A stretch of DNA of 45,707 nucleotides from a virus. Shown here piece after piece: positions 1 through 45,707 of the stretch; the first letter of the stretch is position 1, and each line of letters begins with the position of its first letter. The DNA lies in the IMG/VR virus record IMGVR_UViG_3300036770_004539, positions 1 through 45,707 of that record. One strand, 5' to 3'. The notes beneath the pieces are model-generated. The model saw only the letters and a list, made by a program, of their open reading frames with translations. It was not told where the DNA came from and did not search any database. Made by a program: the position numbers and the translations under genes.

Positions 1-417
1 GAGCGTGCCCAGCGTCCGGCGCAACGCACGACCGCTGACATGCCCCTTCGACCAGTTGAGACGCGCCTGGGCACGAGCGGTGGTCTTGAGCGGGACGATC
101 GACACGCCGGGCAGGGCAAGCGGCCGCTCGATCATCGCCTCCAGCGCGCGGTACCGCCGATAGGGCGCGACAAACCGGGCCCATGGGTTGAAATAGGGCA
201 GGTCATGGTTGCCGACCTCGACCGTGACCGGCGCCTTGAGCGCCGCGAGCCACTGCTGCGCCGCCGCGAATTCCTCCCGCCGGGCGCGCATGGTGAGGTC
301 GCCGGTCACCACGACGGCGTCCGGTCGTTCGTCCGCCACGCGCGCGGCAAACCAGTCGAGGGCGTCCTGATCCTCGGCCCCGAAATGAATGTCGCTGACG
401 TGGAACAGCCGGATCAT
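1..417 (-). CDS. Metallophosphoesterase, 5' part (runs off the left edge)
   Basis: The first 139 residues of a calcineurin-like metallophosphoesterase are visible; the rest lies beyond position 1. The sequence shows three metal-binding motifs of this family in order: SDIHFG near residue 8, TGDLT near 38 and GNHD near 69. These residues normally hold a two-metal centre that hydrolyses phosphomono- or diesters. The ATG at 417-415 overlaps the stop of the upstream lipid kinase gene (ATGA), so the two are translationally coupled. A phosphatase coupled to a lipid kinase suggests a role in phospholipid or phosphate-ester turnover, but the substrate cannot be told from sequence. This is host chromosome, outside the prophage. 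Confidence 0.88.
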   Translation of the reverse strand, partial: MIRLFHVSDIHFGAEDQDALDWFAARVADERPDAVVVTGDLTMRARREEFAAAQQWLAALKAPVTVEVGNHDLPYFNPWARFVAPYRRYRALEAMIERPLALPGVSIVPLKTTARAQARLNWSKGHVSGRALRRTLGTL

Positions 418-1247
418 GGCACCGCCCCGCTGGTGGCAAGGAATATCGGCGCCGTCATCCCGCCCCGGATCGGCGTTCCGCGCGCAAGCGTTACCGGTTC
501 GCCGTCGAACAGCGCGAGTACCGGACGCCGGCTCACCGGGTGAAGCGCGTCTGCGCGGCGATGGGTCACTGCGTGTGCCGCGACCCAGTCTCCGGTCAGC
601 CACGCCCAGCCCAGTTCGGCAATCGCACCCCAATGGCGTGCATCGACCGCACTGACCTGCAACCCTGTGGCCGCTGGCGCGACGAACACCGCCTGATAGC
701 GCCCCTCCATACCGGGCACGCCGCGCACCGCGATTCCGCGACCGAAGGTGCGGCGCCATGCGTTGCGCACGGCACCGGCAAAGCGCGCCAGGCGCCCCTT
801 GCGGGCAGCTTCCCGGGCGCGCCCCCAATGGGCTGCCGGACCGAGGATCAGGCCGACAAAGGCGCGGTGGGCGCCCGCTTCGACCAGCGGCATCGCGACG
901 CGGCGCCCGTTTTGATGCGCCGCATGGATGATCGCCTCGGCCGACCGGTCGCCATGTAGCGCCTTGGCCAGCAGGTTCATCGTGCCGCCGGGCAGGATCA
1001 GCACCGCGCCCGACCAGTTTGCGAGCCGGCACAGCGCGGCGTTGATCGTCCCATCCCCGGCAAACAGCACGACCGTATCCGCTCGTGCGGCGTCGAGCAT
1101 GGCGCCGCTCGGCAGATCCTCCTCGGGAAAGTGCGTGCGGCCGGCCAGCGCAAGACCGCGCTCTTCGAACACGGCTTCGATCGCGGCACAGCTTTGCTGG
1201 CTGGCAGAACCGGAATGCGGATTGGTGATGAACCACAGGCGTTGCAT
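414..1247 (-). CDS. Diacylglycerol kinase family lipid kinase
   Basis: A 277-residue protein with the diacylglycerol kinase catalytic domain. Visible motifs are NPHSGS at residues 9-14 (nucleotide-binding start), the glycine-rich FAGDGTIN loop near 63-70 that binds ATP phosphates, and PGGTMNLLAKAL near 86-97. Family members (DgkB/YegS-like) phosphorylate diacylglycerol or related lipids at the membrane. The C-terminal half carries the expected beta-sandwich region and ends without a membrane segment. It is cotranscribed with the downstream metallophosphoesterase through a 4-nt overlap. Chromosomal flank gene; the exact lipid substrate is not predictable. Confidence 0.88.
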   Translation of the reverse strand: MQRLWFITNPHSGSASQQSCAAIEAVFEERGLALAGRTHFPEEDLPSGAMLDAARADTVVLFAGDGTINAALCRLANWSGAVLILPGGTMNLLAKALHGDRSAEAIIHAAHQNGRRVAMPLVEAGAHRAFVGLILGPAAHWGRAREAARKGRLARFAGAVRNAWRRTFGRGIAVRGVPGMEGRYQAVFVAPAATGLQVSAVDARHWGAIAELGWAWLTGDWVAAHAVTHRRADALHPVSRRPVLALFDGEPVTLARGTPIRGGMTAPIFLATSGAVP

Positions 1248-1394
1248 GCGGCGCTAACGCGGTCCGGCGCCGGATTGTTTCGCTTGGGCGATGAAAAAGG
1301 CGCGGTGCGATGACGGCGCGGTGGCGGTTCGGTTTACCTGCTCGAAGAGACCGAGATCACGCGCGCCCCGCCTGTCGGGCTGGCACAACATAAA

Positions 1395-1424
1395 AGGCCC
1401 GCCAGCTCATGGAGCGGCGGGCCT
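1395..1424 (-). terminator. Original host terminator of tRNA-Val, stranded at attL
   Basis: Read on the minus strand, AGGCCCGCC and GCTC pair across a CAT loop with GAGC and GGCGGGCCT, with one unpaired T, and a TTTTAT tract follows. It lies 4 nt beyond the left copy of the tRNA 3' end. Before integration it would have ended the tRNA-Val transcript. After integration it sits about 44 kb from the intact tRNA. Confidence 0.8.
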
Positions 1425-1428
1425 GATA

Positions 1429-1481
1429 ATGGTGGGCGTGGCAAGGATTGAACTTGCGACCCCTGCGATGTCAACACAGTG
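1429..1481. repeat. attL core: 53-bp duplicate of the tRNA-Val 3' end
   Basis: Identical over 53 bp to 45581-45633. It covers the CCA end, acceptor 3' strand, T arm, variable loop, anticodon arm and the first base past it, read on the minus strand. The D arm and 5' acceptor strand are missing here, so this copy is not a functional tRNA. It marks the left prophage boundary. Similarity stops abruptly on both sides. Confidence 0.93.
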
Positions 1482-1556
1482 TGTCACGGTCAAAGGCGCG
1501 CTTTTCCGCCATTTATCATGTTCCACCGCCCGGAACGTCGCTCGAACAAAAACGGA

Positions 1557-1588
1557 TTTCGGGTGAAATTCACCCGAAAGTCACCCGA
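1557..1588. promoter_or_regulatory. Candidate integrase arm-type sites, left end
   Basis: TTTCGGGTGAA (1557-1567) and TTCACCCGAAA (1569-1579) form an 11-bp inverted repeat. A direct half-copy, GTCACCCGA, follows at 1580-1588. The 20-bp stretch 1569-1588 matches 45490-45509 at 19 of 20 positions, at the opposite end of the prophage. Repeats at similar distances (about 70-90 bp) on each side of the core fit arm-binding sites of a lambda-type integrase. Binding is inferred, not shown. Confidence 0.55.
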
Positions 1589-1589
1589 G

Positions 1590-1859
1590 TTACAGCCCCA
1601 TCCAATCGGGCAGCGCGACCGGCGTCGACACGCTCCAGCACCGCGACAGCTTTAGGGTCGGTCGTTCGCGACAGGTACGGCAACGCATGCGCCGCTCGGC
1701 ATCGCGCGGTGTCGAGTGCTCGCCCAGGCGAGAAATGAAGTAGCCCGGACGTGCGACGATCACGCGCGTGCAAGCACAGTATAGGGTGACCTCGACCGGA
1801 TGGCCGAGCATTTCCGCAAACCGATGGTGGCGCCAGCCCGCCCCTGTTATGCGCCCCAC
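1590..1859 (-). CDS. Small cysteine-rich protein, putative zinc ribbon
   Basis: An 89-residue protein of unknown function starting with GTG at 1859, which overlaps the end of the HIRAN gene by 13 nt. It has a single CRTCRER pair near residues 60-66 and further cysteines near residues 28, 30 and 74, which could form a zinc knuckle. The spacing is not that of a named family. It is the prophage gene closest to attL, a usual place for lysogenic-conversion genes. Function unknown; that it is coding is supported by the overlap with its upstream neighbour and by amino-acid composition. Confidence 0.55.
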   Translation of the reverse strand: MGRITGAGWRHHRFAEMLGHPVEVTLYCACTRVIVARPGYFISRLGEHSTPRDAERRMRCRTCRERPTLKLSRCWSVSTPVALPDWMGL

Positions 1860-2263
1860 ATCGGCCCGTCAGGATCCGGGTGGAAATCAGCATCTGCGCC
1901 AGCACCCGCTCTTGCCGGGCGCTCGGGTGGCAAGGTCGGAGATCCGCCGCCGAAGCAGACCCGGATATAGGCCGCCGTGCTACCCCTCCCCTGAAACACC
2001 GCCTCCCACATCTCACCAGCACGAAGCTTCGCGCCGATCCATGGCGCGCGCTCAGCGGTCAGATAGCCGAGCTGAATACCGCGGACCGTGAACACGGCCA
2101 CCGCATGGGGATCATGTTCGTTGTCCGGCTCCGGCCGGAGATCGACGGGCTCCCCCGGTTCGCACACCAGCATCTCAAACCGCCGGTCTGACCCAGACTC
2201 ATCTTTGTTCGCATAGTCGAGGCCGACGACTGCGAGGCTGAGTTCGCGCTGATCCATCATCAA
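1847..2263 (-). CDS. HIRAN-domain protein
   Basis: A 138-residue protein whose central part (about residues 9-95) resembles a HIRAN domain: a strand with AVVGLDY, then EPDNEHDPHAVAV, then a basic/aromatic segment LGYLTAERA. In known proteins (HLTF/Rad5-type ATPases and stand-alone bacterial or phage forms) this fold binds DNA ends or modified DNA. Here the domain stands alone, followed by a proline- and glycine-rich low-complexity tail. It is divergent from the HTH gene at 2331 and leads the attL-proximal pair. A role in DNA-end recognition or lysogen physiology is inferred only. Confidence 0.65.
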   Translation of the reverse strand: MMMDQRELSLAVVGLDYANKDESGSDRRFEMLVCEPGEPVDLRPEPDNEHDPHAVAVFTVRGIQLGYLTAERAPWIGAKLRAGEMWEAVFQGRGSTAAYIRVCFGGGSPTLPPERPARAGAGADADFHPDPDGPMWGA

Positions 2264-2330
2264 CCCCTATCGAGAACAGATGTAGAACATGCTAACACGA
2301 TGCTCGTTCGATTCGGCAAGAGGCAATGTG

Positions 2331-2702
2331 ATGCGACCGAACCCCGCCTATCGCGCAGCCTATCTCTGGCTACCGCCACGCGACACCATCCGCGAGACCG
2401 CAATCGAGCGCGGAGAATCGCTGGCAGCGATGTCGCGCCTACTCGGCAAGCATTCGTCCTACCTGCAGCGCTACGTCGAGCATGGCATCCCCGCTCGCCT
2501 TTCGGCCAAGGACCGCGACCGGCTTGAACGCTACCTCGCTCTCCCAGCCGGCGAGCTGTGCGAAGATGCGGAGGAGTATCGCGCGATCAGGGCTGCGGCT
2601 GCGAAGCGGGACACCAGGTCGGCACCGCGTCGCCTTGGCTGCGGTGCGTCGCGCAGATCAGACGCACGAGCTGCAGCCGAAGCACCCCAGCCACATCGAT
2701 AA
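2331..2702 (+). CDS. Small HTH-like protein, putative regulator
   Basis: The preferred start is the ATG at 2331, with an AAGAGG Shine-Dalgarno about 8 nt upstream, giving 123 residues. A start at 2289 would add 14 residues but lacks an RBS. Residues about 18-65 (RETAIERGESLAAMSRLLGK and onward) look like a helix-turn-helix with the recognition helix around LGKHSSYLQRYV, followed by a basic, low-complexity tail. It is divergent from the HIRAN gene and convergent with the lysis genes. It may regulate the attL-proximal genes. The target is unknown. Confidence 0.6.
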   Translation: MRPNPAYRAAYLWLPPRDTIRETAIERGESLAAMSRLLGKHSSYLQRYVEHGIPARLSAKDRDRLERYLALPAGELCEDAEEYRAIRAAAAKRDTRSAPRRLGCGASRRSDARAAAEAPQPHR

Positions 2703-2746
2703 GGTCGGCTTGCGACCGAAGCCCATCAGCGCCCCTTTGCGATCCG

Positions 2747-3145
2747 TCAGGGCTGCGGCGTACCTTCGGCACTTGGGGTGGCTTCGCCAGGAGGTTGCCC
2801 GGGATCCGCGCCGTTGGCGATCCCGACCGCGCGGTCGAGTTGCCGCACGCCGTCACCAGTGATGCAGCGATCGACATAGACAGGATCGCCCGGAATGACG
2901 CGCTCGATTTCACGATAGACCTCCTTCGTCTGGGTGGCGCGTTCGATCTCGGCGGCCTGCCCAGCTTCTTCGCCCTTGGCGATCTCGCCCTCGCGCGCCT
3001 TGCGCTCCTTCTCGACCGCCTTGTCGGCGCGCGCCTGCGCAGCCTGCTCGATCGCTGTCCCGTCCGACCGGCCATAGAAATAGCCGCCAACAGTTCCAGC
3101 GACACCGAGCAGTGCTACGCCGCCGAGAATATAGCCTTGGATCAT
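2747..3145 (-). CDS. Rz-like inner-membrane spanin
   Basis: A 132-residue protein starting at ATG 3145, which overlaps the stop of the holin-like gene (ATGA). A single N-terminal membrane helix (ILGGVALLGVAGTVGGYFYG) is followed by a long charged coiled coil (residues about 25-80, rich in A, E, K) and a C-terminal tail containing CITGDGVRQLDRAV, a common ending motif of Rz-type i-spanins. These proteins span the periplasm with a partner lipoprotein and fuse the membranes at the end of lysis. No embedded Rz1 lipoprotein frame was recognised. It is the last gene of the late minus-strand operon. Confidence 0.72.
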   Translation of the reverse strand: MIQGYILGGVALLGVAGTVGGYFYGRSDGTAIEQAAQARADKAVEKERKAREGEIAKGEEAGQAAEIERATQTKEVYREIERVIPGDPVYVDRCITGDGVRQLDRAVGIANGADPGQPPGEATPSAEGTPQP

Positions 3146-3471
3146 CTCTCGCCCTCGATCGCGGCGGCGGGCGCGCTGTCCTCGCCGCCCTCGGCGCTGG
3201 CGTCGAACCCGCCCGCCTTGATCTTCCATGCGCGGCGCCCGAGAACGAAGCCGAAGCTAGTCAACACGACGCCGATCAACGCGAGCGCCCCGACCCCCAG
3301 CCAGCCGAGCCACCTGATCCGTGCAGGCGCGACGGCAACAGGCCAGTCTTCCCACGCGAGCGCCCACAGGACCGCGCCAGCATAGACCGTGCAGGCGATC
3401 CCCCCACCTGCGAGGAACACCAGCGCGAGAAGCATGCGCCAGTCGCGTGGAGGCCAGCCGGGGAGGATCAA
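3142..3471 (-). CDS. Two-helix membrane protein, putative holin
   Basis: The likely start is TTG at 3471, which overlaps the stop of the endolysin gene (TTGA) and gives 109 residues; an ATG start (MLLALVF) is also possible. Two hydrophobic helices are visible, LALVFLAGGGIACTVYAGAV and WLGWLGVGALALIGVVL, followed by a basic stretch GRRAWKIK and an acidic tail. A small protein with two membrane segments between an endolysin and a spanin gene fits a holin, but holins lack a shared sequence signature, so this rests on topology and position. Confidence 0.6.
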   Translation of the reverse strand: MILPGWPPRDWRMLLALVFLAGGGIACTVYAGAVLWALAWEDWPVAVAPARIRWLGWLGVGALALIGVVLTSFGFVLGRRAWKIKAGGFDASAEGGEDSAPAAAIEGER

Positions 3472-3974
3472 GACGCAAGCTCGAAATGCGGCCCGTCGAT
3501 GAAGGCCGTCTTGCCCTGCTTGCGCCGCCGCGCGACATAGGCGTTGACGGCGATCTCCATGGCTTTGGGATCGGCCGACAGTGTGGCGAAGTCGCGATCC
3601 CACACGCCGCCCCAAATCAGCTTGATCGGCGCTTTGCCGACTTCAGACCGGCTGGCGTTCACGATGTCGAGAGCCTTGCGCACCGCCGCCGCGATCACGA
3701 AGATCGGCTTCCACTCCCACCGCAGCTTTCCGTTGATGAACGGCACCAAGTCGACGGCGTGGCCGAACCCATCCGGCTGGCGCTTGTGCTTGCTGTTCAG
3801 CGTCTTCGACACGCCGCGCAGGACGTAATCGACCTGCTCAGCATCGGTGCGAAGGCCATCATGCACGCCGAAATCCTGCGCGGTGATAGCAATTGCTTCG
3901 CGCACAAGCATGTCGAGCGCCGGATGGACGCCCTGCAGTTCGCGCTTTGACCCAGCACCCAATGCATATGTCAC
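3468..3974 (-). CDS. Endolysin, M15 family peptidase
   Basis: A 168-residue D-alanyl-D-alanine carboxypeptidase / L-alanyl-D-glutamate endopeptidase-type endolysin. The zinc-ligand pattern of family M15 is visible: S61-x-H63 ... GHAVDL with D75, and a C-terminal GPHFEL with H163. It would cleave peptide cross-links in peptidoglycan. There is no signal peptide, so release needs a holin, and holin-like genes lie on both sides. The start overlaps the previous gene by ATGA. The length is typical of phage M15 lysins. Confidence 0.88.
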   Translation of the reverse strand: MTYALGAGSKRELQGVHPALDMLVREAIAITAQDFGVHDGLRTDAEQVDYVLRGVSKTLNSKHKRQPDGFGHAVDLVPFINGKLRWEWKPIFVIAAAVRKALDIVNASRSEVGKAPIKLIWGGVWDRDFATLSADPKAMEIAVNAYVARRRKQGKTAFIDGPHFELAS

Positions 3975-4294
3975 GTGTCGTCTCCTTCATCCTCGGCGCG
4001 CATCGCTGCCGCTTCCCGGTCGATCGTCATCATCATCGAACGCGCGCTCGCGACCGCCCTGTTGCCGGGCGAAACATGATCGAGCGCGTCGATCAGGGCG
4101 GTGATGACCAGCGACTGCCCGCTCTCGCGATATTCGGACGCGCGATGCCGGACCGTGCATCGCTGGAGCGCGCGCTCCAGTTTGCTGATGCGCTTCTCGA
4201 TGCGCTGCCAGACATAGCCGATGCCCGTGCCCAGCACGGTCATGATCGTCGCCGATGCGGCGAGCACGGGTGCCCAGTCGGTCACGCCAGCCAC
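3971..4294 (-). CDS. Membrane-anchored coiled-coil protein in the lysis cassette
   Basis: A 107-residue protein with one membrane helix (APVLAASATIMTVLGTGIGY, about residues 8-27), then a charged helix (RIEKRISKLERALQR) and a region ending in acidic residues. It overlaps the tail-fibre gene end by 13 nt and the endolysin start by 4 nt, so it is translated with the lysis genes. It resembles short phage proteins annotated as holin-associated or as class III holins, but no specific family could be fixed. A regulator of lysis timing or a second holin are the best guesses. Confidence 0.55.
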   Translation of the reverse strand: MAGVTDWAPVLAASATIMTVLGTGIGYVWQRIEKRISKLERALQRCTVRHRASEYRESGQSLVITALIDALDHVSPGNRAVASARSMMMTIDREAAAMRAEDEGDDT

Positions 4295-6678
4295 CCGCGA
4301 TAGTCGATCGCATCGCCGACCGTATTCGTCTCGACCTGATATGCCGCCGTGTTTCCGTGCAGGAAGTCATCCGGCAGACGCAGCGACGCAGGGATCACAT
4401 CGCGCGCGCGATCGGTGGCATCTGTGCCGGTGTCGGTCAGGCCAGCCTCGTCCATGCCAGACAGGACCAAGTGGCGCCGCGTATCCAGAAATGCGTGCGG
4501 CCACCGCGTTGCAATCATCTCGTTGAGCAGGTCGATCGCGACCTTGTTCGCCGCCGCCGCGCCCCCCGCATATTCAGCATCGCCGTTCCAAACCGGCAGG
4601 ATCAGATACCGGTGATTGCCCGCAGCGTGCAGCTTGGCGATCATGCGGCCGATCACAGCCATCGTCGTTTTGCGGTCCGCAGCGGTCGCAAAACCAGAGT
4701 TCCGACCGATGCGAATAAGCGTCACCCAGCTGTGCTTGTCCGCCGCTGCATTGAACCGCGCTTCGATTTCGCTGGCCGTCTCACCCGACACGCCGCCGTT
4801 GAAACTCTCGACCCCGTAGCGATTGCCCAACTGCGCAGGGAGGCTATTTGCCGGATCCTGGATATAGGCGAACAGGCTATCCCCCCAGCAAGCAATCTTG
4901 CGCGGCAATGCCGTCGCGGTCAGTCCGCCCGAAAGCTCGACCAGCTTCTGCTTTACCGTCTTGGTGTCGCCATTGGAGACAATTCGCGCGCCAAGGGCAA
5001 ACCCAAGCCCAAGGAACCCGTCGACCGCTGCCGAACCAGGCGTGGCTGGGTCGGAGTAACCGAAATCGATGCCACTGAAACGCAGCTTGTCGCCGGCCTG
5101 GATAGGAAAACCCGCCGGAACGACCTGAGGCGAAGCAGCGCCGACAGCGAAATTATGCGTCGCCACGACCGTTGCACCGGCCATGCGCTCAACAACCATC
5201 GTCCCCGTCGATTTGGCCCCGATGTAAAGCTGGTCGACCAAGCCGTCCGCCGCGACCACTTCGCTCATCGTCCACGGTGCGCCAGCGGTGGCGTTTACCA
5301 GCGACAGCGGCTCCTCTGCGCCGATTTTGCTGTAAATCTGCTCGGTAAACTCGCCCAACTCGGCAAATCGAGTGAGGAAGTCGATGTCCTGAACCACCTC
5401 GACCTCAAGCCCAACTTCCAAGTGAACATCGCTGTTCGTCGTGTCAGCGACCGAAACTGCCGTTTCGCCGATGTAGTAGCTACCTGGGGTCGTCACTCCG
5501 CCGTCACTGGTGTAACGAACTTGTGCCGCCGAAAAGACAAGAATATCCGTGCCCGACCAGTCGATCGGATCGATGGCGACGCGCTGGTTTTCTGTCCCAT
5601 CTCCCTCGACGGTGAACGTCGAAATCTTATTCAGCGTACCGTCCGTCAGGCGATAGTGGTGAGACGTCACCGTCACGGCACCGATGCTCGCCAGTCGAAT
5701 TGCCTTCAACTTCCCGGCGCGTGTTGCGAGGTCGCGCACGCCGAACCAGCCCGATCCGCTCGACCCGTTCTGCGCGGGTGCGGTGTCGCCATAATAGTCG
5801 ATGACGGTTTCGCTGATCGCGCCCTCGAAGCGGGAAAGGCTGGGGTAGGACCGCAGCAGCGTGGACGATCCCGAATTGACCCGCTGCCACACATCGACCG
5901 ATTTCGCGCTGGACGCGCCCACGGCCCGGAACACCTCGCCATTCGCTACCGCCGCGCGGCCCGTCGCTTCGTCTGCATAGAGCGGGGCTGAAACCGTGGC
6001 CGCGTCTGCCGCCAGCTCGGCGAGGTCGGCCTTTTGCTGCGCACGATCGGCCTGCGCCAATGACAATGCCGCCTTCATGGCCGCCGCGCTCGAATGCCCG
6101 CTTGCCACATTGGCTTGCGCGGTCGCGATCCCCGCTTGCTGTGTTGCAGCCTGCGCGGCCGCCTGCGAATCCGCGACGTTCTGCTCGACCGCCGCCGAAC
6201 TGTTCGCGATCGGCACCATCACCCCGTCGACGATACCGACGCCCATGCCGTCCGCGTCGCTGAAATCACCCACACGCGGCGGGGTCATTCCAATCGGGGA
6301 AACCAGCGCGCGATCAACGCGAGCTTTCACCACCGCCGCGCGCATTGCCGCGCGATCCAGTTCGGCGTTCAACGATTTCGGGGTGAAGGGTGCCTCGCCT
6401 CCGGGATACTCGGTACCCTGATCGAACGTCGGCGTGGCGGCGATGTAGAGCGGGTCACCGGCCGCCGGCGCGGCGGTAAACCGCACTTCACCTCCCTCAA
6501 CCGCATTGATCGCGACATCATAGAGCGAGGGATCGACCGCATCCCAATCATCGGGCGCGCCGCGATAGACCGTCAGGTCGCCCTTGGCGAGCGCGCGAAA
6601 TTCGAACGCGAAGGCCGTCGTCACCCCGTTCGGGAAGAACGGCCCAGCCATCACTCCATTTTCGACGGTGACTGCCAT
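4282..6678 (-). CDS. Tail fibre / receptor-binding protein with C-terminal SGNH hydrolase
   Basis: 798 residues from the ATG at 6678, chosen because GGAG lies about 7 nt upstream; a TTG one codon earlier is too close to that site. The N-terminus (about 1-130: FFPNGVTTAFAFEFRAL, then a beta-rich region with ELDRAAMRAAVVKARVDRAL) matches the virion-attachment part of T7-type podovirus tail fibres. A coiled-coil alanine/glutamine-rich stretch follows (about 155-215). The C-terminal about 190 residues carry SGNH/GDSL hydrolase blocks: CWGDS near 595, a GRNS block near 660 and DDFLHGN near 770 with the catalytic Asp/His. It probably deacylates surface polysaccharide during adsorption. Confidence 0.85.
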   Translation of the reverse strand: MAVTVENGVMAGPFFPNGVTTAFAFEFRALAKGDLTVYRGAPDDWDAVDPSLYDVAINAVEGGEVRFTAAPAAGDPLYIAATPTFDQGTEYPGGEAPFTPKSLNAELDRAAMRAAVVKARVDRALVSPIGMTPPRVGDFSDADGMGVGIVDGVMVPIANSSAAVEQNVADSQAAAQAATQQAGIATAQANVASGHSSAAAMKAALSLAQADRAQQKADLAELAADAATVSAPLYADEATGRAAVANGEVFRAVGASSAKSVDVWQRVNSGSSTLLRSYPSLSRFEGAISETVIDYYGDTAPAQNGSSGSGWFGVRDLATRAGKLKAIRLASIGAVTVTSHHYRLTDGTLNKISTFTVEGDGTENQRVAIDPIDWSGTDILVFSAAQVRYTSDGGVTTPGSYYIGETAVSVADTTNSDVHLEVGLEVEVVQDIDFLTRFAELGEFTEQIYSKIGAEEPLSLVNATAGAPWTMSEVVAADGLVDQLYIGAKSTGTMVVERMAGATVVATHNFAVGAASPQVVPAGFPIQAGDKLRFSGIDFGYSDPATPGSAAVDGFLGLGFALGARIVSNGDTKTVKQKLVELSGGLTATALPRKIACWGDSLFAYIQDPANSLPAQLGNRYGVESFNGGVSGETASEIEARFNAAADKHSWVTLIRIGRNSGFATAADRKTTMAVIGRMIAKLHAAGNHRYLILPVWNGDAEYAGGAAAANKVAIDLLNEMIATRWPHAFLDTRRHLVLSGMDEAGLTDTGTDATDRARDVIPASLRLPDDFLHGNTAAYQVETNTVGDAIDYRGWLA

Positions 6679-6752
6679 CAATCGCTCCAGGTGCCTGACA
6701 GCACCCGGCTACGCCCACCCCCCTGTCGCGCGCGCGAAACACACAGAACGGC

Positions 6753-9700
6753 TCATTCCTGCTCTTTGATCTTGCCTTTGGTCAGACCTTCCCACCATTC
6801 GGCGGCGGTTTCGGGGTTCTGCTCACCCTCGCCGACATCGACCAGGAACTGTGCTGCTGCAGCAGCCTGCCCCGGCACAAGCCCGGTCGCATAGCCAGCC
6901 GCTTCCAGGGCGTTGCGCGTCGCACGCGTCGTGTCCTCCCCCCGGGCGACCTTGCCGGCGTCACCCCCGACATTGACGAACGTCTCGCCCGCGCGCTGGA
7001 TCGGAGACATGCTGTAACCGAACGACGGCCGCCCCTCCGCCGCTGCCCAGAGCGGTTCTCCCAGATCGCGGACAAACGGGATCGGGCCGAGCGATTGGAA
7101 GAGCATCTTGCGGAATGCCCACCACCCCCAATCCTCCTCCTCTTCCGGACCGCGCCCGGCGAGCAGTTCGGCGAGCAACGGCGGCACGACGATCAACCAC
7201 CAGGCGCGCGCCACCAGGCGCGGCGTCACCCGATAATCGCGTTCGCGCACGGCCGTCGCGATATCCCGGCCTAGCGTGCGCTGGCGCTGGTGAAACGCGG
7301 ACAGGTAGGAATAGAACATCGTGAAGAACTTGAGCGCCTCGCCCCACTTCCCGTCCCCGCGCGCGACGGCCGCCAGATCCTTGGCGCCGCTCGCACCCTG
7401 CGAAACGCGGACCGCCTTGTCCGCGGCAAAGATCGCGTCGGCTTCTTCCATCCCGGCCGCGATTGCCTTGTTGTAAGCCCCCATCCACGTCGGGATGACG
7501 ACCGCCTGATCCATCAGGCCGATGCCCATGAACATCGATCGCTTCGCCTGCGCGACGATGCCGGTTTGCCCGCGCATCGCATTGACCGAGCGCAGCACAT
7601 CGCGATCGAGCGTATCCATGCGGTTCGAGATCTCGCCCGACCGGGCGCGCACAAACGCCATCATCGCGGGCATGCGGACGCCCTGAAACGTCACGAAGCG
7701 ACCAGCCGACCCGGTCAGCTGCGCAGCGAAGCGCGCGATCTCCGGGCCGACCCAGCGCATCCCGACATATTCGAAGCTGTTCGAATAGCCCGCCGCCTGG
7801 GTCATGATCGTCGAGACGCGCCACCCCATGCCGACCACCGTCGCATTGGTCCGCATGCCGTTGATGAACTTCGCGATGCCCTCATTGCCGGCGCGCTCGC
7901 TCGCCCAGCTGTTGGCGACATGGCGCAGCCAAGGCTTGAACTGTTTGCGGATCGCCGGGCCGAGCGACTGGTCGACCGCGCGCATCACCCGCTCTTCGCC
8001 AAGGAAGCGCCAAGCGTTGATCAGAGCTTCGCGGTGCGTCACGTCATGGATCACCTCGCCCAGATGCCGATTGATGACGCCGAGCTGCAGCAGCAGCGGA
8101 CGCTTCACCTTCTCCGATCGCTCCTTGGACGCCGATGCGCGGGTGGTCGCACGGGTGTATTTCCCGTCGAGCAGATCGGCCGCCTCGCCGCCAAACTGTT
8201 CGGCGGCATAGCTCTTGGTCGTGTCATAGATCGCCGGGTAATAGCCGCCCCGGAAAATGCCGTGCGGCGTCTGGAATGGCTTCGCCTCCACCTTGTCTGG
8301 CTCGACGCCATTGACCCGCCGCTCCATCGCCGCGATCTCCGGCCACAGCGTGTCGATGATGTCCCAGACATTCTGCACGAACCGCCACTCCGGCTCCGAC
8401 AATTCCCGGTTGAGCACGTCGCGGACCAGCTGTTCCGGCCACCCATAGCCGTCGGTCAGGCGCTGCAGATTGCCCTCATTGCCGGTATTCAGCGCCATCG
8501 CGACCAGCTCGTGCCGCGTCAGCACCCACGGCTCGCCAGTGTCTCGGTTGATGAACTCGGTGACCTCGACCCGGTCCTGCCAGCGCTTGGCGATATCGGC
8601 GGGCACCGCGGCGAAGGCATCGGCGATCCGCTTCATATAGTCCTGCAGCATCGCATTCTCGCGATCCTGCGCGGCTGCGATCGGGCGGAACGCGATCCGG
8701 TTGAACACGCCGTTCGAATTGCCACCGTCGAGCCAGTCGAACACCGTCTCCATCTTGAGCAGCGCCGCATCTGCGTTCGCCAGACCATCCTTCAGCTGCT
8801 GCGCGAACCCGGCCGTCATCAGGTTCGACGGCGGGCGCTGGGGCAGTTTCTCAGCTGCGGTCACCGCGTCGCGCACGATCGCCTCGAACTCGCGCTCTTC
8901 CTGCGCGTCGAGCATCGTCTGCTTCATGCGGCCAAGGTTCATGATCTGGGCGACCGCGTCGTCGAGGCCCAGAAGGTTCTCGACCGACAGCTTCGACCAG
9001 TGCGTGGTGCCGATCACCGCCTCGAACCGCGCCGGCACGACGATCTCCCGGCCCTCGGCTTCCTGCGCCCGCACCCACGCCTCGAAAGCACCTTGCCGCC
9101 GCAGCGACACCTGCGACCGCTCCCGCAGCTCGACCGCCTCGAGCATCGCCTGCGCCTGCTCCAGATAGTCCTGGTCGACATTCTTCATCGTGCGGCGCTT
9201 GGCGATTCGGCTCAACCGCTTCACCGCTTCATCGACGGCATCGGCGGCGGCGGTCGCTTCGCTGACCAGCGCATTGTTGAGCATCTGCGCGCGCTTCTGG
9301 AAGAACGCCTCGTCTACGTCCCCCTTGATCATCGCCTCCTCCGCCCGGCGCGCGGCAAGGCGGCCGTTTCGGCGATACTGGTCGATTGCGCTGCGCGACG
9401 CGACTTCAGCGACTTTGCCGCTGCGCACCTTGTCTGCCGCCCAGCGCTTGGCGACCTGATAGGCGGTGATCGACTGGTTGGGATCGCCCGCACCCCGCCG
9501 GCGGCGCTCCAGCGCGCGCAGCTCCGCTGCGATAACTTCACCCGCGCGATCGTTATGGATGATCTCGCGCGCCTCGCGTTCGATGGTCCCGTCGGACAGA
9601 GGGTCGCCATAGCGGTCGCGCATGATCGCGTCGGTTTCATCCTCGACCACCGCCGCCTGCACGCTTCGGCCGTCATTGGCAGCGCGCATCTCCCGACGCC

Positions 9701-12700
9701 GTACTTCCAAGCCCATCAGCGCGCGGACCATCGCATCCGCCGTGTCGAACCCGGTCAGCTCCGCGATGCTGTCCGCCGACTGGCCATTGTCGCCAACGAT
9801 CGGCGGTACTGCCTTCGGCATCAGGACCGGCGCATCGGCACCATAGTTCGCAATCAGCCAGTCGCGGTCGATCCGGGCGCCATTGCGCAGCATCGCCATG
9901 GCCTTGAACACCGGGCGCGCGGCGACCTCGGCGGCCACGGTTTCCAGCACGCCGACGCGCTGATCCTGATACTCCTTGGTCCGCCGCGCACGGACGCTCG
10001 CCATCACGCGATAGAGCAGGGCATCGCGCGCCTCGTCGCGCGCCTCTTCGCTCGCCCGCTGCAGGGCCGCATACTCCGACGCGCTCATGCCAAGCTGCTC
10101 GCGATCGAACGACAGCCGCACCGCCTCATCTTCCAATGCCAGGCCGATCTCTTCGTCGGTCGCGACCAGCCGCATCATCACGTCGCGGATCCGCCCATCG
10201 ATTGGCGCGCGCAAGTTCTGCACAACCTGATAGATGTTGAGCAGCCAGGAGCGGAACGCCTCGAACGCGCGGCGCAGCCCGATGGAGGGTGCCTTGCCCT
10301 CCATGACGAAGCGCTCGACACCGCGCGCCCACATCTCGTGCGCTTCGACCGGGATTGTCCCATCCCCGCCGACCGGGTGCCCGTTCGCCGCGAACCACGC
10401 CTTCACCGTCTCCCAATCGGCGAACAGCTGGCGCGCTTCCTTGCTGCCCTCGCCCTCGACCGCCCGGCCCGCGTCCGCCTTAAGTTGCTCAAGCCAGTCG
10501 TGCCCGGTCTCGTGCAGGAAGGTCGACAGGTCCGCTTTGGCGAACAAATCGATCGTGCGACGTTCCTCACCGAACGTGATCCGACCGCGCGCGCCGCTTT
10601 CATAAGTCTGCTCATAGCTAGGCGCGCTATTGGCAGAAACGTCGACATCGACTATATCGAGCCCGTCCCGGGAAGCGCTTCGGGCGTGGGGATCGAGGAT
10701 CGCCGTCAGGCGACTTGCATCGATCGTCCCGGGATACTTCCGCATTGACGTCAGCGCCAGGCGCTTCCGCCCTACCCGGACTTCTTCGACAATCAACGTC
10801 GTGCCGTCGCCGCGCTCCCAGACCCACACAAGCAAATCCTGCCCGCGCTTGTTTTTCGCACCGAACACGACGCGCTGCGCCATCGCGAGTGCGGTCGGGA
10901 TGTCAGTCAGGTCATCCTCGGTGACCGCGACCTGTCCTCGCTGCGCTTCCGCCTTCGAATCCCCATGACGCGTCAACACATGGCGCACCGCAGATGTGTC
11001 GACCGTGTGGCGCATACTGATGACATTGACGCCATGCGCATCAGCAACGCGCTCCAGCCACGCCGATGCCGGGGCCATCTCCACCGTCTCGGCATTATGG
11101 CCCGGCTCTTTGGCCAAGGCGACCAGCCGGGTAATCCCTGCCTTGGCAGCTTGCTCGTAACTGCGACCCTCCGCAGCAGCCGCTTGAAACCGCTGAACGA
11201 ACGCCCGGATTTCGCCATCGCTCGCCGTGGTCGCATCGATGCCCGCTTCGTCGAGCAGCTGCGTCAGCTCGTCCGCCATATCGCGCAGGCGATCGGTCTC
11301 CGCATCTTCGACCCGACGCGGATTGCCGCGCAGTTCGTCGCTGATCGCGTCGAGCAGCACCTGCGTGTCGGCAAGATCCGCGTCGGATAGCGACTGCCCG
11401 TTCTGTTCGACCCGCGCGAGTTCGGGGAAGAAGCCCGCCTCGATCGCAGCGCGAAGCGTCTCGTCGAGCCCGAACCGGCTTTCCCCTTGTCCACCGCCGG
11501 AGAACATCCCGGCCTGACCATCGCCCGAGCGATCCCGGATCAGCTTGCGGCGACCGGCGACGGTCGTGACGGTCGTTTCCGCGCCCTTGCGCGCGCCGCG
11601 CTTGATCGTCGTCTTGCGCGGGGTCGAAAGCAGGTGCCAGCGATCCCCGCCCATCGCGGCGATGTCACCGCCCACGTCATCGATGCCGCCGCGCGCCGCG
11701 ATCCATTCCAGCAGCGTAGGGCCGCCGCGCTGGACCTGGCTGTCCCGCCCGCGACGCAGCGCCTGGATGACCAGGTCAAGATTGTCGACCGCCGCGATCG
11801 GCTTGAGCCCTTCCGGCAGCACGCGGTTGATGGTGAGCGACTGGGCTTCGTCGCCGCGCAGCGCCTCGCCCAGTCGCTCGGCGCGGGTGGCGGCCCGCGC
11901 GGTCCACAGCGCCGCATATTGCCGCGCGACATCGGGGGTGAAGCCCGCGTTGGTCAGCTTCGCCGTCATCTCGGCGAACACCTGCTCGCGTGGCCCCGCC
12001 GCTTCCTGCGCCGCGCCCATTTCGCGCTCGATCGCGCCGACCAGCTCCTCGACGTCTGCATCGCTGATCTCGCCCGCCTCGCGACGCGACTGCCCCCCGG
12101 GCGAGAAGCGGGCGTCCTCGCGCAGCGCGTCCCATGCCGGTGTCCCGGCCAGGCGCGCCGCGACCTCGGCGGTCGGAAGAACGACGTCCCCGCCCGATGC
12201 GACCGCCTCAGCAATCGCATCCTCATATCCCGCCCAGAACTCAGCATCCTGATCGGTGCCGGACTGGAGATAGGCGGCGACCGCCTCACCGGGCAGGTAC
12301 ACATTCTCCACCGCGGTGTCGTCGGTCAGGCCGGAAAGAAATAGCCGCAGCGCCTCCGGGTCGCGCTGGCGCAGCTTTGTGGCCGCAGCCGCATCCATGA
12401 TCGCGTCCATTTCGGCGCGCTCGCGCCCGACCAGCGCCTTGTCAGCGACCTTGCGCACGGCCGCGCGAACACCTGCGCCGGCTTCGATCCCGCCGCGCAC
12501 GGTGGTTCCCATGAACCCGCCGCCGATCAGGCCGGCAAGGGACTGATCCAGGGCACCCTCGACCTGCCACCCCTTTTCGGTGCCGAGCGCGCCGCCAGCA
12601 TATTCGACGTTCGATTGCGCGACCTCGGTCGCGGCTTCCTTGCCGCCAGCCTTGAGCACGCGCGTGACGACGTTTTTTCCCGCGGCGTCCAGGATGCCGA

Positions 12701-13724
12701 AAATCCCCGTACGCTCCAGCCACATCGAAGCCACGGCCGCAGGCGTCGCAATCGCCACATCCCCGATGTTCGCGTCGGTGCGCCCATTATTCTCCGCGCG
12801 CGACTGGCCGATGCTGCCCGCCTGAGAAAGCACGAACAGCGGAGCTCCGGCAACGGCGACGAAGGTGCCGGGCGCCGACTGCACGGCCGCCTCTGCACCG
12901 AAGGACAGGATATTGCCCACTGTCGGGTTCGCCTTCACTTCGGCAAGGCTCGTTTCGCCCGGGATCGGCGCAGCCGCGACCATCTCATTGCGCCGCGCGG
13001 ACGCCTCGACACGGTCCGCCCAACTGTCGAGGCCGATAGCGCGCGCGAATGCCGCCTCCGCACGGTCGAGGCCGCCAACCGTGCCGCTCAGACCACGCTC
13101 GAGCAACGCGCCGATGCGACCGAAGGGCCCTTCCGCGCGCTGCTGCCGCTCGATCCGTCGCGCCAGAATTAGCTGCTCCGCCGCGCTCCCCAGGCGGACG
13201 CCACTCGGCGCCGGCTCTGCGCCGGGTCGCTGGGGGCGCGGCGCGTTCGGCCGGAGATAATAGCCTGTCCCGGCCAGCGGGTCCGCTACCTTCCGCTGTG
13301 CGCTGACGCCGGGAAACCTCCCGCCCAATGGCTCGGCAAGCCATGGTGACACCCCCGGCTGGGGCGCCGACCTCGCCGGGAATGCGGCCGCAAGCTTGCG
13401 CAGCGCACCGGCATCATCCAGCCCGGCCGCGGCGTTGCGGGGATCGGCATACCATTGCGAAAGGTAGGTCGATTGCTTCATCTCGCGCACCGCGGCGCGG
13501 ATCGACACCTCGCGGTCGATCACATTGATGTTACGCTCAACGGTCGAGGCGGGGATGCCCAGATCGCGCGAATGCCGGTTTGCCTTGGCGGCGATGTCTG
13601 GATCCTGAGATACGACCGCCAGCGCCGCCGCCGCGCGCTGCTGCGCCTGACGACGCAACAGAACATCGAGCGGATCCTCGCGCGAAGGTGGCGCGAGCAG
13701 CGCGTCGAGCGGATCGGTTTTCAT
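6753..13724 (-). CDS. Giant polyvalent ejection protein (gp16-like position) with PBECR-like and zincin-like domains
   Basis: A 2,323-residue protein in the position of the T7 gp16 internal core protein. Visible parts are: an N-terminal low-complexity and alpha-helical region; a segment around residues 905-1000 (RHTVDTSAVRHVLTRHG, later VVFGAKNKRGQDLLVWVWE) that resembles the phage-encoded Barnase/EndoU/ColicinE5-RelE-like (PBECR) nuclease fold; a zincin-type HETGH motif at 1071-1075; long charged helical stretches at about 1150-1500; and a C-terminal region (about 2050-2323) with a membrane-like segment (WWLIVVPPLLAELLAG) and the LPD38-type polyvalent-protein ending. Such proteins are packed in the virion and injected ahead of DNA. 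Start by ATGA overlap with the M23 gene. Confidence 0.8.
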   Translation of the reverse strand: MKTDPLDALLAPPSREDPLDVLLRRQAQQRAAAALAVVSQDPDIAAKANRHSRDLGIPASTVERNINVIDREVSIRAAVREMKQSTYLSQWYADPRNAAAGLDDAGALRKLAAAFPARSAPQPGVSPWLAEPLGGRFPGVSAQRKVADPLAGTGYYLRPNAPRPQRPGAEPAPSGVRLGSAAEQLILARRIERQQRAEGPFGRIGALLERGLSGTVGGLDRAEAAFARAIGLDSWADRVEASARRNEMVAAAPIPGETSLAEVKANPTVGNILSFGAEAAVQSAPGTFVAVAGAPLFVLSQAGSIGQSRAENNGRTDANIGDVAIATPAAVASMWLERTGIFGILDAAGKNVVTRVLKAGGKEAATEVAQSNVEYAGGALGTEKGWQVEGALDQSLAGLIGGGFMGTTVRGGIEAGAGVRAAVRKVADKALVGRERAEMDAIMDAAAATKLRQRDPEALRLFLSGLTDDTAVENVYLPGEAVAAYLQSGTDQDAEFWAGYEDAIAEAVASGGDVVLPTAEVAARLAGTPAWDALREDARFSPGGQSRREAGEISDADVEELVGAIEREMGAAQEAAGPREQVFAEMTAKLTNAGFTPDVARQYAALWTARAATRAERLGEALRGDEAQSLTINRVLPEGLKPIAAVDNLDLVIQALRRGRDSQVQRGGPTLLEWIAARGGIDDVGGDIAAMGGDRWHLLSTPRKTTIKRGARKGAETTVTTVAGRRKLIRDRSGDGQAGMFSGGGQGESRFGLDETLRAAIEAGFFPELARVEQNGQSLSDADLADTQVLLDAISDELRGNPRRVEDAETDRLRDMADELTQLLDEAGIDATTASDGEIRAFVQRFQAAAAEGRSYEQAAKAGITRLVALAKEPGHNAETVEMAPASAWLERVADAHGVNVISMRHTVDTSAVRHVLTRHGDSKAEAQRGQVAVTEDDLTDIPTALAMAQRVVFGAKNKRGQDLLVWVWERGDGTTLIVEEVRVGRKRLALTSMRKYPGTIDASRLTAILDPHARSASRDGLDIVDVDVSANSAPSYEQTYESGARGRITFGEERRTIDLFAKADLSTFLHETGHDWLEQLKADAGRAVEGEGSKEARQLFADWETVKAWFAANGHPVGGDGTIPVEAHEMWARGVERFVMEGKAPSIGLRRAFEAFRSWLLNIYQVVQNLRAPIDGRIRDVMMRLVATDEEIGLALEDEAVRLSFDREQLGMSASEYAALQRASEEARDEARDALLYRVMASVRARRTKEYQDQRVGVLETVAAEVAARPVFKAMAMLRNGARIDRDWLIANYGADAPVLMPKAVPPIVGDNGQSADSIAELTGFDTADAMVRALMGLEVRRREMRAANDGRSVQAAVVEDETDAIMRDRYGDPLSDGTIEREAREIIHNDRAGEVIAAELRALERRRRGAGDPNQSITAYQVAKRWAADKVRSGKVAEVASRSAIDQYRRNGRLAARRAEEAMIKGDVDEAFFQKRAQMLNNALVSEATAAADAVDEAVKRLSRIAKRRTMKNVDQDYLEQAQAMLEAVELRERSQVSLRRQGAFEAWVRAQEAEGREIVVPARFEAVIGTTHWSKLSVENLLGLDDAVAQIMNLGRMKQTMLDAQEEREFEAIVRDAVTAAEKLPQRPPSNLMTAGFAQQLKDGLANADAALLKMETVFDWLDGGNSNGVFNRIAFRPIAAAQDRENAMLQDYMKRIADAFAAVPADIAKRWQDRVEVTEFINRDTGEPWVLTRHELVAMALNTGNEGNLQRLTDGYGWPEQLVRDVLNRELSEPEWRFVQNVWDIIDTLWPEIAAMERRVNGVEPDKVEAKPFQTPHGIFRGGYYPAIYDTTKSYAAEQFGGEAADLLDGKYTRATTRASASKERSEKVKRPLLLQLGVINRHLGEVIHDVTHREALINAWRFLGEERVMRAVDQSLGPAIRKQFKPWLRHVANSWASERAGNEGIAKFINGMRTNATVVGMGWRVSTIMTQAAGYSNSFEYVGMRWVGPEIARFAAQLTGSAGRFVTFQGVRMPAMMAFVRARSGEISNRMDTLDRDVLRSVNAMRGQTGIVAQAKRSMFMGIGLMDQAVVIPTWMGAYNKAIAAGMEEADAIFAADKAVRVSQGASGAKDLAAVARGDGKWGEALKFFTMFYSYLSAFHQRQRTLGRDIATAVRERDYRVTPRLVARAWWLIVVPPLLAELLAGRGPEEEEDWGWWAFRKMLFQSLGPIPFVRDLGEPLWAAAEGRPSFGYSMSPIQRAGETFVNVGGDAGKVARGEDTTRATRNALEAAGYATGLVPGQAAAAAQFLVDVGEGEQNPETAAEWWEGLTKGKIKEQE

Positions 13725-15853
13725 CGCCAGAACCCCGGCCTTCCTTTGTTTTGAAGGTAGATTTGGATCGTCTCCTCCGGGCGGGGGAGACGCCGGCGCT
13801 CGCGCGCGAAGGACTGCTCGATCCGCGCCTTGACGTCGTTAGGCACCCGGATGCCCATTCGAGCGGGGCCATCGACCTCGTATCGCCGCACGACACGATC
13901 GCCTTGATCGCGCAAGATCACTTCCATCGTGGCGTGATCGAACGCCGCCTTCAGATCATCATCGGTCGGCTTGCGTTTCCCGCCTTCGGTCGCGCGCTCC
14001 AGATAGGCGCGCATGCTGTCCTGGATGCGCCCATAGGTGCGGCGACCGTCTTCGTTCTTGCGATCGGTGACGTTCTTCCCCAGCCCGATATCTCCGCCAT
14101 AGAAGGTGATCGTGCGATCGATCTCGGCGCGGACATTGGCAGTCGTTGGTGCATCGGCGGGCGTCGCGCGCATTTTTGCTTGGTCGGTCGCGAGGCTCGC
14201 AAACTCGCCCGGCGTCAGCTGTGACCGGTATTGTCGCAGGTCGATAGCCTTGAACGTCTCTTCGTCGCGCGCCGCCAACACCTTGAGCGTGATCGCGGCA
14301 TCACCGTTCGCCTCGATTTCCTTCGGCTTGTTGTTGCGCGCGATTTCATCCTCGATCTGCATCCGCGCCCGGGCGCTCATCCGCGATCGAATGCTCGCCG
14401 GGATCTGCTCGATCGACGTGATCCGATTATTGGGTAGCGCATCGATCGCATCCCATGCCTGGCGATCGGCCTCGTCTTCGCGCCGCCGGATCAACAGCTC
14501 GTCCTGCGAGACCATCTTCTCGACCGCCGCCTTTGCACGCTCGCGCCGCTCCGGGGACCAGCCTCCCTCGTCCGCGCGGCGATCGACTTCGGCCAGCGCC
14601 GCGCCAAGGTCGTGCCGCTGCGGCGTCTGCTGCGGCCCGCTGCTGCGCGCTTCGAGCGGATTGACCGCCCTGCCACCCACAAGCCGCTGCCAGTGAAGAT
14701 GCGGCCCGCTCGACCGGCCGGTGGTGCCGACGGTGCCGACCACCGTATCGGCGGTCACCCGGTCGCCATCCTTCACCCGCACCTGATCGAGGTGCATGTA
14801 CTTGTCGACCGTGCCGTCGCCATAGTCGATCGTGACGATGTTGCCGCCCTTGGCGCTGCGCGATACCCGCGCCGTGCCGACCCGCTCCGGCTTTATCGGC
14901 GTCCCGCGCGCAGCGGGGATATCGACCGCATTATGCGCACCATAGTCCCGTGACGCACCATAGCCGCCGCCATTGACCGGCAACCGCCCCGCCCCGCCCA
15001 GCGGATCATGCGGCGATGAACTCGCACCCGCCTCGGTGCCTGCCTCTGCGCGCAGGATGCCGGCCGTGTCTTCCGTCGTCTGGCGCCGCTCCAGCGGATC
15101 GCGCAACGCCTTCTTGATATCCGATTCGTCGCCGGCCGCGATCTCGTCCTTGTTCGCTTCCAGATAGGCGAGCGCGCCGTCGACATTGTCCCCGTCGATC
15201 ATGTCGAGCGCGACGCGGCGGTGGATGCCCGACGCGAATTTGAGCGCCTCGACCTTGAGCACATCCTCGCCGGCGCCCTTGCGCTCGCCCAGCTTGCGCA
15301 ATTCAGCAACGCCAGTGTCGATGTGCATGCGACGTTCGACCGGATCGCTCGCCGCCATGGCGGCCTCCGCCGACGCGGTCTGGCGCGACACGCTCGCCAT
15401 CTCCCACGCCACGCCGATCTGCTTGACCGAATGCGCTTCCATCTGCCCGGCCGCGGAAGCGAGCCGCTGGTCGAGCACATCGCCGAGCATCCGCTGCATC
15501 CGGGGAGTTGCCGCGCGTTTCAGGAACTCGTCGCGCTGTTCGAGCATCCGCTTGCGCGCCGCCGCCAGCGCCTCAGCACTCGCGTTCGACCCTTGCAGTG
15601 CCGTGAACTCGGTCAACGACTTCTGGATCAGCGGGATCGCTTCGGCGTCGAGCGCCTTGGACCCAGCCTCATCCTGCTCTTCCAGCAAGCGATCCTGCGC
15701 CTGGGCGAATTGCATGCCCGTCTGCCCGAGCTGATGCATACCACGGCCAAGACCGCCAAGCGCGCCGCCGCCATTATCTACCGGACGGATGCGCTCGCGC
15801 GAGACGGGGTTGAGGGCAATCGAAGGGCCCTGCACGATCGGAACTCTCGCCAT
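13721..15853 (-). CDS. Ejection protein with M23 peptidase domain (gp15-like position)
   Basis: 710 residues from ATG 15853 (MARVPIVQGP); an upstream in-frame start would add 15 basic residues of unlikely content. The N-terminal 280 residues are alpha-helical and rich in A, E, Q and R. A lysostaphin-type M23 domain follows at about 295-400, with HNAVD near 305 and GPHLHW near 383, the zinc-ligand motifs HxxxD and HxH. It ends in another helical region. It lies between the gp14-like and polyvalent genes, so it probably forms part of the ejection channel and opens peptidoglycan locally during DNA entry. Confidence 0.85.
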   Translation of the reverse strand: MARVPIVQGPSIALNPVSRERIRPVDNGGGALGGLGRGMHQLGQTGMQFAQAQDRLLEEQDEAGSKALDAEAIPLIQKSLTEFTALQGSNASAEALAAARKRMLEQRDEFLKRAATPRMQRMLGDVLDQRLASAAGQMEAHSVKQIGVAWEMASVSRQTASAEAAMAASDPVERRMHIDTGVAELRKLGERKGAGEDVLKVEALKFASGIHRRVALDMIDGDNVDGALAYLEANKDEIAAGDESDIKKALRDPLERRQTTEDTAGILRAEAGTEAGASSSPHDPLGGAGRLPVNGGGYGASRDYGAHNAVDIPAARGTPIKPERVGTARVSRSAKGGNIVTIDYGDGTVDKYMHLDQVRVKDGDRVTADTVVGTVGTTGRSSGPHLHWQRLVGGRAVNPLEARSSGPQQTPQRHDLGAALAEVDRRADEGGWSPERRERAKAAVEKMVSQDELLIRRREDEADRQAWDAIDALPNNRITSIEQIPASIRSRMSARARMQIEDEIARNNKPKEIEANGDAAITLKVLAARDEETFKAIDLRQYRSQLTPGEFASLATDQAKMRATPADAPTTANVRAEIDRTITFYGGDIGLGKNVTDRKNEDGRRTYGRIQDSMRAYLERATEGGKRKPTDDDLKAAFDHATMEVILRDQGDRVVRRYEVDGPARMGIRVPNDVKARIEQSFARERRRLPRPEETIQIYLQNKGRPGFWR

Positions 15854-15929
15854 GCGGCCACATATCCGCCATTGACCACACCCGCGCCTGCGATGCACAG
15901 TCCGCGCGCAACTCTTGAGGAAGGCTCAA

Positions 15930-16115
15930 TTGTTGACGAACCGAATGCCCGACGGTGCGGACGCTGGCACCAAAGTGATCGCGCGGTGTGGCATGATCCT
16001 GTGCGCGATCCTTGCTATCGCCGCTTATTTTGTGCTGGACCGCAATGACGACAGTGCCAATCTCGTGTTCGTCATGTCGATCGCCGGCCTCACCATTGGA
16101 GCCCTGGGCAAGTAG
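15930..16115 (+). CDS. Small two-helix membrane protein, antisense moron
   Basis: 61 residues from TTG 15930, with AGGAAGG 5 nt upstream (TTG 15933 and ATG 15945 are alternatives). It has two hydrophobic segments, GMILCAILAIAAYFVLD and LVFVMSIAGLTIGALG, separated by a short polar loop. It runs opposite to the surrounding late operon, together with the lipoprotein gene 20 nt downstream. A TTGACC hexamer at 15872-15877 could be a -35 element, but no good -10 is visible. Function unknown; position and topology fit a lysogen-expressed membrane protein such as a superinfection-exclusion factor. Confidence 0.6.
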   Translation: MLTNRMPDGADAGTKVIARCGMILCAILAIAAYFVLDRNDDSANLVFVMSIAGLTIGALGK

Positions 16116-16135
16116 CCCCCGAACAGGAGGATGTG

Positions 16136-16372
16136 TTGAAAACTCTGCTGCCAGCCATGGCAATTGCCGCGCTTGCCCTTAGCGGATGCGCAAGCGGCCG
16201 CGTCCTCCCCGCTGGGGTGTCGGGCAACGAGGTTTACGTTGCTGTTTCGAATGTTTGGAACGAAGCCGAGGCCCTGCCCTACGCCGAAAAGCATTGCCGT
16301 CAGTATGGCAAGGCACCCCGGCTGGCTGAGATGAAGGGGTATACCGCCCGGTTCGATTGCGTCGCGCCCTAA
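16136..16372 (+). CDS. Small outer-membrane-type lipoprotein, antisense moron
   Basis: 78 residues from TTG 16136, chosen because a perfect AGGAGG lies 5 nt upstream; GTG 16133 is too close to it. The N-terminus is a lipoprotein signal (KTLLPAMAIAALALSGC) with a lipobox ending at Cys18. The mature part is about 60 residues with two further cysteines (EKHCRQYG and RFDCVAP) that could form a disulfide in the periplasm. Its stop overlaps the stop of the gp14-like gene on the other strand. Phage lipoproteins in such positions often alter receptors or block superinfection. This is inference; no family was recognised. Confidence 0.68.
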   Translation: MKTLLPAMAIAALALSGCASGRVLPAGVSGNEVYVAVSNVWNEAEALPYAEKHCRQYGKAPRLAEMKGYTARFDCVAP

Positions 16373-16875
16373 CCGCGCTGGTTCCACTTGGTCCGCTTAT
16401 ACTGTTGCACCCCGCCCAGCACCGTACTGCCGAAATCGGTGATCCCGCCGATCATCTGCCCCGTCCGCGCCTGGCGCGCGCCAGCCGCCTGGGCGCGGTA
16501 GTTCGCCGCCGACAGTTCGAACCCCCGCGCCTCGCGCATGGCGTTCTCCCGAATCGTCTGGCTGTCTTCCTGCCCGGCCCGCGCCAGATCCTCGCGCACC
16601 GCCGCCGCGTTGCCGAAATTGATGTCGACCCCGTTTGCCGCGAGCGCCGCGCGCTGCGCACCCTGCTGCTGCGATAGCTGGCGCTGATAGCGCTGGTCCT
16701 CGATCTTCCCCCGCTCGATCGCGTCGCGCGCCGCCGCATCCTCCATCCGCGCATTGCGATCGGCGACGCGCGCCTGATAGGTCGACTGCTGCATCGCGGA
16801 GACGGTCGAAGCCGCGCTGCCCACGGCCGACACGGCCGTCGCGATCAGGGTCAGGGTTACGGGGTCAGCGCACAT
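16369..16875 (-). CDS. T7 gp14-like internal virion protein
   Basis: 168 residues with a hydrophobic, alanine-rich N-terminus (PVTLTLIATAVSAVGSAAST), then a long polar helix rich in A, R, Q and E, containing GVDINFGNAAAVREDL, and ending in a glycine-rich segment QMIGGITDFGSTVLGG. This layout is typical of gp14-like ejection proteins that build the outer-membrane part of the podovirus DNA ejection channel. It lies between the gp13-like gene, which it overlaps by 11 nt, and the M23 protein gene. The order gp13, gp14, gp15, gp16 matches T7. Confidence 0.78.
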   Translation of the reverse strand: MCADPVTLTLIATAVSAVGSAASTVSAMQQSTYQARVADRNARMEDAAARDAIERGKIEDQRYQRQLSQQQGAQRAALAANGVDINFGNAAAVREDLARAGQEDSQTIRENAMREARGFELSAANYRAQAAGARQARTGQMIGGITDFGSTVLGGVQQYKRTKWNQRG

Positions 16876-17329
16876 CGCTCAGTCTCCAGAACGGCAGGAA
16901 CTCCAGCCCGCCATGCACCACAGGATCCTCGCCGAGGGCAAAGCCCCAGCGCCGCAGCATTCGGATCGCCCGATCATTCCCGCGCCAGACGATATTCTCC
17001 AACCGCGTAAAACGCCCGTGCAGCTGGCCAATTATGTCAGGCCCGATCAACAGCATCGGACGCGCACAGTCGAACGCACGGTCGGTTGCCAGCATCCACG
17101 GCCGCCCCACCCCTTCGATCGCGTTGAGGCAACTCGCGCCGAGCATCGCCTCGGGCCGACCGTCCACGAACGCGGTCGTGGCGATCGACGCGCCCCGCAG
17201 CGCCTGGCGCAATGCATCCTTCGGGGTGAGCCGAAAAGCGGCACACTCGATCCGGTCAGCGTCACGCATCCGCGCGGAGATCGATCCGATATGCGCCGGG
17301 CTGGCAGGTCGCAGCTCCACCCGCATCAT
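16865..17329 (-). CDS. T7 gp13-like internal virion protein
   Basis: 154 residues. It starts at 17329 with an ATG overlap on the nozzle gene. The sequence shows the GNAT-like layout of gp13 family proteins: an N-terminal strand RVELRPASPAHIGSI, a central GRPEAMLGASC and a C-terminal FTRLENIVWRGNDRAIRMLR followed by RWGFALG. In T7, gp13 is a minor protein needed for infectious particles. Despite the acetyltransferase-like fold it is not known to be an active enzyme. Placement in the gp13-gp14 pair supports the call. Confidence 0.75.
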   Translation of the reverse strand: MMRVELRPASPAHIGSISARMRDADRIECAAFRLTPKDALRQALRGASIATTAFVDGRPEAMLGASCLNAIEGVGRPWMLATDRAFDCARPMLLIGPDIIGQLHGRFTRLENIVWRGNDRAIRMLRRWGFALGEDPVVHGGLEFLPFWRLSDVR

Positions 17330-19134
17330 TCGCTCTCGTGGATTTGCAGGTCAAGATAGACCGCCGTCATCGTGAAGGGCAGCGGATCGCTGGACCGGAT
17401 GAACAGCGTCGCTTCGCCGGCGGTCACCGGCTCGGTCGCGGTATCGAGCGCGCCAGTGAAAAGTGCGGTGGGCGTCCCGAGCGGCTCCTTGTTGCGCGCC
17501 TTGGCCGCATACATCTTTTCAAGGCGGCGACCGGTCTCGACGCTCCCGATGCGGGTGTCCGCCACCTGCAGCACGATATCGCCGAGCTGCTGTCGCTTGC
17601 CGCGCGCATAGCCACTGTCGGTCTGCGGCACGACGGGCAGCGTCTCGACCAGAGCTTCGAACGGCAGCCCGATCGTAACGACCTGCTCGACCTCATAGCC
17701 CAGCTCGACCCAGCCATCCTCCCCGACCACCCGGCCGGTGATCGAAAAGCCATCGGCAATTGCGTTGACGGTCGCGCCCGCGAGGTGCGGGACATAGAAG
17801 CGCGACGTCGCCACTTCCGGCTGGAACGTCACCGCGCAATCGACATAGCAGCTGTCCTTGACGTCCGGCCACCGCGCAGACGCCATGCGCTCAAGGAAGC
17901 GGTGCTCCTCCCCCGCTATGGTGCGGCGGACCACCAGATAGACGCGGCTTTCCCCGCCCTCCGGCACCGCACACACCTGCTCGACGACGCCATCGGTCTC
18001 GCACAGCGTCCATCCCCAGACCTGCTGCTCCTGCTGCCAGGTAAAGGTCGGCATCTTGCCGTCGGAGCGCGCGGACCAGATGACCGACAGCGGCTCCTCT
18101 GCATATGTCCAGCTCGTGATGCTGAACCCCGTGAAAAGCCCGGGCGAAAAGATCGACACGTCGTTCGACCGATAGCCATCGATCTCGAACGTGAAGCCGA
18201 GGCTGCGGACGCTCGACCCGATTGCCGGCATGTAGAAAACGACCTCGTCGAGCACGAGCGGCTTGAGCCGAGACACCCCCCGGCCGGACTGGCGCTTGGC
18301 AAGCGGCGGCGGCGCGGCCGAGATGTAATCCTGATTGGAGCCGGTGAGCACGAACACGCCATCGCCGGTCAGCGCTATCAGGTTGGTCAGCGGGACTAGC
18401 GCATGGATCGCATTCACCTTCTGCGCCTGGATACGCATCGTGATGCTGTCATCCTCCCGCACCGGCCGGGCGATGTCGTAATTCTCGAAGTCGGCCGTGC
18501 GCGATCGATAGAGCCCGTTCGGATTGGCGCGCGTCCGTGCCCAGAACAATCCCTGCTCGTAGAAGGTGACGCGCGACGGCTTGTCATTCTCCCCCGCGAA
18601 CGGATTGAACGCCTCCGGCGGACCATCGGTCAGGTCGGGCGCGATATTGTCGTCGGTAAAGCTCGTGCCCGTGGTCTCGCCGATGAAGCCGAACGACTGC
18701 TGATTCTCCGCCTTGTAGATGCGATAGCGCGACGCCCCGGTCGCGGCAGTCCAGGCAATGACGTTCTTGTTCCGCTTGAGCGTCAGGTCGTTGCTCGCGC
18801 TCGCCGATCCCGACGGGCGGCTTTCTTGTCCCGTACTGTCGTCGATCGCTGTCACCACATACGAGGCAGGCTGCGGGAAATAGGCATTGCCGCCATTGTC
18901 CGCATCGGTGTTCGGCGCGGTCGCGGTGACGCCGATCCCGGTGGGAGGATCGATCGTCGGGCCAACGTTGATCGTGGCAAAGCTCCAGTTGGTATGCCCG
19001 GCCCGGATCAGCTTCGTCGGATCATGGTCAAGATGGGCCAGATAGACGATGTCGAACGCCTGCACATAGTCCAGCTCAGAAAGCTCCACCGCGTTGTAGG
19101 GCGTCGGTGCCCGATAGACCCTCGCGACGCTCAT
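17326..19134 (-). CDS. Tail nozzle protein (gp12-like), C-terminal polypeptide
   Basis: 602 residues starting at ATG 19134, overlapping the stop of the upstream nozzle fragment (ATGA). The N-terminus, YRAPTPYNAVELSELDYVQA followed by DIVYLAHLDHDPTKLIR, is the conserved internal segment that follows the N-terminal domain in full-length gp12-type nozzles, so this is not a complete protein by itself. A beta-rich body follows, with VTFYEQGLFWARTRANPNG and LIALTGDGVFVLTGSNQDY, features of this family. It forms the distal tail tube. See the adjacent entry for the N-terminal piece. Confidence 0.82.
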   Translation of the reverse strand: MSVARVYRAPTPYNAVELSELDYVQAFDIVYLAHLDHDPTKLIRAGHTNWSFATINVGPTIDPPTGIGVTATAPNTDADNGGNAYFPQPASYVVTAIDDSTGQESRPSGSASASNDLTLKRNKNVIAWTAATGASRYRIYKAENQQSFGFIGETTGTSFTDDNIAPDLTDGPPEAFNPFAGENDKPSRVTFYEQGLFWARTRANPNGLYRSRTADFENYDIARPVREDDSITMRIQAQKVNAIHALVPLTNLIALTGDGVFVLTGSNQDYISAAPPPLAKRQSGRGVSRLKPLVLDEVVFYMPAIGSSVRSLGFTFEIDGYRSNDVSIFSPGLFTGFSITSWTYAEEPLSVIWSARSDGKMPTFTWQQEQQVWGWTLCETDGVVEQVCAVPEGGESRVYLVVRRTIAGEEHRFLERMASARWPDVKDSCYVDCAVTFQPEVATSRFYVPHLAGATVNAIADGFSITGRVVGEDGWVELGYEVEQVVTIGLPFEALVETLPVVPQTDSGYARGKRQQLGDIVLQVADTRIGSVETGRRLEKMYAAKARNKEPLGTPTALFTGALDTATEPVTAGEATLFIRSSDPLPFTMTAVYLDLQIHESE

Positions 19135-19769
19135 GGGATCAGCTCATTTTCGCGGATGCCGCCACCACCGCCACCAACAGGCGGGGGCGGTGGCGGAGGA
19201 ACAGGATCCGGTACGGGCGGCGGCGGGGGCGGCGGCGCAGGCTCTTCGGTGCGGATCGTGCCCCCGGTGTCGCCTGTGAACACGCCGAAGCCGGTGCCAT
19301 CTACCGGGATCGTGAAGGTGTCTTCGCCTGTGACGGTGACGGGCAGCAGCAGGCCGTTGAGCTCGGTCATGCCCTCGATCCCGGTGAAGAACACCTCGTC
19401 CCCGTCCGCGAAGCCATGGAACGACGCGGTGATCTCGACCGGATTCCCGTTCGTCACCGCCTCGACGGTCAACCGCTCTTCCAGCACCATGCCCCCACCA
19501 GCCGCGAGGCGCATCGTCGCCTGCCCCAGCATCAGCGCATAGTTGGCGTCATAGGCGCCCTCGAACGGGATCAGCCGCTGCTCGCCATCCTTGATCTCGT
19601 AAACCAGCCGCGTCCCCGGGCGCTTGGTCAGGCCGCCATATTTCAGGATGACGACGTTGATCGCTTGGCGAACGCCCGCGCTGTAGGGCGCGATATCCAC
19701 GCGCCCCCACAGCTCCTTGGAAAGGATGCCGCGACTAAAATTGTGCAAGCCGACCCGCATCCCGACCAT
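19131..19769 (-). CDS. Tail nozzle protein (gp12-like), N-terminal polypeptide with inserted beta domain
   Basis: 212 residues. Residues 1-100 (HNFSRGILSKELWGRVDIAP, then VVILKYGGLTKRPGTRLVYE) are the conserved N-terminus of podovirus nozzle proteins. Residues about 103-174 are an inserted beta-rich domain (PVEITASFHGFADGDEVFFT and onward), similar to FCCH-type repeats found in phage proteins. A poly-proline then poly-glycine linker (177-204) and the ending IRENELIP lead to a stop that overlaps the next ATG. The two frames together make one nozzle. Termination-reinitiation coupling is inferred. Confidence 0.8.
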   Translation of the reverse strand: MVGMRVGLHNFSRGILSKELWGRVDIAPYSAGVRQAINVVILKYGGLTKRPGTRLVYEIKDGEQRLIPFEGAYDANYALMLGQATMRLAAGGGMVLEERLTVEAVTNGNPVEITASFHGFADGDEVFFTGIEGMTELNGLLLPVTVTGEDTFTIPVDGTGFGVFTGDTGGTIRTEEPAPPPPPPPVPDPVPPPPPPPVGGGGGGIRENELIP

Positions 19770-20035
19770 CAGCCGGCGTCCATGTAGAACTGCACCTCGA
19801 CGGTCGCGATCTCCACGAACACGCCGCCGGTCGAGCGCTCGACCTTGAACGGTCCAGCCGCGTCGCTCGACCAGTGCAGATAGTTACCGTTGCCCGCCGC
19901 GCTCAGATCGTTCGAGCAGCTGACTTCCAGCGATACCGCCCCGCCCTCGCCCGCCTCGGTCACGCGATAGGTCTGGCGCCCCATCCCTGCGCTTGCCGAA
20001 ACGATGACAGGCTGCACCCCGATGCGCTCGATCAC
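19769..20035 (-). CDS. Small beta-rich tail-module protein
   Basis: 88 residues from GTG 20035, which overlaps the adaptor stop (GTGA). Its own stop overlaps the nozzle start (TGATG). The sequence is beta-like: QPVIVSASAGMGRQTYRV, LHWSSDAAGPFKVERS and IATVEVQFYMDAG. No family was recognised. The tight overlap with both tail genes and the position between adaptor and nozzle suggest a structural or assembly protein of the tail. Confidence 0.65.
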   Translation of the reverse strand: MIERIGVQPVIVSASAGMGRQTYRVTEAGEGGAVSLEVSCSNDLSAAGNGNYLHWSSDAAGPFKVERSTGGVFVEIATVEVQFYMDAG

Positions 20036-20676
20036 AGATAATCCCCCAGACCTTCGCGCGCGAGCAGGATATCGGGCACGAAGTCCCGCGTGGCTTCCCG
20101 GTCGCGGTTCATGTTCTCCGCCTCGGCACGCTGGCGCGCGACCTCCGCCATGCGGATCAGGTCGCCCTGGCGACGCTTGTCCTTGTTGATCGGCATGACG
20201 ATGCGCGACGCCAACTCCAACGCCAGCGCGTCGGCAAACTTCGCGGTGAAGCGGCTTTCCGGCGGTGCGTTGGACACATATTCCAGCACCGCGTTCTCGA
20301 TCCGCGCGTAGAGACGGTTGCCCGCGATCCGCATTGGCGTTCGCCCCTCGAACCCGCGCGCCCGACCGACCCACGAATAGACGGCACTGCCAGCTTCCGC
20401 GCTGTCATAGGGCAGGAGGTAGAGCGGCTTGGCGAGATCGGCGGGCAGCGCATAGGCATAGGGCCATTCCGCCGGGCGATCGTTTACCGCGACCGCAAGC
20501 GGTGCGCGAACCGTGGCGAAGTCGTAATCGCTGCCCTCCAGCAGCTTTTGGAGCGCGATCTCATAGGCGTCGGAACACGCCTCGCGCTCGATCGAGGCTT
20601 CGTCGATCGTGTCGACGCGCTTTGCCGGAACCTGCGCCAGCGCCATGTTCCAGATCTGGAGCCGGGAAAATGCCAT
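20032..20676 (-). CDS. Tail adaptor protein (gp11-like tail tubular protein A)
   Basis: 214 residues from ATG 20676 (MAFSRLQIWNMALAQVP); the reading frame is open further upstream, but that part crosses a terminator and has no phage-like content. The N-terminus with IWNMALAQVPAKRVDTIDE, then EREACSDAYEIALQKLLEGS followed by DYDFATVR, is the signature of gp11-type adaptors that join the portal to the nozzle. The middle has YAYALPADLAKPLYLLP. The expected length for the family is about 190-220 residues. It is the first tail gene after two terminators. Confidence 0.87.
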   Translation of the reverse strand: MAFSRLQIWNMALAQVPAKRVDTIDEASIEREACSDAYEIALQKLLEGSDYDFATVRAPLAVAVNDRPAEWPYAYALPADLAKPLYLLPYDSAEAGSAVYSWVGRARGFEGRTPMRIAGNRLYARIENAVLEYVSNAPPESRFTAKFADALALELASRIVMPINKDKRRQGDLIRMAEVARQRAEAENMNRDREATRDFVPDILLAREGLGDYL

Positions 20677-20710
20677 GCGCTGACCATGGCGGTCGCGCAC
20701 GGCGCACGGC

Positions 20711-20753
20711 GGCGAACGCACAAAGAAAAACGGGGCGACCCCAAGGCCGCCCC
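20711..20753 (-). repeat. 43-bp terminator repeat, copy 1
   Basis: Matches 21121-21163 at 41 of 43 positions, including non-hairpin flanking bases (GGCGAACGCACAAAG on the plus strand). The two differences fall in the hairpin and keep it paired (a G-U pair here) or change only the loop. It lies between the 85-residue gene and the adaptor gene. Confidence 0.85.
20726..20753 (-). terminator. Rho-independent terminator after the 85-residue gene
   Basis: On the minus strand GGGGCGGCC-TTGG-GGTCGCCCC forms a 9-bp stem with one G-U pair and is followed by GTTTTTCTTT. It lies between the stop at 20780 and the adaptor start at 20676, so it should limit read-through from head into tail genes unless antiterminated. 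Confidence 0.8.
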
Positions 20754-20779
20754 ACTTCCCTCCTTCGACACTGCCCCTG

Positions 20780-21037
20780 CTAGCCAGCCGTCGCGCCGAC
20801 CTGCGCGACCTCGACCGCGTTGTGATAGTTGAGGCCCGTCGCTTCCTTCGGAAGTTCCTCGAACGAAACGCGCCCACCTTCAGCGACCGAATAGGTGCGC
20901 TCGCTATGCGGCGGCACAAACTCGGTGCGGTCACTGTGGCCATAGCTGCGGACCTTATCGTCCGAATAGCTATGGTTGGAGCTGACGGTGGCCGCCACCG
21001 GCCAGTCATGCGTATTGACGGTAATCGTCGTCGTCAT
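20780..21037 (-). CDS. 85-residue protein in the head-tail junction cassette
   Basis: A small polar protein (TTTITVNTHDWPVAATVSSN, later SERTYSVAEGGRVSFEELP) of unknown family, probably beta-rich. The ATG at 21037 has GGAG about 7 nt upstream. It is flanked on both sides by near-identical terminators, so it forms a self-contained transcription unit between head and tail genes. It might be a head decoration or fibre-like protein, but nothing in the sequence proves this. Confidence 0.65.
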   Translation of the reverse strand: MTTTITVNTHDWPVAATVSSNHSYSDDKVRSYGHSDRTEFVPPHSERTYSVAEGGRVSFEELPKEATGLNYHNAVEVAQVGATAG

Positions 21038-21120
21038 CGAAGTTCTCCATCTTTTCGCGAAGCCCCTTCCGCTTCCTGCGGAAAGGCGGGGTCACTCTGT
21101 CCACACACCTGAGCCAACGC

Positions 21121-21163
21121 GGCGAACGCACAAAGAAAAACGGGGCGGCCCGAAGGCCGCCCC
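21121..21163 (-). repeat. 43-bp terminator repeat, copy 2
   Basis: Second copy of the repeat at 20711-20753, with 2 differences in 43 bp. It lies upstream of the 85-residue gene, after the HeH-domain gene. Confidence 0.85.
21136..21163 (-). terminator. Rho-independent terminator after the head module
   Basis: On the minus strand GGGGCGGCC-TTCG-GGCCGCCCC gives a perfect 9-bp stem with a stable UUCG-type tetraloop, followed by GTTTTTCTTT. It lies 27 nt past the stop at 21191 and ends the head gene unit. Confidence 0.87.
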
Positions 21164-21190
21164 GCTCACCTTATCTGCACCGCGGGTGCG

Positions 21191-21640
21191 TCAGGCGTCG
21201 TCGCGCTTGGCCATAATCGCCGAGCGGATTTCGTCATCGGTCCCACCTTCCGCGACCTCGACGCCTTCCCGCGCCGCGACTTCGAGCAGCGCCGCCCGGT
21301 CCTTGCCGTCGAGCGACAGCTCGTCACCACCAGCCGGCGTCTTGGCCGGTGCCGCCGCAGGTGCCTTGCCACCCTTGGCGGGCTTCGCTGCGGCCGCAGC
21401 GCGCGGCTTGGAACCGCCCGCCTTGCCGTCGCCGTCATGGTCGAGCTGGGGCTTCGCAGCCTTGCCCTCTTCCTTCTTGCGCTTGGCGAGGATCGCTTCG
21501 AGCTGTTCGGTCGTCATCTGATCGACCGGCGTCGAACCGGCCGGCATGAAACCGCCCTTTTCGTCGAGGTCGATCTCTTCACCTTCCTGCGCCAGGCGCC
21601 CGCCGATGAAGCGCTTGCGGTCGAGGATCATGGTTCCCAT
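21191..21640 (-). CDS. Head-module protein with lysine/alanine linker and HeH/LEM-like C-terminus
   Basis: 149 residues. The N-terminus (GTMILDRKRFIGGRLAQEGE) is beta-like. The middle has a short helix DQMTTEQLEAILAKRKKEE, then a K/A/P-rich flexible linker (about 60-105). The C-terminal 40 residues (RAALLEVAAREGVEVAEGGT followed by DDEIRSAIM) look like a HeH/LEM-type helix-extended loop-helix found in phage head and transcription proteins. It lies just after the cement protein, so a capsid-associated or head-completion role is likely. Exact function unknown. Confidence 0.65.
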   Translation of the reverse strand: MGTMILDRKRFIGGRLAQEGEEIDLDEKGGFMPAGSTPVDQMTTEQLEAILAKRKKEEGKAAKPQLDHDGDGKAGGSKPRAAAAAKPAKGGKAPAAAPAKTPAGGDELSLDGKDRAALLEVAAREGVEVAEGGTDDEIRSAIMAKRDDA

Positions 21641-21652
21641 TCTGGCTCTCCC

Positions 21653-22105
21653 TTAGTAGCCGTGCAGCTCGCCGATCGGACGCTCGGCGAGGGCGGTATC
21701 GGTGCCGACCACAAGGCCCGCGGTCACCCGGCCGGTGGTGTAATCACCGACGTTGGTGGTGTAGCGGAAACCCAGATAGTCCTTGGTCACCTTGGGCAGG
21801 GGCACGTCGATGACGCGCTTGCCCGCCTTCAGGTTGACGTTGCTCGCCCCGTTGGCGATCGCGCCGGTTGAGTAGAGCGACTGCACGTTCGTGGTCAGCG
21901 CGGCGTTGTCCGCCTGGATGATCTCGAACGTGATGCCGGTTGCCGACCCGTCCGGCGTGAAGTCCGCCTCGATCTGGCAGAATGCACGCAGGTTGCGGCT
22001 GCGGTCCGCGCCCAGAAGCCCCTTCATCAGGATGGCATCGGTCGAGACCGCATCGGCGGTGATCGCCTGCTTTTCGGAGCAGAGCAGTTCCTTGTCGGTG
22101 TTCAT
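21653..22105 (-). CDS. Bbp16-like capsid cement protein
   Basis: 150 residues. The N-terminus TDKELLCSEKQAITADAVST, the central LRAFCQIEADF, and the C-terminal KRVIDVPLPKVTKDYLGFRY ending in TDTALAERP resemble Bbp16, the cement protein of Bordetella phage BPP-1, which stabilises the capsid at local symmetry axes. It follows the major capsid gene by 9 nt, as in BPP-1. Assignment rests on recalled family features and gene order. Confidence 0.78.
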   Translation of the reverse strand: MNTDKELLCSEKQAITADAVSTDAILMKGLLGADRSRNLRAFCQIEADFTPDGSATGITFEIIQADNAALTTNVQSLYSTGAIANGASNVNLKAGKRVIDVPLPKVTKDYLGFRYTTNVGDYTTGRVTAGLVVGTDTALAERPIGELHGY

Positions 22106-22114
22106 GGTGCCTCC

Positions 22115-23149
22115 TTAGACGACGCGGGCTTCGTCGATGTTCAGCACATCGAGCGAGCGGATGGGGACGCCGAGCACGGTCGGAACCTTCTTGCCGCCGA
22201 CCTCGTCGAAGCCGAGCATGCCACGGCCCTGACGCGCATCGTTGAGCGCCTGACGGTGGATGATCGCGCCGAGCGGACCGGGCACATAGAAGGCGGCGTT
22301 CGGGCCGATGTGCTGGCAGCGATGATACATCTGCACCATCACGTCCTCGAGATCGGCACCGGTGCTGCGGTTCGGCGTCAGCAGCGAATAGTCGATATTC
22401 GCGGCGCGAACGACGGCGCGCGGATCCTTGACGAACAGGCCATGATCCCACTGGAGCCAGTCGGTGTAGGCAAGATAATCGTTGCCGGCATCGTCCTGGA
22501 CGACGTCACCGATCGGATATCCGTCAGGTCCCAGCGCCTTGTTGGCGGTGGTGTCCATGTGCAGCAGACCCGCCTTGCTGCCCTTAGGGTACAGGCCGCC
22601 GACCTTGTCGAGATCCCAGTTGATCAGCCACATCGAGCGGTTGTCGATCCCGGTGCCCTGGCAATCGATGATCTGGCTCTTCGTCGGGCCGGTCAGGTCG
22701 TTGAAACGCGGCGCGAGACCGGTGAATTCCCGGCTGTCGAAGAACGCGTTGCCATAGAACAGGCGTTCGGCGAACGTCTCGTTCATGGCGTCGAACCACG
22801 GCTTGGCGAACGACATCCGCGCCTTGGCCGGGTTGCCGCCGAGGATCGCAAGGCCGCGATCCATCTGTGACGCGCCGGCGAGCTGTGCGGCGGCTTCGTC
22901 GAACGAACCGACCGAACCCTTCGACTTGCCGACGCCCTGGTTATACCGACGATACTGCGGCGTCGGCTTGCCCGTGCGCACCCAGGTGCGCTCACCGGTC
23001 AGAAGGTTGCCCTCCTTCCACGGAATGTCTTCGAGGACAGGATTGTCCTTGGTGAGGATTTCGGCGACCTCACCCTGCGCTTCACCGGCCTCGCCATAAG
23101 TGGCGGTGACATCGACCAGCGTCGCAAGCGCCCCGTTGCGTACACCCAT
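22115..23149 (-). CDS. Major capsid protein
   Basis: 344 residues, the main head shell protein, HK97-fold type of the BPP-1/Bbp17 group. Visible features are an N-terminal arm (RNGALATLVDVTATYGEAGE), the long central helix and P-domain region around LGGNPAKARMSFAKPWFDAM with NETFAERLFYGN, and a C-terminal ending VPTVLGVPIRSLDVLNIDEA, typical of these coat proteins. It lies between the scaffold (adjacent at 23150) and the cement gene. The length is normal for the group. Confidence 0.88.
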   Translation of the reverse strand: MGVRNGALATLVDVTATYGEAGEAQGEVAEILTKDNPVLEDIPWKEGNLLTGERTWVRTGKPTPQYRRYNQGVGKSKGSVGSFDEAAAQLAGASQMDRGLAILGGNPAKARMSFAKPWFDAMNETFAERLFYGNAFFDSREFTGLAPRFNDLTGPTKSQIIDCQGTGIDNRSMWLINWDLDKVGGLYPKGSKAGLLHMDTTANKALGPDGYPIGDVVQDDAGNDYLAYTDWLQWDHGLFVKDPRAVVRAANIDYSLLTPNRSTGADLEDVMVQMYHRCQHIGPNAAFYVPGPLGAIIHRQALNDARQGRGMLGFDEVGGKKVPTVLGVPIRSLDVLNIDEARVV

Positions 23150-24004
23150 TTATTGCCCCTTCGGTTGAAACTCTTCGCCGTAGAGCTTCTGCTCTGCGGC
23201 CTTCGGTTGCGGCACGATGTCGCCCCGCTCGAAGCTTCCCTCCGCCAGGTCGCGACCAACGCGCGCCACAAAGCGGATCATGTCCGGATGATTGCCGAGC
23301 CCGCTCTCGTCGAGCAGCTGGCGCAGCCCTTCGCCCGGCTTGAGGCCATAATGATCGAACGCCTTCGCGGCGGCCGCTTCGGTCGCCTTGCGGTTCGCGC
23401 CGCCAATCTCGGGGTCCGCGTCGAACGCGTCAGCCCAGCCCTTGCGCAGGTCTGCGACCTGCTGCGCACCGGCATCGTTCGCCTTGGCGACCGCGTCCTG
23501 GATCGCCTTGCCAACCAGCGGGACCAGCTTCTGCGCCTGCTCGTTCGACAGGTTGAGTTCGCGCAGCACCGGCTCCGCTTCGCCCATCAGCGCGGCGTCG
23601 ATCGCCTCGAACCCCTCGGGCGGGGTCAGCTCATATTTCTCGGGAGCGCCCGCAGCAGCGCCTTCATCGCCGCCCGCGTCTTTTTCGCCCGCGCCCTCCG
23701 CGCCTTCCTGCCCTTCACCTTGTCCAGCGGCGCCAAGGAAGGAACCTTCGTCGCCATCGGCCTTTGCGTCGCCATCGCCCGCCCCCTGCTGCTGATCGCC
23801 CTGCGCCTGCGCGGTCGCATCCGTCGCACCGGCATCGGTGGCGGCTGCAAGATCCTGCGCTGGCGCTGCATCACCGGCGGTCGCGTCGGTCGCCCCGCCG
23901 TCGCCATGGCCATCGGGCGCACGCATCAAGCGGCCCATGGCGCGCTCGACCGGCGACAGCGCCAGGCGGTTAATCAGACGGGGATTGGTCGCGGTCTTCC
24001 GCAT
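23150..24004 (-). CDS. Capsid scaffolding protein
   Basis: 284 residues from ATG 24004 (MRKTATNPRL), chosen for the AAGGAG upstream; the open frame extends further but without phage-like content. The protein has a very acidic, Ala/Gly/Gln-rich disordered first half (about 30-130), then PEKYELTPPEGFEAIDAALM and helical segments rich in charged residues, with a C-terminal EEFQPKGQ. Composition, length and position directly before the major capsid gene are those of podovirus scaffolds. It overlaps the Bbp19-like gene by 35 nt. Confidence 0.83.
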   Translation of the reverse strand: MRKTATNPRLINRLALSPVERAMGRLMRAPDGHGDGGATDATAGDAAPAQDLAAATDAGATDATAQAQGDQQQGAGDGDAKADGDEGSFLGAAGQGEGQEGAEGAGEKDAGGDEGAAAGAPEKYELTPPEGFEAIDAALMGEAEPVLRELNLSNEQAQKLVPLVGKAIQDAVAKANDAGAQQVADLRKGWADAFDADPEIGGANRKATEAAAAKAFDHYGLKPGEGLRQLLDESGLGNHPDMIRFVARVGRDLAEGSFERGDIVPQPKAAEQKLYGEEFQPKGQ

Positions 24005-24269
24005 CGTCGGTCTCCTTGGGGGTGGATTCGGTGAGGATGACGGCGAGCACATGCTCGACGCACGTTGCGCGGGGCACGCCCGCTGCAGCCTCGGTAAGAA
24101 TGTCCAACCCCAGAGACCTGCGTCCTTCCATGTGAAGGACCGGATCGGCTCCGGTAGTTGAACGCCATATACCGGCATGAGAACAAACGCGCAACAGAAA
24201 GCGTCGGAACGCCGCGTTGCGCATCAGCAGCTGCATATCCAGCTCGGTTTGCGACAGCCGCCCGCTCAC
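23970..24269 (-). CDS. Bbp19-like small head-module protein
   Basis: 99 residues. The region FRRFLLRVCSHAGIWRSTTG followed by HMEGRRSLGLDILTE resembles the Bbp19-like phage domain, in which an aromatic/basic motif precedes EGRRxxGLxIL. The C-terminus is acidic. It overlaps the portal stop by 4 nt and the scaffold start by 35 nt. In BPP-1 a protein of this kind also sits between portal and scaffold. Its function is unknown; a role in head assembly is inferred from position. Confidence 0.75.
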   Translation of the reverse strand: MSGRLSQTELDMQLLMRNAAFRRFLLRVCSHAGIWRSTTGADPVLHMEGRRSLGLDILTEAAAGVPRATCVEHVLAVILTESTPKETDDAEDRDQSPSD

Positions 24270-26014
24270 CCGATCAGCCTTTCGAGCAGCGATCCGGTGC
24301 CGGTGTCAGCTTCGGACAGCAGGCGCGCCGCGTCCGCGCCGTCGCGCGCCGCCGGCATCATCGCCGCCATGCGCTGGGCATTCTCCGCCTGCGCGCGCTC
24401 GGCGCGCATCGCCTCGACAGCCTTGGCATCGCGCATCCCGGCCGGGATCGCGCCGACGCGCTGCCAGTAATCGCGCACGATCGCGTCGGGATCGATGTTG
24501 TCCGCAGCGCCCGGGAACGCCGCCGCCATGTTGCCGACAAAGCTGACCGCCCGTTCGGTGCTGCTGATCCCCAGCATCTGTTGCGCCTGGGCAAGGATGC
24601 CGATGAAGTCGGTGCGGATCTCCGCATCCATCAGCTCTTCGGGCGGCGGAGGCAGGCTGTTGAGCAAGTCGCCACGCGCGGCGAGGATGTCGTGCACGCG
24701 ATCGTTCGCAACCTGCAGACCCTCGCCGTTGGCGCGATCGACCACCGGGCCGAGCTGGGTCAGCTGCTCTTCATGCCGCCGCGCAAGCTCTTCGACATTG
24801 CGCGGCTGCACCCCTTCCATGTTGGTGACAGCCATGAACAGATCGACGAACATCGCGCGATCGACCCCCTCGCGCGCATCGATCACGTCGTCGCGGAGAA
24901 TTTGGATCGTCCGATAGTCGAGCTCATAGACCGGCTTGATCCCGACGCTCATATCCGCCGCGGCGACGGTGGTATGCGCGCCGGGCAGCATGGAGTGCCT
25001 GCCAATCACAGGCGGCCCCCAGGTCGCGGGCTTGACGATCATGTCGGTCGCTTCGCCCTTGCGCTTCGCCTGCAGCTGCAGCGCGCGCATATCGGGCAGC
25101 GCGACCTTGCCCGGCCCGGTGCCCCAGATGTCCCCGGCCAGCGCTTCCCAGCGCGGCGCGCAGAACGGCTGCGAACGATAGCCCTCGATGCCAAGAAACG
25201 ACTTGCGATCCTCTTGCCCTGCTTCCCATTTGAGCGAGCGATAGGGCATGCCGATCTTGCCCAGCCGCCCGGGCAGATAGGCAGGGTTCGGCTCGATCAG
25301 CTGCTTGACCGTGAAGCGGCGCTCGTAATCGCTTCTATCCCACGCCTCCTTGACCGCACGGGTGACGCGCGACCAGTCGAGCTGCCGACTGTCAAAGCGA
25401 TCGGCGACGTGCGACGCCACCATCTGGCGCGTCGTCAGCGAATAGGTTCGGCACAGGCTGTCCGGCGTCAGGTCCGCGCCCAGCGCAATCCCATATTCGC
25501 CGAAGGTCAGCGCATGCGCGACCAGCGCCGGGCTGTCCTTGTCGTGCGCCTGAAACAGGACCGCGCCCGTGCCGAATGCTCCCATCTCAAGGAAGCAACA
25601 GAGCATCGCGTCATAAAAGTTCGACGACGCCAGCGCCGCGTCCATCAGCTTGTCATAGGCGGACAGCCAGACGCGCACGCCATAGCTGTCACCCAGCGCC
25701 TCATCCTCCAGCTTCGACTTGCGCCACGGTCGCGAGCGCGAAGCCATGCCGGAGAGCATGCCATTGCCCAGCGTCCGCATGCTGCGGATGCTGTGCCCGT
25801 CATAGAGGTTGACCTTGGTCGACGCGTTGCGCTGCTTGCCCTTGTGGCTCTCGACCAACGCGCGCGACCGCTGCGGCAGGCATAGCCCGGCGATCTCGTA
25901 GCAATCCGCGACGAGGTCGCTCGACGGCATCATCGCCTTGTGACGATGCTCCGCATGCTCGCGTGCCTTGTCATCCTCGGCGCGCCGCAGGGTCAGTGTA
26001 CCACCCTGGGCCAT
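24266..26014 (-). CDS. Portal protein (head-to-tail connector)
   Basis: 582 residues of the podovirus head-tail connector family. Features: an N-terminal RHKAMMPSSDLVADCYEIAG and LCLPQRSRA; LYDGHSIRSMRTLGNGMLSG; a conserved FLEMGAFGTGAVLFQ; and C-terminal helices with AQQMLGISSTERAVSFVGNM. Twelve copies should form the DNA entry channel at one capsid vertex. The ATG at 26014 overlaps the stop of the 57-residue gene (TGATG), so both are translated together. Confidence 0.9.
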   Translation of the reverse strand: MAQGGTLTLRRAEDDKAREHAEHRHKAMMPSSDLVADCYEIAGLCLPQRSRALVESHKGKQRNASTKVNLYDGHSIRSMRTLGNGMLSGMASRSRPWRKSKLEDEALGDSYGVRVWLSAYDKLMDAALASSNFYDAMLCCFLEMGAFGTGAVLFQAHDKDSPALVAHALTFGEYGIALGADLTPDSLCRTYSLTTRQMVASHVADRFDSRQLDWSRVTRAVKEAWDRSDYERRFTVKQLIEPNPAYLPGRLGKIGMPYRSLKWEAGQEDRKSFLGIEGYRSQPFCAPRWEALAGDIWGTGPGKVALPDMRALQLQAKRKGEATDMIVKPATWGPPVIGRHSMLPGAHTTVAAADMSVGIKPVYELDYRTIQILRDDVIDAREGVDRAMFVDLFMAVTNMEGVQPRNVEELARRHEEQLTQLGPVVDRANGEGLQVANDRVHDILAARGDLLNSLPPPPEELMDAEIRTDFIGILAQAQQMLGISSTERAVSFVGNMAAAFPGAADNIDPDAIVRDYWQRVGAIPAGMRDAKAVEAMRAERAQAENAQRMAAMMPAARDGADAARLLSEADTGTGSLLERLIG

Positions 26015-26187
26015 CAGACCCCAAGGACATTCGTGGTCGCGGCCGCGCCAGACATCGGCGCGATCATCGCCGCGCCATAGCCACGGCGGCGGCGGTCGCG
26101 ATCGGCCATGCGCAGGCCGATATCGCCACTCGGCGCGCGTGCCGACTGGCGTTCAGGGGGATTGGGAACGTCGGGCGTACCGCACAT
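26014..26187 (-). CDS. 57-residue arginine-rich protein before the portal
   Basis: Starts with ATG 26187, GGAGGTG lying 7 nt upstream. It reads MCGTPDVPNPPERQSARAPS, then an arginine-rich patch RMADRDRRRRGYGAAMIAP and a small C-terminal tail. Its stop overlaps the portal start. Short proteins with a CxxP start and a DRDRRRRGY-like patch occur at this position in other podoviruses. Function unknown; it may bind DNA or assist the portal. The RBS is inside a hairpin (see 26188-26213). Confidence 0.7.
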   Translation of the reverse strand: MCGTPDVPNPPERQSARAPSGDIGLRMADRDRRRRGYGAAMIAPMSGAAATTNVLGV

Positions 26188-26213
26188 GATGCCACCTCCA
26201 ATGAGGAGGCATC
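26188..26213 (-). promoter_or_regulatory. Hairpin masking the RBS of the head genes
   Basis: On the minus strand GATGCC-T-CCTC-ATTG-GAGG-T-GGCATC sits immediately before the ATG at 26187. The 3' arm contains the GGAGG Shine-Dalgarno. Ten base pairs with one T-T mismatch would block ribosome binding unless opened. That the hairpin acts as a switch is inferred. Confidence 0.55.
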
Positions 26214-26277
26214 ACTAAGGGGCGAGGGCTATACCCGGTCCGTCACGCACAATGCGCCCGGAAAAGCCCTTTTGCGA

Positions 26278-26733
26278 TTACAGACCGTTCAAAATGCGGA
26301 GCGCGCGATCCACCATCTTCTCGAGCTGATCCTCCAGCGTCGCGGCATCGGTCAGCCGAATGTTCGTCTGATCGGGCTGGCCGCGCAGCACCAGCTGGAG
26401 CGAGTCGAACGCAGAGTTCACAGTGACCTTGCACTCTGCCCCCACGCCGCCGAACGATCCGCCATTGTACTTCGGGTCGGGTATGATCAGCGTCACCGTC
26501 GCTCGCTTGTCGGCATACTTCGCAGGCGTCACCTTTGCCTGGATACCTGCGCCATCCAGTTCTGTGGCGGCGCGCTCTAGGACCGGCTGATAAATGTCTC
26601 GCGCACGTGCCAGAGCGATATCTGCCTCTCGTGCAGCCGCAGCCTCGCTCTCTGCAAGGCGCTTTCGAACGTATTCGTCGCGCTCAGTTACCTCAGCGCT
26701 GACCTGTCGCGCGATCTCACCAAAACGACCCAT
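26278..26733 (-). CDS. Hypothetical phage protein before the portal module
   Basis: 151 residues from ATG 26733 (MGRFGEIARQ), with AGGAG 9 nt upstream; a GTG six codons earlier contains that Shine-Dalgarno and is unlikely. The N-terminal half is a charged helix with AEVTERDEYVRKRLAESEAA, and the C-terminal half is beta-like, KRATVTLIIPDPKYNGGS, ending in a helix DQLEKMVDRALRILNGL. No family was recognised. It is in the head operon between the small HTH gene and the portal unit. Confidence 0.65.
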   Translation of the reverse strand: MGRFGEIARQVSAEVTERDEYVRKRLAESEAAAAREADIALARARDIYQPVLERAATELDGAGIQAKVTPAKYADKRATVTLIIPDPKYNGGSFGGVGAECKVTVNSAFDSLQLVLRGQPDQTNIRLTDAATLEDQLEKMVDRALRILNGL

Positions 26734-26805
26734 TCTGTTCTCCTGTCGCACACTGAACTTTGTGCCATGATCAGATCATCTCGCCGCAAAGCGATTGACG
26801 AAGGG

Positions 26806-26835
26806 GCCGCCGGACCCGCAGAAGAGCCCGGCGGC
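26806..26835. other. GC-rich hairpin without U tract
   Basis: GCCGCCGG (26806-26813) and CCGGCGGC (26828-26835) form a perfect 8-bp stem just past the stop of the HTH gene at 26849. No T run follows on either strand, so it is not called a terminator. It could slow exonucleases or polymerase. Confidence 0.4.
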
Positions 26836-26848
26836 AGGTTGGCGCGCG

Positions 26849-27037
26849 TTAGGCCGGGCTAAGCCCGGTGATATGAGCCCCACGCTTACCGGTGTTTACT
26901 TCGGACACGCGACCCTGATTGAGCCCAAGGTCGGCCGCAATATCATGCTGGTAATCGCCGCGACGGAGGCGAACCCAGATGGCGCGGATAATGTCGTCAG
27001 TCAGCTGGGCGCGCGTGCGCCCCTTCTTATGGGCCAT
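26849..27037 (-). CDS. Small HTH protein (62 residues)
   Basis: Starts with ATG 27037, with AAAGGAG at good distance upstream. The protein reads IIRAIWVRLRRGDYQHDIAA, then DLGLNQGRVSEVNTGKRG, a compact helix-turn-helix of the kind seen in short phage proteins that end after the recognition helix. It is likely a DNA-binding protein with a local target. It sits between a non-coding stretch and the head genes, so it may control late transcription. Target unknown. Confidence 0.72.
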   Translation of the reverse strand: MAHKKGRTRAQLTDDIIRAIWVRLRRGDYQHDIAADLGLNQGRVSEVNTGKRGAHITGLSPA

Positions 27038-27167
27038 CCTATTTCTCCTTTGAGATGGCTGCGATCAGGCGCTTGACGGGAGAGTCCGCCGGTGGAATAC
27101 CGCCACCACATCGGGTTTCTCCGGGCCTCGCGCGCCCAACCAGTTTTGCGAGGCTCATCCCGATCAG

Positions 27168-27198
27168 AAAGCCCTTCCGCCGGCCAGCGGGGGGCTTT
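27168..27198 (-). terminator. Possible terminator after the terminase unit
   Basis: AAAGCCC (27168-27174) pairs with GGGCTTT (27192-27198), with an inner CCGC/GCGG pairing. On the minus strand the stem ends in GGGCTTTCTG, with only a short T run. It would separate the terminase unit from the head unit. Weak by U-tract standards. Confidence 0.45.
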
Positions 27199-27398
27199 CG
27201 TCGTTTCGGGCATGACCAGACCCACCGTGGCCGGATTCCTCACCCTGAACAATACCATAAATGACAGGTAAGCGACTCGGTTCGTCGCTGATATGACTCG
27301 CTTCGCGGCACGACCGCAGCGGCAGAAATCCGCGACTCGGCCTGTTTTGTTCTCTCCCGGATTTGCAAGAGAACGTTGCGCGAACACGCAATCTTTCT

Positions 27399-27418
27399 TG
27401 TGGTTCATGTTAACCACA
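27399..27418. promoter_or_regulatory. 20-bp inverted repeat, possible operator
   Basis: TGTGGTT (27399-27405) and AACCACA (27412-27418) are perfect inverted arms around CATGTT. It does not resemble the repressor operators of this phage. It could bind another dimeric regulator, such as one of the small HTH proteins. Confidence 0.4.
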
Positions 27419-27457
27419 GATTTTTGAGTGCTGAACGCGCTTTCGAACCCAGCGCGG

Positions 27458-27694
27458 CTATCTCAGCTCCGCATGTCGCAGCACCGGCCCCGCACTCGCC
27501 CGCCGACGACGTGCCTCGACCTCCGCAAGCGCGCCCTCGACCTGCTCTTCGAGCGCCGCGTCGCCATGCGCCTCATACACCGCGATCTCGACCGACACGC
27601 TGCCCAACTCGTCGCCGTCGCGGAAGTCCGCGATCATCAGGTCGACACCATGCACCACTTGGCGGCGGACATTGATCAATCGCGAGCGGATCAC
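27458..27694 (-). CDS. Hypothetical 78-residue protein after the large terminase
   Basis: GTG 27694 overlaps the preceding stop (GTGA). The protein is mixed: RSRLINVRRQVVHGVDLMIA, then DFRDGDELGSVSVEIAVYEA, and a charged C-terminal helix EEQVEGALAEVEARRRRAS. No family was recognised. Frame use is supported by the tight overlap with the upstream small gene. Function unknown. Confidence 0.55.
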   Translation of the reverse strand: MIRSRLINVRRQVVHGVDLMIADFRDGDELGSVSVEIAVYEAHGDAALEEQVEGALAEVEARRRRASAGPVLRHAELR

Positions 27695-27957
27695 TGGTGC
27701 TCTCGCACCGCTTCGAGGAGTGCGCCCAACTCGGCGGCGCACAGGCTGTGAAAGCCAACCGGTGTTTCGGGATACCACTGGATTTGCCACATCTCATTCC
27801 GCTGGATGGCGAGCTGTCGCTGCGCCTCGCTCACCCAGTTCCAATGGCCATTCCGATCCTCCTCCTCGACGGTTGAGTAATATGAGAGGTGTTCGTTGTG
27901 CGTCAGGTGCAGCGAGCATTTGTGAGCGGGCAGCGCTGCCAAGAAATCGTCGATCAT
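27691..27957 (-). CDS. Hypothetical 88-residue protein after the large terminase
   Basis: The ATG at 27957 overlaps the terminase stop (TGATG); GGAG lies about 8 nt upstream. The sequence shows FLAALPAHKCSLHLTHNEHL, then YYSTVEEE, and WYPETPVGFHSLCAAELGAL. Histidines and cysteines suggest a small folded domain, but no family was recognised. Similar short proteins of unknown function follow terminase genes in other phages. Confidence 0.62.
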   Translation of the reverse strand: MIDDFLAALPAHKCSLHLTHNEHLSYYSTVEEEDRNGHWNWVSEAQRQLAIQRNEMWQIQWYPETPVGFHSLCAAELGALLEAVREHQ

Positions 27958-29489
27958 CAATTCAACTCCGAAAAGCGGTCGTAATGCGTCGCCTGCCCCG
28001 TGATGTAGCTGGCAGGATCCCGGCGCGCCGTGGTGCGCGGCGCGACCGGGAAGGCGAAGGTGCAGGCGAGTGCGTCGCCATCGTCGGGTGACGCCAGCCC
28101 ACGGGCTTTCATATGCGACTTCTTTTCCAGCGCGATCTCGGTCTCGCCGCCACCGGCATAGGTGTATTCGATCCCGGTCAGGTCATCCTCGATCACCTGC
28201 TCGTCGGGGATCACGCCCCCGGCTTTGAGCCAGCCGCGCATCGCCGCCCACATCATCGACCGCTTGTTGACCGTGTTGATATGGATACCGGCCGCCCACT
28301 CGACCGTCCCGCCTGTGCCGCCGAAATGCACCTCGAACACCGGCACGCTGTCCTTGAGCAGCTGGCGCAGGCGATCGATCACGCCGCCGCCGATGTTGCC
28401 GACATCGACCATGATCGCGTCGGGCTTCCACAATTCAGCCTGGAGCGCGACGTCGCCCGCCACCGTCATGCTGTCGATCTGGTGCCAGCGCTTCCACGGC
28501 CGCGTCCGTGCATCCTTGCCGCAGCGGATCGCCAGCGTGGAATGATCGCCGCCGAAGCGCGCACAGTCGACGCCGAAGATGAGCGGATCGGACAGCAACC
28601 CCTTGGGCACCGCCGCTGTGCGGGCGCGCTGCACGATGTCGGTCCCGATGAACTGCATCGAGGATGCGCTCGGGAATTGCCCCAGCACGCGCACCTTCAC
28701 GATGTCGCTGTCGATGCCATAAGCGACGACAAGGCTATTCAGATAGACCTTGTTCGTGCCCTCGACCGTGCGGCTGTCGATCTGGCGCGTGTGCCACAGG
28801 GCGCGGTTCTTGCCGAAGCACCAGCGGAATTCGCCGGTGTTCTTGGTCGGGTTGCCGAACGCGATCCAGATGATCTCGGTCTCTTCGTCGGTCAGCGCGC
28901 CGAGCGTGACCTCCCACACCTTGTCATCGATGCCCGATGCTTCGTCATAGATGACGACGATGCGCTTGCCCTTGTTATGCAAGCCCGCGAACGCCTCGGT
29001 ATTCTCTTTCGACCAGGTGACGGCGTCGAGCCGCCACTGATCCGCCCGTCCCTTCTCCAAGCTGACGATCGACTGCGCGTTGACCTTGAACCAGTGCGAG
29101 GTGACGGACATCTTCCGCCACTTCGAGATCTCCGGCATCGTCTTGGTGCGCAGCTGCGGTTCGGTGTTCGCGGTAACGACGACCTTGCAATCCTCGCAGG
29201 TATCGAGCGCCCAGTTGGAAATGAACGCAATGCAGGCCGACTTGCCGATGCCGTGGCCCGACGCGACCGCGATGCGCAGGGGCTGAAAGCGCGTCTCCGG
29301 GTTGGAGAGGTGATCGCCGATGATCTTGAGCGTGTCGCGCTGCCACACGCGCGGCCCCTTTTCCGGGAGCTTTTCGCTCTCCCACGGGAAGGCATAGTTG
29401 ACATAGCCCTCGGGATCGAAGGTGAAGGCCGCGATATCCTCGATCAGCGCGATCTCGGGATCGTCCTCAAGGTTCTGGCGCAGCTTCAT
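27957..29489 (-). CDS. terL: Terminase large subunit
   Basis: 510 residues. The ATPase half shows a Walker A-type ASGHGIGKS at 76-84 and a Walker B VVIYDEA ending at 184; the motor drives DNA into the prohead. The nuclease half carries FGVDCARFGGD at 305-315, with acidic metal ligands, and a late DDGDALA motif near residue 475, typical of the RNase H-like terminase nuclease. ATGA overlap with the small subunit. The sequence alone does not tell whether packaging is by headful or cos. Confidence 0.93.
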   Translation of the reverse strand: MKLRQNLEDDPEIALIEDIAAFTFDPEGYVNYAFPWESEKLPEKGPRVWQRDTLKIIGDHLSNPETRFQPLRIAVASGHGIGKSACIAFISNWALDTCEDCKVVVTANTEPQLRTKTMPEISKWRKMSVTSHWFKVNAQSIVSLEKGRADQWRLDAVTWSKENTEAFAGLHNKGKRIVVIYDEASGIDDKVWEVTLGALTDEETEIIWIAFGNPTKNTGEFRWCFGKNRALWHTRQIDSRTVEGTNKVYLNSLVVAYGIDSDIVKVRVLGQFPSASSMQFIGTDIVQRARTAAVPKGLLSDPLIFGVDCARFGGDHSTLAIRCGKDARTRPWKRWHQIDSMTVAGDVALQAELWKPDAIMVDVGNIGGGVIDRLRQLLKDSVPVFEVHFGGTGGTVEWAAGIHINTVNKRSMMWAAMRGWLKAGGVIPDEQVIEDDLTGIEYTYAGGGETEIALEKKSHMKARGLASPDDGDALACTFAFPVAPRTTARRDPASYITGQATHYDRFSELN

Positions 29490-30262
29490 TCGTCTCGCTT
29501 CGCCGCTGCCCGCTTGCGTGCCGCCGCGATCATCGCAGCGCGATCGGTGACGTTCACCTCCATCCGGTCCTTGAACAGGCCGAGGTAGCGCGCGACGTTA
29601 TCGAGCGCCTTGCCCTGATCCTGCATCTTGATCTCGAAGCCGTCGCGCGTCTGTTTGACGCCCGCATAGAGCGCACGCGCAGAGCCGGTCAGCTTGCGGC
29701 TATCGGCGGCATGGATATCGGGAACGCCCTCGCCGTCGCAGTTCGGGCAATCGACATGGGGCTCGCGATCCCGGCGAAAGCCATAACCGCCATCATCGTT
29801 CGGTAGCTTGGAGGCAATCGGCGCATCGCTGAGGATGCGGTCCATCCACGCGCGCGCCGTTTCGTCATCATCTCCAGCCTTCTTGCCCCGGTCGATCTGA
29901 TCCTTCGCAGCGGCCAGCGCTGCGGCAAATTCGTTCGCGTCCCGCCACTGATAGGCGTGACCCTCGCCGTGGCAGTAGCGACAACAGCGCCGGCGGAACT
30001 GGATCAGCTCATTGGGGTCGGCCGTCGCGATCTCCCACCACCGCTTGACGACATTCTCCGCGGTGATCTCCAGCTTCTCGCTGATCTTGGCGAGGCGCGC
30101 GTCGATGGCCTCTCGGACCTTAGGATTTTTTAGGAGCTGCGAAGCGTTCACGGCCGCCACGGAACCACGCGCGACATAACCTGCTCGCTCATAGGCGCGC
30201 TGGGCGTTGCGCTGAGGGTCCGCAAGATACTCGTCGACGAACCGACGTTGGCGGTCGTTCAT
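29486..30262 (-). CDS. terS: Terminase small subunit
   Basis: 258 residues of the Terminase_2 type. The N-terminal DNA-binding part has FVDEYLADPQRNAQRAYERA, then GYVARGSVAAVNASQLLKNP, a family hallmark. The middle holds cysteine pairs, C94/C97 (CRYC) with a following GEGH, and C171/C174 (CPNC) with GEG, which probably form a zinc ribbon, an addition seen in some phage small terminases. The C-terminal part is basic and helical. It recognises phage DNA and hands it to TerL. It is coupled to the DnaA-like gene upstream by ATGA overlap. Confidence 0.88.
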   Translation of the reverse strand: MNDRQRRFVDEYLADPQRNAQRAYERAGYVARGSVAAVNASQLLKNPKVREAIDARLAKISEKLEITAENVVKRWWEIATADPNELIQFRRRCCRYCHGEGHAYQWRDANEFAAALAAAKDQIDRGKKAGDDDETARAWMDRILSDAPIASKLPNDDGGYGFRRDREPHVDCPNCDGEGVPDIHAADSRKLTGSARALYAGVKQTRDGFEIKMQDQGKALDNVARYLGLFKDRMEVNVTDRAAMIAAARKRAAAKRDE

Positions 30263-30729
30263 CCAGCACCGCCGAAGTCGAACGCGACCTGCGCTGGCAA
30301 TTCAGGTTGCGGGCGCTCGATCGGCGGGAAGTCGAATGCGTTCTGGCGCCCCAGTGTGCGCCACGATCCGCGCAGCACCGCGCGCTCGCTGATCCGTTCG
30401 CACAGATCGACGAACGCCGGATCGGTGCGCCACAGCTCAAGCGCCTCGTCGAGGCTGCGCGTGATGCTCGAATGATCGCGGCACAGTGCCTTGCCGATCT
30501 CGGAGAAGGATGCGTTGGTATGGAACTTCGCCGACCACACGACCGCGCGGCGTTGGCGAAGCAAATCCGCGTCGCGATACTGGCTGCGCAGGTCCGCGAT
30601 GCGAAACGGATCGAAGTCGACGACGGCGAACACCATGCGACACACCTCGATCCGCGCCCCGCAATGGCGGGACAGCGCCTCGGGCGAGCCATAGCCGCCG
30701 CGATCGACCAGGATGCCCCCGCCCGCCAT
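30259..30729 (-). CDS. DnaA domain IV-like DNA-binding protein
   Basis: 156 residues. Residues about 57-98 (LRQRRAVVWSAKFHTNASFS, then EIGKALCRDHSSITRS) resemble the DNA-binding domain IV of DnaA, with RDHSSITRS in the place of the DnaA signature helix. The AAA+ domains of DnaA are absent. The C-terminal tail holds two near-identical patches, QNAFDF at 129-134 and QVAFDF at 147-152, that look like sliding-clamp-binding motifs. Between the Cro-like and small terminase genes, it may bind DnaA-box-like sites to control phage replication, host initiation or late genes. Confidence 0.72.
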   Translation of the reverse strand: MAGGGILVDRGGYGSPEALSRHCGARIEVCRMVFAVVDFDPFRIADLRSQYRDADLLRQRRAVVWSAKFHTNASFSEIGKALCRDHSSITRSLDEALELWRTDPAFVDLCERISERAVLRGSWRTLGRQNAFDFPPIERPQPELPAQVAFDFGGAG

Positions 30730-30731
30730 GG

Positions 30732-30959
30732 TCAGGCCGCGTCCGCGCGGATGTCTTGTCGCTGTGAGAGCAGCCGGTCCAGCGCTTCATTCATCTTGGC
30801 GATAGTCGAACCCTTGGCCTCGAAGCCGCGCGACGACCATCGGCATGGTGTCGAAGCCGCGACCTTTGCCTCGCGGCAAACATCCTTCATTGTGAAGGGG
30901 CTTTGGTTCACGCGCTCGATCAGCGCGGTCTCGGGCGATGTCTGTTGCGTCTCCGGCAT
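30732..30959 (-). CDS. Cro-like repressor
   Basis: 75 residues with a single helix-turn-helix: PFTMKDVCREAKVAASTPCR, then WSSRGFEAKGSTIAKMNEAL. It is small, divergent from the CI-type gene and separated from it by three operators, the classical Cro arrangement. Two operators (30971-30988 and 30993-31010) lie directly before its start. It is the first gene of the minus-strand transcript that continues into the terminase genes. Confidence 0.78.
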   Translation of the reverse strand: MPETQQTSPETALIERVNQSPFTMKDVCREAKVAASTPCRWSSRGFEAKGSTIAKMNEALDRLLSQRQDIRADAA

Positions 30960-30970
30960 GGCTAAACAGT

Positions 30971-30988
30971 AATAGCCATCACGCTAAT
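30971..30988. promoter_or_regulatory. Repressor operator O1
   Basis: AATAGC-CATCAC-GCTAAT: one arm matches the consensus ATTAGC-N6-GCTAAT and the other differs at one base. It lies 11 bp upstream of the Cro-like start and probably controls the minus-strand transcript. Confidence 0.72.
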
Positions 30989-30992
30989 CGTA

Positions 30993-31010
30993 AATAGCCC
31001 GCGCGCTAAT
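30993..31010. promoter_or_regulatory. Repressor operator O2
   Basis: AATAGC-CCGCGC-GCTAAT. It is centred 22 bp from O1, so the two lie on nearly the same face of the helix (two turns), which favours cooperative binding. Confidence 0.75.
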
Positions 31011-31054
31011 TTGGGACACCGCAACCCAGAATGCGCAAATCTGCACTGGACTTG

Positions 31055-31072
31055 ATTAGCGCGCGCGCTAAT
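31055..31072. promoter_or_regulatory. Repressor operator O3
   Basis: ATTAGC-GCGCGC-GCTAAT, a perfect palindrome that extends to 20 bp with flanking G/C. It ends 8 bp before the repressor ATG, where binding should limit repressor expression (autoregulation). Confidence 0.8.
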
Positions 31073-31080
31073 CAGCAGCT

Positions 31081-31716
31081 ATGAAGACAGCCCATCAACG
31101 CGACAAAGAGATGCTAATCGCGCTCGCGACGCATCTGGACAAGAACTTCACCACGATCGCGAAAGAGATTGGGGTAGCAGTGACGACGTTGACGCGCGTC
31201 GGGAACGGCAAGCGGCCTGGCAGGCTGAGCGTCGACACGATCGAAAAGCTCAAGGCCCGCTATCCCGACTATTTCGGCGACACCGAAGACATGGCGGCGG
31301 ACCCGGACTATGTCGAGATCGAGGTGCTGCCATCCTTCGCCGGCATGGGCGGCGGCGGCACCGGTGAGGGCGAGCCCGGCCGCGCCCTGCTGTCGCGCCA
31401 GCTCATAGAGGAACGCCTGCGCGGTCAGCCCGGCGACTTCATACTGATCGACGTGCGCGGCGATTCGATGGTCGATGCTGGTTATCTGCATGGCGACCAG
31501 ATCCTGTGCGATCGGCGCGACAAGGATCCGACACAGCCCGGGCCCTTCGCGCTCTATGACGGCGACGCCTATGTCGTGAAGCTGGTCGAGCGCGTCCCTG
31601 GCCGACGCGGCTGGCTTCGCATCTTCTCCGCCAACCAGCGCTACACCGAGTATGAGCGCGAAGAAAACGAGGCGCGACTGATCGGCCGCCCCGTGTGGTT
31701 GGGAAGAGCGCTTTAG
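31081..31716 (+). CDS. CI/LexA-type repressor with S24 peptidase domain
   Basis: 211 residues. The N-terminal HTH covers about residues 23-48 (FTTIAKEIGVAVTTLTRVGN). A glycine-rich linker carries an Ala87-Gly88 pair (SFAGMG) suited to self-cleavage. The C-terminal S24 domain shows the catalytic serine in GDSM (S129) and lysine in VVKL (K167). Such repressors are inactivated by RecA-stimulated autoproteolysis, so the prophage is probably SOS-inducible. Operators on both sides of the gene fit control of both the Cro transcript and the rightward early operon. Confidence 0.9.
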   Translation: MKTAHQRDKEMLIALATHLDKNFTTIAKEIGVAVTTLTRVGNGKRPGRLSVDTIEKLKARYPDYFGDTEDMAADPDYVEIEVLPSFAGMGGGGTGEGEPGRALLSRQLIEERLRGQPGDFILIDVRGDSMVDAGYLHGDQILCDRRDKDPTQPGPFALYDGDAYVVKLVERVPGRRGWLRIFSANQRYTEYEREENEARLIGRPVWLGRAL

Positions 31717-31719
31717 AAA

Positions 31720-31737
31720 ATTAGCCCGCGCGCTAAT
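31720..31737. promoter_or_regulatory. Repressor operator O4
   Basis: ATTAGC-CCGCGC-GCTAAT, both arms matching the consensus. It begins 4 bp after the repressor stop and ends 6 bp before the -35-like hexamer of the rightward early operon. Confidence 0.8.
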
Positions 31738-31743
31738 TTCATG

Positions 31744-31772
31744 TTGCACGCTGGCTAATCGCTGGCTATCAC
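31744..31772 (+). promoter_or_regulatory. Candidate promoter of the rightward early operon
   Basis: TTGCAC at 31744-31749, a 17-bp spacer, then TATCAC at 31767-31772, about 64 bp before the first early gene. Operator O4 lies just upstream, and the spacer holds a lone GCTAAT half-site. The hexamers match the sigma-70 pattern only partly, so the call is tentative. Confidence 0.5.
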
Positions 31773-31835
31773 CCTGCTTACAGCTGATCGCCCCCGGGCG
31801 GACGACGCTGCATCATTGAGCAGGGAGGTAGGCCG

Positions 31836-32363
31836 ATGGCCACCGGAACCACGCGCGCACCCGTTGCGCGCGAACAGGAAGTTGCGTCCGCGCCACCCGC
31901 GTGGAAACTCACCCCCGAAGAGATCGACCGGGCGCTGCGCAGTGGCCCTCGCATCACACCGTCCAAGACGGATCCTTGGGTTGGAACGCCGGACAAGCCG
32001 TCCCGCTGGACACGGCAGCAGAATGCCACCCTCCGTCGCGAACTCGACCTCGCCCGCGCCAGCGACGATCGTCGCGCACGAGCCGTCATCGCCCGCCTTC
32101 GCGACCTTGAGCGCGTCGAGACGTTCGAACATCGTCGACCGATGGGCCGCACCGCCAATGGGCGCCCGATCGTCGAAAAGCATCTCTGCCCCTGTCTCGC
32201 CACCAGCCGCGACGGCAAGCGAGCGCTGATCGTCGCCCCGGGCGGCGACAAGCTCTGGGTCGACACCGCCAAACCGAGCGCCGGCCATGACGCCGCCATG
32301 CTTGGCGCGATTGCGACCTGCTGGCTCGTCGCTGCCATCCTCGCCCCGATGGTGCTGGCATGA
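31836..32363 (+). CDS. First early-operon protein, function unknown
   Basis: 175 residues from ATG 31836, with GGGAGGT upstream. An N-terminal polar, basic part (PAWKLTPEEIDRALRSGPRI, then ATLRRELDLARASDDRRARA with more charged helix) is followed by EKHLCPCLATSRDGKRALIV. A C-terminal hydrophobic helix, AAMLGAIATCWLVAAILAPM, could be a tail anchor. No family was recognised. Being the first gene after the operator-controlled promoter, it should be made earliest on induction, a position often used for host take-over proteins. Confidence 0.68.
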   Translation: MATGTTRAPVAREQEVASAPPAWKLTPEEIDRALRSGPRITPSKTDPWVGTPDKPSRWTRQQNATLRRELDLARASDDRRARAVIARLRDLERVETFEHRRPMGRTANGRPIVEKHLCPCLATSRDGKRALIVAPGGDKLWVDTAKPSAGHDAAMLGAIATCWLVAAILAPMVLA

Positions 32364-32983
32364 CGACGGCCTATCCCTTGAGCTGGCCGCAAGGCTGGCC
32401 CCGCTCGCAGGTCCGCACCGCCGCCCCCTTCCACAAGAAGCGGGACACCGGTCGCGGCTACCACCAGAAGCAAGACGTCACGATGCGCCAGGCGCGCGAC
32501 CAACTCGGTCGCGAACTCGCATTGCTCGACGCGCGCAGCATCGTCCTGTCGACCAACGTCGAACTCAATCTCAATGGCGATCCGCGCGGCGACCGCGCGC
32601 GCCCGGCCGACCCGGGCGTCGCCTGCTACTTCAAGCTCAAGGGCCGTGACACCGTCCTTGCCTGCGACAAGTGGCTGCGCCCCGAAGATAACATCGTCGC
32701 CCTCGCCCGCCATATCGAGGCGATGCGCGGTCAGGCGCGCTGGGGCGTCGGGTCGATCGAACAGGCGTTCACCGGCTACCAGGCGCTCCCTGCCCCCGAA
32801 CAATGGTGGCAGGTGCTCGGGCTTCCGCCGAGCGCCACCGTCGACCAGATCAACGCCGCCTGGAAGCGCCTCGCGATCGACGCGCACCCGGACCGGCCGG
32901 GCGGCTCCGAAGCTGCGATGGCGCGCATCAATGCGGCCCGCGACACCGCGATCGCCAGCCTCACCCGAGGTGCCGGGCAATGA
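32360..32983 (+). CDS. J-domain protein
   Basis: 207 residues. The C-terminal part (about 149-196: WWQVLGLPPSATVDQINAAW, then KRLAIDAHPDRPGG) is a DnaJ J-domain with the HPD motif at 176-178, which stimulates DnaK ATPase. The N-terminal 140 residues have no recognised domain but hold a conserved-looking VACYFKLKGRDTVLACDKW segment. It is coupled to its neighbours by ATGA overlaps at both ends. Early phage J-proteins are thought to recruit host DnaK to replication complexes or to remodel host proteins; the partner here is unknown. Confidence 0.82.
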   Translation: MTTAYPLSWPQGWPRSQVRTAAPFHKKRDTGRGYHQKQDVTMRQARDQLGRELALLDARSIVLSTNVELNLNGDPRGDRARPADPGVACYFKLKGRDTVLACDKWLRPEDNIVALARHIEAMRGQARWGVGSIEQAFTGYQALPAPEQWWQVLGLPPSATVDQINAAWKRLAIDAHPDRPGGSEAAMARINAARDTAIASLTRGAGQ

Positions 32984-33216
32984 GCGTCGAATTCGACATC
33001 ACCGACAAGGCAGACCTCGAGATGGCGCGCTGGGATATCCGCCGCCACGTCCGCTTCGCCCTCGGCGTCACCAGCCGCGCCGCGCTCGACCTCGCCGCGG
33101 AGTTTCCGCGCGGGTCGCGCGCCGCCGACGTCAACGCCCGCCTGACCCTGATCGATCGCCTGATCGACCAACAGATCGAGCGCCTCGACCGTGCGGCGGG
33201 GGAGGTGAAGCCATGA
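32980..33216 (+). CDS. Hypothetical 78-residue helical protein
   Basis: ATG 32980 overlaps the J-protein stop (ATGA). The protein is mostly helical (DLEMARWDIRRHVRFALGVT, then AALDLAAEFPRGSRAADVNA and LIDRLIDQQIERLDRAAG). No family was recognised; coding is supported by the overlaps at both ends and by its position in the operon. Function unknown. Confidence 0.65.
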   Translation: MSVEFDITDKADLEMARWDIRRHVRFALGVTSRAALDLAAEFPRGSRAADVNARLTLIDRLIDQQIERLDRAAGEVKP

Positions 33217-33374
33217 ACACGGCCGCCTTGCCCCAGCCGAACCCCGTCCCGCGCTCGCGCCCGCTCGCCGGTCCGCTCCGGCCGCGCGTCTCGGATGGCA
33301 GCTACCCCTTCCTCAATCACCGGACATGGGCGGAAATCCTCGCCGATGCCGGGCGGAGTGACGCCCATGCGTGA
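33213..33374 (+). CDS. Hypothetical 53-residue protein
   Basis: ATG 33213 overlaps the previous stop (ATGA) and its own end overlaps the helicase-methyltransferase start by 8 nt. It is proline/arginine-rich at first (LPQPNPVPRSRPLAGPLRPR), then SYPFLNHRTWAEILADAG. Too short for a family call. Function unknown. Confidence 0.55.
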   Translation: MNTAALPQPNPVPRSRPLAGPLRPRVSDGSYPFLNHRTWAEILADAGRSDAHA

Positions 33375-35952
33375 CTATCAGGCATTTCTTGAAGCCAAGG
33401 TTCCCCAGGCGCAGCCCGCGGGCCTGTCCTGCGACCTCGACGACGTGCGCGCCCAGTTGGTCGACGGCCGTCCGATGCGCGATCACGTCCGGCCTATCGT
33501 CAAATGGGCAGTCGAGGGCGGGCGCCGCGCACTCTTCGAGGCGTTCGGCCTGCACAAGACGATCCAGCAGATCGAGATCCTCGACATCATCCTGCACAAG
33601 CTGCTGGTCAATGAGAACCGCTGGGCGTTCGCGCTGATCGTCGCGCCGCTCGGCGTGCGAGCCGAATTTCTACACGACGCCGCCATGCTCGGCGTCGACA
33701 TCCACTTCGTGAAGTCGGATGCGGAGATCGACGCGCTCGGCCTGCGCGGTGGCATCCTGCTTACCAATTACGAGAGCATCCGCGAGGGCAAGATCAGCAT
33801 CGACCGCTTCACGGCGGTCAGCCTAGACGAAGCGGATTGCCTGCGCTCCTACGGGTCGAAGACGTTCCAGACGTTCCTGCCCCTGTTCGAGAATGTCCCC
33901 TATCGCTTCGTCGCCACCGCGACGCCCTCGCCCAACCGCTACAAGGAGCTGATCCATTATGCCGGGTTCCTCGGCATCATGGACACCGGCCAGGCGCTGA
34001 CCCGCTTCTTCCAGCGCAACAGTGAAAAGGCGGGCGACCTCACCCTCTACCCGCACAAGGAAGAGGAATTCTGGCTGTGGGTAAACAGCTGGGCGATCTG
34101 CCTGCAGCGCCCCAGCGACCTCGGCTTTTCCGACGAGGGCTATGAGCTTCCCCCGATCGAGGTGCGCTGGCACCAGGTAAAGACGAACATTGCAGATGCC
34201 GGCGCGGACGCGCGCGGGCAAGGCCGCCTCCTGCGCGATGCCGCCATGGGCGTGCAGGAGGCGGCCCGCGAGAAGCGCTCGACGCTGCACGATCGCGTCG
34301 CCAAGGTCGCGGAGATCGTTCAGGCGAGCCCGGCCGACCATTTCATTCTCTGGCACGACCTTGAGGATGAGCGCAAAGCGCTCGCCGCCGCGATCCCGGA
34401 AAGCGAATTCGTCTTTGGCACGCAGAAGCTCGACGCGCGTGAGGCGATCGTCGAGCGGTTCAAGGCGGGCACGCTGCGCAACCTCGGCGCCAAGCCGGTT
34501 ATGATGGGCGCGGGCGGCAACCTCCAGCGCAACTGCCACCGGGCGGTCTTCGCGGGCGTTGGCTTCAAGTTCCGCGACTTCATCCAGGCGATCCACCGCA
34601 TCCAGCGCTTCGGCCAGCCGAATCCGGTCGAGATCGACATCGTGCATGCCGAGACAGAGACGGAGGTGGTGCGCGAGCTGCAAGCGAAGTGGGCGCAGCA
34701 CGACGCGATGGCCGAGCGCATGAGCGGCATCATCCGGCGCTTCGGGCTCCAGCATGAAGTCGCTCTTGCCACCCTGCGCCGGTCGATCGGCGTCGAACGC
34801 CGCGTCGTCACTGGCGAGGGCTGGACGATGGCGCATAACGATTGCGTCGATGAAGCCGCGCGGCTCGCACCGGGTTCGGTCGACCTGATCGTGACCTCGA
34901 TCCCCTTCTCCAACCACTACGAATACACGCCGAGCTACAACGACTTCGGCCATACCGACGGCGACGATCACTTCTTCGCCCAGATGGACCACCTCACCCC
35001 GGCCCTGCTCGAAGCGCTGGCGCCCGGCCGCCTCGCCTGCATCCACGTCAAGGATCGGATCCTGTTCGGGAGCGTGACGGGCGAGGGCGTGCCGACGGTC
35101 AACCCGTTCCACGCCAAGGCGCTGTTCCATTATCTCAAGCACGGCTTCCAGTATCTCGGGATGATCCACGTCAACACCGACGTGGTCCGCGAGAACAACC
35201 AGACCTACCGGCTCTCCTATAGCGAGATGCTCAAGGACGGGACGAAGATGGGCGTCGGCTCGCCCGAATACGTCCTGCTGCTGCGCAAGCCGCAGAGCGA
35301 CACCAGCCGCGCCTATGCCGACACGCCGGTGGTCAAGGATGCCGCCGACTACAGCCTGGCGCGCTGGCAGATCGACGCGCACAGCTTCTGGCGATCGAGC
35401 GGCAACCGGCCGGCCACGCCAGACGAACTGTCAAACATTGCTTGTCGGTTCGCGGAAATGCCGATCGGGCAGCTGGTCAAGCGCTTCCTTACCGAGACGC
35501 GCGACCTGATCTACGATCATGAGGCGCACGTCGCGATCGGCGAGGCGATCGAGGCCCGGGCGGGCAGCGACGGCCGTGGCAAGCTCCCCCGCACGTTCAT
35601 GAGCCTCGCCCCGGGCGCACACCGCGACGACACATGGGATGACGTAGCGCGGATGCGCACGCTCAACGCCGAGCAGGTGCGGAAGGGTGCGGAAAAGCAC
35701 GTCTGCCCGCTGCAGTTCGACATCGTCGACCGCCTGATCGACCGGTTCAGCATGAAGGGCGAGCTTGTCTTCGATCCGTTCGCGGGGCTCGGCACCGTCC
35801 CGATGCGCGCGATCGAGAAGGGGCGGCGCGGCTACGGGTCGGAACTCAACCCCGACTATTTCGCCTTCGCCTGCGGCTACCTCGCCGATGCCGAGAAGGC
35901 CGCGTCCATCCCCAGCCTGTTCGACCTGCTCGACATGGAGGCTGCGGCGTGA
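33367..35952 (+). CDS. Helicase-DNA methyltransferase fusion
   Basis: 861 residues from ATG 33367 (GGAG 8 nt upstream). The N-terminal half is an SF2/SNF2-type helicase: degenerate Walker A FGLHKT at 60-65, DEAD box LDEADC at 153-158, VATATPSPN at 182-190 and motif VI HRIQRFGQ near 411. The C-terminal half is an N4/N6-type DNA methyltransferase in permuted order: VTSIPFSNHYEY near 510-521 (in place of the usual DPPY-like motif), then the SAM-binding DPFAGLGTVP near 802. The extreme C-terminus reads SIPSLFDLLDMEAAA. It probably modifies phage DNA during replication. Confidence 0.83.
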   Translation: MRDYQAFLEAKVPQAQPAGLSCDLDDVRAQLVDGRPMRDHVRPIVKWAVEGGRRALFEAFGLHKTIQQIEILDIILHKLLVNENRWAFALIVAPLGVRAEFLHDAAMLGVDIHFVKSDAEIDALGLRGGILLTNYESIREGKISIDRFTAVSLDEADCLRSYGSKTFQTFLPLFENVPYRFVATATPSPNRYKELIHYAGFLGIMDTGQALTRFFQRNSEKAGDLTLYPHKEEEFWLWVNSWAICLQRPSDLGFSDEGYELPPIEVRWHQVKTNIADAGADARGQGRLLRDAAMGVQEAAREKRSTLHDRVAKVAEIVQASPADHFILWHDLEDERKALAAAIPESEFVFGTQKLDAREAIVERFKAGTLRNLGAKPVMMGAGGNLQRNCHRAVFAGVGFKFRDFIQAIHRIQRFGQPNPVEIDIVHAETETEVVRELQAKWAQHDAMAERMSGIIRRFGLQHEVALATLRRSIGVERRVVTGEGWTMAHNDCVDEAARLAPGSVDLIVTSIPFSNHYEYTPSYNDFGHTDGDDHFFAQMDHLTPALLEALAPGRLACIHVKDRILFGSVTGEGVPTVNPFHAKALFHYLKHGFQYLGMIHVNTDVVRENNQTYRLSYSEMLKDGTKMGVGSPEYVLLLRKPQSDTSRAYADTPVVKDAADYSLARWQIDAHSFWRSSGNRPATPDELSNIACRFAEMPIGQLVKRFLTETRDLIYDHEAHVAIGEAIEARAGSDGRGKLPRTFMSLAPGAHRDDTWDDVARMRTLNAEQVRKGAEKHVCPLQFDIVDRLIDRFSMKGELVFDPFAGLGTVPMRAIEKGRRGYGSELNPDYFAFACGYLADAEKAASIPSLFDLLDMEAAA

Positions 35953-36143
35953 GTGCCCGCCCGCGCCATCGCGAGACCCCCGGCCAAGCCGCAAGCGCCG
36001 CGCAGCGCTGGTGGCATGCCGCCGGCGTCGCCGCCGCCAGCCCACGCACGACCGACTGGTGCGACCAGTGCGAGCGTCGCGTCACCCCTGAAGAAGCTCG
36101 CCGGTGCGCATCGCGCTGGTGCAGCGTGAAAGGCTCCGCATGA
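35949..36143 (+). CDS. Small zinc-ribbon-like protein
   Basis: 64 residues from GTG 35949 (GTGA overlap). The N-terminus is basic and arginine-rich. The C-terminal 25 residues hold a CDQC pair followed by RRCASRWCSVKG, four cysteines suited to one zinc. Function unknown; possibly nucleic-acid binding. Confidence 0.65.
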   Translation: MSARPRHRETPGQAASAAQRWWHAAGVAAASPRTTDWCDQCERRVTPEEARRCASRWCSVKGSA

Positions 36144-36319
36144 AAATCGACCTCGCCAACATGCTGCGCCAGGCGCGCGGCGCGATCGACCCCAAGCGCG
36201 ACCATGGGGCCTATGCCTTCATGCTCGAAGAGCTGGAGAAGCACGTCCGCATGGTCCGCGCGGGCGAGGCGACGCTCGACGAGTTCGCCGACCTCTACAT
36301 GATCCGGCCCGCGCCATGA
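36140..36319 (+). CDS. Hypothetical 59-residue helical protein
   Basis: ATG 36140 overlaps the previous stop (ATGA). The sequence is helical: KIDLANMLRQARGAIDPKRD, then GAYAFMLEELEKHVRMVRAG, EATLDEFADLY. No family was recognised. The short overlapping arrangement is typical of this operon. Confidence 0.62.
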   Translation: MKIDLANMLRQARGAIDPKRDHGAYAFMLEELEKHVRMVRAGEATLDEFADLYMIRPAP

Positions 36320-36594
36320 GCGAGCCGAAAAGCGGCTCGCCCGCTCCCCTCTCCCCATTGGCGCAGCTGACTTGGGCATCGACCTATCTCGGCGTGTCCA
36401 CCCTCGCGCAAGCGCTTGGCATCGAAGAGCGCTCCGCGCGCGCCAAGCTGTCGGGCGACCGGGGGATCAGCCCGGCCGACCTGACCGCGATCATTCCCGC
36501 GCTCGAACAGCGCGCCACCGCCATCGCCAACCTGCTCGCCGCACTCCAGCGCGCGCAACCCTCTCCGCCTCCCATTGAAAGGATCGAAGCGTGA
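36316..36594 (+). CDS. Small HTH-like protein before the clamp gene
   Basis: 92 residues from ATG 36316 (ATGA overlap). The central part STYLGVSTLAQALGIEERSA, then RAKLSGDRGISPADLTAIIP, has the layout of an XRE-type HTH (LAQALGIEERSARAKLSG as turn and recognition helix). The C-terminal part is proline-rich. It may regulate early genes or assist replication; no family is certain. Confidence 0.6.
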   Translation: MSEPKSGSPAPLSPLAQLTWASTYLGVSTLAQALGIEERSARAKLSGDRGISPADLTAIIPALEQRATAIANLLAALQRAQPSPPPIERIEA

Positions 36595-37712
36595 CCAAAC
36601 CCCTGTCCATTGAATTCGAGACCGGCGTGCTGTCAGCCGCGCTGCGCGAGGTGCGCGAAGCGGTAGAGCGTCGCAACACGATCGAGATCTGTTCGGCCGT
36701 GCTGATCGAGGCCGGACCCGACGGCGCGACACTGACCACCACCGACCTCGACGTGATGATCCGGCGCTCGCTGCCCTGCGTCGCTGCCCAGCCGATCCGC
36801 TTTGCGGTCGACGCGCTGCGCCTCACCGACATCGTCGGCACCTTCGCCGCAGGGAGCCAGACGGTGATCGAGGTTGGTGTCGATGGCGCGATCGTCCGCT
36901 CCGGCCGGTCTCGCACGCGCTTCGCGACCCGCGAGGCGAGCGACTTCCCGATCCTCGCCAATGGCAAAGCCGATGCGACCTTCACCCTACCCGGCCGCGC
37001 ACTGGCAGAATCGTTCGGCTCCGTCCGCCATGCGATCAGCACCGAAGAGACCCGCTACTATCTCAACGGCATCTTCATGCACGTCGGCAAGGGCGACGGC
37101 CTGCGCTTCGCCGCGACCGACGGGCACCGACTGGCGCGGCTGATCACGCCCTGCCCGGCCGGGGCGGAGACCCTGCCCGACGCGATCGTGCCGACCAAGA
37201 CAGTCAACCTGATCCTCAAGCTCGCTGACAGCCGCAGCGACGTGCCGTTCGAGATCGAGGTGAACGCGACGAAGATCCGGTTCAGCGCGGGCGATGTGAT
37301 GCTGACCGCAAAACTCGTGGACGGCACCTTCCCCGACTACGACCGCGTCATGCCCGCTGCGCCGAACTGCGCGGCCATCATCGATCGCGACGCCCTCGCC
37401 GCCGCCGCTGCTCGGTTGGCCGTCACCACCAGCGACAAGGTGCGTGCAGCAAAACTCACCTTCGAGGCGGAGCGCCTGGTCCTGTCGACCACTTCGCAGA
37501 CGCATGGCGAGGCGATCGACGAAGTGCCATGCGAGTTCGACGGCAAGCCTGGGTTCGAGATCGGGTTCAACCTCCGCTACATGCGGGACACCCTCGACGC
37601 GCTTGACGCCGACACCGTCCGCTTCGCGCTCACCGATGGTGCCGCCCCCACCGCAATCACCAGCGCCGTGCCAGGCGGGCTCACGCTAGTCCTGATGCCG
37701 ATGCGCGTCTGA
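36591..37712 (+). CDS. dnaN: DNA polymerase III sliding clamp (beta subunit), phage-encoded
   Basis: 373 residues, close to the 366 of host-type beta clamps, and apparently complete, with three clamp domains. Recognisable segments are RYYLNGIFMHVGKG and LRFAATDGHRLARL in the central domain and VDGTFPDYDRVMP later. The C-terminus LVLMPMRV retains the MPMR ending that forms the peptide-binding pocket of bacterial clamps, so partners could still dock. GTG start by GTGA overlap. The clamp should encircle DNA and tether polymerase and other enzymes during phage replication. No phage DNA polymerase gene was found, so a host polymerase is presumably used. Confidence 0.9.
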   Translation: MTKPLSIEFETGVLSAALREVREAVERRNTIEICSAVLIEAGPDGATLTTTDLDVMIRRSLPCVAAQPIRFAVDALRLTDIVGTFAAGSQTVIEVGVDGAIVRSGRSRTRFATREASDFPILANGKADATFTLPGRALAESFGSVRHAISTEETRYYLNGIFMHVGKGDGLRFAATDGHRLARLITPCPAGAETLPDAIVPTKTVNLILKLADSRSDVPFEIEVNATKIRFSAGDVMLTAKLVDGTFPDYDRVMPAAPNCAAIIDRDALAAAAARLAVTTSDKVRAAKLTFEAERLVLSTTSQTHGEAIDEVPCEFDGKPGFEIGFNLRYMRDTLDALDADTVRFALTDGAAPTAITSAVPGGLTLVLMPMRV

Positions 37713-37724
37713 GGGAGACGATCA

Positions 37725-38078
37725 ATGCCGATGATTTCAGGTGCCGTGCAGGTCGAGGACATTCTCGACGCCCTTGATCTGACCCAGCCGCCGGCCGGGT
37801 GCCACTATGCTATGACCGACTACATCCGGTTCAACGAAATCCGCGTCGAGCAGCATGAGATCGACGCGGAGGCGAGCGACGTCGAGCCCGAACAAATCAT
37901 GGTCGATACCCAGTCGATCCGAGAGGGAGTGCGCTACGCCCTTGCCGGTGACTGGTCCATGGCAGCGATCATGCTCCACCGAGGGCTCGACGGCCACGAC
38001 GACGCGCAGCGCGCGGTCGAGGAAGAACTCCGCTGGGCCAATGAGCAGCGCGCCCGCGCGGCACGGAGGGCAGCATGA
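37725..38078 (+). CDS. Hypothetical acidic protein after the clamp
   Basis: 117 residues from ATG 37725 with GGGAG upstream. It is acidic in the middle (QHEIDAEASDVEPEQIMVDT) and helical at the end (AAIMLHRGLDGHDDAQRAVE, then EELRWANEQRARAARRAA). No family was recognised. Its position after the clamp gene suggests a replication-associated role, but nothing in the sequence proves it. Confidence 0.6.
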   Translation: MPMISGAVQVEDILDALDLTQPPAGCHYAMTDYIRFNEIRVEQHEIDAEASDVEPEQIMVDTQSIREGVRYALAGDWSMAAIMLHRGLDGHDDAQRAVEEELRWANEQRARAARRAA

Positions 38079-38587
38079 GCGGCTCCCCGATCCCGATGCA
38101 CAATCTCGGCGACATGCAGGTCTGGGCACTCGGCATCATCACGATGCGCGCGCCCGACTTCGTCATCGGCCCGGCCGACAACCCCTATCTGCGGCGTTGG
38201 TGGATCATCCCGCGCAACCCGTGGTGCAACGTCTATCTGCACGAAATCCTGCGCAGCGACGACGACCGGGCGGGCCACGATCATCCATGGCCGAACACAT
38301 CGCTGTTGATCGACGGCGGATATGAGGAAGTCATCTACGACGAGTTCTCGCCGTGGCTGGAATATCAGCGCGTCGAGCGCAAGGCCGGGGACACGATCGT
38401 CCGCCAGGCGACCGACACGCACCGGCTGATCGTGCCCGACGGCGGGCGCTGCATCTCCCTGTTCATGACCGGCCCGAAGGAACGCGAGTGGGGCTTCTGG
38501 TGCCCAGACGGCAAGGGCTGGGTCCATTGGCAGAAGTTCACCGGCGGCGAGCATGGCGAGCTGGTCGGTCAGGGGTGTGAAGCATAA
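38075..38587 (+). CDS. Cupin-fold phage protein
   Basis: 170 residues from ATG 38075 (ATGA overlap). It has a cupin-like pattern: GHDHPWPNTSLLIDGGYEE (H68, H70), then DTHRLIVPDGG (H116) and ISLFMTGPKEREWGFWCPDG, which ends as in a group of phage proteins with KGWVHWQKF. The histidines could bind a metal. Enzyme activity is unknown; it might make or bind a small metabolite. It sits directly before the cytosine methyltransferase, TAATG overlap. Confidence 0.7.
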   Translation: MSGSPIPMHNLGDMQVWALGIITMRAPDFVIGPADNPYLRRWWIIPRNPWCNVYLHEILRSDDDRAGHDHPWPNTSLLIDGGYEEVIYDEFSPWLEYQRVERKAGDTIVRQATDTHRLIVPDGGRCISLFMTGPKEREWGFWCPDGKGWVHWQKFTGGEHGELVGQGCEA

Positions 38588-40614
38588 TGGCCGCGCTCAC
38601 TGGCTTCACCACCTCCGAACGGATCATCCGCCACGCCCATGTCTTCTGCGGCGTTGGTGCAGGGGCGAAGGGCTTCAACATGGCGAAGGCGCGCGTCGGC
38701 AACGTCGCGGCCAAGTTCCTGTGCACGGGCGGCATTGATGTCGACCCGGGCGCTATCCGCAACTTCGAGCGGCTGACCGGTTGCCCTGGCACCGTCATGG
38801 ACCTGTTCGATCGCGGACAGTTCACCGCGTTCCACGGTCGCGAGCCGGGCGAGGGCTGGCGTGAACAGACCCCCGCCGATGTCCGCGCTGCGCTCGTCGG
38901 TCCGGACGGCATCCGGCCAGACGTCATCTTCCTGTCGGCGCCCTGCAAGGGTTTCTCGGGGCTGCTTTCGTCGAAGCAGTCGGGCACCGACAAGTATCAG
39001 GCGCTCAACGGGCTGACCCTGCGCGGCGTCTGGCTGATCTGCGAGGCATTCAAGGACGGGCCGATCCCGGTCATCCTGTTTGAGAATGTCCCGCGGATCC
39101 TGACCCGCGGGCGCGGGCTGCTCGACCAAATCGCGGCGATCTTGCGCGGCTATGGCTACAATGTCGCCGAGACCGTCCACGATTGCGGCGAGCTGGGCGG
39201 GCTGGCGCAGAGCCGCAAACGCATGCTGCTGATCGCTCGCCAGCGCGAGATCATCCCGAACTTCATCTACGAGCCAGAGAAGAAGCGGTTGCGCGGCGTT
39301 GGCGAGGTGATCGGCAATCTGCCCCTGCCGGGCGATCCGGTCGCCGGCATCATGCACCGCGTCCCGATGCTCCAGTGGAAAACATGGATGCGGCTTGCGC
39401 TGGTCCCGGCCGGGCGCGACTGGCGCGCGCTCAATGAACTCGCCGTCGTCGATGGGGTGCTGCGCGATTATGGCATCGCCCCCGACCAGGCGCTGCGCGA
39501 CGGCGTGCTCGGCGTAATGGGATGGGGCGAGACTGCGGGAACGGTCATCGGTAACCAGCGCTCGCCGTTACACGGGCGGCACAGCGTTGCCGATCCCCGC
39601 ACCGCTGAGATGCACAATGAAGCGCTTGGCGTTCGGGACTGGCTGGATCCTGCCCGCGTGGTCGCTGGCGCGTCCCGTCCTCATAATGGCGCGCATAGCG
39701 TCGCCGACCCTCGCCCGCAGCAGTCCAACCAGACCTATCACCAATACGGCGTGAGGGGATGGGCCGAACCGGCCGGCACAGTTACGGGGCAGAGCGCGCC
39801 AGGCGGCGGCCCTAACTCAATCGCCGACCCCCGTCTCGGCCGCGTGGCGCATTCTAACGTCTATCGCATCGCTCGCTTCGACACACCGGCCACGGCGGTG
39901 ACATCCAGCCGCGACACGGCCGTGGCGGACCCGCGCGGCACAGCCAGCGACTACACCTCAACCAAATACATGATCACGCCTTGGGAAGGGCAAAGCAGGA
40001 CCGTGATCGGTGCTTCGACCACCGGAGACGGGGCTTTCGCGGTTGCCGACCCCCGGCCGCTCGCTTTCCGCGATGGGCGAGAGCATTATGTCACCGGCGG
40101 CCACTATGGCGTCGTCGGCTGGCATGACACCGCCCTGACCGTCTCGGGCTCTGCAAGCTACGACAATGGCCGCAACTCTGTTGCCGATCCTCGCGAAATC
40201 GAGGCGTCAGGCGCACCCTATGCTCTACCCGCCCCCGACGACCGACTTGTCGCGCGCATCATCGCCCTGGACGGCACGTGGCACCGACCCTTCACCACGC
40301 TCGACCTCGCGGCGCTCCAGTCGATCGTCGATCCCGAAGAGGTATTCTACCGCGACGCGGACGGCTGGCACGCTCGGATGCCATTCGAACTGGACAGCAA
40401 AAGCGACAGTGAGAAGCGGGAGTGGATCGGCAACGCTGTCCCCAGCGAGAGCGCGGCCGAAATCGCGAGCGTAATCGGCGAGGCCATCCTGCTCGCTGAC
40501 CTTGGCGAGACCTTCTCGCTTTCCACAAAGGCGATTTGGGTTTCGCCCGTGCGCGTCGCGCTCGCCGTCGAGCAACAGCAGGCCGCCCTTCAATGGGAGG
40601 CTGGCGCTGCGTGA
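38587..40614 (+). CDS. C5 cytosine DNA methyltransferase with six internal ADPR repeats
   Basis: 675 residues. Motif I is HVFCGVGAGAKGF (18-30). The catalytic loop is SAPCKGFSG with Cys120 (PCK instead of the usual PCQ). Motif VI is FENVPR (165-170), motif VIII QSRKRMLLIARQ (208-219) and motif X GNAVPSESA (615-623), so the enzyme looks active. Between VIII and X, where the target-recognition region lies, residues about 308-536 form six repeats of about 30-50 residues, each with an aromatic-plus-TV core and ending in ADPR (338, 376, 416, 450, 490, 536). It probably protects phage DNA from restriction. Confidence 0.85.
   Translation: MAALTGFTTSERIIRHAHVFCGVGAGAKGFNMAKARVGNVAAKFLCTGGIDVDPGAIRNFERLTGCPGTVMDLFDRGQFTAFHGREPGEGWREQTPADVRAALVGPDGIRPDVIFLSAPCKGFSGLLSSKQSGTDKYQALNGLTLRGVWLICEAFKDGPIPVILFENVPRILTRGRGLLDQIAAILRGYGYNVAETVHDCGELGGLAQSRKRMLLIARQREIIPNFIYEPEKKRLRGVGEVIGNLPLPGDPVAGIMHRVPMLQWKTWMRLALVPAGRDWRALNELAVVDGVLRDYGIAPDQALRDGVLGVMGWGETAGTVIGNQRSPLHGRHSVADPRTAEMHNEALGVRDWLDPARVVAGASRPHNGAHSVADPRPQQSNQTYHQYGVRGWAEPAGTVTGQSAPGGGPNSIADPRLGRVAHSNVYRIARFDTPATAVTSSRDTAVADPRGTASDYTSTKYMITPWEGQSRTVIGASTTGDGAFAVADPRPLAFRDGREHYVTGGHYGVVGWHDTALTVSGSASYDNGRNSVADPREIEASGAPYALPAPDDRLVARIIALDGTWHRPFTTLDLAALQSIVDPEEVFYRDADGWHARMPFELDSKSDSEKREWIGNAVPSESAAEIASVIGEAILLADLGETFSLSTKAIWVSPVRVALAVEQQQAALQWEAGAA
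39508..40194 (+). repeat. Six-fold protein-level repeat in the cytosine methyltransferase
   Basis: Repeat units share the scheme G-V-x-G-W-(about 3)-P-A-(x)-T-V-x-G ... G-x-x-S-V-ADPR. Examples are MGWGETAGTVIG/HSVADPR, RGWAEPAGTVTG/NSIADPR and VGWHDTALTVSG/NSVADPR. Codons for the same residues differ between copies, so the array is not a recent DNA duplication. The TV core resembles the end of the target-recognition region of C5 methyltransferases. Confidence 0.8.
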
Positions 40615-41402
40615 CCCGCTGGTATCGCGCCTATGAAGGAACGGTCACCGACCCAAAGCTGGGCGAGGCCGCGATGATCGCCGGCACCAGCCGGTCGGTC
40701 GCGATTGCCGCGTGGCACGCGCTGCTCGAAAGCGCGTGCGAGACGCGCGACGCGGGCCGCTTCACGACTTCGCCTGCCCGCCTCGCTGTCATCCTTGTCG
40801 AACCCCTCGACATCGCTCGCGCGATGCTCGACGCATTCGCCGAGATCGGCCTCACCAGCGGTGGCAGCATCGCCGCCTGGTCACGCCGCCAGTATGAGAG
40901 CGACAGCAGCACCGACCGCTCGAAGCGTCACCGCCAGCGCAAGCGCAACGGCGATGCAACGTTGCAGGGACGTTCCGCAACGCCCCCAGATACAGAAGCA
41001 GATACAGAAGGTTCGGATGCTAACGCATCCGGCGCCGGGGCGCCGCTTGCGCCCCCTCCCCCTCCGCAACCCTTCGACGTCCGCGCCGCCATCTTCGGCT
41101 CCGCCATCCCAATGCTGACCACAGCCGGGGTGCCCGACCGGAATGCCCGCTCGCTCGTCGGACGCTGGCGGAAAAACCACGGCGATGGCGCCGTGCTGGA
41201 CGCGCTTTCGGCCGCGCAGCTCGAAACCCCGTCCGACCCCGCAGCCTGGATCACCGCAACCCTGGAGCGCCGCAATGCCCCCAACCGACCTGCCCCAGCC
41301 GATCGCGAACTTCGCGGATCGCGCCCTGACCCCAGCCTCTCCCTCTTCCGCGCCGCCGAGCGCGCCGAAGCGGAAGAAGCACGTTCCGCCGGCCGTGGCT
41401 AA
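40611..41402 (+). CDS. Putative replication (replisome organiser-like) protein
   Basis: 263 residues from GTG 40611 (GTGA overlap). The N-terminal 100 residues are a winged-helix-like DNA-binding domain: RWYRAYEGTVTDPKLGEAAM, then TSRSVAIAAWHALLESACET. A polar linker rich in S, D and P with a basic run (SKRHRQRKR) follows, then a second helical domain (VGRWRKNHGDGAVLDALSAA). The layout is that of phage replication initiators of the O/DnaT-like type. Near the C-terminus SLSLFRAAERAE resembles a clamp-binding motif. It overlaps the next gene by 128 nt. Confidence 0.65.
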   Translation: MTRWYRAYEGTVTDPKLGEAAMIAGTSRSVAIAAWHALLESACETRDAGRFTTSPARLAVILVEPLDIARAMLDAFAEIGLTSGGSIAAWSRRQYESDSSTDRSKRHRQRKRNGDATLQGRSATPPDTEADTEGSDANASGAGAPLAPPPPPQPFDVRAAIFGSAIPMLTTAGVPDRNARSLVGRWRKNHGDGAVLDALSAAQLETPSDPAAWITATLERRNAPNRPAPADRELRGSRPDPSLSLFRAAERAEAEEARSAGRG

Positions 41403-41745
41403 AATCGTGGCTGAACTCGGCTTCCGCTACCGGCCGAACGCCCAGGCGGACCTTGAGGCGCACGCCCACACGCTGCGCCTGTTGACCGAAGACCTTGCCG
41501 ACGTGCCGATCTCGCTGCTCGAAGCGGCGGCCAGCCGCTGGGCAACGACCAAGCCGTTCCTGCCCCGCGCCAGCGAGATGATCGAACTCGCGCGAGAGAT
41601 CGGTGCATCGATGACGTCCGGCACGCAGGCGGCCGCAGATCAGCTGCAAGCGCACTGCGATCGGCTCAACGCGATCAGCCGGCACCGCGAATATTTCATC
41701 ACCGGCACCACCCCCGACCGCCGCGTCGAAAGCCGTCCGCGATGA
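41275..41745 (+). CDS. Putative replication-accessory protein (possible helicase loader)
   Basis: 156 residues from ATG 41275. The proline-rich N-terminus is followed by a helical domain (VAKIVAELGFRYRPNAQADL, then ISLLEAAASRWATTKPFLPR and ASEMIELAREIG). The WATTKPFLPRASEM block is common to small phage proteins encoded after replication initiators. A helicase-loading or primosome role is inferred from position. There is no Walker motif. The long overlap with the upstream gene is in another frame. Confidence 0.58.
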   Translation: MPPTDLPQPIANFADRALTPASPSSAPPSAPKRKKHVPPAVAKIVAELGFRYRPNAQADLEAHAHTLRLLTEDLADVPISLLEAAASRWATTKPFLPRASEMIELAREIGASMTSGTQAAADQLQAHCDRLNAISRHREYFITGTTPDRRVESRPR

Positions 41746-42278
41746 AGATCGCCCGCCACCATATCCCCGGCACCCCGGAGCATCAGCTGTCGAGCATGCT
41801 GCGGCCTGACCCCGAATACACGCCCGCGTGCGCCTGGCCCGACGACTGCACCGTGCAGTGGGGTCACGGGATCATCCCAGCCGTTCCCTTCTTTGAGGCG
41901 TTCCCACCCGGCACATTCATCCGGGGCGAAGGCGAGACCATTGCCGACGCAGAACGGGCAGCCTTCGCCAAGTATCAGCGCGATCTCGCTTGCGACCACG
42001 TCTGGGGGAGACAGCGCCCGGGCGGCGCTCTCTACACCAACGGCGCGGCTTGGTGTCGCAAATGCGGCGGGTTCCGCGGTCGCATGTTCCCGGAGCTCAA
42101 ACCCTCGGGGTGGTGGCGAAAGCCTCTTACCCGATCGGAGCGTGATTGGCTGGAGAGCCTTGAGACAGACCACGAGCTCAATGAGCACGTGGACCGCAAG
42201 TATCCCCAGGATGCAGCCGACCGACGCCGGACCGCCCGCGTGCTGCGCCTTCGCTTCAATCTGTTCGGGGCGGAGTAA
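41742..42278 (+). CDS. Zinc-binding phage protein with C-terminal FNLF
   Basis: 178 residues from ATG 41742 (ATGA overlap). CDHVWGR near residue 84 and AWCRKCGGFRGRMF near 103-116 suggest a zinc-binding fold (C, H, C, C). The basic C-terminal helix ends in LRLRFNLFGAE. No family was recognised. Cysteine content and basic surface suggest nucleic-acid binding; the C-terminal RFNLF resembles a clamp-binding motif. Confidence 0.65.
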   Translation: MKIARHHIPGTPEHQLSSMLRPDPEYTPACAWPDDCTVQWGHGIIPAVPFFEAFPPGTFIRGEGETIADAERAAFAKYQRDLACDHVWGRQRPGGALYTNGAAWCRKCGGFRGRMFPELKPSGWWRKPLTRSERDWLESLETDHELNEHVDRKYPQDAADRRRTARVLRLRFNLFGAE

Positions 42279-42382
42279 TGATCGAGGCCCTGATCGACAT
42301 CGCCATCGTCGCGGCCATCGCGGTCGCCGTTATCCGTTACCGCGCATGGGACGCGGTGAACCAGCCGGGAGAAGAAGAATGA
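42278..42382 (+). CDS. 34-residue membrane peptide
   Basis: ATG 42278 overlaps the previous stop (TAATG) and its stop overlaps the next start (ATGA). It reads MIEALIDIAIVAAIAVAVIR, then YRAWDAVNQPGEEE: one membrane helix, then a short charged tail inside the cell. The double overlap supports translation. Function unknown. Confidence 0.6.
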   Translation: MIEALIDIAIVAAIAVAVIRYRAWDAVNQPGEEE

Positions 42383-42927
42383 CCCCCGCCCCTAACTATG
42401 CCGACATCGCCAGCCGCGCCGCCGCCAGCGGCATCATGGTCACCGCCGCCGGGGTTGAGGAGATCGCCGGGATGCTCGCCACCCCCTCCCCTTCGACTGA
42501 CACGCTGGGGGCCTGGCAGGACATTGCCACTGCGCCGCGCGACGGCACGTATATCCTGCTGCGGTTCGACGGCCCCTTCCATGACAGCGAAAGCCCCGGC
42601 GTTGCGATCGGCAAGGCGATTGATCGCGAGCCGGGCTGGTGGCTGACCTGCATCTGGGCGGCGAGCACTGCGCACACGCAACCCTCTGCGTGGTGCGTCA
42701 TCCCGACCGACAACGCCGGGGCTCCCATGACTGACACGCTGGAACGGGCGCGGGAGCTAGACGCGAAGGCGAAGGCAATCGCCGCGTCGGTCGTGCAGAG
42801 CGCTTGCGAAACGGACCCCGCCGACCCCGAGCATCTAGATACCGTGTGCATCGGAGTCGCGGACCTCGAAACCATCGTGCGCGCCGCAGTTGCGGACGCC
42901 CTTGAAGCGATTGGAGGGCAGCCATGA
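42379..42927 (+). CDS. DUF551-like phage protein
   Basis: 182 residues from ATG 42379 (ATGA overlap). The central segment GAWQDIATAPRDGTYILLRF, later PGWWLTCIWAAST, is the pattern of DUF551-type proteins found in many early phage operons (WxxIxTAPxDGxxIL). A C-terminal helical part starts with APMTDTLERA, encoded by the 27-bp repeat shared with the next gene. Function unknown. Confidence 0.68.
   Translation: MTPAPNYADIASRAAASGIMVTAAGVEEIAGMLATPSPSTDTLGAWQDIATAPRDGTYILLRFDGPFHDSESPGVAIGKAIDREPGWWLTCIWAASTAHTQPSAWCVIPTDNAGAPMTDTLERARELDAKAKAIAASVVQSACETDPADPEHLDTVCIGVADLETIVRAAVADALEAIGGQP
42721..42747 (+). repeat. 27-bp direct repeat, copy 1
   Basis: Identical to 43047-43073 (encodes APMTDTLER, with an in-frame ATG). 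A 15-bp fragment of it also occurs near 42495. See findings. Confidence 0.85.
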
Positions 42928-43730
42928 GCCGCCGCTGTCTGATCTGCGCCAACGTGAACCCGTGCCGCAAACATTCATACGACGAGCAGGACGCGGAACT
43001 GGCGCGCAATGACCGCGCAATCCGCGAACTCAAGGCGACACCGGAGGCTCCCATGACTGACACGCTGGAACGGCGGGAGGCGATTGAGGCGGCTGTTAAG
43101 TCAGCGATTGGTCGCGCGCTGCGGGCAGAACTCGATCCGACGCTGGGGCGATCCCTTGAATATCGCACGGCGGAACGCGCGAAGGCTGTGGATGAAGCAA
43201 CCGACAAAATCGCCGCCCTCACCACTTCACCCCGCGTGGATGAAGGACGGACCCTGTGCCGGGAGGGCATTGTGGCTTTTTCAGCCGACATTGAGAACCC
43301 GCGGGTCCTTAAACTGCACTTTGACCAGGATGTAACAAGCGCGCACCGAGCGCTGATTTTGGAGGCGATCAATGCACGCCGCGCCGCCCTCGCCACCACG
43401 CCCGCTGATCCCCGTGCTGATGAAGAGCCGTGGGCGTGGGGATGGTATGAGCGGGGCGGCACCAAGCGCGCCTACCCCTATCTCCCAACCGTGGACTATC
43501 CGCGCGAACCGGAGTGCGACCCCTTCCCGCTGTATCGGGCCGCTGATCCCCGTGTAGGGAAGATCGAAGCGGCGCTGTCCGACCCGAACGCGGTGCATGT
43601 CAACATGCTGCGGGGCACGATCGCCAAGCCATCCCCGGCGCAAATTTGGCACATCTACGGCGACACGCTGCTTGCGGATATGCCGGATGACGTTCGCGCC
43701 ACCCTCAACACTCTGTCGGGGGGAAGGTGA
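42924..43730 (+). CDS. Hypothetical early-operon protein with shared APMTDTLER module
   Basis: 268 residues from ATG 42924 (ATGA overlap). The N-terminus has a short cysteine motif (RRCLICANVNPCRKHSYDEQ) that could bind zinc. The APMTDTLER block at about residues 42-50 is encoded by the 27-bp repeat and contains an ATG (43053) with GGAGG 5 nt upstream, a possible internal start. The middle part includes VLKLHFDQDVTSAHRALILE. Two ADPR tetrapeptides occur at about 162 and 206 by chance or kinship. No family was recognised. Confidence 0.6.
   Translation: MSRRCLICANVNPCRKHSYDEQDAELARNDRAIRELKATPEAPMTDTLERREAIEAAVKSAIGRALRAELDPTLGRSLEYRTAERAKAVDEATDKIAALTTSPRVDEGRTLCREGIVAFSADIENPRVLKLHFDQDVTSAHRALILEAINARRAALATTPADPRADEEPWAWGWYERGGTKRAYPYLPTVDYPREPECDPFPLYRAADPRVGKIEAALSDPNAVHVNMLRGTIAKPSPAQIWHIYGDTLLADMPDDVRATLNTLSGGR
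43047..43073 (+). repeat. 27-bp direct repeat, copy 2
   Basis: Perfect copy of 42721-42747, 326 bp downstream, in the next gene. It encodes the same peptide in the same frame. Confidence 0.85.
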
Positions 43731-44029
43731 TGAACCGCATCGAGCACCTCCTGACCACAACGGGCGAGGAAGCGAACGAGGTCGCGCAGCGCGTCAGCAA
43801 GGCGCTCCGGTTCGGCCTCAACGAGGTTCAGCCCGACCAGCCGCTGACCAACGCAGAGCGCCTGGTCGACGAGTTCCACGACCTCTACGCCATGCTCGAC
43901 TGGCTCCAGCGCGAGGGTGCGCTTCCCAGCCGGATCGACATCAAGCCCGACCATGTGCGGATGCGCGAGAAGCGGGAGAAGGTCGAGCGCTTCATGGCGA
44001 TTAGCCGCGAACAGGGGGTGCTATCGTGA
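43730..44029 (+). CDS. MazG-like nucleotide pyrophosphohydrolase
   Basis: 99 residues from ATG 43730 (GTG 43727 is an alternative; AAGG upstream). EEANEVAQRVSKALRFGLNE, then LTNAERLVDEFHDLYAMLDW, is the EExxE ... ExxD pattern of all-alpha NTP pyrophosphohydrolases; it is a short single-domain form common in phages. The family hydrolyses (d)NTPs or related nucleotides such as (p)ppGpp, which may clean the nucleotide pool during replication. Substrate unknown. Confidence 0.78.
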   Translation: MNRIEHLLTTTGEEANEVAQRVSKALRFGLNEVQPDQPLTNAERLVDEFHDLYAMLDWLQREGALPSRIDIKPDHVRMREKREKVERFMAISREQGVLS

Positions 44030-44382
44030 CCGACGATCCATCCCCCGGCCCGCCCATCCCCGACATCGTGGTCGACCTCGACCGCAAGGTAACGGCTGCG
44101 CTCGCGGGCGAACGCGGTATCAGCTTTAGCGCCGAGGCGCTCGACGCGCTTGCATCCATCGGATTTGTCGAGATGCTTAGCACGGCGAAGGCGAAGATTC
44201 TGAAGGAGCGCGCGACGTGGCGGCAAGCAAGGGCGGGGTGTATCAGCGGGGCGAGTTCTGGCTCGACTTCGACCGCGGCGCCGGCGGCGCCCCCACATCC
44301 TCCAACTGGTACATCTGGTGGTATGATCCCGCCAGCGGACGCCAGCGACGCAAGACGACGGGCACGGGAGACGTTCGGCTAG
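44026..44382 (+). CDS. Hypothetical protein overlapping the integrase start
   Basis: 118 residues from GTG 44026 (GTGA overlap). Residues 1-65 are credible: PDIVVDLDRKVTAALAGERG, then FSAEALDALASIGFVEMLST, a small helical protein. From about residue 64 the frame crosses the integrase start in another frame for 166 nt and becomes low-complexity (S, T, A, P, G), so the C-terminus may be fortuitous. The integrase RBS AAGGAG is inside this gene. It stands where an excisionase might be, but no excisionase signature was seen. Confidence 0.55.
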   Translation: MTDDPSPGPPIPDIVVDLDRKVTAALAGERGISFSAEALDALASIGFVEMLSTAKAKILKERATWRQARAGCISGASSGSTSTAAPAAPPHPPTGTSGGMIPPADASDARRRARETFG

Positions 44383-45542
44383 CCTGCAATCGGCTCGACG
44401 AGCATTACCTCGCCGTCCACCGGCCGACCGCTACCGACCAGGACGGCTACAGCGTCTCCGAGGCGATGACCGACTATTGGGTTCAGCACGGTCAGCACCA
44501 GACGAGCGCCGAATCGATCAAGGCGCGGCTCAAGACGATGCAGCGCTTTGTCGATTTCGAGGCGAGCGCCGGGCGGCTGCGCGACCCCTTCACGCCCGAG
44601 CAGATCGACGAGCAGTTCCTCGCCCGCTTCCGCACATGGGCGCTCGCCGACCCCATCGTCGCGCGCAAGAAGGACGCGCAGGGCAACTGGATCGACGGCC
44701 AGAGCCGTCGCCGCGCGCCCTCCACCGTCGAGGAAAGCATCATCCAGCTCAAGGCCGCGCTCAAACTCGCCTATGACAGCCGCCGCATTCGCTACCTGCC
44801 CCCGCTCAAGCACAAGACGCGTTCGGCCGTGACGCCAAAGCGCACCGACCGCCTTTCGGTCCAGGCGATCGGCGAGCTGCTCGACTATACGATGACCGGC
44901 GCAGGATCCTACACGACCCCCGGCCGCCTGCTGCCCCTGCGGCGCTACCTGATCGCGGCCATCTGCACGATTGCCCGGCCGGACGCGATCCTCGACATGA
45001 GCGTCGCCTCGCATCGCGGGCAGTGGATGCCGGACGCAGGTTCGACCGGCCTGTTCGCGCTCAACCCAATCGGCCGCATCCAGACGAACAAGCGCCGCCC
45101 AGTGTTGCCCGTCGCCCAACTCCTTCGGCGCTGGCTGGAAACGACCGACGAATGGTTCGTCTGCACCGAGCGGCAATCGTTCGACGCGAACCAGCAGATC
45201 CACGTGGTTGAGCAGCTGCGGGTCGCATCGGTGCGATCGGCATGGGACACGGCCCGGCTCGCGCTCGGCATCCCCGAGGGGCGCGGCCCCAAATATCTGC
45301 GCCATTCGGTCGCGACGATCCTCGCCAATCGCGGCGTCCCGCACGAGGAGGTGTCGATCGCCATGGGCCACCGCGTCCTCGCCGCGACGACGGAGGATTA
45401 TGTCATCTACGACCCGGACTATCTCAAGGCGTTCCGCGCGGGCGTCGACGACCTGGTCGCGGACTTGATGAAGATCGCACCGATGGCGCTTCACCCGAAA
45501 CTCACCCGAAAGACCGACAACGTCACCGTCCTGCGGGCATAG
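44217..45542 (+). CDS. int: Tyrosine-type integrase
   Basis: 441 residues from GTG 44217 (AAGGAG 6 nt upstream). An N-terminal arm-binding-like part (KGGVYQRGEFWLDFDRGAGG, then YIWWYDPASGRQRRKTTGTG) precedes a core-binding domain (about 80-200) and a catalytic domain. Seen there are the first arginine in TIARPDAILDMS, a GPKYLRHS box (K instead of the usual first His, then R), the MGHR block and the catalytic tyrosine in TTEDYVIYDPD. It recombines attP with the tRNA-Val attB. The gene ends 38 bp before the core and contains the right arm-site repeat in its 3' end. Confidence 0.9.
   Translation: MAASKGGVYQRGEFWLDFDRGAGGAPTSSNWYIWWYDPASGRQRRKTTGTGDVRLACNRLDEHYLAVHRPTATDQDGYSVSEAMTDYWVQHGQHQTSAESIKARLKTMQRFVDFEASAGRLRDPFTPEQIDEQFLARFRTWALADPIVARKKDAQGNWIDGQSRRRAPSTVEESIIQLKAALKLAYDSRRIRYLPPLKHKTRSAVTPKRTDRLSVQAIGELLDYTMTGAGSYTTPGRLLPLRRYLIAAICTIARPDAILDMSVASHRGQWMPDAGSTGLFALNPIGRIQTNKRRPVLPVAQLLRRWLETTDEWFVCTERQSFDANQQIHVVEQLRVASVRSAWDTARLALGIPEGRGPKYLRHSVATILANRGVPHEEVSIAMGHRVLAATTEDYVIYDPDYLKAFRAGVDDLVADLMKIAPMALHPKLTRKTDNVTVLRA
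45490..45509. promoter_or_regulatory. Candidate integrase arm-type sites, right end
   Basis: TTCACCCGAAACTCACCCGA, two direct copies of TCACCCGA(A). It matches the left-end 1569-1588 at 19 of 20 positions. It lies inside the last codons of int, 71 bp from the core. Confidence 0.55.
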
Positions 45543-45544
45543 AA

Positions 45545-45577
45545 AAAGCCCGCTAAGCACTTGGCTTAACGGGCTTT
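45545..45577. terminator. Phage terminator shared by int and tRNA-Val
   Basis: AAAGCCCGCTAAGC (45545-45558) pairs with GCTTAACGGGCTTT (45564-45577), with one mismatch. Read on the minus strand it lies 4 nt past the tRNA CCA end and is followed by TTTTTCT, so it ends the tRNA transcript. On the plus strand it can end the int transcript, with a shorter U tract. Confidence 0.83.
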
Positions 45578-45580
45578 ATC

Positions 45581-45633
45581 ATGGTGGGCGTGGCAAGGAT
45601 TGAACTTGCGACCCCTGCGATGTCAACACAGTG
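45581..45633. repeat. attR core: 53-bp repeat within tRNA-Val
   Basis: Identical to 1429-1481. The 3' part of the intact tRNA gene is supplied by the phage attP, which keeps the tRNA sequence unchanged after integration. Confidence 0.93.
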
Positions 45634-45656
45634 CTCTACCACTGAGCTACACGCCC
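45582..45656 (-). tRNA. tRNA-Val (GAC anticodon)
   Basis: 75 nt including an encoded CCA. The acceptor GGGCGTG pairs with CACGCCC, followed by discriminator A. The D arm is GCTC-AGTGGTA-GAGC, the anticodon arm CTGTG-TTGACAT-CGCAG with anticodon GAC, the variable loop GGGTC and the T arm GCAAG-TTCAATC-CTTGC. All stems pair apart from one G-T pair in the anticodon stem. The 5' end is on the host side and the 3' 52 nt lie in the att core. Confidence 0.95.
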
Positions 45657-45707
45657 ACTCGCCTTGCAGCGAATCTCGGGAAGCGGCGCTGTAGCGGGGG
45701 TCGACCC

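Follow-up and report, generated by a model that had tools for sequence, protein, structure and literature searches.

What are six tandem repeats doing inside a single phage DNA methyltransferase? The window, which is the whole of a 45.7-kb virus record, encodes a C5-cytosine methyltransferase with six related units inserted among its catalytic motifs. Such an array could give one enzyme several targets, let it read a single long site, or consist largely of inert copies around one working unit. Since the 1980s, a small number of Bacillus phages have been known to encode multispecific C5 methyltransferases, each with a handful of modules, and how a single catalytic site works with several modules is a standing question.

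The methyltransferase gene and its catalytic core

The gene and its conserved motifs occupy the following positions in the window.

38587–40614, + strand: open reading frame of the C5-cytosine DNA methyltransferase, 675 aa, with PF00145, phrog_32684 and phrog_116 matches
38587–39486, + strand: N-terminal catalytic part, aa 1–300, with motifs I, IV, VI and VIII (AlphaFold, Foldseek)
38941–38949, + strand: motif IV catalytic loop P119-C120-K121 (PCK), invariant in family alignments
39082–39090, + strand: motif VI, E166-N167-V168 (homolog alignments)
39208–39222, + strand: motif VIII, Q208-S-R-K-R212 (QSRKR; translation and homolog alignment)
40285–40320, + strand: motif IX, RPFTTLDLAALQ (RPFTT...LQ), aa 567–578 (homolog and profile alignment)
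40429–40443, + strand: motif X, GNAVP, aa 615–619 (homolog alignments)

The protein is a C5-cytosine methyltransferase by its motifs, its PF00145 match and its fold. Motifs I (FCGVGAGAKGF), IV (PC), VI (ENV), VIII (QxRxR), IX and X are intact, in order, and invariant or nearly so among homologs. The Pfam DNA_methylase profile PF00145 matches residues 111–228 above the family cut-off (6.8e-12), and the protein also matches phrog_32684, a cluster without a named function (9.8e-99), and phrog_116, annotated as DNA methyltransferase (9e-43). In the AlphaFold model, pLDDT is mostly above 80 up to about residue 250 and 40–66 between about residues 250 and 300. The modelled catalytic domain has the class I methyltransferase fold, matching plant MET1, mammalian DNMT1 and M.HaeIII in Foldseek, and a whole-family profile searched against the PDB returned weak matches to DNMT1 and MET1 only, together with one spurious capsid protein.

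The catalytic loop reads PCK, not PCQ. The sequence-only reading had taken this as the mark of an uncommon subfamily, which holds in the sense of family-wide invariance: PCK is present in 159 of 159 homologs and is thus not peculiar to the window protein. An altered loop would fit a modular, multispecific modifier that has a regulatory role or transfers a group other than methyl, such as carboxymethyl in the manner of cyanophage CmoX, and C5-methyltransferase homologs that use another cofactor do occur in phages (PMC12783734). Such a role or chemistry is nonetheless very unlikely here. Motif X is conserved across homologs as GN[AML]VP, neither cmoA-like nor ligase neighbours of the CmoX type were found among the ten window ORFs scanned by family profiles, and mobility on phages and plasmids, combined with the fast change of repertoire described below, suits anti-restriction better than regulation. 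The product of the window enzyme is expected to be 5-methylcytosine.

The six-unit array

A unit profile was built from homologs alone, with the window protein excluded, and was then run on the window protein. It recovered six units within residues 306–536.

39502–39600, + strand: unit 1, GVLGVMGWGETAGTVIGNQRSPLHGRHSVADPR, aa 306–338 (homolog profile, 45.0 bits)
39622–39714, + strand: unit 2, ALGVRDWLDPARVVAGASRPHNGAHSVADPR, aa 346–376, VV core (homolog profile, 46.8 bits)
39739–39834, + strand: unit 3, HQYGVRGWAEPAGTVTGQSAPGGGPNSIADPR, aa 385–416 (homolog profile, 50.5 bits)
39853–39936, + strand: unit 4, SNVYRIARFDTPATAVTSSRDTAVADPR, aa 423–450, AV core and short loop (homolog profile, 23.5 bits)
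39961–40056, + strand: unit 5, TKYMITPWEGQSRTVIGASTTGDGAFAVADPR, aa 459–490, ASTTG loop (homolog profile, 48.7 bits)
40096–40194, + strand: unit 6, GGHYGVVGWHDTALTVSGSASYDNGRNSVADPR, aa 504–536, of the type that stands last in 152 of 159 homologs (homolog profile, 45.7 bits)

The repeat array perceived in the sequence-only reading is real, since the six units score 23.5–50.5 bits and the best of 1000 shuffled window proteins reaches 6.9 bits. Its coordinates, given there as 39508–40194, are correct to within two codons of the profile result (39502–40194). The array had been placed between motifs VIII and X; it does begin after motif VIII, but it ends before motif IX and so lies between VIII and IX, the usual site of the target-recognition domain in C5 methyltransferases. 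The proposed core, aromatic-P-A-x-TV-x-G, describes the units in general, with VV replacing TV in unit 2, AV in unit 4, and the PA pair fully kept in units 2, 3 and 4 only. The ADPR ending is found throughout, in that all six units close with an [SA][VI]ADPR box, the loop of unit 4 being shorter.

Each unit is 28–33 residues long, successive units are spaced 34–46 aa end to end, and the architecture is that of a TV/AV core followed by the closing box, with the consensus ggkygVvpWdepagtVtGasgpgnGafsVADPR. Units of the fifth kind, with the ASTTG loop, are among the most frequent of the family. AlphaFold gave no confident structure for the array, whether in the window protein run with 40 homologs (pLDDT 27–43) or in a three-unit homolog run with 39 sequences (mostly 23–47), and these low-confidence models are counted as evidence neither way. 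The unit profile found no match in the PDB at E 1.

Distribution and unit number

The family was sampled as 159 unique phage, prophage and plasmid proteins, a set biased to Pseudomonas and to the search queries. By tblastn, it is present in 36 phage records, 31 of them from Pseudomonas; the remaining phage records belong to Sinorhizobium PBC5, Marinobacter PS3, Achromobacter CF418P1 and a phiCTX fragment. Members were also found in 165 plasmid records, including plasmids of Roseomonas, Burkholderia, Bacillus and Paenibacillus, and in a Nitratidesulfovibrio plasmid, and the carrier plasmids are conjugative or mobilizable. Profile scans of viral contigs yielded at least 579 and at least 583 relatives, and a search of genome contigs with the single window protein returned two Sphingomonas loci only. 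The hosts span Pseudomonadota, Bacillota and Thermodesulfobacteriota. In RefSeq phage and plasmid records, family members are annotated as 'DNA cytosine methyltransferase'.

Repeat counts in homologs, which had been proposed as a check on the array, range from 3 to 11 across the 159 proteins. Arrays of four (49 proteins), six (48) and five units (33) are followed by those of three (11), seven (8), eight (6) and nine (2), with one protein each at ten and eleven. The catalytic part is near-constant in length whatever the unit number.

In Pseudomonas phage PA8 (L018), the member is broken: two pieces together match only 53% of the query, and the open frame lacks most of the catalytic part as well as the beginning of the array. 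Positions 1–186 of the short Citexvirus phiCTX records D13409 and S75107 are the C-terminal end of a family member, and the PBC5 annotation cites phiCTX orf41 as similar.

Unit types and repertoire

The units fall into discrete types. At a clustering cut-off of 0.5 there are 49 of them in an initial set and 56 in the full one; the count depends on the cut-off and drops to 31 at 0.55 and 21 at 0.6. Identical types recur across different proteins. Units of the window lie at a distance of 0.08–0.24 from their nearest unit elsewhere, compared with 0.59–0.86 from their sister units in the same array. Within a protein, types are not repeated: the 68 distinct architectures contain 0 repeats, where random assignment of types would give 52.2 +/- 5.0, and the few repeats that appear at looser cut-offs remain far below expectation. 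Taken alone, non-repetition could also be explained by inheritance in fixed positions, but changes of order and swaps of units speak otherwise. Both orders are seen for 27 of 304 co-occurring type pairs, and the arrays differ in 346 of 666 protein pairs (52%) with at least 95% catalytic identity. Homologs L184 and L159, for instance, have identical catalytic parts and arrays one unit apart.

The ends of the array behave differently from its interior. The last place is taken by one type in 152 of 159 proteins and the first by another in 129 of 159, so that the end modules (39502–39600 and 40096–40194 in the window) are fixed in place and the internal ones are free. The cause of this locking may be structural.

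Exchange and loss of units

Comparison at the DNA level reveals how arrays change. The genes of phages Dobby and D14A are mostly 84–100% identical in 45-nt blocks, and units 4–5 of Dobby correspond to one unit of another type in D14A. Between L191 and L204, a single 126-nt gap removes exactly one unit, with 96.1% identity elsewhere; between L164 and L159, there is one 120-nt gap in the array, plus a 9-nt gap at the extreme end of the gene, with 98.6% identity elsewhere. Both the 126-nt and the 120-nt gap start and stop in the VADPR-coding box, which makes this unit-ending box the likely crossover point.

The window protein, too, is a mosaic. Homolog L001 shares 88% of its catalytic part and is without the types of units 3 and 4, and L035 shares only 68% of the catalytic part, yet carries units 2, 3 and 4 at 79–84%. 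Among 1135 pairs of distant proteins (catalytic identity 70% or less), no units at least 90% identical were shared, so unit exchange occurs mainly within lineages or is old. Overall, the arrays turn over much faster than the catalytic domains.

This pattern bears on the view that the units jointly widen the DNA-binding surface and so produce broad, nearly sequence-independent cytosine methylation. Phages do use low-specificity methyltransferases for protection, and many different units could approach such an effect. Distinct conserved types and the fast exchange of whole types point instead to selection on which types are present and not just on their number, leaving broad methylation with only a very slight probability.

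Evidence that the units are probable recognition modules

The units are probably recognition modules, because they occupy the place between motifs VIII and IX, align with the recognition segment of ordinary methyltransferases, share the spacing around TV, and carry two blocks of type-specific residues. When a profile of short family members was compared with seven ordinary C5 methyltransferases, the two aligned end to end (99.8%, E 5e-28). In that alignment, the ordinary recognition segment (YGRMKADEPSPTITT...; YGRMKADEPSPTITTQFFGFGNGRF) is matched to one unit and the other units appear as insertions. In L104, L106 and L227 (Bacillus phage), a stand-alone unit profile also picks out the TV segment that precedes motif IX, with weak scores, and this result is taken as supporting only.

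In ordinary C5 methyltransferases, the recognition domain has a C-terminal motif, (YFW)X(RK)X5P(STCA)PT(ILV)(TASV)X5-16H(PFYWL), and DNA-contact trimers named N-TL and C-TL flank its TL dipeptide (PMC2413257). The spacing around TV in the units is that of the published motif, and the consensus itself is matched only in part. Counted from the T of the core, an aromatic residue stands at -11 in 67% of units, [STCA] at -2 in 91% and a hydrophobic residue at +1 in 100%; R/K at -9 is never present, V/I being found throughout instead, and P at -1 is rare. Three of the six window units agree with the strict TL motif at 5–6 of 8 positions. Since shuffled proteins average 0.8 such positions, this agreement is not strong evidence by itself.

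Further evidence comes from the columns that distinguish types. In the 22 types represented by four or more non-redundant members, two blocks of columns, from -16 to -12 and from +4 to +9 relative to the T of the core, differ between types and are constant within them. The three most discriminating columns (+6, -12 and +5) all lie inside the published N-TL/C-TL contact trimers. Entropy at +5 to +9 is 0.5–0.9 bits within types and 2.4–3.6 bits overall, and the core between -9 and +3 is mostly common to all types. Such a two-block pattern would not be expected of a scaffold repeat.

These columns help to judge whether only one unit works, probably the near-universal last type or the first, with the rest acting as spacers, scaffold or degraded copies. 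The locked end types (152 of 159 and 129 of 159) and the absence of an AlphaFold fold for the array would agree with this, and inactive modules are known in phi3T-like enzymes. The internal types, however, keep their type-specific residues over many proteins, as spacers or decaying copies would not, and repeated types never occur, even though duplication would be the easiest source of spacers. A single working unit is therefore considered unlikely.

The sequence-only reading had left two options for a working array: several target sequences, or one unusually long site. For the latter, the units would lie side by side on the DNA as in TAL effectors, and their regular tandem arrangement, conserved core and variable contact residues are what such an arrangement would show. 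The option is hard to square with catalytic domains that are nearly identical yet carry anywhere from 3 to 11 units, and with units that change order. Unit number shifts by one between genes otherwise 96–99% identical, two units are replaced by one, and each type is by itself equipped with the two contact segments that flank the core in a complete minimal recognition domain. A rare target would also give little protection and would be disrupted at each unit loss. A single long site is thus highly improbable. The several-targets option gains support from type sharing, natural swaps, precise loss of single units, fast array turnover and the position of variable residues in the contact segments, which together suggest units that act separately.

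A probable multispecific enzyme with exchangeable modules

The window gene is likely to encode an orphan multispecific C5 methyltransferase of a temperate phage, with six tandem minimal recognition modules and an anti-restriction benefit. In this mechanism, one catalytic domain would serve the whole array: each module would insert its own pair of DNA-reading segments, flanking the TV/AV core, into the recognition cleft and steer methylation to its own short cytosine-containing target. All six units would then be active, each with a different target. The [SA][VI]ADPR box would be the structural joint between modules and, at the DNA level, the repeat at which recombination adds, removes or swaps them. 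In this way, a single enzyme with a quickly changing repertoire could shield the DNA of a phage or plasmid against several restriction systems simultaneously.

The enzyme looks like an orphan, as the scan of ten window ORFs revealed no restriction endonuclease gene. A plasmid-encoded cytosine methyltransferase protects its plasmid from EcoRII restriction (PMC11602122), and phage DNA is protected by phage methyltransferases (PMC4190342). Together with carriage on both phages and plasmids, these precedents make protection against multiple restriction systems with a fast-changing set of modules the most likely role.

There is roughly an even chance that the family represents a more general arrangement, in which mobile elements draw on a widespread and previously undescribed cassette system. 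More than 50 minimal DNA-reading modules would form a common pool that supplies each methyltransferase with 3–11 non-redundant specificities, the box would serve as both joint and recombination site, and the set would change faster than the enzyme diverges. The repeat array and its exchange are not described in the open-access literature searched; a description in a subscription journal or a database is possible.

If this arrangement holds and the modules are independent, a type-to-target code could be read and methyltransferases assembled with several specificities of choice. With its hundreds of enzymes of 3–11 modules, the family is a natural series in which L191/L204 and L164/L159 are one module apart and Dobby/D14A differ by one exchange; comparing the methylomes of these pairs would tie targets to modules directly. 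The findings also suggest that phages and plasmids maintain an evolving repertoire against restriction, which bears on the prediction of phage host range and plasmid transfer.

Comparison with known systems

The closest functional parallel is found in the enzymes of SPR, phi3T, rho11, SPbeta and H2, which are likewise orphan phage C5 methyltransferases with one core and, between motifs VIII and IX, tandem recognition domains that each contain a T-[LVI] box. The known SPbeta-type enzymes carry 2–5 modules, whereas the window family has 3–11, drawn from about 56 types, on both phages and plasmids. For the SPbeta group of Bacillus phages, several tandem recognition domains with several targets have been described (PMC8936443). 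In phi3T_150, two T-[LV] boxes lie 47 aa apart in the VIII–IX interval; its modules are not matched by the unit profile and lack the ADPR box that ends the units of the window family. The catalytic part is about 26% identical to that of phi3T_149, as measured with the Bacillus licheniformis plasmid member L139. By analogy, the window enzyme would work like the SPbeta and phi3T enzymes, yet it belongs to a separate, larger sequence family. Phage phi3T has two neighbouring methyltransferase genes (L226 and L228), both annotated as similar to SPbeta mtbP, of which the short one (326 aa) has one T-[LVI] box and the longer (437 aa) has two.

Ordinary enzymes of the M.HhaI, M.HaeIII and Dcm type (PF00145) resemble the window protein in catalytic motifs and fold, and their single recognition segment corresponds to one unit. 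They differ in having one segment and PCQ, as opposed to an array and PCK, and in the R/K two residues after the aromatic, where the window family has V/I. In enzymes of the M.(phi)BssHII type, the recognition domains reportedly lie at separated places in the enzyme, going by the title of Sethmann et al. 1999, whereas those of the window family all stand in one tandem array. Such enzymes, with several recognition domains in one C5 methyltransferase, are among those cited in PMC8936443. The clusters phrog_32684 and phrog_116 and the RefSeq 'DNA cytosine methyltransferase' entries are the family itself, known as sequence clusters and annotations.

Gene neighbourhood

The start of the methyltransferase ORF overlaps the stop of the preceding ORF (TAATG), so the two are probably translationally coupled. 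Three neighbours lie upstream.

33295–35952, + strand: 885-aa ORF combining an SNF2-type helicase part with a C-terminal N6/N4 DNA methylase part (PF00176, PF01555; phrog_16, phrog_67)
36591–37712, + strand: DNA polymerase III beta clamp DnaN, with all three Pfam domains
38075–38587, + strand: ORF immediately upstream and TAATG-coupled, with a phrog_4786 'cysteine dioxygenase' match (2e-55)

The first of these is possibly a second DNA-modification or anti-restriction gene of the same cluster. DnaN (44.6% identity) is also found upstream of homolog L001. On plasmids, the methyltransferase adjoins rdgC in L144 (P. aeruginosa plasmid of RW109) and L141 (Nitratidesulfovibrio plasmid), with ssb nearby in L144; this proximity suggests an early-transfer or DNA-protection gene cluster.
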